Origin: Azonexus hydrophilus
Lineage (GTDB): Bacteria > Pseudomonadota > Gammaproteobacteria > Burkholderiales > Rhodocyclaceae
Direction: 5' to 3'
Assembly (NCBI RefSeq): GCF_001956855.1
Contig: NZ_MTHD01000003.1
Coordinates: forward strand, 186,001 to 250,000
Length of the DNA: 64,000 bases
Each line of letters starts with the position of its first letter. The stretch's first letter is position 1. Shown here in pieces: positions 1 through 64,000 of this stretch. The notes beneath the pieces are model-generated. The model was not told where the DNA came from. It was given only the letters and a program-made list of their open reading frames with translations, and made no database searches. The position numbers and the translations under genes were made by a program.

Positions 1-52
1 CATGGGGCGCGATGACACTTCGTCGCTGCTGCGTGTTCTGGAGGCCCGGTGA
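1..52 (+). CDS. C-terminal end of an upstream gene (partial)
   Basis: An open frame enters from the left edge and ends at TGA (50-52); the visible tail reads GRDDTSSLLRVLEAR. Its stop overlaps the GTG start of ycgR, so the two genes are probably co-transcribed and translationally coupled. In related bacteria a YcgR/FlgZ gene often follows flgM-flgN, so a flagellar export chaperone is possible. Sixteen residues are too few to identify the family, and that idea rests on synteny alone. Confidence 0.5.
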   Translation, partial: MGRDDTSSLLRVLEAR

Positions 53-786
53 GCCAGATCGCCCAGCTTTCGGAAGCGGAGATCGAGGAGCGTTTCCATA
101 TCGCCGGAACCCGTGCCATCGCCTTCACGCTGGCCGGCCTGGCGCGCGAGGGCGACCAGTTTTCCGTGCATTTCGCTGACACGCTGTTCCTGACCACGCT
201 GCTTGCCGCGAATCCGGAATCCGGGACGCTGATTTTTGACTGCAGCGGTGCCGAAGCGCTGAACCGGCGCCTGCTGATGATCGGTCAGTGCAGTTTCGCC
301 GGCCGGCCGGAAGGGGTGCATGTGCAGTTTTCCTGCACCCGGGTACGCGAAACGAAGTTTGCCGGCCGGCCGGCTTTCGTCGCCGATCTGCCGAAGTACA
401 TCGTCCGCCTGCAGCGGCGCGAGAGTTTCCGGATCGAAACGCCGCGCGGGCGTCCGCTGGAATTTGCCGGCCGTCAGGCCGACGGCAGCCTGTTGCAGAT
501 GCCGGTGCATGACATCTCGGTCGATGGCATCGGCCTGACCGCGACACAGCTGCCGGACGGGCTGGCCCGGGGCGAGCGCCTGCATCTCTGTCATTTTCAT
601 CTGGCCGACGAGGCGCACGAACTTTCCTGCAGCGCCGACGCATGTCACGTCACCGAACTGACCGGGCGCAGCGGCCAGCGTCTGTGGCGTATCGGCCTGC
701 GCTTCGACGACCTGCCGCCGGCCGGGCAGAACTATGTCCAGCGCTACATCATCCGCGTCGAACGCGAGCGTAATGGCCTGATCTGA
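49..786 (+). CDS. ycgR: Flagellar brake protein YcgR (PilZ domain, c-di-GMP receptor)
   Basis: The 245-residue protein has the YcgR layout: an N-terminal YcgR-type domain (about 1-115) and a C-terminal PilZ domain (about 120-240). The PilZ c-di-GMP signature is intact, with RRESFR near residue 125 and DISVDGIGL near 155. In this family, c-di-GMP-bound YcgR interacts with the flagellar motor and slows swimming. The length matches E. coli YcgR (244). The start is GTG, preceded by GGAGG at 40-44 and overlapping the previous stop. It converges with zur, with one base between the stops. Confidence 0.88.
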   Translation: MSQIAQLSEAEIEERFHIAGTRAIAFTLAGLAREGDQFSVHFADTLFLTTLLAANPESGTLIFDCSGAEALNRRLLMIGQCSFAGRPEGVHVQFSCTRVRETKFAGRPAFVADLPKYIVRLQRRESFRIETPRGRPLEFAGRQADGSLLQMPVHDISVDGIGLTATQLPDGLARGERLHLCHFHLADEAHELSCSADACHVTELTGRSGQRLWRIGLRFDDLPPAGQNYVQRYIIRVERERNGLI

Positions 787-787
787 A

Positions 788-1240
788 TCAGGCCGCCGCG
801 CACTGCGGGCAAATGGCGCTGATCTCGACTTCCGGGCTGTCCAGGCGGTGGCCGGTGGCGGCGAGGCTGGCGTAGAGGCTGCTGACCACGGCGGCATCTT
901 CCAGTTCGGTGACGCCGTTGCATTTCGGGCAGACGAGGAAGAGGCTGGGCGCCGAATGCTTGCCGTGGCGACAGGCGACGAACAGGTTCATGCGGCCGAT
1001 CCGGTGCGCCAGACCTTGCTCGATCAGGAAGTCGAGGGCGCGATAGACCGTTGGTGGTGAAGCGTTGCCGCGCGTATGGCGGATCTGCTCGAGCAGGTCG
1101 TAGGCCTTGATGCCCTTCGGTGCGCGATGGAGCAGTGCGAGCACTTCGCGCCGGATCGCCGTCAGGCTGGCACCGCGTTGCCGGCAACTGGCTTCGGCGC
1201 GGTCCAGCACCGCAGTTTCATCGCAAGAGTCGGGAATCAT
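788..1240 (-). CDS. zur: Fur-family zinc uptake regulator Zur
   Basis: A 150-residue Fur-family repressor. It has an N-terminal winged helix (SPPTVYRALDFLIEQGLAHR is the recognition region) and C-terminal metal sites, including CRHGKHS and the paired-cysteine motifs CPKC and CPQC of a structural zinc site. The call of Zur rather than Fur rests on context: it diverges from a block of zinc-starvation genes, with a candidate Zur operator between. ATG at 1240 is used; the in-frame TTG one codon upstream is less likely. No strong Shine-Dalgarno is visible. The operator lies 28-39 bp upstream of the start, so autoregulation is likely. Confidence 0.85.
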   Translation of the reverse strand: MIPDSCDETAVLDRAEASCRQRGASLTAIRREVLALLHRAPKGIKAYDLLEQIRHTRGNASPPTVYRALDFLIEQGLAHRIGRMNLFVACRHGKHSAPSLFLVCPKCNGVTELEDAAVVSSLYASLAATGHRLDSPEVEISAICPQCAAA

Positions 1241-1267
1241 CAATGTCGACTTGGTGGAGGAAATGCG

Positions 1268-1279
1268 ATGTTATAACAT
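1268..1279. promoter_or_regulatory. Candidate Zur operator (12-bp palindrome ATGTTATAACAT)
   Basis: A perfect inverted repeat in the only divergent gap of the zinc locus. It contains the TGTTATA/TATAACA half-sites of proteobacterial Zur boxes, here with fully overlapping arms rather than the usual one- or two-base spacer. It lies 28-39 bp before zur and about 115 bp before dksA, so it could control both directions. Function is inferred from sequence and position. Confidence 0.6.
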
Positions 1280-1392
1280 GGCCGCCTTGTGATCGATACC
1301 GCCACGCTTTGGCGCGCACCGCCATGCCGGTGATTGCCCCGTGCCGGCTTCCTTCATGCCGCATTTGACCCATGACGAACAAGGAACGATCG

Positions 1393-1824
1393 ATGACCCG
1401 ATCCACCAAATCCGCCGCCTTGCTCAGCGAAGCTGAAATCCTGGCAGCGTCGCCCGATGAATACATGTCGCCGGCCCAGCTGGCGTTTTTCCGTCAGCGT
1501 CTGCTCGACGAGGAAAAGGCCCTGCGCGGCGCTGCTGAGGAAACCACGCACCATCTGCAGGACAACGCTGCCGAACCCGATCCCAACGACCGCGCCAGCG
1601 CCGAGGAAGAGCACACGCTGGAACTGCGCGTGCGCGACCGCGAGCGCAAGCTGCTGAAGAAGATCGGTCAGTCGCTGCAGCGCATCGAGGATGGCAGCTA
1701 TGGCTGGTGCGAGGACACCGGCGAACCGATCGGCATTCCGCGCCTGCTGGCCAGGCCGACCGCCAGTCTGTGCCTGGAAGCCCAGGAGCGTCACGAGCAG
1801 AAGCGTCGCCAGTTCGGCGGCTGA
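1393..1824 (+). CDS. dksA2: DksA2-type RNA polymerase-binding regulator lacking the four-Cys zinc finger
   Basis: A 143-residue DksA homologue. The coiled-coil tip motif DPNDRA and the following ELRVRDRERKL match E. coli DksA, so RNA polymerase secondary-channel binding and ppGpp synergy are expected. Of the four zinc-finger cysteines only C106 and C127 remain; the partners are T109 and A130. That pattern is typical of zinc-independent DksA2 proteins, which replace DksA when zinc is scarce. ATG 1393 is chosen over ATG 1372 because AAGGA lies just upstream. It is the first gene after the Zur box and is followed 4 bp later by the CobW GTPase. Confidence 0.85.
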   Translation: MTRSTKSAALLSEAEILAASPDEYMSPAQLAFFRQRLLDEEKALRGAAEETTHHLQDNAAEPDPNDRASAEEEHTLELRVRDRERKLLKKIGQSLQRIEDGSYGWCEDTGEPIGIPRLLARPTASLCLEAQERHEQKRRQFGG

Positions 1825-1828
1825 GTTG

Positions 1829-2908
1829 ATGAGCGCAGTTCCCGACTTGCCCGACGACGACCGGCGGATTCCGGTCATCATCCTCACCGGCTTTCTCGGC
1901 GCGGGCAAGACGACGCTGCTCAATCATCTGCTGCGGCAAACGGAGATGGCCGAAACGGCCGTGCTCATCAACGAATTCGGCTCGGTTGCGGTCGACCATC
2001 ACCTGGTCGAGAAAATCGACGACGACGTGATCCTGCTCGACTCCGGCTGCATCTGCTGCACCGTCCGCGGCGACCTGACGCGCAGCCTGACCGACCTGTT
2101 CATGCGCTGCCTGCGCCGCGAGATCAAGCCGATCCGCCGCGTTGTCATCGAAACCACCGGGCTGGCCGATCCATCGCCGGTGATCTATACGCTGATGGAA
2201 GACTTCTTCCTCGCTGAACGTTACCGCATCGACGGCGTCGTCACTGCCGTTGACGCGACGCACGGCGAAGGCCAGCTGGCGGTGCATGGCGAGGCGATCA
2301 AGCAGGTGGCGATGGCCGACCGTCTGTTGCTGACCAAGACCGACCTGGCATCGGCGGAGCAACTGGCCTCGCTGTCGGCACGGCTGACGGCGATGAACCC
2401 GTCGGCGCCGCAGATCCGCATCGAGCGCGGTGAAATGCCGGCGACGGCGATCCTCGGTTGCGGCCTCTACGATCCGGCCGGCAAGTCGCCGGATGTCGCC
2501 GGCTGGCTGGCCGAGGAAAAGGTCCGCGACGAACGGCGCAAGGCACACGGCCATCACCATCATCATGATGTCGACCGGCACGATGCCCACGTTTACAGCT
2601 TCGCGTTGACCTTCACCGAACCGCTGCAGTGGCCGAGCTTTGCCGACGCCGTCGGCGTCCTGCTGGAAAGCATGGGCGAGCGCATCCTGCGCATCAAGGG
2701 CCTGCTCAACGTCGTCGGCGACCACAAGCCGCGCGTCGTCCAGTGCGTCCAGCACGTCCTCTATCCCTACACCCGGCTCGACGACTGGCCGGCGCAAGCG
2801 CCGTACAACGACCAGCGCAGCCGGCTGGTTTTCATTGTTCGCGATATCGACCAGTCGCTGGTCGAGCAGGCCTTCGCGATGTTCTGTGGCGCGCGTGACC
2901 AATGCTGA
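1829..2908 (+). CDS. CobW/COG0523 G3E GTPase, probable zinc chaperone (ZigA-like)
   Basis: A 359-residue GTPase. Visible are the Walker A loop GFLGAGKTTLLN (about residues 20-30), the metal-binding CICC within SGCICCTVRGDL (about 71-80), ETTGLADP as the G3E switch motif, TKTD as the guanine-specificity motif, and a CobW C-terminal domain. A histidine-rich loop (GHHHHHDVDRHDAH, about 241-254) fits metal transfer. Family members insert or deliver metals, and Zur-regulated ones support zinc enzymes during starvation. ATG 1829 begins just after the dksA stop. Its end overlaps the next gene. Confidence 0.88.
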   Translation: MSAVPDLPDDDRRIPVIILTGFLGAGKTTLLNHLLRQTEMAETAVLINEFGSVAVDHHLVEKIDDDVILLDSGCICCTVRGDLTRSLTDLFMRCLRREIKPIRRVVIETTGLADPSPVIYTLMEDFFLAERYRIDGVVTAVDATHGEGQLAVHGEAIKQVAMADRLLLTKTDLASAEQLASLSARLTAMNPSAPQIRIERGEMPATAILGCGLYDPAGKSPDVAGWLAEEKVRDERRKAHGHHHHHDVDRHDAHVYSFALTFTEPLQWPSFADAVGVLLESMGERILRIKGLLNVVGDHKPRVVQCVQHVLYPYTRLDDWPAQAPYNDQRSRLVFIVRDIDQSLVEQAFAMFCGARDQC

Positions 2909-3483
2909 TCCGTAAACTGTTCAAATTCGAGAATGCCCACATCGTCCGCGGCTGCAGCACGCGCCGCTGCTCGCATTCGATCCATGGCCATTCGTACAAG
3001 GTCGAGCTGATCCTCGAGGCGCACGCCTTCGACAACGGCCAGATGCTCTACGATTTCGGCCTGCTCAAGGGCGGCCCGCGCGACCTGATCGATGCCTTCG
3101 ATCACGCCGTCGCCATCTGGGACGGCGACGACGCCGACTACGTCGCCGCCTGCAAGCGCTTTTCCGAACGCTGGATCAGCCTGCCGGTGTCGCCCAGCGC
3201 CGAGCAGTTCTCGCGCCTGTTCTTCCGCCTGGTCGATACCCTGCTGGGCCTGACCGACACCGTCAACGGCGAGCAGGACGTGCGCCTGCACTCGGTCATC
3301 GTGCACGAGACCGAGACCGGCTACGCCCAGTGCTTCCGCGAGGACGCCGACAACCCGCGCATGGGGCTGATTGCGCTCGATCGCATCGTCTTTTCCGACG
3401 CCATCACGCAAGCCTGGCGCGACCCGCAACTGTTCGAGAAGCTCAAGCGCGGCGAGCGCCTGAGCAATCCCGCCAGCGTCTGA
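2902..3483 (+). CDS. 6-pyruvoyl-tetrahydropterin synthase / QueD-family protein
   Basis: A 193-residue member of the PTPS/QueD family. The metal-ligand signature HGHSYKVE lies near residues 28-35, with an upstream Cys-rich stretch (CSTRRCSHS) that holds the catalytic cysteine region. It is longer than canonical QueD (about 120 residues), with an insertion after residue 75. Family enzymes convert dihydroneopterin triphosphate for queuosine or pterin synthesis and use zinc. A second copy in a Zur locus suggests a low-zinc paralogue (QueD2-like). The start overlaps the CobW stop by 7 bp. The exact substrate cannot be read from sequence. Confidence 0.75.
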   Translation: MLIRKLFKFENAHIVRGCSTRRCSHSIHGHSYKVELILEAHAFDNGQMLYDFGLLKGGPRDLIDAFDHAVAIWDGDDADYVAACKRFSERWISLPVSPSAEQFSRLFFRLVDTLLGLTDTVNGEQDVRLHSVIVHETETGYAQCFREDADNPRMGLIALDRIVFSDAITQAWRDPQLFEKLKRGERLSNPASV

Positions 3484-3546
3484 GCACTGCGGCCGCCCGC
3501 TGGCCCCGATGCGTCGCGTGTTCAATTGTCATAAATGGAGATCGCC

Positions 3547-4053
3547 ATGAAAAAACTGCCCGTTTTGCTGCTTGCCCTGTTGCCGGCTGTAGTTCCGGCT
3601 CACGCCCAGCACGCCCACAGCCACGGCGCCGGTCAGCTCGGCATTGTGGTTGAAGGCGCGCAATTGACCCTGCTGCTGGAACTGCCGCAGCAGGACGTGG
3701 TCGGTTTCGAGCGGGCGCCGAAGAGCGCGCGCGAACAGGTCACGGTGCAGGCGGCGCTGGAAAAGCTGAAGGCGCCGGCGAAGCTGTTTGCGCCGACCGC
3801 GGCCGCCCAGTGTGAACTGAGCGAGCACAAGATCGACGCACCGCTGCTCGAAGGCACCAAGGGCGATCATGGGCACGGCGATGTCGAGGCGCGCTATGTT
3901 TACCGCTGCACCAGGCCGGAAGCCCTGAATGACCTGAAGTCGATGGTCTCGGCCGAGTTCCCGCGCGTGCGTTCGCTCAGCGTCAGTTTCGCCGGGCCGA
4001 AGGGACAGAAGGCCGGCAAGGTCGATGCGAAGAATCCGACCTTTGCCTGGTAA
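3547..4053 (+). CDS. zrgA: ZrgA-like periplasmic zinc-uptake protein (DUF2796)
   Basis: A 168-residue secreted protein with a signal peptide (KKLPVLLLALLPAVVPAHA) followed at once by a His-rich mature N-terminus (QHAHSHGAGQ) and a second HGHGD cluster around 110. This matches the DUF2796 family, whose Vibrio member ZrgA belongs to the zinc transporter ZrgABCDE. ATG 3547 is preferred over ATG 3535 because GGAG at 3537-3540 is well placed for it. The 63-bp gap before it contains no obvious second Zur box. It is followed by ABC transporter genes. Confidence 0.78.
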   Translation: MKKLPVLLLALLPAVVPAHAQHAHSHGAGQLGIVVEGAQLTLLLELPQQDVVGFERAPKSAREQVTVQAALEKLKAPAKLFAPTAAAQCELSEHKIDAPLLEGTKGDHGHGDVEARYVYRCTRPEALNDLKSMVSAEFPRVRSLSVSFAGPKGQKAGKVDAKNPTFAW

Positions 4054-4056
4054 GCG

Positions 4057-4737
4057 ATGAACGCAGCGGCCATCCGCATCGATGATCTGGCGTTTCGCTG
4101 GCGGCCCGACGGCCCGCTGTGCCTGACGCTCGATCATCTTGCGGTCGACGCCGGCAAAAGCCTGTTTTTGCACGGCCCGAGCGGCGCCGGCAAAAGTACC
4201 TTGCTGAACCTGATCGGCGGCGTGCTGTTGCCCGAACGTGGCCGCATCGAAGTCTTCGGTCAGCCGCTGGGTCAGTTGTCGGGCGCCGGGCGCGATGCTT
4301 TTCGCGCCGATCATCTCGGCTTCGTCTTTCAGCAGTTCAATCTGTTGCCCTGGCTGTCGGTGCTCGACAACGTCCTGCTGCCGTGCCGTTTTTCCCGGCG
4401 CCGTGCCGACCGGGCCGGTGATCCGGCGGTTGCGGCGAAGCGTCTGCTGGCCGCGCTCGACCTCGACGCGACGCTTGCCGGCGTGCCTGCCGCCGAACTG
4501 TCGGTTGGTCAGCAGCAGCGCGTGGCGGCGGCGCGGGCGCTGATCGGCCGGCCGGAAATCCTGATTGCCGACGAGCCGACTTCGGCGCTCGACACGGCCC
4601 GTCAGGACGCCTTCATCGACCTGCTGCTGGCCGAGGCGAAAGCCGCCGGCAGCACGGTTGTTTTCGTCAGTCACGATGAGCGGCTGGCGGTGCATTTTGA
4701 CCAGAAATTCGCGTTGACCGCAGGAGTCCAGCCATGA
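4057..4737 (+). CDS. ABC transporter ATPase (LolD/MacB-like), zinc-uptake cluster
   Basis: A 226-residue ATPase with Walker A GPSGAGKST, Q-loop FVFQQFNLLP, signature LSVGQQQR (a variant of LSGGQ) and Walker B ILIADEPT. It pairs with the FtsX-type permease that overlaps its stop by ATGA. The set ZrgA, ATPase, FtsX-type permease, DUF3299 protein matches Vibrio zrgABCDE and a similar Zur-regulated Pseudomonas cluster. A role in zinc acquisition or envelope assembly under low zinc is inferred; the LolD-like type is atypical for import. Confidence 0.82.
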   Translation: MNAAAIRIDDLAFRWRPDGPLCLTLDHLAVDAGKSLFLHGPSGAGKSTLLNLIGGVLLPERGRIEVFGQPLGQLSGAGRDAFRADHLGFVFQQFNLLPWLSVLDNVLLPCRFSRRRADRAGDPAVAAKRLLAALDLDATLAGVPAAELSVGQQQRVAAARALIGRPEILIADEPTSALDTARQDAFIDLLLAEAKAAGSTVVFVSHDERLAVHFDQKFALTAGVQP

Positions 4738-5993
4738 GCGCGCTGCTGCGCCTGGCCCTGGCCAGCGCCTGGAACCGGCGTCTCAGCCTCGGCCTGACGC
4801 TGCTGGCGGTGATGCTGGCGGCAACGCTGCTGCTGTCGGTCGAGCGCGTGCGTCAGGCGGCACGCGACGGTTTCGCGCAATCGGTGTCGGGCAGCGACCT
4901 GATCGTCGGTGCGCGGACCAGCCCGGTGCAACTGGTGCTGTATTCGGTTTTCCGCCTCGGCGAAGCGACCAACAACCTCGGCTGGGACAGTTATCAGAAA
5001 ATCGCCGCCGACCCGGCGATCGCCTGGAGCGTGCCGCTGTCGCTCGGCGATTCGCATCGGGGTTATCCGGTACTCGGGACGACGCCCGGGTATTTCGTTC
5101 ATTTCCACTACGGCGACCGCCAGCCGCTGCGCTTTGCCGCCGGCACCGCCTTCGCCGGCATTTTCGACGCCGTGCTCGGCGCCGAGGTCGCGCAGCGTCT
5201 CGGCTACCGCGTCGGCGACAAGATCACGCTGAGCCATGGCGACGGCGGCCTGCCCGGCATGGAACACGAAGACAAGCCGTTCACCGTCACCGGCGTTCTG
5301 GCGCCGACCGGCACGCCGGTCGACCGCACCGTGCATGTCGGCCTCGCCGCCATCGAGGCGATTCACCTGGACTGGATCGGCGGCGCGCCGGTGCCCGGGT
5401 TTGCCATCGGCGCCGAGGTCGTGCAGAAATTCGACCTGACGCCGAAAACGATCACCGCCTTCATGGTCGGCCTGCACCAGCGTGGCGAAGTCTTCCGCAT
5501 TCAGCGCCGGATCAACCAGTTTGCCGACGAGCCGCTGCTGGCGGTGCTCCCCGGCGTTGCGCTGGACCAGTTGTGGCAGACCGTCGGCGTCGTCGAGCAG
5601 GCCTTGCAGACGGTCTCCTGGCTGGTGCTGGCGGTCGGCCTGGCCGGGCTGATGGCGACGATGCTCGCCGGCCTCAACGAGCGCCGGCGCGAGATGGCCA
5701 TCCTGCGCTCGCTCGGCGCCGGGCCGCGCCACATCCTGTTTCTGCTGATGCTGGAGAGCGGCGTCATCAGCCTGCTCGGCTGCCTGCTCGGGCTGGCGAC
5801 GGTGACGTTGTTTGCTGCCTTCGGCGGTGGTCTGCTCGCCGACTTCGGGCTGGCTGCGCTGCCGCTTGCGGTCGACGCCGCAGAAATGAAACTTCTCGGC
5901 GGCGTGCTGGTCTGCGGGCTGCTGGTCAGCCTGCTGCCGGCCTGGCGCGCCTATCGCCTGTCGCTGGCCGACGGGCTGATTCCCCGTTCATGA
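4734..5993 (+). CDS. FtsX/MacB-type ABC permease, zinc-uptake cluster
   Basis: A 419-residue permease. One N-terminal membrane helix (about 20-40) is followed by a large periplasmic domain (about 45-280) and three C-terminal helices, the FtsX/LolE topology. The cytoplasmic coupling stretch ERRREMAILRSLGAGPRHI precedes the second helix. It starts inside the stop of the ATPase gene (ATGA), so the two are translationally coupled. MacB-type transporters usually drive envelope work rather than classical import, so how it helps zinc uptake is not evident. Confidence 0.82.
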   Translation: MSALLRLALASAWNRRLSLGLTLLAVMLAATLLLSVERVRQAARDGFAQSVSGSDLIVGARTSPVQLVLYSVFRLGEATNNLGWDSYQKIAADPAIAWSVPLSLGDSHRGYPVLGTTPGYFVHFHYGDRQPLRFAAGTAFAGIFDAVLGAEVAQRLGYRVGDKITLSHGDGGLPGMEHEDKPFTVTGVLAPTGTPVDRTVHVGLAAIEAIHLDWIGGAPVPGFAIGAEVVQKFDLTPKTITAFMVGLHQRGEVFRIQRRINQFADEPLLAVLPGVALDQLWQTVGVVEQALQTVSWLVLAVGLAGLMATMLAGLNERRREMAILRSLGAGPRHILFLLMLESGVISLLGCLLGLATVTLFAAFGGGLLADFGLAALPLAVDAAEMKLLGGVLVCGLLVSLLPAWRAYRLSLADGLIPRS

Positions 5994-6003
5994 AGGAAGA
6001 AAC

Positions 6004-6537
6004 ATGTTGAGACGATGCCTGCTGTTGCTCGCGCTGCTCGTGCCGCTGGTCGTGACCGCCGCCAAGGGCTACAGGGAAATCCAGTGGGACGACCTGATGC
6101 CCAAGGGCTGGGACCCGATGGCCGCGTTCAAGGGCGTCGACCTCAACCGTCTCCAGGACAGTGACCCGAAGGCCGCCGAATTGCTCGCCAAGGTCCGCAT
6201 CGAGTGGGACAAGGCGCCGGTCGAACCAGCGATCAACGGGCAGCGGGTGAAGATTCCCGGCTTTGTCGTGCCGCTTGAACGCAAGGGCGACGAGGTCATC
6301 GAGTTCCTGCTGGTGCCGTATTTCGGCGCCTGCGTGCATGTGCCGCCGCCGCCGTCGAACCAGGTCATCCATGTCGTCCCGAGTAAACCGGTAAAGGGCA
6401 TGCGCACCATGGAAACCTTCTGGATCAGCGGTACGCTGACGCTGCAGGGCGGCGACAGCGGCATGGGCGTTTACGCCTACCGGATGAACGCCGAGCGCGT
6501 CGAACCCTACGAAGTGAAACAAGGAAAGAAACGATGA
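6004..6537 (+). CDS. DUF3299 secreted protein of the zinc cluster
   Basis: A 177-residue protein with an N-terminal signal peptide (RRCLLLLALLVPLVVTAAKG) and a DUF3299-type core. Visible landmarks are the DLMPKGWDP segment near the mature start and FLLVPYFGACVHVPPPPSNQ about 100-119, which resembles the conserved Cys/His patch of the family. It fills the position of the DUF3299 gene in zrgABCDE-like loci. No enzymatic function is known to me; binding or shuttling of metal in the periplasm is a guess. It overlaps the ZIP gene start by ATGA. Confidence 0.72.
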   Translation: MLRRCLLLLALLVPLVVTAAKGYREIQWDDLMPKGWDPMAAFKGVDLNRLQDSDPKAAELLAKVRIEWDKAPVEPAINGQRVKIPGFVVPLERKGDEVIEFLLVPYFGACVHVPPPPSNQVIHVVPSKPVKGMRTMETFWISGTLTLQGGDSGMGVYAYRMNAERVEPYEVKQGKKR

Positions 6538-7379
6538 GTACCTTGAGCATGATCCTGCTGGCCTGTTTGGCTGGCGGATTGATCAGCATGGCCGCAGCGG
6601 CGGCGGTGGTTTTCCGGTTTTCCCGGCAGTCGACCGCAATATTGGTCGCCTTTGCCGCCGGGGTGATGCTGTCGTCGGCTTTCCTGCACATCCTGCCGGA
6701 AGCCTTCAACTCGCTGCCGCCGGTCGACATCCACGCCGGTCACGACCATGGACCGGACGACCAGGCGGCGATTGCCGCCGAGGAAGATGCGCATGCCGGC
6801 CACAACCACGGCGGCCCGGCGGCGACGCTGTTTGCCGTGATGCTGACTACCTTGTTCGTCTTCTTCGCTCTCGAGCGCCTGGCGCTGTGGCGCCACTCGC
6901 ATGGCGATTGCAGCGCCCACGACGGGCATCACGCGACGGTGACGGCGCCGCCGTTGATCCTGATCGGCGACGCCTTCCACAATTTCGTCGACGGCGTGCT
7001 GATTGCCGCTGCCTTCATCGCCGATCCGATGCTTGGCATGACGACGACGGTGGCGATCATCGCCCACGAAGTGCCGCAGGAAATGGGCGATTTCGTGCTG
7101 CTGCGCAACGCCGGCTGGAGCAACAGCAAGGCTTTCATCGCCAACGCCGGCTCCAGCCTGAGTTCGCTGCTCGGCGGCGCGCTCGGCTTCTTCGCGCTGT
7201 CCACGGCCGATTTCGTGCTCCCCTACGTGCTGGTGATCGCGGCATCCAGCTTCATCTACGTCGCCCTGGCCGATATCTTTCCGTTGCTGCACAAGCAGGG
7301 CGACAGCTTCGTCCGGCAGAGCCTGCTGATCGCCGCAGGCGTCGCCGTGGTGCCGGTGGTGGGGTGGTTCACGCACTGA
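6534..7379 (+). CDS. ZIP-family zinc transporter
   Basis: A 281-residue membrane protein with about eight predicted helices. Helix IV carries DAFHNFVDG and helix V AHEVPQEMGDF, the paired metal-site motifs of ZIP transporters. A long cytoplasmic loop between helices III and IV contains His-rich stretches (HAGHDHGPDD, HAGHNHGG, HSHGDCSAHDGHH). ZIP proteins move zinc into the cytoplasm. It is the last gene of the zinc run and overlaps by 11 bp with the convergent propeller gene. A GTCGACCGCA word lies at 6629. Confidence 0.87.
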   Translation: MSTLSMILLACLAGGLISMAAAAAVVFRFSRQSTAILVAFAAGVMLSSAFLHILPEAFNSLPPVDIHAGHDHGPDDQAAIAAEEDAHAGHNHGGPAATLFAVMLTTLFVFFALERLALWRHSHGDCSAHDGHHATVTAPPLILIGDAFHNFVDGVLIAAAFIADPMLGMTTTVAIIAHEVPQEMGDFVLLRNAGWSNSKAFIANAGSSLSSLLGGALGFFALSTADFVLPYVLVIAASSFIYVALADIFPLLHKQGDSFVRQSLLIAAGVAVVPVVGWFTH

Positions 7380-8463
7380 GCGGCGGCATTTCCAGCAACA
7401 GCAGATCGCCTGAGTTGCCGGCACAGATCAGCCGGCGATCGCCAAGCAGCGTGACGAAGGGCCGGACCGGTTCCGGCAGTTTCAAGTCGGCCAGCGCGCG
7501 ACCGTCGTCGCGCGCCAGCACGTGCAGCACATTGTTCAGGTCGAGGGCGTGGACTTCCTTGTCGTTGCTGACCAGCTCGGCCATCAGGGCGCCCCAGTTG
7601 TGGACGCCGCCGCGATAGTCGTTGGTGCGATGCCGCCAGCGGATTTTTCCGGAAGCCGTATCAATGGCGTAAACCCAGCCGGTCGGTGACCAGAGGCAGG
7701 CGAGGCCGTTGGCCACATGCTGCGAATTGATGAAGTTGCCGGCACTGAATTCCCAGCGCTGCTGCCCGTTGCCGGTGTCGAGGCCATACAGCTTTTCTTT
7801 GTAGCTGCCGGCGACCAGTGTTGTGCCGTCAACGTGCAACTGGCGCAGGTATTGCCATTCCTGCATGCGATCCACGTGCCAGCGCAGCTGGCCGTCGGCG
7901 AGCGAAAGTGCGTACAGGCGTCCGTCACCGGGGCCGACGAAAAGCGTGTCGCCCGCGACGACCGGGGCATAGCTGATACGGGTATCGGCGATGGCGGCGA
8001 AATACCACAGAATCCTGCCGCTTTCGAGGTCGACCGCAAGCAGCTTGTGGCCGTCGCCAAAACAGGCCAGCCGTCCGGCAAGGCAAGGCGTACCGATCTG
8101 ATCGACTGCCCGGTAGCGCCACAGCGCCTGCTGTTCGCCGGGGCGCCAGGCGGCAATTTCAGTCCGCCCGCCGCAGAGAACGATGCCGTCGTGCCCGCGT
8201 GGCCGGAATCTGGCGCCACCGGCAATACTATGGGCCACTTGCCAGGGCAGGGTCGATGCTGCCGGATCGAGCAGGCCGAGCGTCCGTTCGCCGGCAAACA
8301 GCAGCTTGCCTTCACTCAGGCTGACCGGCACCAGATTCCGGTCGCCACTGGCCCAGCGGGCCAGCGTGGTGAGTTGCCCGGGGGCCTTGCCAGCGGCCAG
8401 CGCCCGCGGCGCCAGTCCAAGCGCCAGCGCGCCGGCTAGCAGTTGGCGGCGGGCCGGGTTCAA
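7369..8463 (-). CDS. Exported PQQ-type beta-propeller protein
   Basis: A 364-residue protein with a Tat-like N-terminus ([20 protein letters not shown]) and repeated PQQ-like blades such as [39 protein letters not shown] and [13 protein letters not shown]. No dehydrogenase active-site residues or disulfide pair of quinoprotein enzymes are apparent, so it may be a scaffold or redox-partner propeller. The likely start is TTG at 8463, whose bases overlap the TGA of the cytochrome gene, indicating coupling. It ends the minus-strand operon that starts at 12096. Substrate unknown. Confidence 0.75.
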
Positions 8464-9329
8464 TTGCAGCGCGCGCCCTGTTCGATCCAGCGCAGCAGGA
8501 TGCGCGTGTTCGGGTGATCGCGGTCCTCGGTCGGCGAAATGCCAGGCGGCATGCGGTCTTCGACCAGGTGCTGGAACAGGCTGCTGGCATCCGGATTGCC
8601 GGGAATGACGATCTTGGTCGCATTGTTCACGCCCTTGGCTACCGAGTCGGCGCCGAGCATGATGCCCTCGTAGGTGCTCAGGTCCAGCTCGTGGAAGCTT
8701 GGCGGCTCCTGGTTCGACATGTGGCAGGTCGTGCAGGCGGGGGTGTCGGGGGCGAAGGCGCCATCCCTGGCAAACAGCGGCAGGACGTTTTTCCGGAAAT
8801 GAGCGCTGTTGACCGCACCATCGGCAATCCACCGGCGAACCGTGGCGTAAGCCGGGTTGTCGCCGGAAATCGAGAAGGAAACGCCGAGCGGCATGCGGTT
8901 GTTGCGCAGGCGACGGCCGAGAATGTGCTTCGAACCTTTCTCGCCGGGCTGGAAGATGGGCCGTGAAGGCGCCTCGCGCGAGCCGGCGCGGATGCCTTCG
9001 CAAGTCGACAGGTTGAGGCCGCGATAGCTGTGCGCCGGATTGCCCGACGAATGGCAGACGATGCATGCAGGCCCCTGGCCGAAAGCGTTCGGCGTGCGCA
9101 TCAGCGTGGCGACGTAATCGTAGGGAATCGGAATGTCGCGGCCGAGAATCAGTGCGCCGACCGCCGCGTGGTCGCCCTCCAGCTTCACCTTGCCGTCGCG
9201 CAGATCTTGCAGCCATTTGTGATTGAGCGTAGTCGGCAGCGTCGTGTCCGCCAAGGCCAGCATGCTGCCCAGAGCGAGCAGGCCGGCCAGCAGTGTTCGG
9301 GTACAGCGTGAAAGGATTGCAGTGTTCAT
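8460..9329 (-). CDS. Periplasmic diheme c-type cytochrome
   Basis: A 289-residue protein with a signal peptide (about 1-27) and two haem-binding motifs, CIVCH near residue 89 and CTTCH near 200. Each half ends in the same layout, RMPLG...[11 protein letters not shown] and RMPPG...[10 protein letters not shown], so the protein is an internal duplication of one haem domain with candidate Met ligands. It lies between a sensor kinase (ATGA overlap) and a PQQ-like propeller, suggesting a periplasmic electron-transfer pair. Family name and partner are not certain. Confidence 0.8.
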
Positions 9330-10729
9330 GATGAGTCCCCCTGATTGAATTCCGTATCCTTGCCCGCCGGCAGCCAGAGGCGGGCGCGCAGGCCGCCGAG
9401 CGGCGAGTCGAGCAATTCCAGGTGACCACCATACAGGCTGGCGAGTTCGTCGACAATCGACAGGCCGAGGCCGGAGCCGGCCACTTTCTCGTCGCCGCGC
9501 CGGCCGCGTTGCAAAAGGTTCGGCCGATCTTCCGGGGCGATTCCCGCGCCGTCGTCGTCAATGTCGATACGCAGCCGGGTGTCTTCCCGGACGGCGCTGA
9601 CGTGGATGCGTGAGCCGGCCCATTTGCAGGCGTTGTCGAGCAGGTTGCCGAGCATTTCCTGGAGGTCCTGCGCCTCGCCGCGAAAAACCAGCGGCTCGCT
9701 GCCGTCGGCCAGCGTCAGCGTAAGGTCGCGCTCGGCGTGAACCCGCTGCATGACCCGGAGCAAACCTTCGGTCGCCGGGCGGACCGCACACAGCCGGCCC
9801 TGGACCTGGGCGGCAGCGGCGCTGCGCGCGCGCGCCAGGTGATGGTCGATCTGCTGGCGGGCGATGGCGACCTGGCTGCCGACCAGTTCGGCCAGCTCGC
9901 CGGTTTCGCTGGCGGCAGCGTTGGCCATCACCGCCAGCGGCGTCTTCACGGCGTGGGCCAGGTTGCCGGCCTGGCCACGGGCGCGTTCGACAAATTCCGC
10001 ATTGCGCGCCAGCAGCGAGTTGAGTTCATCGACCAATGGCTGAATTTCGGCTGGATGCCGGCCGGCCAGCGTTGCCTGTTCGCCGTCGCGCAGCCGGGTC
10101 AGTTCATCGCGCAGGCGATTGAGCGGACGCAGCCCGGCCACCACCTGGACCACGGCGGCCAGGGCCAGGCCGCCGGCGAGCAGCCCGAGCGCCGCCAGCA
10201 GCAGGCCGCGGAAACGCGCCAGGGGCTCTGCCAGCAGGGTTTCGTCGGCAGCGACGATCAGGCGCAGCGTCAATCCAGGCTGTTCTGCCGGGTGCATGAC
10301 CTGTTCGATCATGCGCAGCGATTCCCCTTTCGGTCCGCTGACGCGATGCTCGTGGCGCTCGCCATCGGCCAGTCGGTCGCGGGGCACGACCAGTTCGCCG
10401 TCCCACAGCGAGCGTGAGCGCAGCAGCGCGACCTGTGCCGTTCCGTCGCCGGTCGTCATGCGGTCGACCTGCCAGTACAGGCCGGAATAGGGGCGCTCCA
10501 GCCGGGGATCGCTGAGGATATGGCTGATTTCCGGCTCGCCGGCTGCGTTCAGCTCCAGGTTGGCGGCCAGCTGGTTGAGATGGGTGGCCAGTTCGGCATG
10601 GAACTGACGCGACAGATGCTGCTCGAACATCGCCTGCAGCATCCAGCCGGCGATGCCGACGGTCGCCACGATCCACACCAGCGTACCGGCCAGCAGCCGG
10701 AAGCGTAGCGAGGTGCCGCCGTCTTTCAT
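9326..10729 (-). CDS. Sensor histidine kinase (PhoQ-like), first two-component system
   Basis: A 467-residue membrane kinase. Helix 1 is at about 8-30, a periplasmic sensor domain follows, helix 2 is near 175-197, then a HAMP segment. The H-box is [13 protein letters not shown], with LLDNACKWA (N-box), DDDGAGI and GSGLGLSIV (G-boxes). The HAxKTPL form is that of PhoQ-type kinases. ATG 10729 overlaps the regulator stop by ATGA and is preferred over GTG 10741. The signal is unknown; the neighbouring PepSY and Met-rich proteins suggest a periplasmic cue such as redox state or metal. Confidence 0.85.
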
Positions 10730-11388
10730 GACGGACAGCACATGCGGTAGCCGAAGCCGCGCACGGTTTCGATCAGGCCGGCGGGCAGTTTCTTGCGCAG
10801 GCGACCGACGAAGACCTCGATGGTGTTCGAGTCGCGGTCGCCGTCCTGCGGGTAGATGTGCTCGGACAGTTCGCTGCGCGAAACGACCTCGCCGCGCCGC
10901 TGCAGCAGGTAGGTCAAGACCTTGAATTCGTGACTGGTCAGCGTCAGCGTCTGGCCGTCGACGCTCGCCTGGGCGCGGCGGATATCCACGCGCAGCGGGC
11001 CGCAGGCCAGTTCGTTGCCGGCCTGGCCGGCACTGCGCCGGATCAGCGCGCGCAACCTGGCCAGCAGTTCTTCCATGTGGAAAGGCTTGACCAGGTAATC
11101 GTCGGCACCGGCATCGATGCCGGCCACCCGCTCATGCCAGTCGCCACGGGCAGTCAGGATCAGCACCGGCATGCCGCGGCCGGCGGCCCGCCAGCGGGTC
11201 AGTACCGACAGCCCGTCGAGCAGCGGCAGGCCGAGATCGAGGACAACCGCGTCGAAATCGGTTTCCATGCCCAGATGCAAGGCATCCTGGCCATTCACCG
11301 CCACTTCAACGACATGGCCTTCGGCGCGCAGCTTGCGGGCGATTTGCAGGTTCAGCGTCGGTTCGTCTTCAACCAGCAATATGCGCAT
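10726..11388 (-). CDS. OmpR-family response regulator, first two-component system
   Basis: A 220-residue regulator. The receiver domain (1-120) has acidic pair EDE near residue 7, phospho-acceptor VLDLGLPLLDG (Asp near 51), TARG and KPF; a winged-helix DNA-binding domain (125-220) ends with ETVRGFGYRM. It is partner to the kinase whose start overlaps its stop. Its own start shares one base with the PepSY stop (TGATG), so all genes from 11726 to 7369 look translationally linked. The target is probably its own operon. Confidence 0.87.
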   Translation of the reverse strand: MRILLVEDEPTLNLQIARKLRAEGHVVEVAVNGQDALHLGMETDFDAVVLDLGLPLLDGLSVLTRWRAAGRGMPVLILTARGDWHERVAGIDAGADDYLVKPFHMEELLARLRALIRRSAGQAGNELACGPLRVDIRRAQASVDGQTLTLTSHEFKVLTYLLQRRGEVVSRSELSEHIYPQDGDRDSNTIEVFVGRLRKKLPAGLIETVRGFGYRMCCPS

Positions 11389-11726
11389 CAGTCCGTCCTC
11401 CCGCGCCGGCCGCCATGGCGACCCTTGATTTCGAGCACGCGACCATCGCGCGCATCGATCAGCAACTTGTTGATGCCGCCATCCCGGCGCAGCATTTTCA
11501 CTTCGTAGAGCCAGCGGCTGTCTTCGTGTTCCAGTTCAACCTCCAGCACCTCGCCGCGATGCTCGCGCTCGATCCGTTCCAGGACCTGGCGCAATGGCAG
11601 GATTTCCCCGGCCATCAGCGCCTGGCGGGCGACTTCATGATCCTGGCGGCCGTCGGCCTGCACCGGTGACAGGCCGATGCAGGCGAGCAGCAATACTGCG
11701 CTCAGGAGGTGTTGGCGGTAACGCAT
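11388..11726 (-). CDS. Periplasmic PepSY-domain protein
   Basis: A 112-residue protein with a signal peptide (RQHLLSAVLLLACIGLSPVQA) and a single PepSY domain: ILPLRQVLERIEREHRGEVL, then YEVKMLRRDG and a C-terminal LLIDARDGRVLEIKG. The start is taken at 11726; a longer frame to 11795 would overlap the upstream gene and lacks a signal peptide. Small PepSY proteins are frequently encoded next to sensor kinases and may modulate them or bind ligands. A paralogue sits at 20208-20615 beside the second two-component system. Confidence 0.8.
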   Translation of the reverse strand: MRYRQHLLSAVLLLACIGLSPVQADGRQDHEVARQALMAGEILPLRQVLERIEREHRGEVLEVELEHEDSRWLYEVKMLRRDGGINKLLIDARDGRVLEIKGRHGGRRGRTD

Positions 11727-11733
11727 CAGCAAC

Positions 11734-12096
11734 TTATTGACGACCGCGGCCGCCACCCATGCCTTGGCCCTGGCCCATACCCATACCCTGACCACCGCCG
11801 CTCATGCCGGGGCCCATGCCGCGTCGCGGCGGCTGTTCCGGCGGTACGGCCGGTAGCGTGACGCCACGCTCCTTGGCGCGCAGCACCATCTGTTCGTGAT
11901 GATTGGCACGCACCGTGGCGCGCTCTTCGTCGGTACGGGCCGCACGCATGGCGTTGCGGTGTTCGACGCGTTCCTGTTCGGTCATCAACTGGCTGCCGAA
12001 AATCGGCTCCGCCGGGGTGTCGACCGCAAAAGCGCTGCCACTGGCCAGGATCAGGCCGGCGGTGACGAAGCTGAGCAACAGATTACGTTGGGACAT
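11734..12096 (-). CDS. Small secreted Met/Gly-rich protein
   Basis: A 120-residue protein with a signal peptide (about 1-25, ending SGSAFA). A charged middle (MTEQERVEHRNAMRAARTDEERATVRANHHEQM) resembles periplasmic helical stress or metal-sensing proteins such as Spy/CpxP. The Gly/Met-rich tail has about eight methionines (GMGPGMSGG, GMGMGQGQG). Met-rich tails often bind Cu(I), which is only a hint here. The start at 12096 has GAAGGAGT upstream. It is the first gene of the operon, 7 bp before the PepSY gene, and diverges from the sulfate-binding protein. Confidence 0.65.
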   Translation of the reverse strand: MSQRNLLLSFVTAGLILASGSAFAVDTPAEPIFGSQLMTEQERVEHRNAMRAARTDEERATVRANHHEQMVLRAKERGVTLPAVPPEQPPRRGMGPGMSGGGQGMGMGQGQGMGGGRGRQ

Positions 12097-12293
12097 GATG
12101 GACTCCTTCTCAAATTGAATGATGTCACAGGCTTGTTCATTCCCCGATTCCTGTTTTACGCCGGTCAACATGAACGGCACCTGAATTCCTGCCGCTTCGA
12201 TTTCGTGCATAAGCTCAGCAGTTTTTCTCGCTTCGTTGCGGCCGGGGCGGCGGCTAAATTTCTTCCACTGCCAAACAACTTGAGGAAACGATC

Positions 12294-13301
12294 ATGAATT
12301 TTCAACCCCTTCGCCGCCTGCTGGCGCTGGCCCTGTTTTCCACCATCACCGGCGTCCACGCCCAATCCGGCGAGATTTCGCTGCTCAACGTGTCCTACGA
12401 TCCGACGCGTGAGCTCTATCAGGCCTTCAATCCCGAGTTCTCGCGTTACTGGAAGGAAAAGACCGGTCAGGTGGTCAGTGTCAAACAGTCGCATGGCGGC
12501 GCCGGCAAGCAGGCGCGGGCGGTCATCGATGGTCTGGAGGCCGATGTCGTCACGCTGGCCCTGGCCTACGACATCGATGCGATCGCCGAAAAATCCGGGA
12601 AGCTGCCGGCAGACTGGCAGAAGCGCCTGCCGCACAATGCTTCGCCCTATACGTCGACCATCGTCTTCCTGGTGCGCAAGGGCAATCCGAAGGCGATCCG
12701 GGATTGGGGTGATCTGGTCAAGCCGGGCGTCGAGGTCATCACGCCGAATCCGAAGACTTCCGGCGGCGCCCGCTGGAACTACCTGGCGGCCTGGGGTTAT
12801 GCGCTGAAACAGGGCGGAGGCGAGGCGGCGGCCCGCGATTTCGTCGGTCGGCTGCTGAAGAACGTGCCGGTGCTCGACACCGGCGCCCGCGGGGCGACCA
12901 ACACCTTTGTCCAGCGTGGCATCGGTGACGTGCTGCTGGCCTGGGAGAACGAGGCTTTCCTGTCGATCAACGAACTCGGGCCGGACAAGTTCGAAATCGT
13001 CGTCCCGTCGGTCTCGATCCTGGCCGAACCGCCGGTTGCCGTGGTCGACGCCGTGGCGAAAAAGCACGGGACCGAGCAGGTCGCCAGGGCCTATCTGGAA
13101 TACCTGTATTCGCCGGTCGGCCAGCAACTTGCCGCGCGCCACTACTATCGTCCGATCAAGCCGGAACTGGCCGATCCACGCGATGTGGCGCGTTTTCCCA
13201 AGGTGAATTTCATCCGCATCGATGATCTGGGCGGCTGGCAGGCGGCGCAGAAGAAGCATTTTGCCGATGGCGGCACCTTCGATCACCTGAACCGCCGCTG
13301 A
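12294..13301 (+). CDS. Sulfate/thiosulfate ABC transporter substrate-binding protein, copy 1
   Basis: A 335-residue periplasmic binding protein with a signal peptide (about 1-23). Family landmarks are [55 protein letters not shown] and [19 protein letters not shown]. It delivers sulfate (or thiosulfate) to CysTWA. It is separated from the transporter genes by a hydrolase and a second binding protein. SD-like GAGGAAA lies before ATG 12294. The two copies differ considerably, so they may have different anion preference. Confidence 0.88.
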
Positions 13302-13304
13302 ACC

Positions 13305-13892
13305 ATGAAGCAGCCTGTCCTGATCGTGCCCGGTTACCTCGGCAGCGGCCCGGCGCACTGGCAAAGCTGGCTGGAGCGGCAATTGCCGGAAGCCCGGCGG
13401 GTTGCCGGCATCGACTGGCAGCGTCCCGAACTGGGGCGCTGGGCCGGTCTGGTCGGCGAGGCCATTGACCGGGCCGATGCGCCGGTCTGGCTGGTCGCCC
13501 ACAGTTTCGGCTGCCTGGCCGGGATCATCGCGGCATCGATTCGTCCCGAACGGGTCGCCGGTGCGCTGCTGGTTGCCCCGGCCGATCCCGAGCGCTTTGC
13601 CGACGAGGGCTTTCGTCGTCGCGATGAAGGCAGTGTTGCCCGCTGGTTCCATGACATCCGTTTGCCGTGTCCCAGCCTGCTGCTCGCCAGTACCAACGAT
13701 CCATGGATGAACTTCGCCAGCGCAGCCTATTGGGCCGAGCGCTGGGGCAGTCGTCTGCACTGTCTGGGGGCCGCCGGGCACGTCAATGTCGATTCCGGCT
13801 TTGGCCCGTGGCCTGACGGTCTGGCCATGCTGCGGGCGATGCAGGCGGCGCAGGGCAGTTTCCTGGTCGGCGAACTGGGTAGTCCGATTTAG
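13305..13892 (+). CDS. RBBP9/YdeN-type alpha/beta hydrolase
   Basis: A 195-residue serine hydrolase of the small RBBP9/YdeN family. The opening VPGYLGSGPAHWQSWLE is characteristic. The catalytic triad is readable as Ser in AHSFGCLA (near 67), Asp in STNDPWM (near 129) and His in GAAGHVNVDSGFG (near 158). Substrate unknown. It lies 3 bp after the first sulfate-binding protein and before the second, so it is probably co-expressed with sulfate uptake; a link to sulfur ester use is conceivable but unsupported. Confidence 0.8.
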   Translation: MKQPVLIVPGYLGSGPAHWQSWLERQLPEARRVAGIDWQRPELGRWAGLVGEAIDRADAPVWLVAHSFGCLAGIIAASIRPERVAGALLVAPADPERFADEGFRRRDEGSVARWFHDIRLPCPSLLLASTNDPWMNFASAAYWAERWGSRLHCLGAAGHVNVDSGFGPWPDGLAMLRAMQAAQGSFLVGELGSPI

Positions 13893-13983
13893 CTGTTTCG
13901 GGAATATCAAAATCGTTTTTAATTGGTTTGGATGCTAAAGGCGCTTGCCTACACTGCGTCATCCACTCAATCGGGAGATTTGC

Positions 13984-15000
13984 ATGTCGAATTCCAACGC
14001 ACCCGGCGCGATCCTGCGCCGTACCTTCGCCGCACTGTCCTTCCTCGCGGCCGGCACGGCCTTTGCCCAGAGCACCCTCCTCAACGTCTCCTACGACGTC
14101 TCGCGCGAGCTGTACAAGGAAATCAATCCGGCCTTCGTTGCCGCCTGGAAGAAGCAGGGCGGGGCCGACATCACCGTCAACCAGTCGCACGGCGGCTCGT
14201 CGAAGCAGGCCGGTTCGGTGATCGGCGGACTGGAAGCCGATGTGATCACGATGAACCAGTCGCCGGACATCGACATCCTGGTCGAGCGCGGTGGCCTGGT
14301 GGCTGCCAACTGGCGCAAGCAGTTCCCGCATGACGCGACGCCGTACACGACCACCACCGTGTTCCTCGTGCGCAAAGGCAATCCGAAGAACATCAAGGAC
14401 TGGGACGACCTGGTCAAGCCGGGTTACCAGGTCATCGTGCCGAACCCGAAGACTTCGGGCAACGGCCGCTACACCTATATTGCTGCCTGGGGCTTCGCCC
14501 TCGACAAGACCGGTTCCGAGGCCGGCGCCAAGGACTTCGTCACCCGGCTGTTCGCCAACGTGCCGGTGCTCGACGGCGGCGGTCGCGGCGCGACGACGAC
14601 CTTCACCCAGCGCGATGTCGGCGACGTGCTGGTGACCTTCGAGAACGAAGCCATCCTGATCGCCCAGGAACTGGGTAGCAGCAAGTTCGACATTGTCTAT
14701 CCGTCGCTGTCGATCGAAGCCGCCGCGCCGGTGGCCGTGGTCCAGAAGGTTGCCGCCAAGCGCGGCACGGAGAAGGTCGCCAAGGCCTACCTCGACTTCC
14801 TGTACACCCCGGCCGGCCAGGAAATCATCGCCAAGCATGATTTCCGTCCGCGTGACCCGGCGGTGCTGAAGAAGCATGCCGCCAAGTACCCGAACATCCG
14901 CACTTTCACCGTCGAACAGAAACTCGGTGGCTGGGCGGCGGTGCAGAAGGCGCACTTCGCCGACGGCGCCCTGTATGACCAGATCGTCGCGAGGAAGTAA
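13984..15000 (+). CDS. sbp: Sulfate ABC transporter substrate-binding protein, copy 2
   Basis: A 338-residue periplasmic binding protein of the same family as the copy at 12294. The signal peptide runs to TAFA; the core contains LLNVSYDVSRELYKEIN, NQSHGGSSKQAGSVIGGLEA, VPNPKTSGNGRYTYIAAWG. ATG 13984 follows GGGAGA, preferred over 13945. Its stop shares a base with the cysT start (TAATG), so this copy is the one directly coupled to the permease genes. The 91-bp gap before it is AT-rich (around 13903-13930) and could hold a CysB-controlled promoter. Confidence 0.92.
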   Translation: MSNSNAPGAILRRTFAALSFLAAGTAFAQSTLLNVSYDVSRELYKEINPAFVAAWKKQGGADITVNQSHGGSSKQAGSVIGGLEADVITMNQSPDIDILVERGGLVAANWRKQFPHDATPYTTTTVFLVRKGNPKNIKDWDDLVKPGYQVIVPNPKTSGNGRYTYIAAWGFALDKTGSEAGAKDFVTRLFANVPVLDGGGRGATTTFTQRDVGDVLVTFENEAILIAQELGSSKFDIVYPSLSIEAAAPVAVVQKVAAKRGTEKVAKAYLDFLYTPAGQEIIAKHDFRPRDPAVLKKHAAKYPNIRTFTVEQKLGGWAAVQKAHFADGALYDQIVARK

Positions 15001-15836
15001 TGACCGCAACAAGAACCTTCCGCGTGTTGCCGGGCTTCAATCTGACGCTCGGTTACACGCTGGGCTACCTGTCGCTGCTGATCCTGATCCCGCTGTCGGC
15101 GGTCTTCCTGAAGACCTTCGAAATGGATTGGGCGCGCTTCGTCGAGGTGGTCACGGCGCCGCAGGTCGTCGCCACCTACAAGCTGTCGTTCGGCGCCTCC
15201 CTGCTGGCGGCAGCCATCAACGCGGTGTTCGGCCTGATGCTGGCGTGGGCGCTGGTGCGTTACAGCTTTCCCGGCAAGAAGATCGTCGATGCCCTGGTCG
15301 ATCTGCCGTTCGCCTTGCCCACGGCAGTCGCCGGTATCGCACTGACCGCGCTGTATGCCAAGAACGGCTGGCTCGGTCAGTATCTCGAACCGCTCGGCAT
15401 CAAGGTCGCCTTCACGCCGCTTGGTGTTTTGGTCGCGCTGGTCTTCATCGGCCTGCCGTTTGTCGTGCGTACCGTGCAGCCGATCCTGGAAGATCTCGAT
15501 ACCGAACTCGAAGAGGCCGCCGCCAGTCTCGGCGCGCAACGCTGGCAGACCTTCCGCCACGTCATCTTCCCGATCCTGCTGCCGGCGCTGATGACCGGTT
15601 TCGCGCTGGCCTTTGCCCGCGCGGTCGGTGAGTACGGCTCGGTCATCTTCATCGCCGGCAACCTGCCTTTCGTCTCCGAAATCACGCCGCTGATGATCAT
15701 CACCAAGCTCGAACAGTACGACTACCAGGGGGCGACGGCCATTGCCTCGGTGATGCTGATCTTCTCCTTCATCCTGCTGCTGATCATCAACGGCCTGCAG
15801 GCTTGGACCGCCAAACGCACCGGGAGGGATCGGTAA
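15000..15836 (+). CDS. cysT: Sulfate ABC transporter permease CysT
   Basis: A 278-residue inner-membrane permease with six predicted helices. The cytoplasmic EAA loop reads EEAAASLGAQRWQTFRHVIF near residues 164-183, and FALPTAVAGIALTALYA marks the family. With CysW it forms the sulfate/thiosulfate channel energised by CysA. It starts in TAATG overlap with the binding protein and ends in TAATG overlap with cysW, so the transporter is expressed as one coupled unit. Confidence 0.94.
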   Translation: MTATRTFRVLPGFNLTLGYTLGYLSLLILIPLSAVFLKTFEMDWARFVEVVTAPQVVATYKLSFGASLLAAAINAVFGLMLAWALVRYSFPGKKIVDALVDLPFALPTAVAGIALTALYAKNGWLGQYLEPLGIKVAFTPLGVLVALVFIGLPFVVRTVQPILEDLDTELEEAAASLGAQRWQTFRHVIFPILLPALMTGFALAFARAVGEYGSVIFIAGNLPFVSEITPLMIITKLEQYDYQGATAIASVMLIFSFILLLIINGLQAWTAKRTGRDR

Positions 15837-16750
15837 TGGCCGGCGCAACTACCATGCACCTGGGCGGCCAGGGTTTTGCCAACGACAGCGCTGCCCGCTT
15901 CGAGAACAAGGCAGCGACCAGCGAAACGCCGCTGGTCAAATGGACCATCCTGGCCATTGCCCTGACCTTCTTCACCATCTTCCTGCTGATGCCGTTGATC
16001 GCGGTGTTTGTTGAAGCCTTCCGCAAGGGCTGGGAAACCTACGTCACCGCGCTGGTCGATCCGGACGCCCTGTCGGCGATCAAGCTGACCCTGCTGGCGG
16101 CGGCCGTTTCGGTGCCGCTCAACCTGGTCTTCGGTGTCGCGGCAGCCTGGGCGATCGCCAAGTTCGAGTTCCGCGGCAAGCAGTTCCTGATCACCCTGAT
16201 CGACCTGCCATTCTCGGTCTCGCCGGTCATCGCCGGTCTGGTCTTCGTGCTGATCTTCGGCGCGCAGGGCTGGTTCGGTAGCTGGCTGATCGACAACGAC
16301 ATCAAGATCATCTTTGCCGTGCCGGGCATCGTGCTGGCCACCGTCTTCGTCACCTTCCCCTTCATCGCCCGCGAACTGATCCCGCTGATGCAGGCGCAAG
16401 GCAAGGAAGAGGAAGAGGCGGCCGTGGTCCTCGGCGCCAAAGGCTGGCAGGTGTTCTGGCATGTCACGCTGCCCAACATCAAGTGGGGCCTGATGTATGG
16501 CGTGATCCTGACCAACGCCCGGGCGATGGGCGAATTCGGCGCGGTCAGCGTCGTTTCCGGCCACATCCGCGGGCAGACCAACACGCTGCCGTTGCACGTC
16601 GAAATCCTCTACAACGAATACATGTTCTCGGCGGCCTTCGCCGTGGCCTCGCTGCTGGCCTTGCTGGCACTGGTCACGCTGGTCATCAAGAACTGGGTCG
16701 AGCATCAGGCGGCCCGCTCCTATCGAGACACCCAGGAATCCGCATCATGA
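15836..16750 (+). CDS. cysW: Sulfate ABC transporter permease CysW
   Basis: A 304-residue permease, partner of CysT. It has an N-terminal cytoplasmic extension (about 1-35), then six helices. The EAA loop is [20 protein letters not shown], and the motif [20 protein letters not shown] is typical of CysW. The start is ATG 15836, overlapping the cysT stop and preceded by GGGAGGGAT; the longer upstream frame is not needed. Its stop overlaps cysA by ATGA. Confidence 0.94.
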
Positions 16751-17826
16751 GCATCCAGGTCAAGAACATCCACAAGCAGTTCGGCGCTTTCACCGCGCTG
16801 GACGACATCACCCTCGACTTCCCGACCGGCGAGTTGGTCGCCCTGCTGGGGCCTTCGGGCTGCGGCAAGACCACGCTGCTGCGCATCATCGCCGGGCTGG
16901 AACAGGCCGATTCCGGCCAGGTCCTGCTCGACGGCGACGATGCTTCCAGCACCCATGCGCGCGAGCGCCAGGTCGGTTTCGTCTTCCAGCACTACGCCTT
17001 GTTCAAGCACATGACCGTGTTCGACAACGTCGCCTTCGGCATGCGCATGAAACCGCGCGGTCAACGGCCGTCGGAAGCAAAAATCCGCGACAAGGTGCAT
17101 GAACTGCTCAATCTCGTCCAGCTCGACTGGCTGGCCGACCGCTTCCCGTCGCAGTTGTCCGGCGGCCAGCGCCAGCGTATTGCCCTGGCCCGGGCGCTGG
17201 CGGTCGAACCGCGGGTGCTGCTGCTCGACGAACCGTTCGGCGCACTCGACGCCAAGGTGCGCAAGGAACTGCGCCGCTGGCTGCGCAAACTACACGACGA
17301 GCTGCACATCACCTCGATCTTCGTCACCCACGACCAGGAAGAAGCGCTCGAAGTCGCCGACCGCGTGGTGCTGATGGACCACGGCAAGGTCGAGCAGATC
17401 GGCTCGCCGGAAGAGGTTTACCGTCATCCGGCGACGCCCTTCGTCTATGGTTTCCTCGGCTCGGTCAATTTTTTCCATGGCCGGGTCGATGGTGAGTCGG
17501 TTCTGGTGGGCGAGGATACGCTGCAGCACGAAGCGCATGATTTCGAACACGGTGCCGAGGTGGTCGCCTTTGCCCGGCCGCATGAGCTGGAAATCGACAC
17601 AAATCCGGCGTCGACCGCAGGAATTTCCGCCCGCATCAACCGCATCCTCGCCTTCGGCGTCACCGCGCGGGTCGAGCTCGACGGCATCAACGGCTCAACC
17701 GGCCAGCATTTCGAAGTCGAGATCACGCGTGAACGCGTGCTCGAACTGGCTTTGCAGGACGGACAGGCGGTCCGTCTCGTACCATCCCGCCTGAAGGTAT
17801 TTGAACGCCAAGGAGCGTCCGCATGA
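16747..17826 (+). CDS. cysA: Sulfate ABC transporter ATPase CysA
   Basis: A 359-residue ATPase. Walker A is GPSGCGKTT (about 35-43), the Q-loop [12 protein letters not shown], signature LSGGQRQR, Walker [14 protein letters not shown] and the switch His THDQ. The last third (about 240-359) is the regulatory TOBE-like domain found in CysA/MalK-type importers. It starts in ATGA overlap with cysW and ends in ATGA overlap with cysB. The longer frame from 16483 is rejected because it lies inside cysW. A GTCGACCGCA word lies at 17610. Confidence 0.95.
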
Positions 17827-18764
17827 ATTTCCAGCAACTGCGCATCATCCGCGAGACGGTGCGTCGCAACTTCAACCTGACTGAGGTCGGCAATGCGCTG
17901 TTCACGTCGCAGTCGGGCGTCTCCAAGCACATCAAGGATCTCGAGGATGAACTCGGCGTCGAGCTCTTCGTGCGCAAGGGCAAGCGTCTGCTCGGCCTGA
18001 CTGACCCCGGCAAGGACCTGCTGGTGCTGGTCGAGCGCATGCTGCATGACGCGCGCAACATCAAGACGCTGGCTGAGCAATACAGCCAACGCGATGTCGG
18101 CCAGCTGACCGTGGCCGCAACGCATACCCAGGCCCGCTATGCGCTGCCGCGGGTGATCGCCGAGTTCAAGAAGGCTTTCCCGCGCGTGCATCTGAAATTG
18201 CACCAGGGCAGCCCGCAGGAAATTGTCGATCTGCTGCTTGAGGGCGAAGCCGACATCGGCATCGCCACCGAGGCCGTCGCCGAGCATCCGGAACTGGCGT
18301 CGTTTCCGTTCTATCGCTGGCACCACGCGCTGGTTGTGCCGAGCGGGCATCCGCTGCTCGCCGGCGGCCGACCGACGCTGGAAGCCATCGGCGAACATCC
18401 GGTGATTACCTACCACGAGGGGTTTACCGGTCGTGCCCGCCTCGACCGCGTCTTCGCCGATGCCGGTGTGGCGCCGGATGTCGTGATGTCGGCCCTCGAT
18501 GCCGACGTGATCAAGACTTACGTCGAACTCGGTCTTGGCATCGGCATCGTCGCTTCGATGGCTTTCCATCCGAAGCGCGATGCCGGTCTGGAACTGATCG
18601 ACTGCCGCCACCTGTTTCCGGAAAACACCACGCACATCGGCGTGCGCAAGGGCCATTACCTGCGTGGTTACGCCTATCGCTTCATCGAGTTGTGCTCGGT
18701 CGAACTGGGTGAGAGCGTGGTACGCGCCGCGACCAGTCCGGGGCGCGGCGGTGAGGAGCTTTGA
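17823..18764 (+). CDS. cysB: LysR-type regulator CysB
   Basis: A 313-residue LysR-type activator. The N-terminal winged helix-turn-helix contains [20 protein letters not shown], and the sequence from [11 protein letters not shown] on matches CysB/Cbl. The effector domain runs from about 90 to 300. CysB activates sulfate assimilation genes with N-acetylserine or O-acetylserine as inducer. Its ATG overlaps the cysA stop, so the regulator is made in step with the transporter it probably controls, giving a feedback loop. It converges on a small secreted-protein gene. Confidence 0.93.
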
Positions 18765-18812
18765 GATGATGAACCGGCGAGGCGGCAGGAACATGCGGTC
18801 CGATTTGTTCAA

Positions 18813-19097
18813 TCAATCGTCATCCTCCTCGTGATGTTCACGTTCGCGCCGCGGTTCGTGCGGTGCCGGCGGGCGCTCACCGAAAGCTGCCCGATAGGCT
18901 TCCGGGGTAGTGAAGGCGCAGTCGCTGCGGGCGCCGATCTTCTTCAGCAGTTCGGTGTCAGGTTTTTCCAGGGGGCCGGTTTGGGCCTGAATCTGTTCCC
19001 TGATCTGCGCACAGGATTGCCTGGCCGGTTCCTGTGCCTGAGCCTGCATGGCCAGCGCGGCGAGTAGCCCCAACAACAGTGGCGGTCTGATATTCAT
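18813..19097 (-). CDS. Small secreted protein with His/Glu/Asp tail
   Basis: A 94-residue protein of unrecognised family. A signal peptide (about 1-21, ending QAQA) precedes a short domain with two cysteines (SCAQIREQIQ and SDCAFTTPEAYRAAF), possibly a disulfide, and a charged tail PHEPRREREHHEEDDD that could bind metal. The start at 19097 (NIRPPLLLG) is preferred over 19127 because it gives a clean signal peptide. It diverges from the SHP cytochrome across a gap with TTCAGG repeats, so it may share control with that cluster. Confidence 0.6.
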   Translation of the reverse strand: MNIRPPLLLGLLAALAMQAQAQEPARQSCAQIREQIQAQTGPLEKPDTELLKKIGARSDCAFTTPEAYRAAFGERPPAPHEPRREREHHEEDDD

Positions 19098-19152
19098 GGT
19101 GTTCTCCGGGTGAGTGATGGCGGCCATGCTGGCGGTGTGTCGATGAATCAGG

Positions 19153-19182
19153 CCTGAATACGCCCTTCAGGTTCTGTTCAGG
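19153..19182 (+). promoter_or_regulatory. TTCAGG repeats before the SHP cytochrome gene
   Basis: TTCAGG occurs at 19166-19171 and again at 19177-19182, an exact 11-bp spacing, and its inverse CCTGAA lies at 19153-19158. Direct half-sites one helical turn apart are the usual binding pattern of OmpR-family regulators. Such a regulator is encoded at 22031 in the same cluster. The pair lies about 50 bp before ATG 19231 and in the divergent gap shared with the 18813 gene. Assignment to that regulator is inference. Confidence 0.4.
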
Positions 19183-19230
19183 CAGCTGGCGGCATAGTTC
19201 GCTCCATTGCTTAATCGATGGATGAACGCC

Positions 19231-19644
19231 ATGAAATTCCGCCTCGCTTTTTCCCTTGTCTTTGCCTCGCTGCATTCACTTGCTGCCAGTGCCGGTCCGC
19301 TTGAGGATCAACTGGCCCGTTACGCCACAGCCGCCAAGGCTGCGAGCCCCGCCTTCGCCGGTTTCTCCGCCGCCCGTGGCGAGAAGCTGCATGTCACCAG
19401 CTTTGCCCTTGGCAAGCCGGATACCCCGGCGTGCACCAGTTGCCATGGCCTGGACCCGAAAGCGGCGGGCAAGACCTTGACCGGCAAGCGTATCGAGCCG
19501 GTGGCCCTGTCGGTATCGCCGACGCGTTACGCCGATCCGGCGAAGGTGGAGAAGTGGTTCAAGCGCAATTGCAATGAAGTGCTTGGCCGCGAATGTACCG
19601 CCCTGGAAAAGGGTGACTGGCTGACTTTTGTCAGCAGCCGCTGA
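19231..19644 (+). CDS. SHP-type cytochrome c (DUF1924)
   Basis: A 137-residue periplasmic cytochrome with a signal peptide (about 1-21) and one haem motif, CTSCH near residue 69. The family is DUF1924/SHP (sphaeroides haem protein), in which a labile Asn replaces the usual sixth ligand and oxygen or nitric oxide can bind; the candidate ligand lies in FKRNCNEVLGREC near 110-122. The next gene encodes the diheme partner DHC, as in known shp-dhc clusters. ATG 19231 is chosen for the signal peptide; 19222 is possible. Confidence 0.8.
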   Translation: MKFRLAFSLVFASLHSLAASAGPLEDQLARYATAAKAASPAFAGFSAARGEKLHVTSFALGKPDTPACTSCHGLDPKAAGKTLTGKRIEPVALSVSPTRYADPAKVEKWFKRNCNEVLGRECTALEKGDWLTFVSSR

Positions 19645-19664
19645 AATCCGCAGAAGGAAAACCC

Positions 19665-20156
19665 ATGAAATTCCCGACCCGACCCGTCACCCTCGGCCTG
19701 CTGGCGCTGGCCTTTTCCGCCCTGGTCTTCAGCCGTGCCCAGGCCGGTGGCGGCCATTACTATCCGCCGGTTGCCGATCCGGTGGTCAAGGAAGAATGCG
19801 GCAGTTGTCACCTGGCCTTTCCGGCGTCGATGCTGCCGGCCTCGTCGTGGAAACGCATGATGGGCGAGCTCGACAATCACTTTGGCGACAATGCTGCGGT
19901 CGACCCCGCCGTGGCGAAAAAAATCACCGCCTATCTGGTCGCCAATGCCGGCGATGCCGCCGGTCAGCGCTACAGCGCGAAATTGCTGCGCGGAGTTGAT
20001 CCAGCGACGGCGCCGCAGCGCATCACTGCGTTGCCGAAATGGGTACGCGAACACCGCGAGGTCCCGGATTGGGAGTGGCGGCACAAGGACGTGCGCAGCA
20101 AGGCCAATTGCACCGCCTGCCATGCCGATGCCGAACTCGGTTACTACGAAGACTGA
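19665..20156 (+). CDS. Diheme cytochrome c (DHC)
   Basis: A 163-residue exported protein with a signal peptide to about 27 (SRAQA) and two haem motifs, CGSCH (near 46) and CTACH (near 150). FPASMLPASSWKRMMGELDNHFGDNA is the conserved DHC region. In other bacteria DHC gives electrons to SHP and receives them from a membrane cytochrome b; here the flavocytochrome-like gene at 20615 could play that part. SD AGAAGGAAA precedes the start. Confidence 0.83.
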   Translation: MKFPTRPVTLGLLALAFSALVFSRAQAGGGHYYPPVADPVVKEECGSCHLAFPASMLPASSWKRMMGELDNHFGDNAAVDPAVAKKITAYLVANAGDAAGQRYSAKLLRGVDPATAPQRITALPKWVREHREVPDWEWRHKDVRSKANCTACHADAELGYYED

Positions 20157-20207
20157 GGCTGCCGATCCATGCTTGAACGATCTGAACAAAATCAAGGAGT
20201 TGTTGCC

Positions 20208-20615
20208 ATGCGTCTGTCGACCCGGATGTTTTCTGCCGCATTGCTCGCCGGCCTGCTGGCCACTGCGTTGATGCTTTCCCAACCGGCCCGCGCCGATGAT
20301 GACCGTGGCGGCTCGTGGCTGCCGATTCCGCGCCTGATCGACAAGCTGGAGGCGGCCGGTTATCGCAACATCGAAAAGATCGAGCGCGAACACGGGCGCT
20401 ACGAGGTGCGCGCGACCAACCGCCAGGGGGCTCGCAGCAAGTTGCTGCTGGATGCCCGTACCGGCGAGTTTGTCGGTGAGCAGCGCTCGTATGAGCGGCG
20501 GGATGTGCGGGAGGGGCGAAACGACCGGAACGCGGGTAATGGCGCCGAGTGCAACAAGCGCCGCTGCCGTGATGACATGCCGGCCGCCCCGGCTGCGCCG
20601 GCAGGGAGTCGCTGA
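20208..20615 (+). CDS. Periplasmic PepSY-domain protein, second copy
   Basis: A 135-residue protein with a signal peptide (ends about 28, ARA) and a PepSY domain: WLPIPRLIDKLEAAGYRNIEKIEREHGRYEV, then LLLDARTGEFVGEQ. A basic, Cys-containing tail follows (AECNKRRCRDDM) and a Pro/Ala end. ATG 20208 follows CAAGGAG. It parallels the PepSY protein at 11388, and both are adjacent to kinase/regulator pairs and cytochromes. The stop shares one base with the next ATG. Confidence 0.78.
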   Translation: MRLSTRMFSAALLAGLLATALMLSQPARADDDRGGSWLPIPRLIDKLEAAGYRNIEKIEREHGRYEVRATNRQGARSKLLLDARTGEFVGEQRSYERRDVREGRNDRNAGNGAECNKRRCRDDMPAAPAAPAGSR

Positions 20616-21949
20616 TGGTCAAGGTCGTACTTGCCTTTGTCGCGGTTGCGCTCGGTCTGGCCTGGGGTTTGGATGTGCTGCAGGCGCCGCCGTTGGCACC
20701 TGAATCGCCGGTGCATCCGCTATGGCTTGCCCGTCAGGAAGCGATGTACCTGAGCGGTCTGCTGTCGATCGGCCTGATGTCGCTGGCGATGTACCTGGCG
20801 ACGCGCCCGGCCTGGCTGGAAACGCCGCTCGGCGGCATGGACCGCGTTTATCGCACGCACAAGTGGGCGGGCATTCTCGGCGGCAGTTTCGCGATCATGC
20901 ACTGGCTGGTCGAGATGTCCGACGACATCCTAAAATCGACCATCGGTCGCGCCGGTCGCCTGCCCAAGGAAAAGGCCACCGGCCTGCTCGACAGCATGCA
21001 GGACCTGGCCGAGGATTTCGGCGAATGGGGTTTCTACATCCTGCTGGTGCTGCTGGCGATCACGCTGTGGCAGCGTTTTCCCTATCGTCCGTGGCGCTTC
21101 CTGCACCGCGCGATGCCGGTCATCTACCTGCTGCTGGCTTTTCATGCGGCGCTGCTGTCACCGCTCGATTACTGGTTGCAGCCGGTGGGCTGGTTGCTCG
21201 GCCTGCTCATCGCAGCTGGCGTCTATGGCGCGCTGCGGGCCTTGCTCGGCAATATCGGGCAGGCGCGCCGGTCGACCGGAGAAATCCTTGCCGTGACCCA
21301 GCCGGCCGCCGATATTGTCGCCGTGCGCTGCCGGCTGACCGGCAGCTGGCCAGGGCACCGGCCGGGGCAGTTTGCGCTGGTGACCTTCGATGCTGACGAG
21401 GGCGCGCACCCCTTCACCATCGCCAGTGCCGATCAGGGCGACCGGACCATCGAGTTCCGCATCAAGGCGCTCGGCGATCATACCCGGCAACTGGCCGGAC
21501 TGTTGCAGGTCGGCCAGTCGGTCGACATCGAAGGGCCTTACGGACGCTTCGACATCGCCCGCATCAATCGTCGGGCGCGGCAGTTGTGGGTGGCCGGCGG
21601 CATCGGCGTGACGCCTTTCCTGGCCTGGCTGGGGTCGCTGCAGGGTAAGGCGGCGAACCTGCCCGAGGCCGACCTGCATTACTGCACGCGGGATCGCGAC
21701 AACGACCCGTTTGTCGACGAACTGACCCGTCTGTGCGCGGCGCTGCCGGCGATCCGCCTGCATGTGCATGGCGCGCAGCAGGGCGAAAAACTCGATGCGG
21801 CAAGGTTGCTCAAGGATGTGCCGGCGGGACAGGCGGCCGAAGTCTGGTTCTGCGGTCCCGGCGGGCTGGCGCAGGCCTTGCGCGGCGGTCTCGACAAACT
21901 GGGCTGGCGGCGCCTGCGCTTCCATCAGGAAGCCTTCGTCATGCGCTGA
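20615..21949 (+). CDS. Ferric reductase-like flavocytochrome b (FAD/NAD(P)H)
   Basis: A 444-residue membrane oxidoreductase. Helices run through about 1-220 with His candidates for haem b (THKWAGILGG, IMHWLVE, RFLHRAMPVIYLLLAFHAALL), then an FAD-binding barrel (RPGQFALVTFD, HPFTIAS) and a nucleotide-binding domain (AGGIGVTPFLAWL, WFCGPGG). This is the FRD/NOX architecture; it could pass cytoplasmic NAD(P)H electrons across the membrane to DHC and SHP. The start overlaps the PepSY stop. The role as electron source for the cluster is inferred from gene order. Confidence 0.84.
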   Translation: MVKVVLAFVAVALGLAWGLDVLQAPPLAPESPVHPLWLARQEAMYLSGLLSIGLMSLAMYLATRPAWLETPLGGMDRVYRTHKWAGILGGSFAIMHWLVEMSDDILKSTIGRAGRLPKEKATGLLDSMQDLAEDFGEWGFYILLVLLAITLWQRFPYRPWRFLHRAMPVIYLLLAFHAALLSPLDYWLQPVGWLLGLLIAAGVYGALRALLGNIGQARRSTGEILAVTQPAADIVAVRCRLTGSWPGHRPGQFALVTFDADEGAHPFTIASADQGDRTIEFRIKALGDHTRQLAGLLQVGQSVDIEGPYGRFDIARINRRARQLWVAGGIGVTPFLAWLGSLQGKAANLPEADLHYCTRDRDNDPFVDELTRLCAALPAIRLHVHGAQQGEKLDAARLLKDVPAGQAAEVWFCGPGGLAQALRGGLDKLGWRRLRFHQEAFVMR

Positions 21950-21965
21950 ATTCCGGCGTTTTTTG

Positions 21966-21995
21966 CGAATTCCTGCGGTCGACCGCAGGAATTCG
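21966..21995. repeat. 30-bp perfect palindrome centred on GGTCGACC
   Basis: Between the flavocytochrome stop and the response regulator is an uninterrupted inverted repeat of 15+15 bases. Its core is the 14-bp TGCGGTCGACCGCA (21974-21987), extended on both sides through GAATTC arms. A T-rich stretch follows on the plus strand (TCATTTTTCATTTTC) and a T-run precedes it. It may work as a terminator, an operator for the regulator 36 bp downstream, or a full copy of the iterated word described in the findings. Sequence alone does not decide. Confidence 0.6.
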
Positions 21996-22030
21996 TCATT
22001 TTTCATTTTCATCCTGTACCCTGATATTCC

Positions 22031-22708
22031 ATGCGTCTGCTGATCATTGAAGACAATCCCGACATCCTCGCCAACATCGTCGATTATTTCGAGGCTGCCG
22101 GCCATGTCGTCGATTGCGCCCGCAACGGCCCGGGCGGCCTGCATCTGGCGCTGACCGAGCGCTTCGACCTGATCGTTCTGGATATCATGCTGCCCGGCAT
22201 GGACGGCTACCAGTTGTGCGCCAGCCTGCGCGGCGCCGGCAATATCGTGCCGATCATCATGCTGACCGCCCGCGATGCGCTGGACGATCGCTTGCAGGGA
22301 CTGCGCGCCGGTGCCGACGATTACCTGGTCAAGCCGTTCGCGCTGGCCGAACTGCAGGCCCGTATCGATGCCATCCTGCGGCGTACGCAGGGTCGGCAGC
22401 AACAGCGTCTGCAGGTCGGCGACCTGGTCTTCGACCTCGATGATTTCACGGTCTCCCGTGCCGGCCAGCCGCTGCGCCTCAATCCGGCCTGCCTCAAACT
22501 GCTCGAAGTGCTGATGCGCAAGAGTCCGGCGGTGGTCCGCCGCGAAGTCCTTGAAGAAGCACTGTGGGGCGACGACCCACCGGCCAGCGACGGCTTGCGC
22601 AGCCACCTGCACCTGCTGCGCCAGGTCATCGATAAGCCCTTCGCCCATCCCCTGCTGCAGACCATCCATGGTGTCGGCTATCGCCTGAGCGAGGTTGAGC
22701 ATGCTTGA
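22031..22708 (+). CDS. OmpR-family response regulator, second two-component system
   Basis: A 225-residue regulator with receiver domain (acidic pair EDN near 7, VLDIMLPGMDG with Asp near 51, TARD, KPF) and C-terminal winged helix ending TIHGVGYRLSE. It overlaps the kinase gene by 8 bp. Position after the SHP/DHC genes suggests it controls them, as in other shp clusters that carry a two-component system. It has an atypical wing and recognition helix compared with the regulator at 10726, so a different DNA site is expected. Confidence 0.86.
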   Translation: MRLLIIEDNPDILANIVDYFEAAGHVVDCARNGPGGLHLALTERFDLIVLDIMLPGMDGYQLCASLRGAGNIVPIIMLTARDALDDRLQGLRAGADDYLVKPFALAELQARIDAILRRTQGRQQQRLQVGDLVFDLDDFTVSRAGQPLRLNPACLKLLEVLMRKSPAVVRREVLEEALWGDDPPASDGLRSHLHLLRQVIDKPFAHPLLQTIHGVGYRLSEVEHA

Positions 22709-23966
22709 AAAACAGCCGCTGGCACGGCGTATCGTGCTCTCCTTTGCGCTGCTGACCGCGCTGACCTGCGGCATCTTCGCCTGGGGCGTCATTGCCGTCG
22801 TGCATCTGGTCGAGGATGACCTGATCGGTGAAGAACTGCGGGCGGAAATGGCCGAGGTCGAGACGGTTTTCGTCAAGGAGGGGCGGGTGCCCGATCTGGC
22901 CGGTGGCAGCACGCTGTACGTGCCGTCGCTGCAGGCGCGTGCTTTGCCGCCGGCGCTGGCCGGGGTGCATGCCGGTTATCAGGAAGTTACCGGCGAGGCC
23001 GGGGCGTGGTACGTCCTGGTCAGCGAGATCGCCGGCCAGCGCTTCATCCTGGCACGTAACCAGGATGCCTTCGAAGCGCGCGAACAATTGCTGTACCGGG
23101 TGGTCATTGCCGGCTTTTTCCTCGCCGTTGCGCTGGCGCTGCTGATCGGCCGGCTGACGGCGCGCCGGGTGATCGACCCGGTGGTCCGGCTGGCCAGCCA
23201 GGTGCGCAACCGCAACCAGTTGCTGCCGCTGGCCCCATCGCTTGCCTCCGATTACGGCGACGACGAACTCGGCCAGCTGGCCCGTGCCTTTGATCAAGCA
23301 ATGGACCAGTTGCGGGCAGCGGTCGAGCGCGAGCGCTTGTTCACCAGCGATGTCAGCCACGAGTTGCGGACACCGCTGATGATCATCGGCACCTCCGGCG
23401 AACTGCTGGCCCGCGCCGAACTCGGGCCGCGCGAACGGCGCCAGGTTGAACGCATTGGCAAGGCGGCCGACGACATGCGCGGTCTGGTCGATACCTTCCT
23501 GCAACTGGCGCGCGCCCAGTCGGCCGGCGGCAACGCCGGTGAGGCGGTGACGCTGGCTGAAGTGGCTGCCGAGCAGGCGGCCTACTGGGGCGAGGAAATC
23601 CGCAACCGCGGCCTGGCGTTCCACTGGCAGGTCGATGGCGAAAGCCAGCGCTGCTGGCATCCGACGCTGTTGCGCGTGGTCATGGGCAACCTGCTGCGTA
23701 ACGCCCTGCATTACACCGAGCATGGAGAAATCCGCCTGATCGTCGAGGCCGACGGTTTTCGCGTCGAGGACACCGGCCCGGGCATTCCGGAAACCGAGCG
23801 GGAGACGCTGTTCCAGCCGTTCGTGCGGGGCAGCCGGGCGCGCGGTGAAGGGCTCGGCCTCGGCCTGTCGCTGGTCAAGCGGGTGTGCGAGCAGCAGGGC
23901 TGGACGATCAGTGCGAGCAATCTGACGAGCGGTGGCAGTCGCTTCGAGATCCTTCTCGGGCAATGA
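22701..23966 (+). CDS. Sensor histidine kinase, second two-component system
   Basis: A 421-residue kinase. Helix 1 about 11-35, a periplasmic sensor of about 100 residues, helix 2 about 135-152, HAMP to about 205, then H-box FTSDVSHELRTPLMI, N-box NLLRNALHYT and G-boxes VEDTGPGI and GLGLSLV. ATG 22701 is used because GAGG at 22691-22694 is properly spaced; TTG 22695 is the alternative. The small periplasmic domain and the upstream PepSY protein suggest an envelope or redox cue. Confidence 0.86.
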   Translation: MLEKQPLARRIVLSFALLTALTCGIFAWGVIAVVHLVEDDLIGEELRAEMAEVETVFVKEGRVPDLAGGSTLYVPSLQARALPPALAGVHAGYQEVTGEAGAWYVLVSEIAGQRFILARNQDAFEAREQLLYRVVIAGFFLAVALALLIGRLTARRVIDPVVRLASQVRNRNQLLPLAPSLASDYGDDELGQLARAFDQAMDQLRAAVERERLFTSDVSHELRTPLMIIGTSGELLARAELGPRERRQVERIGKAADDMRGLVDTFLQLARAQSAGGNAGEAVTLAEVAAEQAAYWGEEIRNRGLAFHWQVDGESQRCWHPTLLRVVMGNLLRNALHYTEHGEIRLIVEADGFRVEDTGPGIPETERETLFQPFVRGSRARGEGLGLGLSLVKRVCEQQGWTISASNLTSGGSRFEILLGQ

Positions 23967-23967
23967 T

Positions 23968-24016
23968 TTGACGAATTTTTGACAGGCTTTTGACGGGCTG
24001 TTGACGGCCGGTTGGC
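23968..24016 (+). promoter_or_regulatory. Tandem 11-bp TTGAC repeats before the methyltransferase operon
   Basis: TTGAC begins at 23968, 23979, 23990 and 24001, exactly 11 bp apart, and a degenerate fifth unit TTGGC begins at 24012. On the minus strand the units read GTCAA, resembling direct-repeat sites of PhoB/OmpR-type regulators. The array starts right after the kinase stop and ends about 35 bp before ATG 24052. It is the clearest operator-like array in the window. Which regulator binds is unknown; PhoB or the adjacent regulator at 22031 are candidates. Confidence 0.6.
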
Positions 24017-24051
24017 TATCGTTGCGGACATGCTTTCCAGAAAGGTCCGCA

Positions 24052-24741
24052 ATGTCCGCTCAACAATCAATTCAGCTTGAATTCTCGCGCAAGTACGACA
24101 GCGCGCACGCCTGGCAGTATTTCCGCAAACACCAGGACGGAATCGCCCGCCGCCTGTCCAATCTGCGCGACCAGCAGCTTGCCCGGCGGGCGCTGGCCAT
24201 CGCCGGCGAACCTGGCCTGGTGCTCGATCTACCCTGCGGTGCCGGCCGTTTCTGGCCGCTGCTGGCGGAAAAGGCGAACCGGGTCATTCTCGCCGCCGAC
24301 AATTCACCGCACATGATCGATGTCGCCAGACGCTCGCAACCGCCTGAAGTCGTTGCCCGCGTTCATGCCTTTCAGGCTTCGGCGTTCAACATTGATCTTG
24401 GCGATGCTGCGGTCGACAGCATTTTCTGCATGCGTTTGCTGCATCACATCGCCGAGCCGGCACATCGTCTGGCCATGTTGCGCGAATTCCATCGCGTCAC
24501 CCGCGACACCCTGATCGTTTCGCTGTGGGTTGATGGCAATTTCAAGTCGTGGCGGCGCAAGCGCCTGGAAACGCAGCGCGCCGCACGTGGCGGCAGCAGC
24601 GCCAATCAGAACCGTTTCGTCGTTGCCCGTAGCGTGATCGAAGGCGAATTCGCCGAAGCCGGTTTCAACATCATCGGTGCCCAGGATTTCCTGCCCGGAT
24701 ACGCCATGTGGCGGGTTTGCACCTTGCGCAAAGCATCATGA
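24052..24741 (+). CDS. Class I SAM-dependent methyltransferase
   Basis: A 229-residue methyltransferase. Motif I is VLDLPCGAGRFWPLL (about 66-80), motif II ILAADNSPHMID and motif IV-like IFCMRLLHHI. ATG 24052 follows AGAAAGG and is better than 24001, which lies within the repeat array. It overlaps the sulfatase-like gene by ATGA. Co-expression with two lipid-envelope enzymes suggests a lipid or head-group substrate, but the substrate cannot be read from the sequence. Confidence 0.78.
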   Translation: MSAQQSIQLEFSRKYDSAHAWQYFRKHQDGIARRLSNLRDQQLARRALAIAGEPGLVLDLPCGAGRFWPLLAEKANRVILAADNSPHMIDVARRSQPPEVVARVHAFQASAFNIDLGDAAVDSIFCMRLLHHIAEPAHRLAMLREFHRVTRDTLIVSLWVDGNFKSWRRKRLETQRAARGGSSANQNRFVVARSVIEGEFAEAGFNIIGAQDFLPGYAMWRVCTLRKAS

Positions 24742-26597
24742 TCCTGTCGAATCGCGGCGTTCTGCAACGCTATTTCGTTCTCCTGTATCTCGCGCTGTTC
24801 GCCATGATCGGCCTGTTCTGGCCGCTGGTCTCCTTCGACGGCAGTGCCGCCTGGGGATTTGCTGCACTGGCCAGCGCCGCCTATGCCGGTTTGTACCTGT
24901 TGCCGGTGGTGCTCGTCAGCGCCCTGACGGCCTTCCTCTTGCCGAAAGACTGGGCGCCCCGTCATGCGCTGGTCGCCACGCTGGCTTTCATCGGCGGCAG
25001 CCTGGCGCTGCTGGCGGTCTATGCCGACTACCGGCTGTACGCGCTGTATCAATACCATTTCAATGGTTTCGTCTGGAACCTGCTGACCACCCCCGGCGGG
25101 ATTTCAGCGCTGGGCGCGACCGCCGAGACCGAGCGGACGATTGCCATCCAGGTGGCGATGTTCGTTGCCGGCAATGCGGCGGTGCTGCTGTCGCTGCATC
25201 ATTTCCGGGCGCACGGTCCGGTTTTCCGGCGGCGTGCCGTGGCCTTCGCGATGGTGGCCATGGTCGGTCTGCTGACGGTCGAGGAAGGTGTCTATGCCTA
25301 CAGTGTGCATACCGGTCAGGAGGCCTTGCTCGAGGCCGCCGATGTCGTCCCTTTCCATCTGCGTAGCGGCGCCAAGCGGCTGCTGACCCGTCTCGGCGTC
25401 GAGCGGCGGGCGCTGCAGGAACTGCGTCTGGCCGGCGGCACCGTCGATTACCCGGGCGGCACCCTGACGACCGGGCAGGTCAAGCAGGACATGAACGTCA
25501 TCGTGCTGGTTGCCGAATCCTTTCGCTGGGATCTGCTCGACCCGGAAATCACGCCGAACCTGTGGAAATTTTCGCAGCGGGCGACGCGTTACGAAAACCA
25601 CTACAGCGGTGGCAACCGGACGCGGATGGGGCTGTTCTCGATGTTCTACGGCATCTATGCGCCGTACTGGTACAGCTTCGAGCAACAGCGCGTGGCGCCG
25701 GCGCTGATGAACTACATGCGCCAGCACGATTACCAGCTGGCGCTGCACACCAGCCAGAGCTTCGACTACCCGGAACTGCGCAATACGCTGTTTGCCGGCG
25801 TGCCGGAAGCCAACATGCAGGAACTGCGGACCGGCGAACCCTGGCAGCGCGACATCCAGAACATCGACGACCTGAAGGTCAAACTGGACCAGCGAGCGCA
25901 CGACAAGCCCTTTTTCGGCTTCATGTTCTTCGAATCCACGCATGCGCCGTACACCTTTCCCGAGGAGACGGCGCTGCGCAGCGACTACCTGCGCGAGCTG
26001 AACTACGTGAAGCTCAATCTGCGCGACAACATCGAGGGTATCCACGCCCGCTACATCAACGCCGCCCACCATGTTGACAGCCAGGTCGGGCGCCTGATCG
26101 AACACCTGGAAAGCACCGGCATGCTCGACAAGACCGTCGTCTTGTTCAGCGGCGATCACGGTGAGGAGTTCATGGAAAAGGGCCACTGGGGCCACGGCCA
26201 CAGCAACACCTTCCCCGAAGAGCAGGTCCGTGTGCCGCTGGTGCTCTGGCTGCCGGGCCAGGCGCCGGCTGTGGTCACGCATCGCACTTCGCACCTGCAG
26301 ATCGCGCCGACGCTGCTCACTTACCTTGGCGTGACGCAGCCGGCCCGCAGCTACAGCTCGGCCGATACCCTGGATCAGACCATGCCCTACTTCGTCTTCG
26401 GCGAATACGACCACATGGGCATTTTCGACGGTGCGCACAAGATCACCTTCCCTTACACCGGCAGCGATTTTTTCCGCTACAGCGTGTTCGACGCCGCCGA
26501 CCAGCCGCTTCCCCGGATGGAGCGCGAGGCGGTGCTGGCAGGCGCGACCGGGCTGATCGACGAAGTCACCCGGGAAAGCCGGCGCTTTGTCCGCTGA
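24738..26597 (+). CDS. YejM/PbgA-like membrane sulfatase-fold protein (DUF3413 type)
   Basis: A 619-residue inner-membrane protein. About five helices fill residues 1-190, and the segment RLYALYQYHFNGFVWNLLTT resembles the corresponding YejM region. The periplasmic alkaline-phosphatase-fold domain (about 245-600) has metal-site candidates VAESFRWD (Glu), GGNRTRMGLFSMFYG (Thr nucleophile position) and SGDHGEEF (Asp-His). YejM regulates lipopolysaccharide synthesis through LapB/FtsH; this copy keeps residues expected for phosphotransfer, so it may also be an enzyme. It overlaps the methyltransferase gene. Confidence 0.75.
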   Translation: MILSNRGVLQRYFVLLYLALFAMIGLFWPLVSFDGSAAWGFAALASAAYAGLYLLPVVLVSALTAFLLPKDWAPRHALVATLAFIGGSLALLAVYADYRLYALYQYHFNGFVWNLLTTPGGISALGATAETERTIAIQVAMFVAGNAAVLLSLHHFRAHGPVFRRRAVAFAMVAMVGLLTVEEGVYAYSVHTGQEALLEAADVVPFHLRSGAKRLLTRLGVERRALQELRLAGGTVDYPGGTLTTGQVKQDMNVIVLVAESFRWDLLDPEITPNLWKFSQRATRYENHYSGGNRTRMGLFSMFYGIYAPYWYSFEQQRVAPALMNYMRQHDYQLALHTSQSFDYPELRNTLFAGVPEANMQELRTGEPWQRDIQNIDDLKVKLDQRAHDKPFFGFMFFESTHAPYTFPEETALRSDYLRELNYVKLNLRDNIEGIHARYINAAHHVDSQVGRLIEHLESTGMLDKTVVLFSGDHGEEFMEKGHWGHGHSNTFPEEQVRVPLVLWLPGQAPAVVTHRTSHLQIAPTLLTYLGVTQPARSYSSADTLDQTMPYFVFGEYDHMGIFDGAHKITFPYTGSDFFRYSVFDAADQPLPRMEREAVLAGATGLIDEVTRESRRFVR

Positions 26598-26631
26598 ACC
26601 CCGGTCAACCTGCATTACGGATCACTTTTTC

Positions 26632-28581
26632 ATGCTTCCCCAGTTCATCCGGCGGCATTTGCCGCACCATGCCCAGAGCCGTTATCTGGCGCTTCTCCTC
26701 GCCAGCTGGTGGCTGGTGTTCACCCTGACCCGGGGCGCACTGCTGCTGAAAAGCGGCAGCACCGCCGGCATCACGCCGCTGCTGGCGCTGGAGGTCTTTG
26801 CCACCGGGCTGCTCTACGACCTGGCTTTCCTTGTTTATGCCGCAGTGGTCCTGGGCTGCCTCCTGCTCATCGTTCCCTGGCGCTGGCGCGAGCGCCGCTG
26901 GCATGGCGTCGGGCGGCAGGTCGTGCTGGTCGGCAGCCTCTTTGCGATGTTGTTCGTGGCTGTTGCCGAGTGGCTGTTCTGGGACGAGTTCGGGGTGCGC
27001 TTCAACTTTATTGCGGTCGACTACCTGATTTACTCAAAAGAGGTCATCGACAACATCCTCCAGTCCTATCCCGTTTTTTCAATACTTGGCGTCATTGCCG
27101 TGCTGGCGCTGGCTGCTGGTGCGCTGGCAGCGCCGGCGCTGGAAGCGGTGCAGCGAGCGCCGCTGGCCAGCCGCAAGCGCTCGGCCGGGCTGCTGGTGTC
27201 GTTGTTGCTGGTGGCGGTGGTGGTCATGTTGCTGCTCGGCCAGGACGGACCGGGACGCAACAGCGGCAACGCCTGGCAACGGGAGCTGGCCGGCAACGGC
27301 CCGTACCAGTTCTTTGCTGCCTTCCGCAACAACGAAATCGCCTACGGGCAGTTTTATGCCGAACTGCCGGCGGAGGAAGTCGGCCGTCTGGTGCGCGCCG
27401 AACTCGCCGAACCGAATGCCCGTTTCATCGGCCGGCAAGCGCAGGACATCCGCCGCGTCATCGACAATCCGGGGGCGCCGCGCCGCCTGAACGTCGTCCT
27501 GGTGACCATCGAAAGCCTGAGCGCGAAATATCTCGGCAGCTTCGGCGATACCCGCGGGCTGACACCGAATCTTGATCGCCTGCGCAGCGAAAGCCTGTTC
27601 TTCAGCAATTTTTACGCGACCGGCACGCGCACCGACCGTGGCCTGGAGGCGATCACCCTGTCGATTCCGCCGACGCCGGGGCGCTCCATCGTCAAGCGCA
27701 TCGGCCGGGAAAGCGGTTATGCCAGCCTGGGCTACCAGTTCCGCCGCCAGGGTTACGACACGGTCTTTGTTTATGGCGGTCGCGGCTATTTCGACAACAT
27801 GAATGCCTTTTTCTCCGGCAACGGCTACCGGATTGTCGATCAGGCCCGGGTGCCCAAGTCCGAAATGGCCTTCGAGAACGCCTGGGGCATGGCCGACGAG
27901 GATCTTTACCGGCAGGCACTGAAGCTTGCCGATGCCGATCATGCGACAGGCCAGCCGTTTTTCCTGCAACTGATGACGACCTCCAACCATCGACCCTACA
28001 CCTACCCGGATGGCCGCATCGACATACCTTCCGGCAGCGGTCGCGAGGGCGCGGTCAAATACACCGATTACGCGATCGGGAAGTTTCTCGCCGAGGCGCG
28101 GCAAAAACCGTGGTTTGCGCAGACTGTCTTCGTCTTCGTCGCCGATCATAACGCCGGCAGTGCCGGTCAGCAGGATCTGCCAACGGAAAACTACCGGATT
28201 CCGCTGTTCATCCATTCGCCGGGCAACGTGCCGGCGCGCGAGGTGGCGACGCTGGCCAGCCAGATCGACCTGGCGCCGACGCTGCTCGGTCTGCTCAATA
28301 TCGATTACACCTCGTCGTTCTTCGGTCGCAACCTGCTGCTCGATCCGGCGCGGCCCGGGCGGGCGTTGATCGGCAACTACCAGCATCTCGGGCTGTTCGA
28401 CGGTGAGCAGCTTGGCATTCTCAGCCCGCGCCGCGTGTTGCGCCTGGCCGGGGGCGACGGCGAGCAGCCAGCAGCCGGGGACGAGCCGCTGATCCGTCGT
28501 GCCGTGGCCTATTACCAGGCCGCCAGCCACCTCTTTGGCGAGCACCTGCTCGGGCCGCCGGCGTGGGAAATCAGTCGCTGA
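26632..28581 (+). CDS. LTA synthase-like phosphoglycerol/phosphoethanolamine transferase
   Basis: A 649-residue member of the LtaS/OpgB group. Five N-terminal helices (about 10-205) precede a periplasmic sulfatase-fold domain with VTIESLSAKYLGSFG (Glu), GTRTDRGLEAI (Thr nucleophile) and VADHNAGSAG (Asp-His). In Gram-negatives such enzymes transfer phosphoglycerol or phosphoethanolamine from phospholipid to periplasmic glucans or other glycans. ATG 26632 is preferred to the frame opening at 26587, since it begins the membrane segment. It lies 34 bp after the YejM-like gene and converges with cpxA, overlapping 11 bp. Confidence 0.8.
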   Translation: MLPQFIRRHLPHHAQSRYLALLLASWWLVFTLTRGALLLKSGSTAGITPLLALEVFATGLLYDLAFLVYAAVVLGCLLLIVPWRWRERRWHGVGRQVVLVGSLFAMLFVAVAEWLFWDEFGVRFNFIAVDYLIYSKEVIDNILQSYPVFSILGVIAVLALAAGALAAPALEAVQRAPLASRKRSAGLLVSLLLVAVVVMLLLGQDGPGRNSGNAWQRELAGNGPYQFFAAFRNNEIAYGQFYAELPAEEVGRLVRAELAEPNARFIGRQAQDIRRVIDNPGAPRRLNVVLVTIESLSAKYLGSFGDTRGLTPNLDRLRSESLFFSNFYATGTRTDRGLEAITLSIPPTPGRSIVKRIGRESGYASLGYQFRRQGYDTVFVYGGRGYFDNMNAFFSGNGYRIVDQARVPKSEMAFENAWGMADEDLYRQALKLADADHATGQPFFLQLMTTSNHRPYTYPDGRIDIPSGSGREGAVKYTDYAIGKFLAEARQKPWFAQTVFVFVADHNAGSAGQQDLPTENYRIPLFIHSPGNVPAREVATLASQIDLAPTLLGLLNIDYTSSFFGRNLLLDPARPGRALIGNYQHLGLFDGEQLGILSPRRVLRLAGGDGEQPAAGDEPLIRRAVAYYQAASHLFGEHLLGPPAWEISR

Positions 28582-29659
28582 CCAGCGGCAATTCGAGGTC
28601 GACGCGGAAGCCGCCGTCGGCCAGGTTTTTTGCCCTGATCGTGCCGTCGACCGCAGTCATTACCCGACGGGCGATGGCCAGGCCGAGGCCGTGACCGTTG
28701 CCGATGGCGTTGCTGGTGCGGCGGAAGGGTTCGAAGATGAACGGCAGTTCGTCTTCCGGCACGCCGGGGCCGTGGTCGAGGACGCTGATCCGGCAGCGCC
28801 GGTCGGGCGTGATGGCGCTGACGATGCGAACCCTGCCGCCGGCCGGGGAATGCTTGAGGGCGTTGCGTACGACATTTTCGACCGCCCGGTGCAGCAGCTC
28901 GGGATTGGCGCGGACGCGCAGGCCGGGGGTTTCGTCGATATCGATGATGAGGTGACGGGGGGCCGCTTCCAGACGGGCGTCTTCCAGCAGGTCGGCGATC
29001 AGTTCGTCCAGTTCGATGGTCTCGATGGCGCCGCCGACGCCGGCTTCCAGCCGCGACAGCGTCAGCAGTTCGCCGACCAGGTGGTTCATCCGCTCGCCTT
29101 CACGTTCGAGGCGGTTCATCGTTTCGTCGAAGCGTTCCGGTTCCTGGCGTGCCAGGCCAATGGCCGCATGCAGGCGGGCCAGCGGCGAGCGCAGTTCATG
29201 CGAGACATCGTGAAGCAGCCGGGTTTGTGCGTCGAGCAGGCTGCGCAGGCGTTCGCTCATGCGGTCGAAGTCGTGGCCAAGATCGGCCAGTTCGTCGCGG
29301 CGACGCCCCATCGCCGGGGCGATGCGCAGGCTCAGGTCGCCCTCGGCGGCGGCAGCGAAGGCAGCCTTGAGCCGGCGCACCGGGCGGGCGACGTACCACG
29401 CGATGGCGCCGGCTGCGGCCAGGCTGGCGAGCAGGCCGGTCAGGATCGGCAACAGCGGCAGCGGCGGCGGTTTGCCGGGAAATCCCGGTGGTGGTGGACG
29501 CATCTCGTCGTTCGCTGCCCGGGGTGGTGGTGGTCGGTGTTGCTCGAAACGGCTCCGCAGCTCGTCGCGTTCGATCCAGAAAATCGCCGCCGTGCCGAGG
29601 ATTGCGCTCAGTTGCGCCAGCCAGACGATGAGGAAGAACTTCCAGAACAGGCGTCCCAT
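28571..29659 (-). CDS. cpxA: Envelope-stress sensor kinase, CpxA-like
   Basis: A 362-residue kinase. Helix 1 about 7-25, a short Pro-rich periplasmic part (about 30-65; RPPPPGFPGKPPPLPLL), helix 2 about 68-90, then HAMP, H-box LLHDVSHELRSPLARLH, N-box NVVRNALKHS and G-boxes LDHGPGVPEDE, GHGLGLAIA. The kinase and regulator order and the GTAAA boxes before the regulator support a Cpx assignment. The periplasmic domain is much smaller than in E. coli CpxA, so its signal may differ. GTCGACCGCA lies at 28646. Confidence 0.78.
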   Translation of the reverse strand: MGRLFWKFFLIVWLAQLSAILGTAAIFWIERDELRSRFEQHRPPPPRAANDEMRPPPPGFPGKPPPLPLLPILTGLLASLAAAGAIAWYVARPVRRLKAAFAAAAEGDLSLRIAPAMGRRRDELADLGHDFDRMSERLRSLLDAQTRLLHDVSHELRSPLARLHAAIGLARQEPERFDETMNRLEREGERMNHLVGELLTLSRLEAGVGGAIETIELDELIADLLEDARLEAAPRHLIIDIDETPGLRVRANPELLHRAVENVVRNALKHSPAGGRVRIVSAITPDRRCRISVLDHGPGVPEDELPFIFEPFRRTSNAIGNGHGLGLAIARRVMTAVDGTIRAKNLADGGFRVDLELPLVSD

Positions 29660-29661
29660 GT

Positions 29662-30342
29662 TCAGCCCGGAATCATCTGGTAGCCCTGGCGGAACACCGT
29701 CTGGATCGGCGAGCGGCCGTCGTCGAGCAGGCCGAGCTTCTGGCGGATGCTCGACAGGTGCACGTCGATGCTGCGATCGTAGCGGGCCAGCGGTCGGCCG
29801 AGTGCCTGGGCGGACAGTTCATCCTTGCCGACGATGTGGCCGGCGTTGCGGGCCAGCACTTCGAGCAGGTTGAATTCGGTGCTGGTCAGTTCGAGCAGTT
29901 GTCCCCGCCATTCTGCCCGGCGCTGCGCGGCATGCAGGCGCAGCGGGCCGACGGCCAGTTCGCCGTTGTCCTGCGGTGCGCTGGCACTGCGCCGCAGGAT
30001 GGCGCGCAGGCGGGCGGCCAGCTCGCGCGGCAGGCAGGGTTTGGGGACATAGTCGTCGGCACCGAGTTCGAGGCCGACGATGCGATCCATGTCGTCGCCG
30101 CGCGCCGTCAGCATCAGCACCGGCATCCGGCTGCCGGCGCGGATGCGGCGCAACGCTTCGATGCCGGAAATCCCCGGCATCATCACGTCGAGCACGGCGA
30201 TGGCGAAATTGCCGGACAGCGCCGCCTGCACGCCGCTTTCACCGTCGTGCGCGAGATCGACGGCAAAGCCGTCGCGCCTGAGGTAATCGGCAAGCATGCC
30301 GGCCAGTTCCACATCGTCGTCGATCAGCAGCACGGCTGCCAT
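29662..30342 (-). CDS. cpxR: Response regulator, CpxR-like
   Basis: A 226-residue OmpR-family regulator: acidic pair IDDD, VLDVMMPGISG (phospho-Asp near 52), TARG, KPC in place of the common KPF, and a winged helix ending TVFRQGYQM. ATG 30342 has GGAG eight bases upstream; the GTG three codons earlier is less likely. It ends 2 bp before cpxA. A perfect GTAAA-N5-GTAAA site lies 70-84 bp upstream on its own strand, matching the known CpxR box and indicating autoregulation. Confidence 0.82.
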   Translation of the reverse strand: MAAVLLIDDDVELAGMLADYLRRDGFAVDLAHDGESGVQAALSGNFAIAVLDVMMPGISGIEALRRIRAGSRMPVLMLTARGDDMDRIVGLELGADDYVPKPCLPRELAARLRAILRRSASAPQDNGELAVGPLRLHAAQRRAEWRGQLLELTSTEFNLLEVLARNAGHIVGKDELSAQALGRPLARYDRSIDVHLSSIRQKLGLLDDGRSPIQTVFRQGYQMIPG

Positions 30343-30411
30343 GTCCTGCACTCCATCATTTCCGGATTCAAGTCGGCATCATAGCCAAGGGGGCGCCGCC
30401 AGAGCGCTGTT

Positions 30412-30426
30412 TTTACAGACTTTTAC
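30412..30426 (-). promoter_or_regulatory. CpxR box (GTAAA-N5-GTAAA, perfect)
   Basis: Read on the minus strand the site is GTAAAAGTCTGTAAA, an exact match to the GTAAA-N5-GTAAA consensus described for E. coli CpxR. It points toward cpxR and lies 70-84 bp before its ATG, where an activator or autoregulatory site would sit. The match is read directly; binding is inferred. Confidence 0.7.
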
Positions 30427-30502
30427 CCCGGCGTGCCGGTGGGGCGGCAATTTTGGCCGCAGGCAGGTTTTGCCGGTTTGTCCGTCGTTTTTCGCTGTTT
30501 TT

Positions 30503-30516
30503 TGCGGTCGACCGCA
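30503..30516. repeat. Full 14-bp palindrome TGCGGTCGACCGCA
   Basis: The second of only two full-length copies of the iterated word in this window; both copies are intergenic and both lie beside response-regulator genes. Unlike the copy at 21974, the symmetry does not extend past the 14 bp. It lies between the two CpxR-like boxes. Confidence 0.7.
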
Positions 30517-30542
30517 GTAATTAACCGATTTCTTGACGAGTT

Positions 30543-30557
30543 TTTACTCCGTTTAAC
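30543..30557 (-). promoter_or_regulatory. Second CpxR-like box (GTTAA-N5-GTAAA)
   Basis: The minus strand reads GTTAAACGGAGTAAA, one mismatch from GTAAA-N5-GTAAA. It lies 101-115 bp before the EF-hand gene and could allow CpxR to control that gene as well. A TTGACG at 30533-30538 could be an associated -35 element, but no convincing -10 follows. Confidence 0.5.
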
Positions 30558-30657
30558 GTCGATCGCCGCCAATTATTGGGCCAAATGGCCGATAACTTGC
30601 TCAGAAGGCGATGCCGGAACGTATTTCCGGGTTTTTTACCGTTAAAAGGAGTCGATC

Positions 30658-31296
30658 ATGATCAGTGGTGTCGGTAGTTCGTCACAAATGAGCCAGCTGT
30701 TTTCCCGGCTGGACAGCAAGAGCCAGGGTTACCTGGAAAAAAGCGACCTGGTGTCGGCTTTCAGTGCCATTTCCGGGACCGAAGACAGTGCCGCCGAAGA
30801 GCTGTTCGCGGCGCTGGATGCTGACAGCGATGGCAAGGTCACGGAAAGCGAGTTTGCCTCGACGCTGAGCAAGCTGCAGGAGGAACTCGACAGCCAGTTC
30901 GCCCAGATGCGCATGCAGGGCATGGCCGGGCAGGGCCCGCAAGGCATGGGTGGCATGCCGCCGCCGCCACCACCAAACGATGAGGGTTTCACGCAGGAAG
31001 AACTGGAAGCGCAACTGACGGAAATCGGCGATTCGGATAGCGAACGCAGCAGCCTGATTACCGACATCGTCTCCAACTTCGAGGCGGCCGACAGCGATGG
31101 CGACGGCAAGGTCAGCTTCCAGGAAGCGATGGCCTACAAGGATGAGCAGCAGTCAGCCAGTGGTACCGAGGAAAGTTCGACGACACAGGCCAGCAGCAGC
31201 GAATCGCAGGTGTTGAAGCAGATCATGCAGTTGATGCACGCCTATGGCCGTCCGGACCAGGATGAGGCCACCAGCCTGCTGTCGACGCTGGCCTGA
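30658..31296 (+). CDS. EF-hand calcium-binding protein
   Basis: A 212-residue acidic protein with no signal peptide. Two canonical EF-hand loops are clear, DADSDGKVTESEF (near 55-67) and DSDGDGKVSFQEA (near 146-158), each preceded by a less perfect one (RLDSKSQGYLEKSDL; IGDSDSERSS), so it is a double EF-hand pair. The linker is Met/Gly/Pro rich (GMAGQGPQGMGGMPPPPPP). Similar proteins are sometimes named XopAW-family after a Xanthomonas effector, but no type III system is visible here. It sits opposite cpxR, behind a CpxR-like site, so Ca2+ and envelope stress may be linked. Confidence 0.8.
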   Translation: MISGVGSSSQMSQLFSRLDSKSQGYLEKSDLVSAFSAISGTEDSAAEELFAALDADSDGKVTESEFASTLSKLQEELDSQFAQMRMQGMAGQGPQGMGGMPPPPPPNDEGFTQEELEAQLTEIGDSDSERSSLITDIVSNFEAADSDGDGKVSFQEAMAYKDEQQSASGTEESSTTQASSSESQVLKQIMQLMHAYGRPDQDEATSLLSTLA

Positions 31297-31304
31297 TTCA
31301 GGGG

Positions 31305-32258
31305 TCAGGCCGGGGCCGGGCACTCGTCGCAGCGGTGAATCTCCACGGTGACGTGGACGATTTCCTCGTGGATGGCGAGTGCTTGGCGTACGGCCAGTGG
31401 TGTCAGCGCCGGGTCGTGCGTCAGCAGCGAGACGGCGCAGGCATAGGCGCCGTTGCCGACGCGCCAGACATGCAGGTCGGTGATTTGGGTGCCGGGCGGC
31501 AGTTCGCCGATGACCTCGCGGATTTCCGCGACCACGGGATGATCCATCTCGCGGTCGAGCAGCACGCGGCCGGTGTCGCGCAGCAGGTTCTTCGCCCATA
31601 GCGCAACCAGCACGGCGCCGACCAGCGCGCACGCCGGATCGAGCCAGTCCCAGCCGTAAAACCAGCCGCCGGCCAGCGCGCCGATGGCCAGCACCGAGGT
31701 CAGCGCATCGGTGATGACGTGGATGTAGGCGGCCTTCAGGTTGAGGTCGTCGTGCTGATGGCCGTGACCATGATCGTGGCCGTGGTGATGGTCGTCACCG
31801 CCGGCGCGGTGCAAAATTGCCGCGCAACCGAGGTTGACCGCAAGACCGAGGACGGCGACGACCAGGGCTTCGGCGTAGCGGATCGGCTGCGGTTCGAGCA
31901 GCCGGTCGACGGCGCCGAGCACCATCAGCGCGGCGACGGCGATCAGGAACAGCGCGCTGGTATAGCCGCCGAGCACTTCGATCTTCCAGGTGCCGAAGGC
32001 GAAACGCGGGTCGTTGGCGTACTTGCGGGCGGCAGCGTAGGCAAACACCGAGAGGCCGATGGCCAGCGCGTGCGAACTCATGTGCCAGCCGTCGGCGAGC
32101 ACGGCCATCGAGTTGAACCACCAGCCGGCGGTGATTTCGACGACCATCGTCACCAGCGTGATCCACAGCACGATCCGCGTGCCTTTTTCGGCGCGGGTGT
32201 TGCCGGTGCCGAAATCGTGAGTCTGTTCCCAGCGGGAAATGTCGTGATGGGCGTTCAT
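31305..32258 (-). CDS. dmeF: CDF cation efflux transporter, DmeF-like (Co/Ni)
   Basis: A 317-residue cation diffusion facilitator with six helices. The transport-site residues appear in SMAVLADGWHMSSHAL (helix II) and YIHVITDALTSVLAI (helix V). A His-rich loop (HHHGHDHGHGHQHDD) lies between helices IV and V, and a C-terminal metal domain ends HRCDECPAPA. The pattern DGWHMSSHA and the N-terminus THDFGTGN fit DmeF, which exports cobalt and nickel. ATG 32258 overlaps the aldolase stop (ATGA), tying metal export to the methionine-salvage genes; class II aldolases use divalent metals. Confidence 0.82.
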   Translation of the reverse strand: MNAHHDISRWEQTHDFGTGNTRAEKGTRIVLWITLVTMVVEITAGWWFNSMAVLADGWHMSSHALAIGLSVFAYAAARKYANDPRFAFGTWKIEVLGGYTSALFLIAVAALMVLGAVDRLLEPQPIRYAEALVVAVLGLAVNLGCAAILHRAGGDDHHHGHDHGHGHQHDDLNLKAAYIHVITDALTSVLAIGALAGGWFYGWDWLDPACALVGAVLVALWAKNLLRDTGRVLLDREMDHPVVAEIREVIGELPPGTQITDLHVWRVGNGAYACAVSLLTHDPALTPLAVRQALAIHEEIVHVTVEIHRCDECPAPA

Positions 32259-32884
32259 TGCTGGCCGTAACTCCCGAATTTTTCGCTGACAGCGGCCATT
32301 TCGTCGGCGCTCAGCAATACCGGCTGGCCGAGCTGGCAGGCGCGCCAGTATTGTTCGCACAGTTCCTCGAGTTCGATCGCCAGCGCCAGTGCCTCGTCCA
32401 GATCGCGGCCGGCGACCAGCAGGCCGTGGTTGGCGAGCAGGCAGGCCTTGCGCTTTTCCATCGCCGCCAATGCTGCGGTCGACAGTGCCTGCGAGCCAAA
32501 AATGGCGTAGTCGGCGCAACGGACGGTATCGCCACCGAAGCGCGCGATCATGTAATGGAAGGGCGGGATGTCCAGACGCAGGCAGGCCAGGCTGACGGCG
32601 AACGGCGAATGGGCGTGCAGCACGGCGCCGACGTCCGGCCGGGCGGCATAGAGGTCGCGGTGGAAACGCCATTCCGACGAAGGCTTGCGCCGGCCGATGG
32701 CGGCGCCGTCGAGCGTCATGTGCGGGATGTCGTCGGGCGTCAGCGTTTCGTAGGCCATGCCGGTCGGCGTGATCAGGAAGCCGGCGCCGTCGCGCACGCT
32801 GACGTTGCCGGCGGTGCCACGGTTCAGTCCGGCCGGACGCATGGCGCGGGCGGTGGCGATCAGGGCGGCGCGCGGATCAGTCAT
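32255..32884 (-). CDS. Class II aldolase, FucA/Ald2-like (candidate 5-methylthioribulose-1-P aldolase)
   Basis: A 209-residue class II aldolase. It follows E. coli L-fuculose-1-phosphate aldolase closely at GLNRGTAGNVSVRDG, LITPTGMAYETLT and SSEWRFHRDLY. The metal site is complete: E71, H90, H92 and H153. It overlaps mtnA by 8 bp. In Rhodospirillum rubrum and some E. coli a similar aldolase acts after MtnA, splitting 5-methylthioribulose-1-phosphate into dihydroxyacetone phosphate and methylthioacetaldehyde (DHAP shunt). That role is inferred from context. MtnB dehydratase is less likely because the N-terminal motif is of FucA type. Confidence 0.72.
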   Translation of the reverse strand: MTDPRAALIATARAMRPAGLNRGTAGNVSVRDGAGFLITPTGMAYETLTPDDIPHMTLDGAAIGRRKPSSEWRFHRDLYAARPDVGAVLHAHSPFAVSLACLRLDIPPFHYMIARFGGDTVRCADYAIFGSQALSTAALAAMEKRKACLLANHGLLVAGRDLDEALALAIELEELCEQYWRACQLGQPVLLSADEMAAVSEKFGSYGQQ

Positions 32885-33965
32885 CGGCTTCTTCCGGGTA
32901 CAGGCCGAGCAGGCCGTCGCGGCTGGCCGGGCAGGCGCCGCGTTCGGTGATGATGGCCTTGACCAGCCAGTTCGGCGTGACGTCGAAGGCCGGATTGGCG
33001 ACATCCTCGTCGGCCGGCAACTGGCGCAGCGCGGCCGGCTGGGCATGGTGGTCGAGGCCATGCACGAAGCGGAATTCGTCGCCGTCGCGTTCCTCGATGG
33101 GAATGTCGGCGCCTTCGCTGCAGGCGAAATCCAGCGTCGAGCGCGGCGCGGCGACGTAGAAGGGCACGCCGTTGTCGGCGCAGGCCAGCGCCTTCAGGTA
33201 AGTGCCCACTTTGTTGGCAACGTCGCCGTTGGCGGCAATGCGGTCGGCGCCGACGATCACCGCATCGACCTTGCCCTGGCGCAGCAGCAGGCCGGCGGCG
33301 TTGTCCGCGATCAGCGTATGCGGCACGCCGTGCTGCGCCAGTTCCCAGGCGGTGAGCAGACCCTGGTTGCGCGGCCGGGTTTCCGACACCCACACATGCA
33401 CCGGCACGCCGGCGTCGTGCGCGGCATAGACCGGCGACAGCGCCGTGCCATGATCGACGGTGGCCAGCCAGCCGGCGTTGCAGTGGGTCATGATGTTCAG
33501 CACCTGGCCGTCGGCGACGATCAGGTCCTGCCAAAGCTTGAGGCCATGCTGGCCGATGGCGGCGTTCTGCACGACATCTTCCTCGGCGATCGCCGCGGCC
33601 TCGGCCCAGGCGGCAGCGCAGCGTGCTGCGGTCGACAGCGGCTGCAGGACATTTTCCATGCGCGCCAGCGCCCAGTGCAGATTGACTGCCGTTGGCCGCG
33701 TCGACCGCAACAGAGCGGCGGCTTCGCTCAGCCGGGCGTCGCTGGCGTCGTCGCCGAGCGCGATGGCCAGCCCGTAAGCGGCAGTGGCGCCGATCAGCGG
33801 CGCGCCGCGTACCTGCATGGCGCGGATCGCGTGTGCCGCTTCCGTCAGCGTGGCGACGCGGACCCAGTGCAGCGCATGTGGCAGCCGGGTCTGGTCGATG
33901 ATGTCGATAAGGCGCTGCTCCGGATGGGCGCGCAGGGTGCGAGTGGGGATGCCGTCGATGTTCAT
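32877..33965 (-). CDS. mtnA: S-methyl-5-thioribose-1-phosphate isomerase MtnA
   Basis: A 362-residue isomerase converting methylthioribose-1-phosphate to methylthioribulose-1-phosphate in methionine salvage. Motifs include MQVRGAPLIGATAAYGLA, THCNAGWLAT (active-site Cys) and VGADRIAANGDVANKVGTY (active-site Asp). Start ATG 33965 (NIDGIPTRTLR); the 664-residue extension to 34871 is antisense to the aminotransferase and not real. It diverges from that gene, 48 bp apart. GTCGACCGCA words lie at 33627 and 33700. Confidence 0.92.
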   Translation of the reverse strand: MNIDGIPTRTLRAHPEQRLIDIIDQTRLPHALHWVRVATLTEAAHAIRAMQVRGAPLIGATAAYGLAIALGDDASDARLSEAAALLRSTRPTAVNLHWALARMENVLQPLSTAARCAAAWAEAAAIAEEDVVQNAAIGQHGLKLWQDLIVADGQVLNIMTHCNAGWLATVDHGTALSPVYAAHDAGVPVHVWVSETRPRNQGLLTAWELAQHGVPHTLIADNAAGLLLRQGKVDAVIVGADRIAANGDVANKVGTYLKALACADNGVPFYVAAPRSTLDFACSEGADIPIEERDGDEFRFVHGLDHHAQPAALRQLPADEDVANPAFDVTPNWLVKAIITERGACPASRDGLLGLYPEEADD

Positions 33966-34013
33966 GGCGACATTGTGGCATAGTGACCCGCTTCCGAACC
34001 ACCCGCCATTGCC

Positions 34014-35183
34014 ATGGAAACGCCTGTCCGCATCGATTCCCGCTTCCCGAACATGGGCACCACGATCTTCACCGTGATGTCGAAACTGGCCGCCGAGTGC
34101 GGCGCCGTCAACCTGTCGCAGGGCTTTCCCGATTTCCAGGCCGAACCGGCGCTGTTCGACGCCATGCACCGCCACATGCTGGCCGGGCGCAACCAGTACG
34201 CGCCGATGGCCGGACTGCCGGAACTGCGCCAGGCCATCGTCGACAAGGTCGCGGCGCTGTACGGCGCGACCTACGACGTCGAGTCGGAGGTGACCGTCAC
34301 CGCCGGCGCGACGCAGGCGATATTCACTGCGATTGCCGCCTTCGTCCGGCCTGGCGACGAGGTGCTGGTCTTCGAGCCGGTGTACGACAGTTATGTGCCG
34401 GCGATCGAGACGGTCGGCGGCACGGCGGTCTTTGCACAATTGAAGTTCCCGGATTACGCGCCGGACTGGGAACAGGTGAAAAAGCTGATTTCGCCGAAGA
34501 CGCGGATGATCGTCGTCAATTCGCCGCACAACCCGACCGGCAGCCTGCTTTCTGCGGTCGACCTGGAAAAACTGGCGGAAATGGTTCGCGGCACCGACAT
34601 CGTCATCCTGTCCGACGAGGTCTACGAGCACATCCTGTTCGACGGCGAACAGCATGCCAGCCTGTCCGGCCATCCGGAACTGGCGGCGCGCAGCATCGTC
34701 GTTTCCAGCTTCGGCAAGACCTACCACATCACCGGCTGGAAGATCGGTTACGTGGTCGGCCCGGCGGCGCTGATGGCCGAATTCCGCAAAGTGCATCAAT
34801 TCAACGTGTTCACCGTGCACGCGCCGTCGCAACTGGCCATTGCCGAGTACATGCAGGACGCTTCGCGCCACCTCGGCCTGGCTGCCTTCTACCAGGAAAA
34901 GCGCGATTTCTTCCGCGAACTGATGGCGCCGACGCCGTTCCGCCTGTTGCCCTGCCGCGGTACCTATTTTCAGCTGGCCAGCTATGCCGGCCTGTCCGAG
35001 CTCGGCGACCGCGCCTTTGCCGAGTGGCTGACGCGCGAAGTCGGCGTCGCCGTGATCCCGGTCTCGGTGTTCAATGCCGACGGTCGCGACGACAAGGTCG
35101 TCCGCTTCTGTTTCGCCAAGCGCGAGGAAACGCTGGTGGCGGCCAGCCAGCGCTTGCTCAAGGCGTTTGTAAAGAGCGCTTGA
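34014..35183 (+). CDS. PLP-dependent methionine aminotransferase (YbdL/MtnE-like)
   Basis: A 389-residue class I/II aminotransferase. The N-terminal NLSQGFPDFQ, NQYAPMAGLPELRQAI, NSPHNPTGSLL and SSFGKTYHITGWKIGYVVGP (catalytic Lys in GKTYH) match YbdL/KAT-type enzymes, which transaminate methionine and aromatic acids with 2-oxo acids. Placement next to mtnA points to the last salvage step, 4-methylthio-2-oxobutanoate to methionine. Glutamine transaminase activity is an alternative. Its stop overlaps the putative mscL -35 element. Confidence 0.83.
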   Translation: METPVRIDSRFPNMGTTIFTVMSKLAAECGAVNLSQGFPDFQAEPALFDAMHRHMLAGRNQYAPMAGLPELRQAIVDKVAALYGATYDVESEVTVTAGATQAIFTAIAAFVRPGDEVLVFEPVYDSYVPAIETVGGTAVFAQLKFPDYAPDWEQVKKLISPKTRMIVVNSPHNPTGSLLSAVDLEKLAEMVRGTDIVILSDEVYEHILFDGEQHASLSGHPELAARSIVVSSFGKTYHITGWKIGYVVGPAALMAEFRKVHQFNVFTVHAPSQLAIAEYMQDASRHLGLAAFYQEKRDFFRELMAPTPFRLLPCRGTYFQLASYAGLSELGDRAFAEWLTREVGVAVIPVSVFNADGRDDKVVRFCFAKREETLVAASQRLLKAFVKSA

Positions 35184-35209
35184 CGCGATTTCGCGCCAGC
35201 CAGAATAAT
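35180..35209 (+). promoter_or_regulatory. Candidate sigma-70 promoter of mscL
   Basis: TTGACG (35180-35185) and AATAAT (35204-35209) are separated by 18 bp, each one base from consensus. The -35 covers the aminotransferase stop codon. The -10 lies about 35 bp before the mscL start. Confidence 0.5.
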
Positions 35210-35244
35210 TCGTTCGTCAAACAACTTTCAGAGAGGGAATGCAC

Positions 35245-35673
35245 ATGGGAATGCTCCAGGAATTCAGGGAATTCGCCGTCAAGGGCAACGCGATGGACCT
35301 CGCGGTCGGCGTCATCATCGGCGCTGCCTTTGGCAAGATTGTTGATTCCATCGTTGCCGACCTGATCATGCCGCTGGTGGGCAAGGTTGTCGGCAATCTG
35401 GATTTTTCCAACCTGTTCTTCGTCCTTGGCGACAACCCGGACAATCTGACGACGCTGGCCGAACTGAAGAAAGCCGGCATCTCGGTTTTTGCCTACGGTA
35501 ATTTCCTGACCATTCTGGTGAATTTCATCATCCTGGCCTTCATCATCTTCATGATGGTCAAGCAGATGAACCGTCTGCGCAAGGAAGAAGCTGCGCCGGC
35601 ACCGGCGGAGCCGCCGCCGACCCCGGAAGATGTCGTGCTGCTGCGTGAGATCCGCGATGCGCTGAAGCGCTGA
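35245..35673 (+). CDS. mscL: Large-conductance mechanosensitive channel MscL
   Basis: A 142-residue channel subunit. [25 protein letters not shown] starts the amphipathic N-helix and TM1; [16 protein letters not shown] follows, with TM2 at [20 protein letters not shown] and a charged C-terminal helix. It opens on membrane tension to release osmolytes. ATG 35245 is favoured over 35239 because GAGAGGGA is eight bases upstream. A strong terminator follows. Confidence 0.93.
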
Positions 35674-35694
35674 GCGTTTTCCTCACCGCCTCGG

Positions 35695-35716
35695 GCCGCC
35701 TGCGGGCGGCTTTTTT
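35695..35716 (+). terminator. Rho-independent terminator after mscL
   Basis: GCCGCC (35695-35700), a TGCG loop and GGCGGC (35705-35710) are followed directly by TTTTTT (35711-35716). Confidence 0.85.
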
Positions 35717-35829
35717 CATGGCTGTTCGTCAGCCAGTTGCAAGCATTCGTAACAAGTCGTGAAACCGGTCGGCCGCTTGTCCTGGCGGGGCGTTACTCGC
35801 TCACCACAACGGAGAGAGAAGGAACGACC

Positions 35830-36066
35830 ATGAACAAGAAACTGCTGATCATTACCCTGTTGAGCGCCGCGCTCAGCGCCTGTGTCGTCGTGCCACCGAC
35901 GACACATCATGGCCGGACGGTGATCGTTACGCCGCATCGACAGGCGCACGACCACCATGCCGAACGCCGGTACGAATCCCGTCACCATGAATCACGGCAG
36001 GAAAGTCGGCGTGACAGCCGGCGTGACAGGTACGACGACGACCGTCGCGACCCGTACCGCCGTTGA
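35830..36066 (+). CDS. Small lipoprotein with His/Arg-rich tail
   Basis: A 78-residue protein with a lipoprotein signal (KKLLIITLLSAALSAC, cysteine near 17). The mature part has a VVVPPTTHHGRTVIV stretch and a strongly basic and acidic tail with repeated RRYESRHHESRQES and SRRDSRRD patterns. ATG 35830 with GAAGGAAC upstream. Family not recognised; a metal-binding or envelope-charge role is possible only. It ends 3 bp before the convergent glnE stop. Confidence 0.65.
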   Translation: MNKKLLIITLLSAALSACVVVPPTTHHGRTVIVTPHRQAHDHHAERRYESRHHESRQESRRDSRRDRYDDDRRDPYRR

Positions 36067-36069
36067 GGT

Positions 36070-38784
36070 TCAGTCTCGACTGCCGAAAACTGCCGTCCAG
36101 AGCGTGTTGACCGCAAGAATGTGACGCTCGACCTCGTCGCGTGGGACCGGTGCCTTGGGCGTCGCCGACAGGCGTTTCGCGTGCTGCAGGCGCCGGTATT
36201 CGCGGTAGGCGTTGCCGGCGGCGACCGCCTGCTGCGGGTCGATCAGGCCGAGTTCGCCAGCGATGCGCAGCAGCGCTATGTTGCCGAGGTTGCCGGTGAG
36301 TTCGGGGTGGCGGTGAGCGTGGCCGAGGACCAGGTACTGGACGATGAATTCGACGTCGACGATGCCGCCCGGATCGTGTTTCAGACCGAACACCGTGTCG
36401 CTGTTCGAGGCGTGCGCGTCGGTCATCTTCTTGCGCATGGCGACGACCTCGTCGCGCAGCTTGGTCAGGTCGCGCTGCTGGCACAGGATTTCGCAACGGA
36501 TGGCTTCGAAGCGAGCGCCCACTTTTGCGTCGCCGGCGCAGAACCTGGCCCGGGTCAGTGCCTGATGTTCCCAGACCCAGGCATGGTTCAGCTGGTAGTC
36601 GCGGAAGGCGTCGACGGTCACTGCCAGCAGTCCGGCGTCGCCGTTCGGGCGCAGGCGCAGGTCGGTCTCGAACAGGATGCCGGCCGGCGTCTGACTGGAC
36701 AGCCAGGTGTTCAGGCGCTGACTGAGTCGGGTGTAGTTTTCCTGGGCGTCCTGGTCCTCGTCGTCGTAGAGATAGACCATGTCGAGGTCCGAGGCGTAGC
36801 CGAGTTCCTTGCCACCCATCTTGCCGTAGCCGATGACGGCAAATTTCGGTGTTTCGCAGTGACGTTTCTTGATCTTGCTCCAGACCAGCGGCAGGGTTTC
36901 CTGGACGATGCTGTCGGCCAGTTCGGTCAGGTGGTCGGACAGGCTCTCGATCGTCTGCAGCCCGGCCAGATCCTGTGCCAGCAGGCGGAAAACCTGGCCG
37001 TGGTGCATTTCGCGCAGGATGTCCATCTCGCGCTCGGTGTCGTCGGCGTGATCGGCCAGGTTGCGCCGCAGCTGCTCGCGGAAGCCGTTCCAGTCGGTGG
37101 CGATTTCGTAGAGTCGAGGGTCGAGCAGTTCGTCGAGCAACAGCGGGTGGCGGTTCAGGTAGTCGGTCGCCCAGGTCGAGGCGCAGACCATGTCGGCGAC
37201 GCGTTTCAGCGCCATCGGGTATTGCTGCAGCAAGGCCAGGTAGGCGCCGCGGCGGGCGATGCTTTCGAGGAAGGCAATGCCGCGCACCAGCGTCGTGTCC
37301 GGGTCCGGCGTCGCACCGGCGGCTTCGATCAGGCGCGGGCCAACGGCGTCGAGGCGCTGCCGGTTGGTCGCCGGCAACTGCTGGTAGCGGCTGGAGGCGC
37401 GCAGTTCGGCGAGGCGGGCGATGGCGTCCTTCGGGCGGCGGAAGCCGAGATTGCCGAAGGCTTCGATCGCGGTGTCCTCGTCGAGCTGGTTCATCCACAG
37501 ACCGGTCAGCGGGTGTTCGCCGGCCTCCGGGTCGGAGAAGACGGCGTCGAAGTGCCGGCTGACCTTGCCGCGATGTTCGTCGAGCACGGCCAGCATTGCC
37601 GGCCAGTCGGCGAAGTCCATGCTGCGGGCGATTTTTGCCCGTTCTGCGGCGTCGACCGGAAGCATGTGCGTCTGCTTGTCCTCGACGTACTGCAGCCGGT
37701 GTTCGAGGCGACGCAGGAAAACGTAGGCTTCGCGCAATTCGCGCTCGCCGTCGGCCGGGATCAGCTGGCGTTCGGCCAGCAGCTTCAGTACCGACAGCGT
37801 CGGCCGGATCTGCAGCGCCGGATCGCGGCCGCCGCGGATCAGCTGGAACACCTGGGCCATGAACTCGATTTCGCGGATGCCGCCGGGGCCGAGCTTGACG
37901 TGGTCGGCCATGTCCTTGCGCGCGACCTCGCGGCGGATCTGCGCGTGCAGGTCGCGCATCGCGTTGATCGCGCCGAAGTCGAGGTACTTGCGGAAGACGA
38001 AGGGGCGGGAGGTCTTGCGCAGGGCATCCATCCACTGCCCGATGGCGGCGCCGTCGGCATTCGGGCCGGTGTTCATGACGCGGGCCTTGATCCAGGCGTA
38101 ACGCTCCCACTCGCGGCCCTGGGTGATGAAATAGTTTTCCAGCGAATCGAGCGAGCAGACCAGCGGTCCGGAATCGCCGTTCGGGCGCAGCCGCATGTCG
38201 ACGCGGAACACCTGGCCGTCGGCGGTCAGGTCACCGAGCGCCTGGATCACGCGTTTGCCGACGCGGGTGAAGAAATCGTAGTTCTCGATCGACTTCGGTC
38301 CGGCGGTGTCACCTTCTTCCGGGTAGATGAAGATGTAATCGACGTCGGACGAAACGTTCAGTTCGCGGCCGCCGAGCTTGCCCATGCCGATGATCAGCAG
38401 GCGCTGCGGCTGGCCGTTGGCATCCAGCGGTTCGCCATAGGTCGCGGCCAGTTGTCGGTGATAGTGGTCGAGGGCGAAGTTGGTCGTGACGTCGGCCAGC
38501 ATGGTCATGCTTTCGACCACTTCGGCCAGCGGCGCCAGGCCGCACAGGTCACGCAGCGCGATGTGCGCCATCGCCCGGTGGCGCAACCGGCGCAATGCCG
38601 ATTTCAAGGCGTCGTCGTCGGTGAAGGGCTGGCGCAGCGGGTTGAGCAGCAGGTCTTCGCTCAACGGCTGAAGCCAGGTGGCGGCCAGTTCCGGTATCAA
38701 CCCGGGGTGGGCCTGCAGCAAATTGTTCAGGTAGCGGCTGTGGTCCAGCGCCGATTGCCAGCGGGGGTCGATCTTGGTGTCCAT
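36070..38784 (-). CDS. glnE: Bifunctional glutamine synthetase adenylyltransferase/adenylyl-removing enzyme
   Basis: A 904-residue enzyme. The adenylyl-removing domain lies in the N-terminal half with GMGKLGGRELNVSSDVDYIF, and the adenylyltransferase domain in the C-terminal half with GYGKMGGKELGYASDLDMVY; both nucleotidyltransferase Asp pairs are intact. It adds or removes AMP on GlnA under control of PII. The size is slightly below E. coli GlnE (946). It diverges from the YhdP-like gene. The equally long opposite-strand frame (36121-38829) is a GC shadow. Confidence 0.95.
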   Translation of the reverse strand: MDTKIDPRWQSALDHSRYLNNLLQAHPGLIPELAATWLQPLSEDLLLNPLRQPFTDDDALKSALRRLRHRAMAHIALRDLCGLAPLAEVVESMTMLADVTTNFALDHYHRQLAATYGEPLDANGQPQRLLIIGMGKLGGRELNVSSDVDYIFIYPEEGDTAGPKSIENYDFFTRVGKRVIQALGDLTADGQVFRVDMRLRPNGDSGPLVCSLDSLENYFITQGREWERYAWIKARVMNTGPNADGAAIGQWMDALRKTSRPFVFRKYLDFGAINAMRDLHAQIRREVARKDMADHVKLGPGGIREIEFMAQVFQLIRGGRDPALQIRPTLSVLKLLAERQLIPADGERELREAYVFLRRLEHRLQYVEDKQTHMLPVDAAERAKIARSMDFADWPAMLAVLDEHRGKVSRHFDAVFSDPEAGEHPLTGLWMNQLDEDTAIEAFGNLGFRRPKDAIARLAELRASSRYQQLPATNRQRLDAVGPRLIEAAGATPDPDTTLVRGIAFLESIARRGAYLALLQQYPMALKRVADMVCASTWATDYLNRHPLLLDELLDPRLYEIATDWNGFREQLRRNLADHADDTEREMDILREMHHGQVFRLLAQDLAGLQTIESLSDHLTELADSIVQETLPLVWSKIKKRHCETPKFAVIGYGKMGGKELGYASDLDMVYLYDDEDQDAQENYTRLSQRLNTWLSSQTPAGILFETDLRLRPNGDAGLLAVTVDAFRDYQLNHAWVWEHQALTRARFCAGDAKVGARFEAIRCEILCQQRDLTKLRDEVVAMRKKMTDAHASNSDTVFGLKHDPGGIVDVEFIVQYLVLGHAHRHPELTGNLGNIALLRIAGELGLIDPQQAVAAGNAYREYRRLQHAKRLSATPKAPVPRDEVERHILAVNTLWTAVFGSRD

Positions 38785-38886
38785 GAGATTCTGTCGGCTC
38801 CCGGCCGAAGGGGTAAAATACGCACTTGATTTTCAGTTCCCCGATTGTAGTGACCTCAGACCGTATCTGGCAAAGCGACGCGACGC

Positions 38887-41800
38887 TTGAGTAATCCGTC
38901 CGGCCACCATTCCCCCGAAATTTCCCAGGAAGTTCACCGGGCCCTTTACTACCGGCTGCATGGCTTGCGCGCCCTGCTGGGCCGGCCTTTTGTCGCCTCC
39001 GCATTGCGTTTTGCCGGCTGGGCCGCATTCGCCGGCTGGCTGCTTTTTGTCGCGCTGGTGCTGGTGTTGCGTTTTGCCATGTTGCCGGCGATTGCCGACT
39101 ACCGCGACGAGATCGAGACGGCGGCGAGCAAGGCGATTGGCCAGGAAGTGCGGATCGGGCGCATCGAGGCCTACTGGCGTGGCCTGAATCCGGAGCTGGT
39201 GCTGGATGATATTTCCCTGCTCGATGCCGCCGGACAGCCCGCGTTCACGTTGTCCCGGGTCGATGCCGTGCTTTCGTGGCACAGCCTGTGGCGCCTGCGC
39301 CCGGTGCTGGCGCTGCTGTCCTTCGAGCAGCCGGTGCTGCACATCCGGCGCGGTACCGACGGGCGCTTCAGCATCGCCGGCATGCGTTCAAGCGATGACA
39401 GCGACCCGGCTTTCAGCGAATGGGTACTGGAGCAGAAGCGCATCCGCATTCACGATGCCACCATTGTCTGGGAAGACGAACTCCGGCAGGCGCCGCCGCT
39501 GATTCTCGAAGATCTGCAATTGGCGCTGGACAACAGCGGCCGGCGGCATCGCTTCGGGCTGTCGGCTGTGCCGCCGGCCGAACTGGCGGCGCGTATCGAA
39601 TTGCGTGGCGAAGTGCACGGCGATCTGAACGACGCACTCGACAGTTTTTCCGGCCAACTCTATGTCGAACTGGACTACGCCGATCTTGCCGGCTGGAAGC
39701 CCTGGATCGATTACCCGGTCGATCTGCCGCGCGGTCGTGGTGCGCTGCGCCTGTGGGGTGATCTCGAGGACGGCGCCGGGCGTCTGACCACCGATCTGGC
39801 GCTGGAGGCACTGCGCATCCGCCTTGGCGACAAGTTGCCGGCGCTCGATCTGACCAGCCTGCGCGGCCGTCTCAGCGGTGAGTACAAGGCCGATGCCTGG
39901 ACGCTGGCAGCACGTCAGCTCGAATTGCTGACCACTGACGGCATTCGCCTGGTGCCGACTGATTTCCAGCTGGACTGGCGGCAGGCGGATGCTGCGGTCA
40001 ACGGCAATGTCCGGGCAAATCTGCTCGATCTCGACGTGCTCGCCCGGCTGGCCGCCCATCTGCCGCTCGATGCGCGCAGCCGGCAGTTGCTGCAGGCCTA
40101 CGCGCCGCAGGGACAGATTGCCGAGCTGAAAGCCAGTTGGGGTCTGCAGGGTGAAGCGCTGTCACGTTATGCCCTGGCGGCGAAATTTTCCGGGCTTGGT
40201 GTCCGGGCCGAAAGTTATTTTCCCGGCGCCAGCGGCCTGGCCGGCAGCATCGACCTGAGCGAGAAGGGCGGGCGCCTGCTGATCGATGCCGGCGCGTCGG
40301 GTCTGTCGCTGCCCGCCGTCTTTCCCGAGCCGGACATCGCCTTCGATGCGCTCAAGGCCAGCATCGGCTGGACCAGCAGCAGTGAAGGTGTCGACATCGC
40401 GATCGAACGTGTCGGCTTTTCCGGCCCCGATGCCACCGGTCAGGCGCACGGCAGCTATCGCTATACCGGTGACGGCCCGGGCGTGATCGACTTGCAGGCG
40501 AGCATCGAGCGGGCCAACGGCAATGCCGTCTGGCGCTACATGCCGCACGCCGTGAATGCCGACGCACGGGACTGGCTGAGGCGCGGCATCACCGGCGGCA
40601 CGGCGCATGAAGGAAAACTGGTGCTCAAGGGCAACCTGCGCGATTTTCCCTTCCGCGACCCGTCGACCGGAAAATTTCTGGTCACCGCCAAGGCGCGCGA
40701 CGCCCGGGTGGATTATGCCGCCGGCTGGCCGACCATCGAGGGGATCGCCGCCGACATGAGTTTTGACTACGGCATGCGGATCAAGGCCAGCGCCGGTACC
40801 ATCCTGGGCGCCAGCATCAAGGATGTGTCGGTGGTCATTCCCGATTTCGACGTCAATGACGAAATGTTGCTGGTGCGTGGTGCTGCCGAAGGGCCGACCG
40901 GCGAATTCCTGAGTTTCATCGAGCGCAGCCCGGTGGCCGAGACGATCGATCACTTCACCGAAGGCATGCGCGCAGTCGGCAACGGCCGGCTTGACCTGGA
41001 ACTGGATATCCCGCTGCGTCGTCCGCTGGAAACGCGGATGCGCGGCAATTACCATTTCCGCGACAACCAGCTGCACCTGGTGGACGGTCTGCCGATGATC
41101 GCCCAGGTCAACGGCCGGCTTGATCTGACCGACACCTCGGTGGCCGCCAGCGACATCACCGGTCGTGGTTTTGGCGGGCCCTTGCGGGTCAAGGTCGGCA
41201 GTGCCGGCGGCAAGGTTGCCGTCACGGCGACCGGGACGGCCAGCATTGCCGAAGTCAGCCGGCATTTCGGCTGGCCGCTGGTCAATCATCTGACCGGTTC
41301 GACGCCGTGGAAGGCCGATATCGCCATCCAGAAACGCAATGCTGATGTTGTCGTGACCTCCGATCTCCTCGGCATCACTTCGCCCTTGCCTGACGTGCTC
41401 AACAAGTCAGCGACCAGCCGCCTGCCGTTGCGGGTGGAACGTTCGGCCCCGGCGGCCGGTACGGAGCAGTACCGGATCACGCTGGGCAACGTGGCGCGCG
41501 GGCTGGTCCTGCGGCGCGACGGCAAGTGGTCGCAAGGCGTGTTTGCCGTCGGCGATGCGGATGCAAGCCTGCCGGACAAGGGGCTGGTCGTCCGGGTCGC
41601 GATGCCGCGCATCGACGCCGATGCCTGGCGCAACTATCTGCCGGGTGAGGCGCAGGGGGCGCCGGGCGTGGCGGCCGAAAGCGATGGCCTGGCGCTGACC
41701 CAGGTCCAGTTGAAGACACCGGTGCTGCATCTGTTCGGTCGCGACTATAGCGAGGTCGAGGTGGTCCTGGCACCGCAGGCCGCCGACTGGCAGATTGCGC

Positions 41801-42771
41801 TGAAAACGCGCGAGGCCGATGGTGAGTTGTTGTGGCGTGGCGCCGACGACGGCTGGATCGAGGGGCGCTTCCGGCGTCTGCATCTGACGCAGGCCGCTGC
41901 CGCCGGTCAGGCTTCGAGTTCGGTGATCGACAGTCTGCCGGGGATGAGCCTGGTGGTTGATGATCTGTGGCTGGACAAGAAGGCACTGGGGCGCCTCGAA
42001 TTGCGGGCGCGCAACCTGCGGGGTTCCTGGTTGCTGGAGAAGCTGAATCTGCGCAATTCCGATGGCGAGTTGTCCGGCAGCGGCCGCTGGACGCGCGGGG
42101 CACGGCAGCGCACCGATCTGGATTTCGAACTGCTTGCCAGGGACAGCGGCAAGTTGCTGACGCGGCTCGGCTACGATGACGCGGTGCGTCAGGGGAAAGC
42201 CCGGCTGGCCGGCAGTTTGCGCTGGAACGGACCGTTGACCGAAATCCACTACCCGTCGCTGACGGGGGAACTGGCGGTCAAAGCGGAAAAGGGCCAGTTC
42301 AACAAACTGGAACCCGGCGTCGGTCGCCTGCTTGGCCTGATTTCGCTGCAGTCGCTGCCACGTCGGCTGACGCTGGATTTTCGTGACCTGTTCAGTGACG
42401 GCCTGGCCTTCGACAGCATCGAAGGCAAACTGTCGGTTGAAGGTGGAATCATGAAGACGCTTTCCGGTCTCACCATCAATGGTCCGGCGGTGCAGGTGGT
42501 GATCGACGGTCAGACCGATCTGCAGCAGGAAACTCAGGATCTGATGGTCGCCGTCCGTCCGGAGGTCAGCAGCCTGGCCATCGGCGCGGCGGCCCTGGTC
42601 AATCCGGTGGCCGGTGCGGCGGCCTTGGTCGCCAACACGGTTCTGAAGAGTCCGCTGAACCAGATTTTCAGCTACCGCTATCATGTGACCGGCAGCTGGG
42701 CCGACCCGATGGTCGCCAAGGCCGGGAAAGACGAAGAAAAGCCGCCGCAAGACAAGGATGGAGCGAAATGA
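38887..42771 (+). CDS. yhdP: YhdP-family AsmA-like lipid-transport protein (TIGR02099)
   Basis: A 1294-residue protein with one N-terminal transmembrane helix (about 45-68, FAGWLLFVALVLVLRFAMLP) and a very long periplasmic beta-rich body with a C-terminal AsmA-like segment (GQFNKLEPGVGRLLGLISLQ, FDSIEGKLSVEGG). The length is close to E. coli YhdP (1266). YhdP bridges the envelope and carries phospholipid to the outer membrane, with overlap with TamB and YdbH. The start is TTG 38887, since no ATG exists before the helix. A TAAAAT at 38814 may be its -10. Confidence 0.85.
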   Translation: MSNPSGHHSPEISQEVHRALYYRLHGLRALLGRPFVASALRFAGWAAFAGWLLFVALVLVLRFAMLPAIADYRDEIETAASKAIGQEVRIGRIEAYWRGLNPELVLDDISLLDAAGQPAFTLSRVDAVLSWHSLWRLRPVLALLSFEQPVLHIRRGTDGRFSIAGMRSSDDSDPAFSEWVLEQKRIRIHDATIVWEDELRQAPPLILEDLQLALDNSGRRHRFGLSAVPPAELAARIELRGEVHGDLNDALDSFSGQLYVELDYADLAGWKPWIDYPVDLPRGRGALRLWGDLEDGAGRLTTDLALEALRIRLGDKLPALDLTSLRGRLSGEYKADAWTLAARQLELLTTDGIRLVPTDFQLDWRQADAAVNGNVRANLLDLDVLARLAAHLPLDARSRQLLQAYAPQGQIAELKASWGLQGEALSRYALAAKFSGLGVRAESYFPGASGLAGSIDLSEKGGRLLIDAGASGLSLPAVFPEPDIAFDALKASIGWTSSSEGVDIAIERVGFSGPDATGQAHGSYRYTGDGPGVIDLQASIERANGNAVWRYMPHAVNADARDWLRRGITGGTAHEGKLVLKGNLRDFPFRDPSTGKFLVTAKARDARVDYAAGWPTIEGIAADMSFDYGMRIKASAGTILGASIKDVSVVIPDFDVNDEMLLVRGAAEGPTGEFLSFIERSPVAETIDHFTEGMRAVGNGRLDLELDIPLRRPLETRMRGNYHFRDNQLHLVDGLPMIAQVNGRLDLTDTSVAASDITGRGFGGPLRVKVGSAGGKVAVTATGTASIAEVSRHFGWPLVNHLTGSTPWKADIAIQKRNADVVVTSDLLGITSPLPDVLNKSATSRLPLRVERSAPAAGTEQYRITLGNVARGLVLRRDGKWSQGVFAVGDADASLPDKGLVVRVAMPRIDADAWRNYLPGEAQGAPGVAAESDGLALTQVQLKTPVLHLFGRDYSEVEVVLAPQAADWQIALKTREADGELLWRGADDGWIEGRFRRLHLTQAAAAGQASSSVIDSLPGMSLVVDDLWLDKKALGRLELRARNLRGSWLLEKLNLRNSDGELSGSGRWTRGARQRTDLDFELLARDSGKLLTRLGYDDAVRQGKARLAGSLRWNGPLTEIHYPSLTGELAVKAEKGQFNKLEPGVGRLLGLISLQSLPRRLTLDFRDLFSDGLAFDSIEGKLSVEGGIMKTLSGLTINGPAVQVVIDGQTDLQQETQDLMVAVRPEVSSLAIGAAALVNPVAGAAALVANTVLKSPLNQIFSYRYHVTGSWADPMVAKAGKDEEKPPQDKDGAK

Positions 42772-43580
42772 CGAACAAGCAGAACTGCCGCATGGCGGCA
42801 TTGCAGATGGTGTCCGGACCGCGGGTCGCCGACAACCTCGCGGAAGCCGGGCGGCTGGTTGCCGAGGCCGTCGATCAGGGGGCCCAGCTGGTTGTCCTGC
42901 CTGAATATTTCCCCATCATCGGCGCCGCCGATGCCGATCGGGTGCGTGCCCGCGAAACCTTTGGCAACGGCCCGGTTCAGGACTGGCTGGCGGCTACGGC
43001 GGCACGCCACGACGTCTGGCTGGTCGCCGGGTCGATTCCGCTGGCTACTGCCATGCCGCACCAGATGCGCAACAGCTGCCTGGTCTTCAACGACGGTGGT
43101 GATTGCGTTGCCCGCTACGACAAGATCCACCTGTTCGGTTTCAGGAAGGGTGAGGAATCGTACGACGAAGCTGCCTTCATCGAGCCCGGCGATGTGCCGG
43201 TCGCCGTCGATACGCCGTTTGGCCGGATTGCGCTGTCGATCTGCTACGACCTGCGTTTTCCCGAACTTTACCGCTCGCTGGCGCCGGTCGATCTGATCCT
43301 GGTGCCGGCCGCCTTCACCGAAACGACTGGTCGGGCACACTGGGAAATCCTGCTGCGCGCCCGCGCCATCGAGAACCAGTGCTACCTGCTCGCGGTTGGT
43401 CAGGGTGGCAGGCATGAAAACGGGCGCCTGACGCACGGCAACAGCATGATCGTCGATCCCTGGGGGGAAATCCTCGACCGCAAGCTGAAGGGGCCGGGCG
43501 TCGTCATCGCCGATCTTGACCATCAACGCATTGCCGAAATTCGCGAGAGCCTGCCGGCGCTCGCCCACAGAAAACTCTAA
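42768..43580 (+). CDS. Carbon-nitrogen hydrolase, deaminated glutathione amidase-like (Nit1)
   Basis: A 270-residue nitrilase-superfamily amidase. The catalytic triad is readable: Glu46 in VLPEYF, Lys in RYDKIHLF (near 119) and Cys in SICYDLRFPELYR (near 157). FGFRKGEESYDEAAFIEPGD fits Nit1/NitB enzymes, which hydrolyse deaminated glutathione as metabolite repair. The start overlaps the YhdP stop by ATGA. Omega-amidase is an alternative. Confidence 0.85.
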   Translation: MTNKQNCRMAALQMVSGPRVADNLAEAGRLVAEAVDQGAQLVVLPEYFPIIGAADADRVRARETFGNGPVQDWLAATAARHDVWLVAGSIPLATAMPHQMRNSCLVFNDGGDCVARYDKIHLFGFRKGEESYDEAAFIEPGDVPVAVDTPFGRIALSICYDLRFPELYRSLAPVDLILVPAAFTETTGRAHWEILLRARAIENQCYLLAVGQGGRHENGRLTHGNSMIVDPWGEILDRKLKGPGVVIADLDHQRIAEIRESLPALAHRKL

Positions 43581-43589
43581 GGACGTTCC

Positions 43590-45035
43590 ATGACCCCATC
43601 TGGCGCACTGGCGCAAGCCGAATCCCTGTTGCTGGCCCCCTTCTCGCTGAGCGAGCGCGACCTGTCGCGGATCTTCGGCCAGATCATGACGCACCAGGTC
43701 GATTACGCCGACCTCTATTTCCAGTATTCGCGCTCCGAAGCCTGGAGCCTGGACGAGGGCATCGTCAAATCCGGCAGCTTCAACATCGATCAGGGTGTTG
43801 GTGTACGCGCTATCTCCGGCGAGAAGACTGCCTTCGCCTATTCCGACGACATCAGTGCCCAGGCGCTGGGCGATGCCGCCGCCGCCGTGCGCGCCATCGC
43901 CGCCGTCGGCCAGAACGGCATTTTGCCGGCTTTGCAGGCGTCGACCGCAACACGCGCGTTGTACCTGCCGAACGATCCGCTGGCGTCGCTGCCGGCCGAT
44001 GCCAAGGTCCGGCTGCTGGAGCGTTTCGAAGGCTTCGCCCGGGCCATCGATCCGCGCGTGCTGCAGGTCAATGCGTCGCTGGCCGGCGAGTATGAAGTGA
44101 TCCTGGTCGCCGGTTCCGACGGCCGTCTGGCTGCTGACATCCGGCCGCTGGTGCGCTGTTCGATCTCGGTCATCGTCGAGGAAAACGGCAAGCGCGAGCA
44201 GGGCGCTTCGGGTGGCGGCGGTCGTTTCGATTTCGCCTACTTCACCGACGAGGTACTGCAGCGCTACGCCAGCGAAGCCGTCCATCAGGCCGTCACCAAC
44301 CTCCACGCCGAAGCCGCACCGGCCGGTCAGATGACCGTCGTGCTCGGCGCCGGCTGGCCCGGCATCCTGCTGCACGAAGCGGTCGGGCACGGGCTGGAAG
44401 GCGATTTCAACCGTAAAGGCAGCTCGGCATTCTCCGGGCGGATCGGCGAGCGCGTCGCCGCCAAGGGCGTCACCGTCATCGACGACGGCACGATCAGCGA
44501 CCGGCGCGGTTCGCTGAACATTGACGACGAAGGCAATCCGACCCAGCGCAACGTGCTGATCGAGGACGGCATTCTCAAGGGCTACATGCAGGACAGCCTG
44601 AACGCCCGCCTGAGCGGTGTCGCGCCGACCGGCAACGGCCGCCGCGAATCGTTCGCCCACCTGCCGCTGCCGCGCATGACCAACACCATGATGCTGGCCG
44701 GCGAGCACGATCCGCAGGAAATCATCCAGTCGGTGAAGAAGGGCATCTACGCCGCCAATTTCGGTGGCGGCCAGGTCGACATCACCAGCGGCAAGTTCGT
44801 CTTCTCGATGAGCGAGGCTTACCTGATCGAGGACGGCAAGGTGACGCGACCGATCAAGGGGGCGACGCTGATCGGCAACGGCCCGGACGCGCTGACCCGG
44901 GTGTCGATGATCGGCAACGACCTGAAACTCGATCCCGGTGTCGGGACCTGCGGCAAGGAAGGGCAGAGCGTGCCGGTCGGCGTCGGTCAACCCACCTTGC
45001 GTATCGATGGACTGACGGTGGGCGGAACGGCATAA
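43590..45035 (+). CDS. tldD: Metalloprotease TldD
   Basis: A 481-residue TldD. The metal-binding [11 protein letters not shown] motif (near 268-278) is intact, as is the C-terminal [20 protein letters not shown]. With TldE it forms a heterodimeric protease that processes unfolded peptides, modified peptides and antitoxins. tldE (pmbA) is not in this window. A GTCGACCGCA word lies at 43940. The ribosome site AAGGACG precedes the start. Confidence 0.95.
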
Positions 45036-45065
45036 TTCCATATTGCTAATTTTCGGAGCCAAGTC

Positions 45066-45683
45066 ATGCGCGCTTTCCTGTTTCTGGCCGGTCTTCTGGC
45101 AAGTACCCAGGTGTTTGCCCAGTCGGTCGCCCATGAGCGCATGAAGGCCTTGCAGGCCGACCCGGTGACCTTGCAGGCAGCGGTCGATGCCGGCAGGAAG
45201 GCCAGCTTTTTCTGCGCCAATTGTCATGGCGAAGGCGGCGTTGCCAAGACCAGCGATGTCCCCAATCTGGCCGGCCAGCATCCGGCCTACCTGCTCGAAC
45301 AGATCCGCAAGTTCGGCGCCGGCGAGCGCAAGGACCAGTTCATGCAGGGGCTGATCAAGGTGCTGAATGACGAGGAGCGCGCACAGATCGCGTTGTATTA
45401 CGCCAGCGTCAAGGTTCCGCCGTCGAAGGCGGATGCCGCCCAGGTCGCCCACGGCAAGGTCATGTTCGACAAGCTGTGTGCCCGTTGCCACGGTGCGAAC
45501 GCGCGTGGCAACGAACTCTATCCGCGGCTGGCGGGGCAGCAGCAGCCGTATCTGAAAAAATCCATCACCCACTATCGCGACGGAACCGGGGTGCGCAACA
45601 ACCAGTTGATGTCCATCGCTACGGCGCCGCTGAAGAACGAGGATATCGTTTCGCTGTCCCATTATCTGGCGCAACTGCCCTGA
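45066..45683 (+). CDS. Cytochrome c4-like diheme cytochrome
   Basis: A 205-residue periplasmic protein with a signal peptide (about 1-18) and two class I haem domains, CANCHGEGG near 50 and CARCHGANA near 139. Each is followed by a P-x-L-AGQ segment (PNLAGQHPAYLLEQI; PRLAGQQQPYLKKSI) and candidate Met ligands. Cytochrome c4 passes electrons to terminal oxidases such as cbb3 or to denitrification enzymes. No oxidase is adjacent. Confidence 0.87.
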   Translation: MRAFLFLAGLLASTQVFAQSVAHERMKALQADPVTLQAAVDAGRKASFFCANCHGEGGVAKTSDVPNLAGQHPAYLLEQIRKFGAGERKDQFMQGLIKVLNDEERAQIALYYASVKVPPSKADAAQVAHGKVMFDKLCARCHGANARGNELYPRLAGQQQPYLKKSITHYRDGTGVRNNQLMSIATAPLKNEDIVSLSHYLAQLP

Positions 45684-45753
45684 TCGTGGCAGGCGCTGGA
45701 GCGGAATCTGCTGCCGGCTTCCGGTAGAATGACCGGTTTTCGGCAATCACTGA

Positions 45754-46857
45754 ATGGTTCTGGACATGGCAGCGAACAGCACGGCAGCAGGTAAACCGGT
45801 CACCGACGACGTACGGATCAGGGAAATCAAGGAATTGGTGCCACCGGCCCACGTCTTTCGCGAATATCCGGCATCCAGCCGGGCTGCGCAGACCACCTAT
45901 GTTGCCCGCCAGGCCATTCACCGAGTGCTGCACGGTGCCGACGACCGACTGCTGGTGGTCATCGGTCCCTGCTCGATCCATGATTACGATGCCGCGATGG
46001 AGTACGCCAGGCGTCTCGCCCGCGAGGCCGACAAGCATGCCGACGATCTCATTGTCGTCATGCGCGTCTATTTCGAAAAACCGCGGACGACGGTCGGCTG
46101 GAAAGGCCTGATCAACGATCCGCGCATGGACAACACCTTCCGCATCAACGAAGGCATCCGTCTGGCCCGGCGCATCCTGCTCGAGATCAACGAACTCGGC
46201 CTGCCTTGCGCGACTGAATTCCTCGACACGATAACGCCGCAATACACCGCCGACCTGATCGCCTGGGGCGCCATCGGCGCCCGCACCACCGAATCGCAGG
46301 TGCACCGCGAGCTGGCTTCCGGGCTGTCCTGCCCGGTCGGTTTCAAGAATGGTACCGATGGCAACATGCGTATTGCGGTCGACGCCATCCGTTCGGCAAA
46401 TTCGCCGCACCATTTCCTGTCGGTGACCAAGTCCGGTCACACCGCCATCGTATCGACGATGGGCAACGAGGATTGTCACGTCATCCTGCGCGGTGGCAAG
46501 GAACCCAATTTCGATGCGCCGAGCGTTGACGCGGCCAGCCAGGAAATCGCCAAGGCTGGCCTGGCGGCGCGGCTGATGGTCGATTTCTCGCACGGCAACA
46601 GCCGCAAGCAGTACAAGCTGCAGATGGAAGTCTGCGACAGCGTTGCCGGGCAGTTGACTGCCGGTGAGGAACGCATCATGGGCGTCATGGTCGAGTCGCA
46701 TCTGGTCGAAGGCCGTCAGGACCTGTCGCCGGACCAGCCCCTGACCTATGGTCAGAGCGTCACCGATGCCTGCATCAACTGGGACGACAGCCTGCTCGTT
46801 CTCGAACGCCTGGCCGCCGCCGTGCGTGCCCGGCGTCTGGCGGAAGCCGTCAAGTAA
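45754..46857 (+). CDS. aroG: 3-deoxy-7-phosphoheptulonate synthase (class I DAHP synthase)
   Basis: A 367-residue class I (AroG/F/H) DAHP synthase, the entry step of aromatic amino-acid synthesis from PEP and erythrose-4-phosphate. VIGPCSIHDYDAAMEYARRL, MRVYFEKPRTTVGWKGLIND and MVDFSHGNSRKQ are conserved. ATG 45754 is given, ATG 45766 is possible; neither has a strong ribosome site. TAGAAT at 45725 may be the -10. Which amino acid inhibits it cannot be told with confidence. Confidence 0.92.
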   Translation: MVLDMAANSTAAGKPVTDDVRIREIKELVPPAHVFREYPASSRAAQTTYVARQAIHRVLHGADDRLLVVIGPCSIHDYDAAMEYARRLAREADKHADDLIVVMRVYFEKPRTTVGWKGLINDPRMDNTFRINEGIRLARRILLEINELGLPCATEFLDTITPQYTADLIAWGAIGARTTESQVHRELASGLSCPVGFKNGTDGNMRIAVDAIRSANSPHHFLSVTKSGHTAIVSTMGNEDCHVILRGGKEPNFDAPSVDAASQEIAKAGLAARLMVDFSHGNSRKQYKLQMEVCDSVAGQLTAGEERIMGVMVESHLVEGRQDLSPDQPLTYGQSVTDACINWDDSLLVLERLAAAVRARRLAEAVK

Positions 46858-46858
46858 G

Positions 46859-48013
46859 CTAGAGTTTCAGGAAATCGCCGACTTCGCTGGAACGTGCCAG
46901 CGTGTCGGCGTAGCCGAGATCGATCAGCTTGCGCGTGAACGGCTTTTCGAACAGCAGGTAGCTGGTCAGCGCGCCGCCATGGCGGTTCATCGCGCCGATG
47001 CCGCCGAGCAGCAGCTTGATCGCCCACGGCAGCGCGTCCGCATGTTCGGCGGCGATCCGGTCGATGCGCTCGGAAGGCGAGATCACCAGGGTTTCGATCG
47101 GGCGCAGCTTGATGCCCGATTCCTGGCGCAACTCTTCCGGAATTGCCGAGACCGTCTTGTTGATGCGCTGGATGCGCTCGATATCTACGGCCAGTCCGTC
47201 AAGGAAGATGCTCGACAGCGCATGGCCGGCGATCTGGGCAAGCGACGGGTAGTCGTCGACCTGCGTCCGTTCGTTGCGCTCGTAGCGTCGTGGTGCGCCG
47301 ACGACAAGCAGGCGTTCGGCACCGAGATGAATGGCCGGCGACAGCGGCGCCACCTGGCGCATCGAACCATCGCCGAAATACTCGCGATTGATCCGGGTAG
47401 CCGGAAAAATGAACGGGATGGCGCTTGATGCCAGCAGGTGGTCGACCGACAGTTCGGTGCGCATGCCGATACGCTGGAAACGATGCCAGGGCTGCGCATC
47501 CGGATGGGCCTGAAAGAAATTGATGTTCTCGCCCGATTCGTAGCCGGAAGCCGAGATGCTGATGGCGTGCAGCGCCCCCTTGGTGATCGAACGCTCGATC
47601 CCGGCAAAGTCCATGTTCCTGCTCAGCAGTGACTGCAGTGGTGCATTGTCGAGCAGGGAACGTGGCGGCTGGCCGACCAGCCAGCCCAGCGCCAGCGCGG
47701 ACAGCCAGCGGGCGCCGGAAGCGCCGACACCGAGTGGATCGGAACGATAGATGTCGGCGGCCCGCATGTTGCGCCAGAAGCTGGCCAGGATGCTGACCGC
47801 CTTGCCGAAATTGTCCGCCTGGCAAGCCAGTCCGACGGCATTGATGGCGCCGGCCGAAGTGCCGCAGATGATCGGGAAGGGGTTGTGTCGCCGTTTGCCC
47901 GACAGTTTGGCAATCGCGATCAGGACGCCGACCTGGTAAGCGGCACGGGCACCGCCGCCGGTCAGGACAAGGGCTGTCCCGACCTGTCTTTCGGCTGTCG
48001 GCGCTACTGTCAT
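46859..48013 (-). CDS. Patatin-like phospholipase
   Basis: A 384-residue patatin-family hydrolase. The oxyanion motif GGGARAAYQVG (about 19-29), nucleophile GTSAG (about 51-55) and catalytic Asp in YFGDGSMRQ (near 218) form the Ser-Asp dyad. It lacks a signal peptide and is likely cytoplasmic or membrane-associated, with lipid acyl hydrolase activity expected. A DUF3336-type N-terminal extension is absent. It converges with aroG with one base between the stops. Confidence 0.88.
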   Translation of the reverse strand: MTVAPTAERQVGTALVLTGGGARAAYQVGVLIAIAKLSGKRRHNPFPIICGTSAGAINAVGLACQADNFGKAVSILASFWRNMRAADIYRSDPLGVGASGARWLSALALGWLVGQPPRSLLDNAPLQSLLSRNMDFAGIERSITKGALHAISISASGYESGENINFFQAHPDAQPWHRFQRIGMRTELSVDHLLASSAIPFIFPATRINREYFGDGSMRQVAPLSPAIHLGAERLLVVGAPRRYERNERTQVDDYPSLAQIAGHALSSIFLDGLAVDIERIQRINKTVSAIPEELRQESGIKLRPIETLVISPSERIDRIAAEHADALPWAIKLLLGGIGAMNRHGGALTSYLLFEKPFTRKLIDLGYADTLARSSEVGDFLKL

Positions 48014-48130
48014 TCGTGGCGCTGCCGGTTGTTGCGGTAAGCCGCTTCCAGACGGGAAAAAGCCAGGCGGCAGGTGGTGGGCATGTCGGGAATCATTCGC
48101 CAGGACGGTGGCTGATTATACAATGCAGCC

Positions 48131-48961
48131 ATGCTTCGAACCGACGATCACAGCCGCGACAGTGCCGGCCTCCGCTACGTTTATCCGGTCATATCCCGTC
48201 GGGCTGGTGGGGTTTCGGTCGGCATCAACCTGAATCCCAACAATGCCTGCAACTGGGCCTGCGTTTATTGCCAGGTCGAGGGGCTGACCCGGGGTGGCCC
48301 GCCGCCCATCGACCTCGTCTTGCTGGAAAGCGAGTTGACCGGATTTCTCCATGACGTTGTTGACGGCGATTTCATGCAGCGCCATGTTCCGACCGCAGCG
48401 CGCCAGCTGATGGATGTCGCCTTTTCCGGTAATGGCGAGCCGACTTCCGCGGCCGAGTTTCCTGCTGCAGTGGCCTGTGTCGGTCGTGTGCTGGCCCGTT
48501 TCGATCTTGCCCTGCCGCTGCGCCTGATCACCAATGGCAGCCTGATGCACCGTCCGGATGTCCAGGGCGGCATACGTCACCTGGCCGAACTGGGCGGCGA
48601 AGTCTGGTTCAAGATGGATCGGGCGACAAATGAAGATGTTGCTGAAATCAACGGTGTTCCCTGGTCGACCGACAAGGCAGTACGCAATCTGGCGATCTGC
48701 GCCGGACTCGCCACGACCTGGGTACAGACCTGCTGGTTCGCACTGGATGGGAAAGCGCCTTCCCCCACAGCGGTGGCGGCCTATTGTGATGCACTGCGGC
48801 CGCTGGTGTCGCAGTTGGCCGGGGTTCATCTGTACGGACTGGCGCGCCCGTCAATGCAACCTGCCGCGCCGCGCCTGACTGCGCTGCCTGCCGAGGAAAT
48901 GCAGCGTTTCGCTGCCCATCTTGCCAATGAAACGGGCCTCAAGGTGATCGTCTCACCCTGA
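48131..48961 (+). CDS. Radical SAM protein of unknown function
   Basis: A 276-residue radical SAM enzyme. The cluster motif is CNWACVYCQVEG (C-x3-C-x2-C, near 40-47), followed by VAFSGNGEPTS (a GGE-like SAM-binding motif) and ITNGSL. There is no obvious second Cys cluster. It resembles wyosine/PflA-type small radical SAM proteins (COG0731-like) but I cannot name a substrate. TATACA at 48116 could be its -10. It diverges from the patatin gene, and a GC hairpin without a T-run follows. Confidence 0.8.
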   Translation: MLRTDDHSRDSAGLRYVYPVISRRAGGVSVGINLNPNNACNWACVYCQVEGLTRGGPPPIDLVLLESELTGFLHDVVDGDFMQRHVPTAARQLMDVAFSGNGEPTSAAEFPAAVACVGRVLARFDLALPLRLITNGSLMHRPDVQGGIRHLAELGGEVWFKMDRATNEDVAEINGVPWSTDKAVRNLAICAGLATTWVQTCWFALDGKAPSPTAVAAYCDALRPLVSQLAGVHLYGLARPSMQPAAPRLTALPAEEMQRFAAHLANETGLKVIVSP

Positions 48962-49006
48962 GGCCCGCTGGTGTGTTGCTGTTGTCGCCCCGTGTGGGGC
49001 AAGCAA

Positions 49007-49312
49007 TCAGGCTGCCTTCTTGGCGTGGTTGCGTGCCGACTTCTTCAGCGACTTGAACAGTTCCGGTTCCTGTTGCTTCAGGTACTCGACCACTTCCATG
49101 TCTTCGCGCTTGATGGTCTTGATGTCGAGTTGCTCGACATGCACCAGACGCAGCAGTTCGCGAACCGGCTTCGGCATGTTGCGGCCGCTTTCGTAACGGG
49201 AGCCGCCGCTCTGGGTCACGCCAAGAGCGGACCAGAATTGTTGCTGGTTCAGGCCGAGCTTGCGGCGGATTTCACGAGCGTCGAATTTTTCGATGGTTTT
49301 GACCGATGTCAT
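49007..49312 (-). CDS. XRE-family helix-turn-helix regulator
   Basis: A 101-residue DNA-binding protein. The HTH region is IRRKLGLNQQQFWSALGVTQ followed by SGGSRYESGRNMPKPVREL. The C-terminal part is helical and Lys-rich (LKKSARNHAKKAA). The start has AGGAGA upstream. No toxin-like partner is adjacent on either side, so it is probably a standalone regulator and not an antitoxin. Target unknown; it faces an AT-rich divergent region. Confidence 0.8.
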   Translation of the reverse strand: MTSVKTIEKFDAREIRRKLGLNQQQFWSALGVTQSGGSRYESGRNMPKPVRELLRLVHVEQLDIKTIKREDMEVVEYLKQQEPELFKSLKKSARNHAKKAA

Positions 49313-49589
49313 GGTTAATCTCTCCTATGCAATAAATGTATTCGTATCTGACTGTCTTAAGAGTTTATTACTTAAGTCATATGCCAAAGTCTATATGCAA
49401 CTATGACGTTCGGCAAGTGGCAAAGCCATAAATTTTGTTAAAGACGCCGATAGTGTGTTTCTTTTGGCATCCGTTCTTGTTGCTGCGGAAATGACCCGGT
49501 TGAGCGTCATGTCTGCCGGGTCTTTGCGAATCCGTCGGCTTAATCTAAGATCACCCGGACAATGACAATGCTGCATCAAGGAGAGAAAC
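49313..49589. other. AT-rich divergent intergenic region
   Basis: The 277 bp between the XRE regulator and the CBS gene are much more A+T-rich than the surrounding DNA (notably 49325-49460), with runs such as TTTATTACTTAAG and AAATTTTGTTAAAG. A likely two-way promoter region. TTAAG occurs at 49359 and CTTAAG at 49373. No ORF or RNA structure convinces me. Confidence 0.5.
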
Positions 49590-50036
49590 ATGCTGGTCAA
49601 GGAAATACTGCGCGTGAAAGGCGGTGCGCTCTACACGGCAGCGCCGGGGCAGTCGCTGGCTTCGGCCATTGCGACTATGGCTGATCTCGATGTCGGCTCG
49701 CTGGTTGTCATGGACGAAGGAAAGATGGCCGGCATCGTCACCTTCCGCGAGGTTCTCAAGGCGCTCAAGGCGGCCGGGGGCAAGGGTACTGATCTGCTGA
49801 TCGGCGAGGTCATGGTGGCCAATCCGGTGATCGCCTACCCCGACATGGAGGCCAACGACCTGCGTCGCCTGATGATCGAGAAACACTCGCGCTATCTGCC
49901 GGTGGTGGAAGATGGTCAACTGCTCGGTGTGATTTCCTTCCTCGATGTGGCCAAGGCGGTGCTTGAAGAGCAAAGCCTGGAAAATGCGTTGCTGAAAAAC
50001 TACATCAAGAACTGGCCCGAGGAGTCGGCTGCCTGA
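49590..50036 (+). CDS. CBS-domain protein
   Basis: A 148-residue protein of two tandem CBS domains (about 8-65 and 75-135); IVTFREVL and VISFLDVAKAVL end each domain. Such proteins bind adenine nucleotides (ATP, AMP) or SAM as sensors. No other domain is attached. AAGGAGAG precedes the ATG. The partner is unknown; it lies alone before aroC. Confidence 0.85.
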   Translation: MLVKEILRVKGGALYTAAPGQSLASAIATMADLDVGSLVVMDEGKMAGIVTFREVLKALKAAGGKGTDLLIGEVMVANPVIAYPDMEANDLRRLMIEKHSRYLPVVEDGQLLGVISFLDVAKAVLEEQSLENALLKNYIKNWPEESAA

Positions 50037-50101
50037 ATCTGCAGCGGAGCGAGGCGGGGGCTGCATGATAAACTCCGCCCTCCTCAAATCGGTGTGATCT
50101 C

Positions 50102-51202
50102 ATGTCCGGCAATACCTTTGGCACCCTGTTTACGGTTACTTCGTTCGGCGAGTCGCACGGTCCGGCGATCGGTTGTGTGGTTGATGGTTGCCCGCCTGGG
50201 CTGGCACTGAGCGAGGCCGACATCCAGGCCGAACTGGACCGGCGCAAGCCGGGTACCTCGCGTCACGTGACTCAGCGCCGGGAGCCGGATACCGTTGAAA
50301 TCCTGTCCGGTGTCTTCGAGGGGCGAACCACCGGTACGCCGATCGCGTTGCTGATCCGCAATCAGGATCAGCGCAGCAAGGATTACGGCAACATCGCGAC
50401 GACCTTCCGTCCCGGTCATGCCGATTACACCTATACCCAGAAATACGGTTTCCGCGACTATCGCGGCGGCGGTCGTTCGTCGGCGCGCGAAACGGCGGTG
50501 CGGGTGGCTGCCGGTGCGATCGCCCGGAAGTGGCTGCATGAACGTTATGGTGTGAGCATTCGTGGCTGGATGAGCGCTCTCGGGCCGATCGAAATCCCCT
50601 TCGTGTCGGTTGATGACATCGATGGCAACGCGTTCTTTGCGCCCAATGCCGCGATCGTTCCCGAGTTGGAAAGCTACATGGACGACCTGCGCAAGTCGCT
50701 TGATTCTGTCGGGGCGAAGATCACGGTCACGGCCAATGGTGTTCCGCCGGGCTGGGGCGAGCCGGTGTTCGATCGCCTGGATGCGGAAATTGCCTATGCA
50801 ATGATGAGCATCAACGCCGTCAAGGGTGTCGAGATCGGCGCCGGGTTTGCTTCGGTTGCCCAGAAAGGCAGTGAACACGGCGATGAAATGACGCCGCAGG
50901 GCTTTGCCAGCAACCATGCAGGCGGGATTCTGGGTGGGATTTCCTCGGGCCAGGAGATCGTCGTCAACATGGCAATCAAGCCGACCTCGTCGATCGCCCA
51001 GGCGCGGCGTTCGGTCGATGTGGACGGGCAGGCGGTCGAAGTGGCGACCCAGGGCCGTCACGATCCGTGTGTCGGCATCCGGGCGACGCCGATTGCCGAG
51101 GCCATGCTGGCGCTGGTGCTGATCGATCACGCGCTGCGTCACCGGGCTCAGTGTGCTGATGTTGATTGCGCGACGCCGCGCATCCCGGGCGCGATTGCCT
51201 GA
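50102..51202 (+). CDS. aroC: Chorismate synthase
   Basis: A 366-residue enzyme converting EPSP to chorismate with reduced FMN. Signatures are [15 protein letters not shown] (1), [10 protein letters not shown] (substrate site) and [28 protein letters not shown]-like [20 protein letters not shown] is present. The length matches the bacterial enzyme. With aroG at 45754, trpF and trpB it makes the window rich in aromatic synthesis genes. Confidence 0.96.
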
Positions 51203-51255
51203 TATTTTCAGCTGTCCGTCGCCTTGGCGGCAGCAAGTTTACAAGGGAGAAAAAC

Positions 51256-51519
51256 ATGCAAGTTGATCATCACGATCTGCACCACGAGTTTCCGGAGCTG
51301 AAAGACGCCATTGATGTACTGAAGGCCGGCAATACCCATTTTTCGCGGCTGTACGACAGTTATCACCGTCTTACCGGCAAGGTCGAGAATCTGGAGGAGC
51401 ACGACATGCCGGTGGCTGATTTCACGCTGGAAGACATGAAGAAGCAGCGCGTCAAGCTCAAGGATGAGCTGTATCACATGCTGCTGGCCTACCGGGCCGG
51501 TCAGCAGGCTGCCAGGTAA
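51256..51519 (+). CDS. YdcH-family DUF465 small protein
   Basis: An 87-residue, largely helical protein typical of DUF465/YdcH: HHEFPELKDAIDVLKAGNTHFSRLYDSYHRL then a charged helix with LEDMKKQRVKLKDELYHML. Coiled-coil forming; function unknown in the family. The start is ATG 51256, with AAGGGAGA just upstream, preferred over the longer frame from 51166. Confidence 0.8.
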   Translation: MQVDHHDLHHEFPELKDAIDVLKAGNTHFSRLYDSYHRLTGKVENLEEHDMPVADFTLEDMKKQRVKLKDELYHMLLAYRAGQQAAR

Positions 51520-51559
51520 GGTGTTGCCTGCCCGGCGGCGTCGGCGTCAGGATTTCTGA

Positions 51560-52738
51560 ATGCATCGCCTGCCGCACTGGCGCCTGTCGGGCTATTACTT
51601 CTTTTATTTCGCCTTCATTGGTGCGTTTTCACCGTATTTCGGCCTATATCTCCAGTCGCTGAGCTTTTCTGCCTGGGATATCGGCCTGCTGATGTCGCAG
51701 ATGCAGTTGATGCGTCTGTTCGGCCCCAACCTGTGGGGCTGGCTGGTCGATCGCTTCGGCCACCGTGTTGCAGTCATCCGTCTTGCCGGTGTCATCGGGT
51801 TGGCCGGTTTTCTGGCCTTTTTCTGGCTTGATCGCCTGTCCGGCATGCTGGTGGCAATGGCGGTGCTGGCGCTGTTCTGGAGCGCGGCGCTGCCGTTGGT
51901 TGAAACCCTGACCTTCGATCATCTGCGCGAGGAGCGCGGGCGTTACGGCAAGATCCGGCTGTGGGGCTCGGTCGGCTTCATCGTCGCGGTCATGGGGACT
52001 GGCGCATTGCTCGACTGGGTCGAGCCAGTCGGCGTGCTCTGGGTGTGCGTCTTCATTCTGGCCGGCATCCTCGGTTTTGCCATGGTCCTGCCGGAAGCGC
52101 CGCAACATGCCTCGAGCGCCAACGAAACGCCGATTGGCCGGATACTCCGCCAGCCCCGGGTGCTGGCGCTGATGGCGGCGTGTTTCGCCATGTCGGCGGC
52201 GCACGGCGGTTTCTACGTTTTCTATTCCATCCATCTGAGCGGCAATGGCTATGCGAAGACGGCGGTCGGCCTGCTGTGGTCGCTGGGCGTGCTCGCCGAG
52301 ATCGGCGTGTTCCTGCTGATGGCGCGGATCGCCAGGCGTTACAGCTTGCGCGACATCCTGCTGGCCAGTTTTGCCGCCGCCGTGCTGCGTTTCCTGTTGA
52401 TGGGCTGGATGGTCGATTCGGTGGCGGCAATGGTATTCGTCCAGTTGCTGCACGGACTGACCTTTGGTGCTTACCACGCTTCGGCAATTGCTGCGGTCAA
52501 CCGGTGGTTTCCAGGGAAATCGCAAGGCCGGGGGCAGGCGCTTTACTCCAGTTTGTCGTTCGGGGCCGGTGGTCTGGTCGGTGCGCTGGTCAGCGGCTGG
52601 ACCTGGGATGACTGGGGCGCCGGCTGGACTTTCTCGCTCGGTTCGGCCTTCGCCCTGGCCGGGTGGTTGCTGGTCTGGCGCTGGGTGGTGGCCGATGCTG
52701 CGGTCGAGCCGGCAAAAATGCCCGATCCTGTGCAATAA
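51560..52738 (+). CDS. MFS transporter (HcaT/MFS_1-like)
   Basis: A 392-residue transporter with 12 predicted helices. The start [21 protein letters not shown] and the loop [15 protein letters not shown] match the MFS_1-like/HcaT group (3-phenylpropionic acid or nucleoside permease-like). Substrate unknown. It lies 40 bp after the DUF465 gene and 31 bp before leuC; TGCGGTCGAG at its end is one base from the iterated word. Confidence 0.8.
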
Positions 52739-52769
52739 TTCAAGGCTTTACCGCACACGTCCAGGTCCC

Positions 52770-54176
52770 ATGTCGAAGACACTTTACGACAAGCTTTGGG
52801 AGAACCATGTCGTCCATCAGGAAGCGGACGGCACGGCACTCCTCTATATCGATCGCCACCTCGTACACGAAGTGACCAGCCCGCAGGCCTTCGAAGGGCT
52901 GAAACTCGCCGGCCGCAAGCTGTGGCGGGTTTCCTCGGTGGTTGCCACGGCCGATCACAATACGCCGACCGACCACTGGGAGGAGGGGATCAAGGATCCG
53001 GTTTCCCGCCAGCAGGTCGAGACGCTGGATGCCAACATCCGTGAATCCGGCGCACTCGCCTATTTCCCGTTCAAGGACCCGAAGCAGGGCATCGTCCATG
53101 TCGTCGGTCCGGAAAACGGCGCAACGCTGCCCGGCATGACCGTCGTCTGTGGCGACTCGCACACTTCGACGCACGGCGCGTTCGCCTGTCTGGCGCACGG
53201 CATCGGTACCTCCGAGGTCGAGCATGTGATGGCGACGCAGTGCCTGCTGCAGAAGAAGTCGAAGAGCATGCTGATTGCCGTCGAAGGCCGGCTTGGCAAG
53301 GGCGTTACCGCCAAGGACGTGGCGCTGGCGATCATCGGCACCATCGGCACCGCTGGCGGCAATGGCTACGCCATCGAGTTTGGTGGCAGCGCCATCCGCA
53401 GTCTGTCGATGGAAGGCCGCATGACGCTGTGCAACATGGCCATTGAAGGTGGTGCACGCATGGGTTTTGTTGCGGTCGACGACAAGACCATCGAATATCT
53501 CAAGGGTCGTCCGTTCTCGCCCAAGGGCGATGTCTGGGAGAAGGCCGTGGCCTACTGGCGCACACTGCATTCCGATGCCGGTGCCCAGTTTGACCGCGTC
53601 GTCACGCTGAAGGCCGAGGATATCCGGCCGCAGGTGACCTGGGGCACCTCGCCGGAGATGGTGGTGTCGGTTGATGCGCTTGTTCCTGATCCGGCAAGGG
53701 AAAGCGACCCGGTGAAGCGCGAAGGCATGGAGCGCGCCCTGCAGTACATGGGGTTGAATCCGAATACGCCGATCCAGAACATCGCCATCGACAAGGTATT
53801 CATCGGCTCCTGCACCAATTCACGCATCGAGGATCTGCGCGAAGCCGCTTCGGTGCTCAAAGGCCGGCACGTTGCCGCCAGCGTAAAGCTGGCGCTGGCC
53901 GTGCCGGGTTCCGGGCTGGTCAAGCGCCAGGCCGAAGCCGAAGGGCTGGACAAGGTTTTTGTTGCGGCGGGGTTTGAATGGCGTGAGCCGGGCTGTTCGA
54001 TGTGTCTGGCGATGAACGCCGATCGTCTGGAACCGGGCGAGCGTTGCGCGTCGACGTCGAACCGCAACTTCGAAGGTCGGCAGGGGCCGGGCGGACGTAC
54101 GCACCTGGTCAGTCCGGCGATGGCGGCAGCGGCGGCGATCGCCGGCCGTTTTGCCGACGTCCGTGACGTCCTGTGA
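52770..54176 (+). CDS. leuC: 3-isopropylmalate dehydratase large subunit
   Basis: A 468-residue aconitase-family subunit. The [4Fe-4S] cysteines lie in [11 protein letters not shown] (near 346) and [11 protein letters not shown] (near 406-409). With LeuD it isomerises 2-isopropylmalate. The start ATG 52770 begins [14 protein letters not shown]; the frame reaching back to 52464 is inside the MFS gene. GTCGACCGCA word at 53471. A small lipoprotein gene separates it from leuD. Confidence 0.96.
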
Positions 54177-54186
54177 AGGAGGCGCG

Positions 54187-54402
54187 ATGCGTTCGATTCC
54201 GGTCCTGTTGCTGGCAATCTTCATCGTCGGGTGCAATACCGCCCAAGGCGTGAAGAAGGATGTTGCAATCGGCGCCGAGAAAACCGGCGAGGTGCTCCAG
54301 AAAAGCGGCGAAGCGGTTGGCAGCGCATTGAACAAGACAGGTGAAGTGGTCGGCGAAACCCTGAAGAAGGGTGGCGAGGCCGTGCAGAAGGTGGTGGAAT
54401 AA
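54187..54402 (+). CDS. Small entericidin-like lipoprotein inserted between leuC and leuD
   Basis: A 71-residue lipoprotein precursor: signal [15 protein letters not shown] with lipidated Cys near 16. The mature part is a series of amphipathic repeats with period close to 11: [36 protein letters not shown]. The overall look resembles entericidin-like envelope lipoproteins, a family assignment I hold loosely. GGAGGCG lies before ATG 54187. Its TAA overlaps the leuD ATG (TAATG), so leuD translation may depend on it. Confidence 0.72.
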
Positions 54403-55040
54403 TGGATAAATTTGTTCGTCTCGAAGGCTTGGTGGCGCCACTCGATCGCAGTAATGTCGATACCGATGCGATCATTCCCAAGCAATTCCTGAAGTCGATC
54501 AAGCGCTCCGGCTTTGGCCCGAACGCCTTCGACGAATGGCGTTACATGGATGTCGGTCAGCCCGGACAGGATAATTCCGGCCGTCCGAAAAACCCGAATT
54601 TCGTGCTCAACCAGCCGCGCTACCTGGGCGCCGAGGTGTTGATCACCCGTGCCAATTTCGGTTGCGGCAGTTCGCGCGAACACGCGCCGTGGGCGCTGCT
54701 TGATTTCGGTTTCAAGGCGATCATCGCCGAAAGCTTCGCCGACATCTTCTTCAACAACTGCTTCAAGAACGGCATCCTGCCGATCGTGCTGCCGGCCGCT
54801 GAAGTCGAGGCGCTGTTCCAGCAGGTCGAGGCAACGCCCGGCTACAAGCTGGTCGTCGATCTGCCGGCGCAGGCGGTGATCCGTCCGGACGGCCATGCCA
54901 TCCCGTTCCAGATCGATGCCTTCCGCAAGGAATGCCTGATCAACGGCTGGGACGACATTGGCCTGACCTTGCGTCACGCCGAAAAAATCAGGGAATTCGA
55001 GGAAAAGCGCCGGATCAGCCAGCCCTGGCTGTTTGCATAA
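54402..55040 (+). CDS. leuD: 3-isopropylmalate dehydratase small subunit
   Basis: A 212-residue subunit with [18 protein letters not shown] and the swivel-domain motif [15 protein letters not shown]. It partners LeuC. The start overlaps the lipoprotein stop by one base. The order leuC-small lipoprotein-leuD-leuB is close to the standard betaproteobacterial leu operon except for the inserted gene. Confidence 0.96.
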
Positions 55041-55052
55041 CAAGGAAAAGCG

Positions 55053-56108
55053 ATGAAGATCTGTGTTTTGCCGGGGGACGGCATTGGTCCCGAAATCACG
55101 GCTGAGGCTGTGCGTGTTCTGAATGCCCTCGATCTCCAGTTCGAGATGGAAGAAGCGCTGCTCGGCGGTTCTGCGGTCGACGCCACTGGTGAGCCATATC
55201 CTGAAGCCACCCGCAAGCTGGCGCGTGAAGCCGACGCCGTGCTGCTCGGTGCCGTCGGCGGCCCGCAGTGGGACAGCCTGCCACGCGAGAAGCGTCCGGA
55301 GCGCGGCCTGCTCGGCATCCGCAAGGATCTGAATCTGTTCGCCAATCTGCGTCCGGCGATCCTTTACCCGGAACTGGCCAACGCGTCGACGCTGAAACCG
55401 GAAGTGGTTGCCGGCCTCGATATCCTGATCGTCCGCGAACTGACCGGCGACATCTACTTCGGCCAGCCGCGCGGCATCCGCGAGGAGAACGGCGAGCGCG
55501 TCGGCTTCAACACTATGGTCTATAGCGAATCGGAAATCCGCCGCATCGGCCACGTCGCCTTCCAGGCGGCGCAGAAGCGCAACAAGAAGCTGTGTTCGGT
55601 GGACAAGATGAACGTACTCGAGTGCACGCAGCTGTGGCGCGATGTGATGATCGAGATCGCGCACGACTACCCGGACGTCGAACTCCGCCACATGCTGGTC
55701 GACAATGCGGCGATGCAGTTGGTCAAGGCGCCGAAGCAGTTCGACGTGATGGTCACCGGCAACATGTTCGGCGACATCCTGTCCGACGAAGCGTCGATGC
55801 TGACCGGTTCGATCGGCATGCTGCCGTCGGCTTCGCTCGACGACAAGAACAAGGGCCTGTACGAGCCGTCGCATGGTTCGGCACCGGACATCGCCGGCCA
55901 GGGCGTGGCCAATCCGTTGGCCACCATCCTGTCGGCGGCGATGATGCTACGCTACACCTTTGCCCTGGAAGAGCAGGCACTGCGGGTGGAAAACGCGGTC
56001 AAAAAGGTTCTGGCCCAGGGCTATCGCACCGGCGATATCTACGAGCGCGGGACCAACAAGGTCGGTACGAAGGAAATGGGCGACGCCGTGCTGGCGGCGC
56101 TGGCGTAA
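55053..56108 (+). CDS. leuB: 3-isopropylmalate dehydrogenase
   Basis: A 351-residue NAD-dependent decarboxylating dehydrogenase. [17 protein letters not shown], the substrate motif [13 protein letters not shown], and [20 protein letters not shown] near 240-260 are intact. It makes 2-oxoisocaproate precursor for leucine. GTCGACCGCA word at 55172 in the 5' part. Confidence 0.96.
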
Positions 56109-56160
56109 ACCGAAGCTGCGGTTCGCGCGTTAAACAAAGCTTGTATTCGGAGAGAAAGTC

Positions 56161-57294
56161 ATGAAGAAGGTTGGTCTGGTCGGTTGGCGTGGCATGGTTG
56201 GTTCCGTGCTGATGCAGCGCATGGTCGAAGAGGGCGATTTCGCCCACATCGACCCGGTTTATTTTTCGACCTCCGCCGCCGGCGGCAAGGCGCCGGTCTT
56301 CGGCGGCAAGGAAGCCTCGCTGCCGCTGCAGGACGCGTCCAATATCGACGCGCTGAAGGCCTGCGAGATCATCATCACCTGCCAGGGTGGCGACTACACC
56401 AAGGAAGTCTTCGCCAAGCTGCGCGCTGCCGGCTGGAATGGTCACTGGATCGATGCCGCCTCGTCACTGCGCATGGCCGATGACGCCGTGATCATCCTCG
56501 ACCCGGTCAACATGCACGTGATCAAGGACGCGCTGGCCAAGGGCGGCAAGAACTGGATCGGTGGCAACTGCACTGTTTCGCTGATGCTGATGGGCTTGGG
56601 CGGTCTGTTCCAGAACGACCTGATCGAATGGGCAACGTCGATGACCTACCAGGCGGCGTCCGGCGCCGGTGCGCAGAACATGCGCGAACTGATCAGCCAG
56701 ATGGGCGTCATCCATGACTCAGTCAAGGACCTGCTGGCCGATCCGGCTTCAGCCATCCTCGATATCGACCGCAAGGTTGCCGAGACCATTCGTTCCGACG
56801 GTTTCCCGAAGAAGAACTTCCGCAATACGCCGCTCGCCGGTTCGTTGATCCCGTGGATCGACGTGCCCTACGAGAACGGTCAGTCGAAGGAAGAGTGGAA
56901 GGGCGGCGCCGAGTGCAACAAGATCCTCGGCAAGCCGGCTTTCCGCACCGCGGGTTCGATTCCCATCGACGGCCTGTGCGTGCGCATCGGCGCCATGCGC
57001 TGCCACAGCCAGGCGCTGACCATCAAGCTGAAGAAGGACGTGCCGCTGGACGAAATTTCCGACATGCTCGCCAAGGCCAACCCGTGGGCCAAGGTCGTGC
57101 CGAATGATCGCGAGATTTCCGAGCGCGAGCTGACCCCGGCTGCCGTCACCGGCACGCTGACCGTGCCGGTCGGCCGTCTGCACAAGATGGCGATGGGGCC
57201 GGAGTACCTGGCCGCCTTCACCTGCGGCGACCAGTTGCTGTGGGGCGCTGCCGAGCCGTTGCGTCGGATGCTGCGTATCCTGCTCGAGGCCTGA
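56161..57294 (+). CDS. asd: Aspartate-semialdehyde dehydrogenase
   Basis: A 377-residue enzyme that makes aspartate semialdehyde for lysine, methionine and threonine. [14 protein letters not shown] binds NADP and [16 protein letters not shown] carries the catalytic Cys near 139. The ribosome site GGAGAGAAAG precedes ATG 56161. A strong terminator follows, closing the leu-asd unit. Confidence 0.95.
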
Positions 57295-57311
57295 TTGCTG
57301 GCTTTCCCAGA

Positions 57312-57337
57312 AAAACGGGGCTTTTGCCCCGTTTTTT
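57312..57337 (+). terminator. Rho-independent terminator after asd
   Basis: AAAACGGGGC (57312-57321), loop TTTT, GCCCCGTTTT (57326-57335), continuing in T to 57337. A strong intrinsic terminator 18 bp after the asd stop; the flanking A and T runs allow it to work in both directions. Confidence 0.88.
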
Positions 57338-57441
57338 ATTTGTTGGGTATATGCAAAAAGGCCATAACTGAGAAGCGGGTTTAGCTTGCATTGCTAAGTC
57401 CATGATGTTAATTTGATTCTCCCAAGTTAGACGCTCAGGGC

Positions 57442-60400
57442 ATGGCCGTGACCGAGAACAATTCTTCCAAATTCAAGAAATGTGCGCTGGCAATCGCCAT
57501 CGCCTCCTGTATGTCGCTTGCGACCTCTGCCGCCGAAGCTGCCGGCTTGGGAAAACTGACGATTTTATCGAGCCTTGGTCAGCCCCTGAAGGCGGAAGTC
57601 GAGATATCCGCGACGGGTGAGGAGCTGGTTGGCATGACTGCCCGCCTAGCACCTCAGGATGTATTCAAACAGGCTGGTGTGGATTACGCATCGTCGCTTC
57701 AGGACTTGCGTTTTGCGGTCGAAAGACGGGCGAACGGTAAATCAGTTCTCAAGCTGAGTTCGGCGCGTCCGGTCAACGAGCCATTTCTTGATTTTCTGGT
57801 TGAACTGACCTGGCCGTCCGGTCGTCTGGTTCGTGAATACACCTTCCTGCTTGATCCGCCGGAGTTCGCTTCAGGTCAGGGCATGCGCAGCAGCGTTGAT
57901 GCCAAGATCGTGGAAACGGTGCGGGGTGGTGGTGCCATGCCGGAGCCGCGGGTCCAGCGGCAGCCGCCAGCGCCGCAGAAGCCGCCGGTTGTCACTGCTG
58001 ATGCCTCGCCAGCCAGATCTGCGGCGGAAAAGCCGGCGACCGCAGACAAGGCTGGCTCGGCAACCCGTATGGTTGAACGTGGCGACACCTTGCGCAAGAT
58101 CGCAGCCGAAAGCCAATATGCAAATGTTTCGCTTGAGCAGATGCTGGTTGGCTTGTACCGGAACAACCGCGATGCCTTCATTGGTAACGACATCAATCGG
58201 CTGAAGGCCGGTGTCATCCTGAATATTCCCGATCAGGCGAGTGTCGCTGCGGTATCGGAAAAGGATGCCCGTCATGTTTATGTGGCCTCTGGCGACTTTG
58301 CCGCGTACCGACGCAAGCTCGCAGCTGCAGCGGCAACTGGTACTCGCAGCGATGCGCCGGCAACGCAGAGCGCCGGCGGTCGAATTACACCGAAAGTTGA
58401 AGAAAAAACGCCAGCCGTTGATCCTGCCAAGGATCAGGTCAAGGTTGCGCGGGCCGATGCACCTGCAGCCGCTGATGTGGAGAGGGTTGCCGCGGAGAAG
58501 GCATTGCAGGAAGCCCAGGCACGTCTGGCTTCGCTCGAGCGCAATGTCGGCGAGTTGCAGAAGCTGCTGGAAATGAAGAACCAGCGCCTGGCCGAACTTG
58601 AGAAGCCGGTTGCCCCTGTTCCTGAAGTCAAGCCGCCAGAAGTGCCTGCCCAGCAGGCAGCCCCCGAAGGTGGTGCACGTATTGTCGATGCCCAGGTACC
58701 CGCTGCCGCGGCAGAAGCTACGGTTTCGCCGTTACCTGCAACGCCGCAGGAGGCGCCTGTCATCGAGAAGAAGCCCCCTGTGCCGCCGCCAGTGGTAGCC
58801 GACGTACCACTGCCAGAAGAGCCTGGGCTGCTTGATTCCCTGATGGAAAATCCCCTGCCGCTGGCTGGCGGGGCTGCGGCCATTGCGTTGTTGACAGGCT
58901 TGCTGCTGTATCGCCGGCGCAAGGTCGACAACTCATCGATGCAGACCACGGCAGCACCTTCGCCTTCGAGTCTTGGTCCCAATTCAGTCTTCCGGATGAC
59001 CGGTGGGCAGAGCGTGGATACTGGCAGTACGCCGCCGCATACCGGCGAGTTCAGTCAGGCCGGACCGGGGACGATCGATACGGACGAAGTTGACCCGGTC
59101 GCAGAAGCCGATGTGTACATGGCGTATGGGCGGGATGCCCAAGCGGAAGAAATCCTTCTTGAAGCAATGCAGAAGGACCCGAATCGCCTTGCCATTCATG
59201 CCAAACTTCTGGAGATTTACGCCAATCGGCGCAGCCTGAAGCAGTTCGAGACGCTGGCGGGGGAACTTTACGCGCAGACCGCTGGCCTGGGACCCGAATG
59301 GGAAAAAGTCGCAGCACTTGGTGCTGAAATTGATCCGGAGAATCCCCTGTACGGTGGAGTTTCACAGGCAGCAAAGCCGGTTCAGGCCAGGGCATTCGAT
59401 CCCGATGCGACCCTGGTGGTCAAGCCGGGGCAGGTCGCAGCATCGGCTGCTGCGGGCTTGATGGTCGGTGATCTCGCCGAGCCTTTCCCCGTCGCTGCAG
59501 CTGTTGCCGAAGATGAGCTTGTCAGCCTTGTATCCGGGGCGCCGGATGAACCGGTTGATGAGCCATCGCCACTCGGCGATACGCAGATTCGCGAGACGCC
59601 AATCCTTGATCAAGTGCCTAGCGAAGATGAGCAGCTTCAGGTCGATGATGGAATGAGTCTGGACTTCGATCTGGGTGACCCCGTTCAGCCAGCAGCCGAA
59701 ATTGTCGAAGAGCCCTATGTGGATACCGTGGTGACCGCGGATAGTTCGCCGGATGCGCTAGATTTTGACCTCGGTGGCATGGCCGGGGTTGCGCCGGAAC
59801 TGGCGGGGCTCGATAACGCGCCGGTGGCAGCCGACTCGTTTCAGGCGCCAGTGGCGGATCTGCCGTCGCTCGATCTGCCGGTTGCCGATGCCTTGGCCGA
59901 GCCGGATGATTTCGGTGGTCTGGATGCGACGCCGGATTTTTCGCCGGAAGGCACGTTGGTCATTTCTTCCGGTCCTGGGTTTGGTCAGTCGGTAAATACG
60001 GATTTCGAGCTTGATGACGTGCCGGCCACTGCCGGGTTTGCCGTCTCCGAAGATGTGTTGTCGGAACCAGCAGCAGAGGACGAACCGTCGATTGCCGAGG
60101 AAGTCGAGGATTTGTCGGAACTCGTTCCGGTGGAGCCGCCAGCTGCGGCCGCGCCTCTCCCGGTTGGCAAGCATGATGACGAGGATCTGGTCATGGACGC
60201 GCCAGATCTGGTCAATACCGTGGTCAACCCGGTTGCCGGCAACATTGATGATATGGATTTCGATGTCAAGCTGAGCGACTCGGTGTTCCTCGGTCAGCCG
60301 ATGATGGCTTCCGAATTCGATATCGGCTCGATCAATCTCGATCTTGCCGCAGAGCCGGTGGCTGACGCGGCGCCTGCGCCAGTGGCGGATTTGCCGGAGC

Positions 60401-60594
60401 CCAAGGCTGCGCCTGCAGCTGAAGTGCATGATGCCCAGTGGGAAGAGGTCAATACCAAACTCGATCTGGCCAAGGCCTACGAAGAAATGGGTGATCTCGA
60501 AGGCGCTCGCGAGTTGCTGCAGGAAGTGCTTGGTGAAGGTTCTGCCGATCTCGTTGCAGAAGCCGAGACGATACTTGGTCGTTTAGGCGGGTAA
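57442..60594 (+). CDS. fimV: FimV/HubP polar hub protein
   Basis: A 1050-residue pole-organising protein for type IV pili and cell polarity. Signal peptide to about 34; FimV N-domain (LGKLTILSSLGQPLKAEVEI); LysM domain about 210-265 (RGDTLRKIA...GVILNIPDQ); coiled coil about 345-390; one membrane helix about 470-490 (ALLTGLLLYRR). An acidic cytoplasmic region with repeated DFDLGD-type motifs follows, and then a C-terminal TPR (LAKAYEEMGDLEGARELLQEVL). It follows asd, as in other betaproteobacteria. Confidence 0.93.
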   Translation: MAVTENNSSKFKKCALAIAIASCMSLATSAAEAAGLGKLTILSSLGQPLKAEVEISATGEELVGMTARLAPQDVFKQAGVDYASSLQDLRFAVERRANGKSVLKLSSARPVNEPFLDFLVELTWPSGRLVREYTFLLDPPEFASGQGMRSSVDAKIVETVRGGGAMPEPRVQRQPPAPQKPPVVTADASPARSAAEKPATADKAGSATRMVERGDTLRKIAAESQYANVSLEQMLVGLYRNNRDAFIGNDINRLKAGVILNIPDQASVAAVSEKDARHVYVASGDFAAYRRKLAAAAATGTRSDAPATQSAGGRITPKVEEKTPAVDPAKDQVKVARADAPAAADVERVAAEKALQEAQARLASLERNVGELQKLLEMKNQRLAELEKPVAPVPEVKPPEVPAQQAAPEGGARIVDAQVPAAAAEATVSPLPATPQEAPVIEKKPPVPPPVVADVPLPEEPGLLDSLMENPLPLAGGAAAIALLTGLLLYRRRKVDNSSMQTTAAPSPSSLGPNSVFRMTGGQSVDTGSTPPHTGEFSQAGPGTIDTDEVDPVAEADVYMAYGRDAQAEEILLEAMQKDPNRLAIHAKLLEIYANRRSLKQFETLAGELYAQTAGLGPEWEKVAALGAEIDPENPLYGGVSQAAKPVQARAFDPDATLVVKPGQVAASAAAGLMVGDLAEPFPVAAAVAEDELVSLVSGAPDEPVDEPSPLGDTQIRETPILDQVPSEDEQLQVDDGMSLDFDLGDPVQPAAEIVEEPYVDTVVTADSSPDALDFDLGGMAGVAPELAGLDNAPVAADSFQAPVADLPSLDLPVADALAEPDDFGGLDATPDFSPEGTLVISSGPGFGQSVNTDFELDDVPATAGFAVSEDVLSEPAAEDEPSIAEEVEDLSELVPVEPPAAAAPLPVGKHDDEDLVMDAPDLVNTVVNPVAGNIDDMDFDVKLSDSVFLGQPMMASEFDIGSINLDLAAEPVADAAPAPVADLPEPKAAPAAEVHDAQWEEVNTKLDLAKAYEEMGDLEGARELLQEVLGEGSADLVAEAETILGRLGG

Positions 60595-60615
60595 AATCGC
60601 ATTCCTGCGAATGGC

Positions 60616-60639
60616 AAACGGCCCCGCGCGGGGCCGTTT
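60616..60639 (+). terminator. Probable terminator after fimV
   Basis: AAACGGCCCC (60616-60625), loop GCGC, GGGGCCGTTT (60630-60639), a perfect 10-bp stem 21 bp after the fimV stop. The tail TGTGTTTCT is only moderately T-rich. Confidence 0.7.
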
Positions 60640-60658
60640 GTGTTTCTGGAGCCATTTT

Positions 60659-61249
60659 TTGCATCCTTCTGCTGCTCTTGCCCTGTGGTTCGCCGCCGTT
60701 GTTGCCGTCCAGTACCTTGACTATCCGGGGCTGGCCGTTGTCGCCATCGTGCTGCTGGCTGTCCCCGGCGTGCTTCGCCCGTGGCTGGGATTTGTCCGGC
60801 GTGCCCGCTGGCTGCTGCTGACGCTGTGGTTGATCCTGGCCTACAACACTCCCGGCGAAGCCTATGCGGACTTGGCCTGGGCGCCGACCTACGAAGGGCT
60901 GGCCGAAGCCAGTCTGCATGCGGTCCGGCTCGTCGTCATGCTGGGCTGTCTGGCCTGGCTGTTCGCCCGTCTCGGCCGGGCTGGCCTGCTGGCCGGGTTG
61001 TGGGGTCTGTTGCGGCCGTGTCGGCGTCTGGGGCTGGATAGCGAACGCTTGGTGGTTCGCCTGTCGCTGGTCCTGGAGAATCTGCAGCGCGAGCAGGAAA
61101 AGGGTGCCTGGCGGCGCGTGCTGGCGGCGGCGCCGGACTTTGAACAGGGGCCGGAGGTCGTGCATCTGACGGTGGCTGCCTGGCAGGGGCGGGACACTCT
61201 GCTGCTTGCCCTGTCCCTCTGTTGCTTGATTGCTGTGGTGATATCTTGA
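60659..61249 (+). CDS. Small EcfT/CbiQ-like membrane protein between fimV and truA
   Basis: A 196-residue integral membrane protein with about four to five helices (ALALWFAAVVAVQYL; LAVVAIVLLAVPGVL; ARWLLLTLWLILAYN; AVRLVVMLGCLAWLF). The region RAGLLAGLWGLLRPCRRLGLDSERLVVRLSLVLENL is weakly like the coupling segment of EcfT/CbiQ subunits, but no ECF ATPase is near. TTG 60659 is used because GGAG (60648-60651) is 7 bp upstream; the ATG at 60611 lies in the terminator stem. It overlaps truA by TTGA. Confidence 0.6.
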   Translation: MHPSAALALWFAAVVAVQYLDYPGLAVVAIVLLAVPGVLRPWLGFVRRARWLLLTLWLILAYNTPGEAYADLAWAPTYEGLAEASLHAVRLVVMLGCLAWLFARLGRAGLLAGLWGLLRPCRRLGLDSERLVVRLSLVLENLQREQEKGAWRRVLAAAPDFEQGPEVVHLTVAAWQGRDTLLLALSLCCLIAVVIS

Positions 61250-62034
61250 GAGTTGCGCTAGGCGTCGAATACTTCGGCTCACCGTTCCGCGGCTGGCAAA
61301 GCCAGACCGGTGGCGGCACCGTGCAGGACGTACTGGAAGCGGCACTGGCGCAGATTGCCGGTCAGCCGGTGGCGACCCTGTGCGCTGGCCGCACCGATGC
61401 CGGCGTGCATGCGATCCAGCAGGTCGTGCATTTCGATGCGCCGGTGGCGCGGCCGCTGACGGCCTGGGTGCGCGGTGTCAATTCGCATCTGCCGGATGGT
61501 GTGGCGGTACGCTGGGCGCAGCCGGTCGGCGACGAATTTCATGCCCGTTTCAGCGCCCACGGCCGGCGTTACCGCTACCTGCTGCTCAACCGGCCGCAAC
61601 GGCCAGGTCTGTGGCAGGGGCGGGTGGGCTGGTTTCATCTGCCGCTGAATCTGGCGGCAATGCAGGACGCTTGCTGTCGACTGCCCGGCGAACATGATTT
61701 CTCCGCCTTCCGTGCCGCGCAATGCCAGGCAAAATCGCCGGTAAAGCTGATGACTGCTGCCTCGGTGCGCCAGTGCGGGGCGATGTTCATTTTCGATTTC
61801 GCCGCCTCGGCCTTTCTGCATCATATGGTGCGCAACCTGGTCGGTACGCTGGTGCATGTCGGCAAGGGCGCGCAGTCGCCGGAGTGGGTCGATGCGCTGC
61901 TGCAGATGCGCGACCGCACGCAGGCGGCGCCGACCTTTTCGCCGGACGGCTTGTACTTCCGTGGTCCGGTTTATGAAGCGCACTGGGGCCTGCCCGAGCC
62001 GGCCGATGATTTTCTCGATGGAATGCTGACATGA
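61246..62034 (+). CDS. truA: tRNA pseudouridine(38-40) synthase TruA
   Basis: A 262-residue enzyme. The catalytic Asp is in [30 protein letters not shown] and [13 protein letters not shown] are further conserved segments. It pseudouridylates positions 38-40 of the anticodon loop. The TTG 61246 start ([11 protein letters not shown]) overlaps the TGA of the preceding gene; an extension upstream adds nothing conserved. It overlaps trpF by ATGA. Confidence 0.94.
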
Positions 62035-62666
62035 AAACCCGCATCAAGATCTGCGGCCTGACCCGCGAAGCCGATGTCGACGCTGCCGTCGAGGCCGGTG
62101 CCGACGCCGTTGGCTTCGTCTTCTACCCGCCCAGCCCTCGTTACGTGACGCCGGAGCGGGCCGCCGAACTGGCGCGCCGGGTGCCGCCCTTTGTCGATGT
62201 CGTCGGCCTGTTCGTCAATGCTTCGGCCGAGGAAATCGCGGCGGCCTGCGCGACGGTGCCGCTCAACCTGCTGCAATTCCATGGCGACGAGACGCCGGCG
62301 TTCTGCCGCAGCTTCGCCAGACCCTGGCTGCGCGCGGCACGCGTGAGGCCGGGGCTCGATCTGGTAGAATTCGCGTGCTCGTATTCCGATGCGCGCGGTT
62401 TGTTGCTCGATGCTTTTGTCGAAGGCTACGGCGGCGGCGGTCACGTTTTCGACTGGACGCTGATTCCGGCGGGTTTGCCGGGGCATCTGGTGCTCTCCGG
62501 CGGGCTGCACGCAGACAATGTCGGCGACGCGATCCGTCGGGTGCGACCGGCGGCGGTCGATGTCTCGTCGGGGGTCGAAGCGGGCAAGGGCATCAAGGAT
62601 CACGAGAAGGTCGCCGCTTTTGTTGCTGCCGTGCGGGCAGCCGATGCGGCGATTGGCGGAGTTTAG
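62031..62666 (+). CDS. trpF: Phosphoribosylanthranilate isomerase
   Basis: A 211-residue TIM-barrel enzyme of tryptophan synthesis. [26 protein letters not shown] and [13 protein letters not shown] carry the catalytic Cys and nearby residues; the C-terminal [10 protein letters not shown] and [14 protein letters not shown] bind phosphate. ATG 62031 overlaps the truA stop. The order truA-trpF-trpB is common in betaproteobacteria. Confidence 0.95.
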
Positions 62667-62788
62667 GAAAGTTATGCGGAAATCGGTGGGCGGTATCACC
62701 CGAACCTGTTGGCGGCGTCATCTGGCGAACCATCCCTGAGACGGGACGGCTGCATTTTCCCGTTCACCCATTTTCCAGGAGTTTCGCC

Positions 62789-63994
62789 ATGTCCCAATCG
62801 CATTACAATTTTCCCGACGCCAGCGGTCATTTCGGTCCCTATGGCGGCGTCTTTGTCGCCGAAACGCTGTTCGGCGCGCTTGACGAACTGAAGGCTGCCT
62901 ATGCTGCCGCCCAGGCCGATCCGGCCTTCCGTGCCGAGTACGAATACGAGCTCAAGCATTTTGTCGGCCGGCCGTCGCCGATCTACCACGCCAAGCGCTG
63001 GTCCGAGATGCTCGGCGGGGCCCAGATCTATCTGAAGCGCGAAGACCTGAATCACACCGGCGCGCACAAGGTGAACAACTGCATCGGCCAGGCCATGCTT
63101 GCCCGCCGCATGGGCAAGCCGCGGGTCATCGCCGAAACCGGCGCCGGCCAGCACGGTGTCGCCACGGCGACCGTTGCCGCCCGCTACGGCATGGAGTGCG
63201 TTGTTTACATGGGTAGCGAGGACGTCAAGCGTCAGGCAGCCAATGTCTATCGGATGAAGCTGTTGGGGGCGACTGTGGTGCCGGTCGAATCCGGCTCGAA
63301 GACGCTGAAGGATGCGCTCAACGAAGCGATGCGTGACTGGGTCACCAACATCCACAACACCTTCTACATCATCGGCACGGTTGCCGGCCCGCACCCGTAC
63401 CCGATGCTGGTCCGCGACTTCCAGAAGATCATCGGTGAGGAATGCCTGGAGCAGATGCCGGAAATGACCGGGCGCCAGCCGGATGCGGTGATCGCCTGTG
63501 TTGGCGGTGGCTCCAACGCGATGGGCATCTTTTACCCGTACATCAACGTCGACGGCGTGCGCCTGATCGGTGTCGAAGCCGCCGGCGACGGCATGGAAAC
63601 CGGCCGCCATTCGGCGTCGCTGACCGCCGGTGTGCCCGGCGTGCTGCACGGCAACCGCACCTACCTGCTGCAGGACGAAGACGGTCAGATCATAGAAACC
63701 CATTCGGTGTCGGCCGGTCTCGACTATCCCGGCGTCGGCCCGGAACACGCCTGGCTGAAGGATATCGGCCGCGCCGAATACCAGCCGGTGACCGACAGCG
63801 AAGCGCTGGAGGCTTTTCACACGCTGTGTCGCATCGAAGGCATCATTCCGGCGCTGGAATCCAGTCACGCGCTGGCCTATGCCGCCAAACTGGCGCCGAC
63901 GCTGGCCAAGGACAAGATTCTGCTGGTCAACCTCTCCGGTCGGGGTGACAAGGACATGCACACCGTGGCCGAAAAATCCGGGATCGTATTCTAA
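62789..63994 (+). CDS. trpB: Tryptophan synthase beta subunit
   Basis: A 401-residue PLP enzyme. The PLP lysine is in [10 protein letters not shown] (near 91), with GGGSNAMG as the phosphate-binding loop and [10 protein letters not shown] near the end. It joins indole with serine. The start ATG 62789 follows CAGGAG; the longer frame from 62375 is inside trpF. A 122-bp gap after trpF holds no gene. The next start (63996) fits trpA. Confidence 0.96.
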
Positions 63995-63995
63995 A

Positions 63996-64000
63996 ATGTC
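63996..64000 (+). CDS. Start of the next gene, probably trpA (partial)
   Basis: An ATG at 63996-63998 follows the trpB TAA by one base and runs off the window edge. Only its start codon can be seen. trpA is expected here from the usual truA-trpF-trpB-trpA order; this is a prediction. Confidence 0.35.

Follow-up and report, generated by a model that had tools for sequence, protein, structure and literature searches.

The four head-to-tail TTGAC repeats found after a two-component gene pair and before a methyltransferase gene in the window (the whole 64-kb stretch of Azonexus hydrophilus DNA analysed here) very probably constitute the operator of the promoter of a warA-like operon, bound by the ColR-type regulator encoded at 22031, as judged from comparisons of sequence. 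Exact TTGAC units, each followed by six other bases, were confirmed at 23968, 23979, 23990 and 24001, as given in the preliminary description, with TTGGC at 24012 and then TATCGT at 24017. TTGAC occurs 40 times on the plus strand and 67 times on the minus strand of the window (107 on both), and at this density four in-phase copies are expected by chance 6e-8 times per 64 kb, counting both strands. The features of the region, all on the plus strand, are as follows.

22031..22708, plus strand: colR-like OmpR-family response regulator (Pfam Response_reg and Trans_reg_C).
22701..23966, plus strand: colS-like sensor kinase with FEARE at residues 124–128 of 421 (HAMP, HisKA and HATPase_c; motif).
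23968..23978, plus strand: half-site 1, TTGAC plus six bases, which together with half-site 2 makes the 16-bp ColR core TTGACGAATTTTTGAC (15/16).
23979..23989, plus strand: half-site 2, TTGAC plus six bases; YTSAC perfect in 66/67 selected related promoters.
23990..24000, plus strand: half-site 3, TTGAC plus six bases; YTSAC perfect in 46/67 selected related promoters.
24001..24011, plus strand: half-site 4, TTGAC plus six bases; YTSAC perfect in 27/67 selected related promoters, with one mismatch in 31.
24012..24016, plus strand: TTGGC spacer between half-site 4 and the −10, with the half-site A not conserved in relatives.
24017..24022, plus strand: putative −10 hexamer TATCGT, 11 bp past the TTGAC of half-site 4, an offset conserved in relatives.
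24052..24741, plus strand: warA-like class I methyltransferase, first gene of the operon (Methyltransf_25/11).
24738..26597, plus strand: YejM/PbgA-like inner-membrane sulfatase-fold protein (Sulfatase and DUF3413).
26632..28581, plus strand: phosphoglycerol-transferase/LTA-synthase-like sulfatase-fold protein (Pfam Sulfatase).

The TTGGC at 24012 had earlier been counted as a fifth, degenerate unit. We rejected it as such because the half-site A is missing there in 67 related promoters, the fourth base carrying 0.15 bit; in each of units 1–4 the same base is A in 67/67, a figure favoured by the choice of these promoters by their score in units 1–4 and the −10, which has no bearing on the fifth unit. 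The start codon of the methyltransferase, at 24052, is located 46 bp past the last exact TTGAC, the distance of about 35 bp reported before having been counted from the fifth unit.

With regard to the genes, that of the kinase overlaps that of the response regulator, and the YejM-like gene shares 4 bases with that of the methyltransferase. The methyltransferase itself has 69% identity to its counterpart after the kinase in Pseudomonas peradeniyensis (locus L104). For the YejM-like protein the top PDB chain was YejM (5i5h, 87 bits), with 136 bits to NCBIfam LapC_YejM_PbgA, under its cut-off of 825, and the protein at 26632..28581 matched PDB 3lxq (uncharacterised VP1736, 240 bits) and NCBIfam phosphoglycerol transferase I (86 bits, under cut-off). 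Relatives of the latter protein (61–68% identity) are, by synteny, the divergent gene at 43 of the colRS loci collected. A methyltransferase together with two sulfatase-fold enzymes agrees, by gene family, with the envelope-modifying operon that had been proposed. Further along, at 28571–30351 on the minus strand, a CpxA/CpxR-like two-component pair is convergent to the operon, which is consequently flanked by two envelope-type two-component systems. A cation-efflux family protein is encoded nearby (31308–32672, minus strand), fitting a metal theme, and a 212-aa EF-hand protein (30658–31296) lies between the cation-efflux gene and the CpxR-like gene.

The identity of the regulator was assessed using as query the Pseudomonas ColR of L104, so named by its gene order regulator-kinase-methyltransferase-LPS kinase. 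In the genome of the window this query retrieved the window regulator first (68% identity, 317 bits), followed by a paralogue encoded on contig 12 (65%, 310 bits); the third protein by score reached 133 bits at 41% identity, with a few short partial matches lower down reaching 43–48%. The window regulator was also 67–71% identical to five Pseudomonadaceae regulators found in the order colR-colS-warA, which is the order in the window, where the warA-type methyltransferase operon is adjacent. By similarity and gene order, the window regulator is a ColR orthologue and its locus a ColRS locus. Two points raised earlier were borne out, namely that the regulator at 22031 is a candidate binder and that one-turn direct repeats point to the OmpR/PhoB type. 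What counts against assigning 22031 itself is that the genome holds two near-identical ColRs, so that the acting one may be either the window ColR or its paralogue.

The kinase supports the same assignment. Its FEARE directly precedes the second membrane helix (the helix being read by eye), and FExxE was found in 89/89 kinase rows (8 of which are the two copies of this genome), as FExRE in 83 and as FExHE or FExYE in the other six. According to the available text of PMC4074579, FExRE (E126, E129) of P. putida ColS is needed for zinc and iron sensing, and its signal is an excess of zinc, iron, manganese or cadmium. RaxH of Xanthomonas is called a ColS orthologue, in the part of PMC8306577 at hand, on the criteria of motif position, periplasmic domain size and gene neighbourhood. 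The name warA is that of the methyltransferase family, and in strain WCS365 the warA-warB operon is described as ColR-dependent (PMC8805031, from the text available).

For P. putida, the text of PMC2689224 that was available gives the ColR core as (T/C)(T/C)NA(C/G)NN(T/C)TTTTT(C/G)AC, a 16-bp stretch with two direct repeats, and dimer binding is described. Searched as YYNASNNYTTTTTSAC, this core matched 15 of 16 positions at 23968–23983 (units 1–2), the sole best match on either strand of the window, with A for Y at position 8 as the one mismatch, while TTGACGTTTTTTTGAC at the divergent promoter of the paralogue matched it 16/16 by eye. In terms of sequence, the published core is two half-sites 11 bp apart, to which units 1–2 of the window correspond. 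The same paper places a ColR site about 60 nt before the start codon of PP0903, which is the P. putida counterpart of the methyltransferase and whose operon, with the gene order seen in the window, is activated by ColR (10-fold more active in the wild type than without ColR), and since ColR protected only 24–26 bp there, which is about two half-sites, units 3–4 may act by spacing or weak binding. It also mentions, as data not shown and, in the text seen, without sequences, additional less conserved boxes in three promoters, and proposes cooperative binding to several sites (PMC2689224). On rereading its Table 1, we found the in-phase AC of a third half-site in six of the seven footprinted sites, upstream in four and downstream in three, one site having both; only 2 of 200,000 flank shuffles reached six of seven.

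Other copies of the array were found by the genome scan that the preliminary description had suggested. Within the 3.6-Mb genome, three in-phase TTGAC gave five overlapping matches, all within three arrays, and the relaxed YTSAC three-unit pattern gave the same five, the backwards control yielding none in either case. All arrays with at least three exact units were situated at two ColRS loci, where they precede either warA or a divergent sulfatase-fold gene. At the paralogous ColRS locus (L036, G000:C12:377000-396000) the methyltransferase promoter reads TTAAC-TTGAC-TTGAC-TTGAC, N11, TATCGT, and four exact TTGAC units precede the divergent sulfatase-fold gene. A looser array beside the paralogue has TTGAC, TTCAC, TTGAC and GTCAC at spacings of 11/12/11, then N11 and TAACAT, and precedes a third sulfatase-fold gene of that region by about 350 bp. 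Cross-talk is likely because the two ColRS pairs share near-identical operators. The second ColRS-warA locus (1816–10300 of L036) has a Kdo/WaaP-type LPS kinase after the methyltransferase and a divergent phosphoglycerol-transferase-like gene, and the remnant of a broken YejM-like gene is seen at about 10180–10293. Allowing one mismatch in the three-unit pattern gave nine genome matches (backwards control 0): the five already described, two that lengthen arrays already described, and two isolated ones (C10:524755 and C14:120582). Relaxing position 8 of the 16-bp core gave 10 matches, as compared with 4 in the backwards control. Three of the ten lie in promoters of the two ColRS loci; the other seven were judged from the letters around them and from open frames, and some four matches are to be expected from the control. 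These genome scans with the three-unit pattern and the 16-bp core established no far-off targets such as dgkA, eptA or the like.

We then assembled related promoters through the methyltransferase. A search of the family gave a match in 95/199 genomes, many of them weak, whereof the loci of the 30 best were used; a search of the class gave 11/369, and of 531 confirmed named stretches the best 80 were taken (Pseudomonas, Stutzerimonas, Halopseudomonas, Azonexus and others). Leaving out upstream regions shorter than 160 bases kept 122, and removal of 28 near-copies left 94 non-redundant. In these 94, YTSAC pairs were found 121 times at 11 bp, 68 times at 22 and 21 times at 33, as compared with a mean of about 0.4 at each spacing in 200 shuffles (maximum 3 at 11 bp). 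A four-unit score of at least 18 was reached by 54/94 regions and at least 17 by 66/94; in 9,400 shuffles 18 was never reached, and 17 occurred eight times. Among the 67 related promoters, conservation is highest in unit 2 and lowest in unit 4, which in Stutzerimonas is often TTGAT. A lack of conservation in close relatives had been named as a point that would refute the array; relatives both close and distant have kept it.

The −10 also keeps its place. It was seen in 67/67 promoters, a count that is not independent because the −10 letters gave a bonus in choosing the register, and the count was therefore repeated with the register set by the units alone, in regions scoring at least 18 (79, or 53 non-redundant). 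The A and T of a −10-like hexamer then stood 11 bp past the last YTSAC in 51/53 methyltransferase promoters, and at the same offset in 21/21 promoters of the divergent sulfatase-fold gene (39/43 divergent regions having passed the score threshold, 21 of them non-redundant); any other offset tested had them in at most two promoters. In 16 further divergent regions, without a sulfatase-fold gene or from the P. putida and P. fluorescens groups, scores ranged from 12 to 19, the −10 A/T being at the fixed offset in 12 and absent in 4, and divergent promoters of the P. putida group have a weak fourth unit (such as AGGAT).

Taken as one model, four units with a fixed −10 are far more specific than the two-repeat box, giving 140 matches in 968 kb of colRS-neighbourhood DNA, which comprises the 80 named loci picked by their methyltransferase and still contains near-copies; the reversed control gave none. 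Of these modules, 72 lie before the methyltransferase, 56 diverge from colR and 12 are elsewhere. Ten of the 12 are found at 437–602 in their loci (nine alike, L056 different), and the other two are in the divergent promoter of L039 and before a relocated sulfatase-fold gene in Azonexus hydrophilus. The nine alike, a third four-unit promoter of ColR type, are seen at L055:602, at L069:535 and, similarly placed, in seven other loci from Stutzerimonas or related bacteria. In L055 and L069, the sole two with frames listed, the next gene is a small lipoprotein-like one (129 aa and no Pfam match in L055), which is a possible new ColR target.

The array and an adjacent kinase are not always found together, which tells against the ColR reading. 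With a ColS-like kinase directly upstream, 84/85 methyltransferase loci scored at least 15 (the exception being L098), as compared with 20/40 in the absence of an adjacent kinase. The 20 loci below that score (L009, L033-L035, L043, L061, L082, L084, L111, L118-L127 and L129) have no adjacent ColS-like kinase by the test used, and L118-L127 and L129 come from other families. When four named genomes were scanned whole with the three-unit pattern, 12/12 matches fell inside colRS loci by coordinates, with two backwards-control matches in one genome (G625) and none in the others.

Among close relatives, a ColS-like kinase at E <= 1e-60 was present in 10/60 genomes of the genus, including that of the window. 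Of the nine other congeners with the kinase, six had an array score of at least 17 after colS and six had one on the divergent side of colR; L159 had an array on neither side. The locus of L154 is cut at the regulator and has the array directly before the YejM-like gene, with no methyltransferase found in the 3.3 kb examined. When 40 kinase rows were placed in a tree, those of the window, of the paralogue and of the nine congeners fell into one starred group of 11 (100/100). Because the kinases group together and yet are patchily present in the genus, the system is probably old in the Azonexus group and often lost or gained, the patchiness suggesting loss or transfer.

The readings competing with a ColR operator were weighed against the same data. 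The preliminary description had raised PhoB as a possible binder, in an operon that might answer phosphate starvation, and 11-bp direct repeats do suit binding by the PhoB family. The pho box is CTGTCAT N4 CTGTCAT, and its best match in the window does fall within the array, at 14/18. That match is, however, on the minus strand, opposite to transcription, and among the 122 upstream regions the best match was 9–12 in 112 and 13–14 in 10 (window and paralogue included), with no pho box that reads toward the gene and is kept in relatives. Unit 2, moreover, is mostly TTCAC in relatives (C in 47/67), which breaks the shared TGACA, and the adjacent ColR-like regulator gave 153 bits with the PhoB model, the cut-off of which is 296. 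We consequently hold control by PhoB to be highly improbable, the comparison with the PhoB box having turned out against it. The regulator at 29662, which had also been named as one to test for binding, is an OmpR-family protein at the far end of the operon with CpxR-like as its best NCBIfam match (under cut-off). Its control of the operon through the array would be an extremely improbable arrangement, considering that colRS loci of several genera carry the array, and that the strict three-unit pattern, searched in five whole genomes (this one and the four named), occurs only at such loci by coordinates. This protein is 35% identical to the ColR-like regulator overall and 27% in the DNA-binding part, and the CpxR site consists of GTAAA repeats, unlike the array.

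It is likewise extremely unlikely that the array is no operator at all, being instead either a stack of −35 hexamers (TTGACx) that belong to constitutive promoters or a tandem repeat of chance or coding origin. The −35 consensus does begin with TTGAC, the five bases of each unit, but the −10 is separated by 21 bp from the hexamer of unit 3 and by 10 bp from that of unit 4, rather than by 15–19 bp, and at 15–19 bp none of 53 related promoters has a good −35 hexamer, TTGACA being matched at no more than three positions with one exception of four. Tandem Repeats Finder does report weak 11-bp repeats at the array; many relatives nevertheless keep YTSAC at 11 bp although the intervening bases diverge, and the array is not ColS coding sequence, because its start falls one base past the colS stop codon.

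Under the preferred reading, an operator for ColR, the following sequence of events may be proposed. ColS would sense excess metal through its periplasmic FExxE, as shown in P. putida, and would phosphorylate ColR, whereupon phosphorylated ColR would bind along one face of the helix to the four head-to-tail TTGAC half-sites, in the simplest case as two adjacent dimers. Units 1–2, holding the T-rich core, would be the published ColR box, lengthened toward the promoter by units 3–4, with unit 4 behaving as if weaker and being filled cooperatively. Because half-site 4 lies where a −35 would be, with no −35 hexamer present, ColR may take the place of the −35 contact and recruit RNA polymerase in a class II-like activation. 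The methyltransferase and the two sulfatase-fold enzymes would then alter LPS or other envelope lipids or glycans, as far as their families indicate. Metal excess is the likelier signal, by analogy with P. putida.

On balance we favour a more general model, in which the ColR operator is a four-half-site head-to-tail YTSAC array and not just a two-repeat box, taking two ColR dimers and fixing polymerase 11 bp from the last unit. From Pseudomonadaceae to the Azonexus group, this module would be kept at promoters to either side of colRS; in Stutzerimonas it would also drive the small lipoprotein-like gene, and in the window it would bring two enzymes, one YejM-like and one phosphoglycerol-transferase-like, under the control of metal stress. 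In pseudomonads, metal tolerance, the colonisation of roots and changes in the membrane are under ColRS, the regulon of which has been predicted with the 16-bp two-repeat box; with the four-site model, the local regulon could be read in other genera as well. For two envelope enzymes of unassigned substrate in Azonexus-group bacteria, the model further points to a probable regulator and to metal excess as the probable signal. Among the matches listed from open-licence papers, neither a ColR operator of four half-sites nor ColRS in the Azonexus group was described.

Comparison with known systems places the array as follows. The double pho box of E. coli pstS has four half-sites as 11-bp direct repeats, about 10 bp before the −10. 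PhoB arrays of that kind resemble the present one in being OmpR-family direct repeats at 11 bp with four half-sites, but differ in half-site sequence and orientation, and their regulator is from another subfamily. Xanthomonas RaxH-RaxR (PMC8306577, as far as available) is alike in the ExxE before the second membrane helix and in having adjacent genes for envelope lipid remodelling, which there are eptA, lpxE and arnT, unlike those of the window. The Pseudomonas colR-colS-warA-warB locus (PMC8805031; PP0901-PP0904 in PMC2689224, both from the text available) shares the order colR, colS, warA with the operator between colS and warA, but continues with the LPS kinase gene warB, where the window has the YejM-like and phosphoglycerol-transferase-like genes instead; the contig 12 paralogue, unlike the window, has kept a Kdo/WaaP-type kinase after the methyltransferase. 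The ColR box of P. putida (PMC2689224, same text) agrees with the array in half-site letters, in the 11-bp repeat and in its place between colS and the methyltransferase gene, whereas it is a 16-bp core of two direct repeats and the window has four exact units in 44 bp with a fixed −10. The papers searched define a box of two repeats, and the four-site layout with a fixed −10 was not seen in them.
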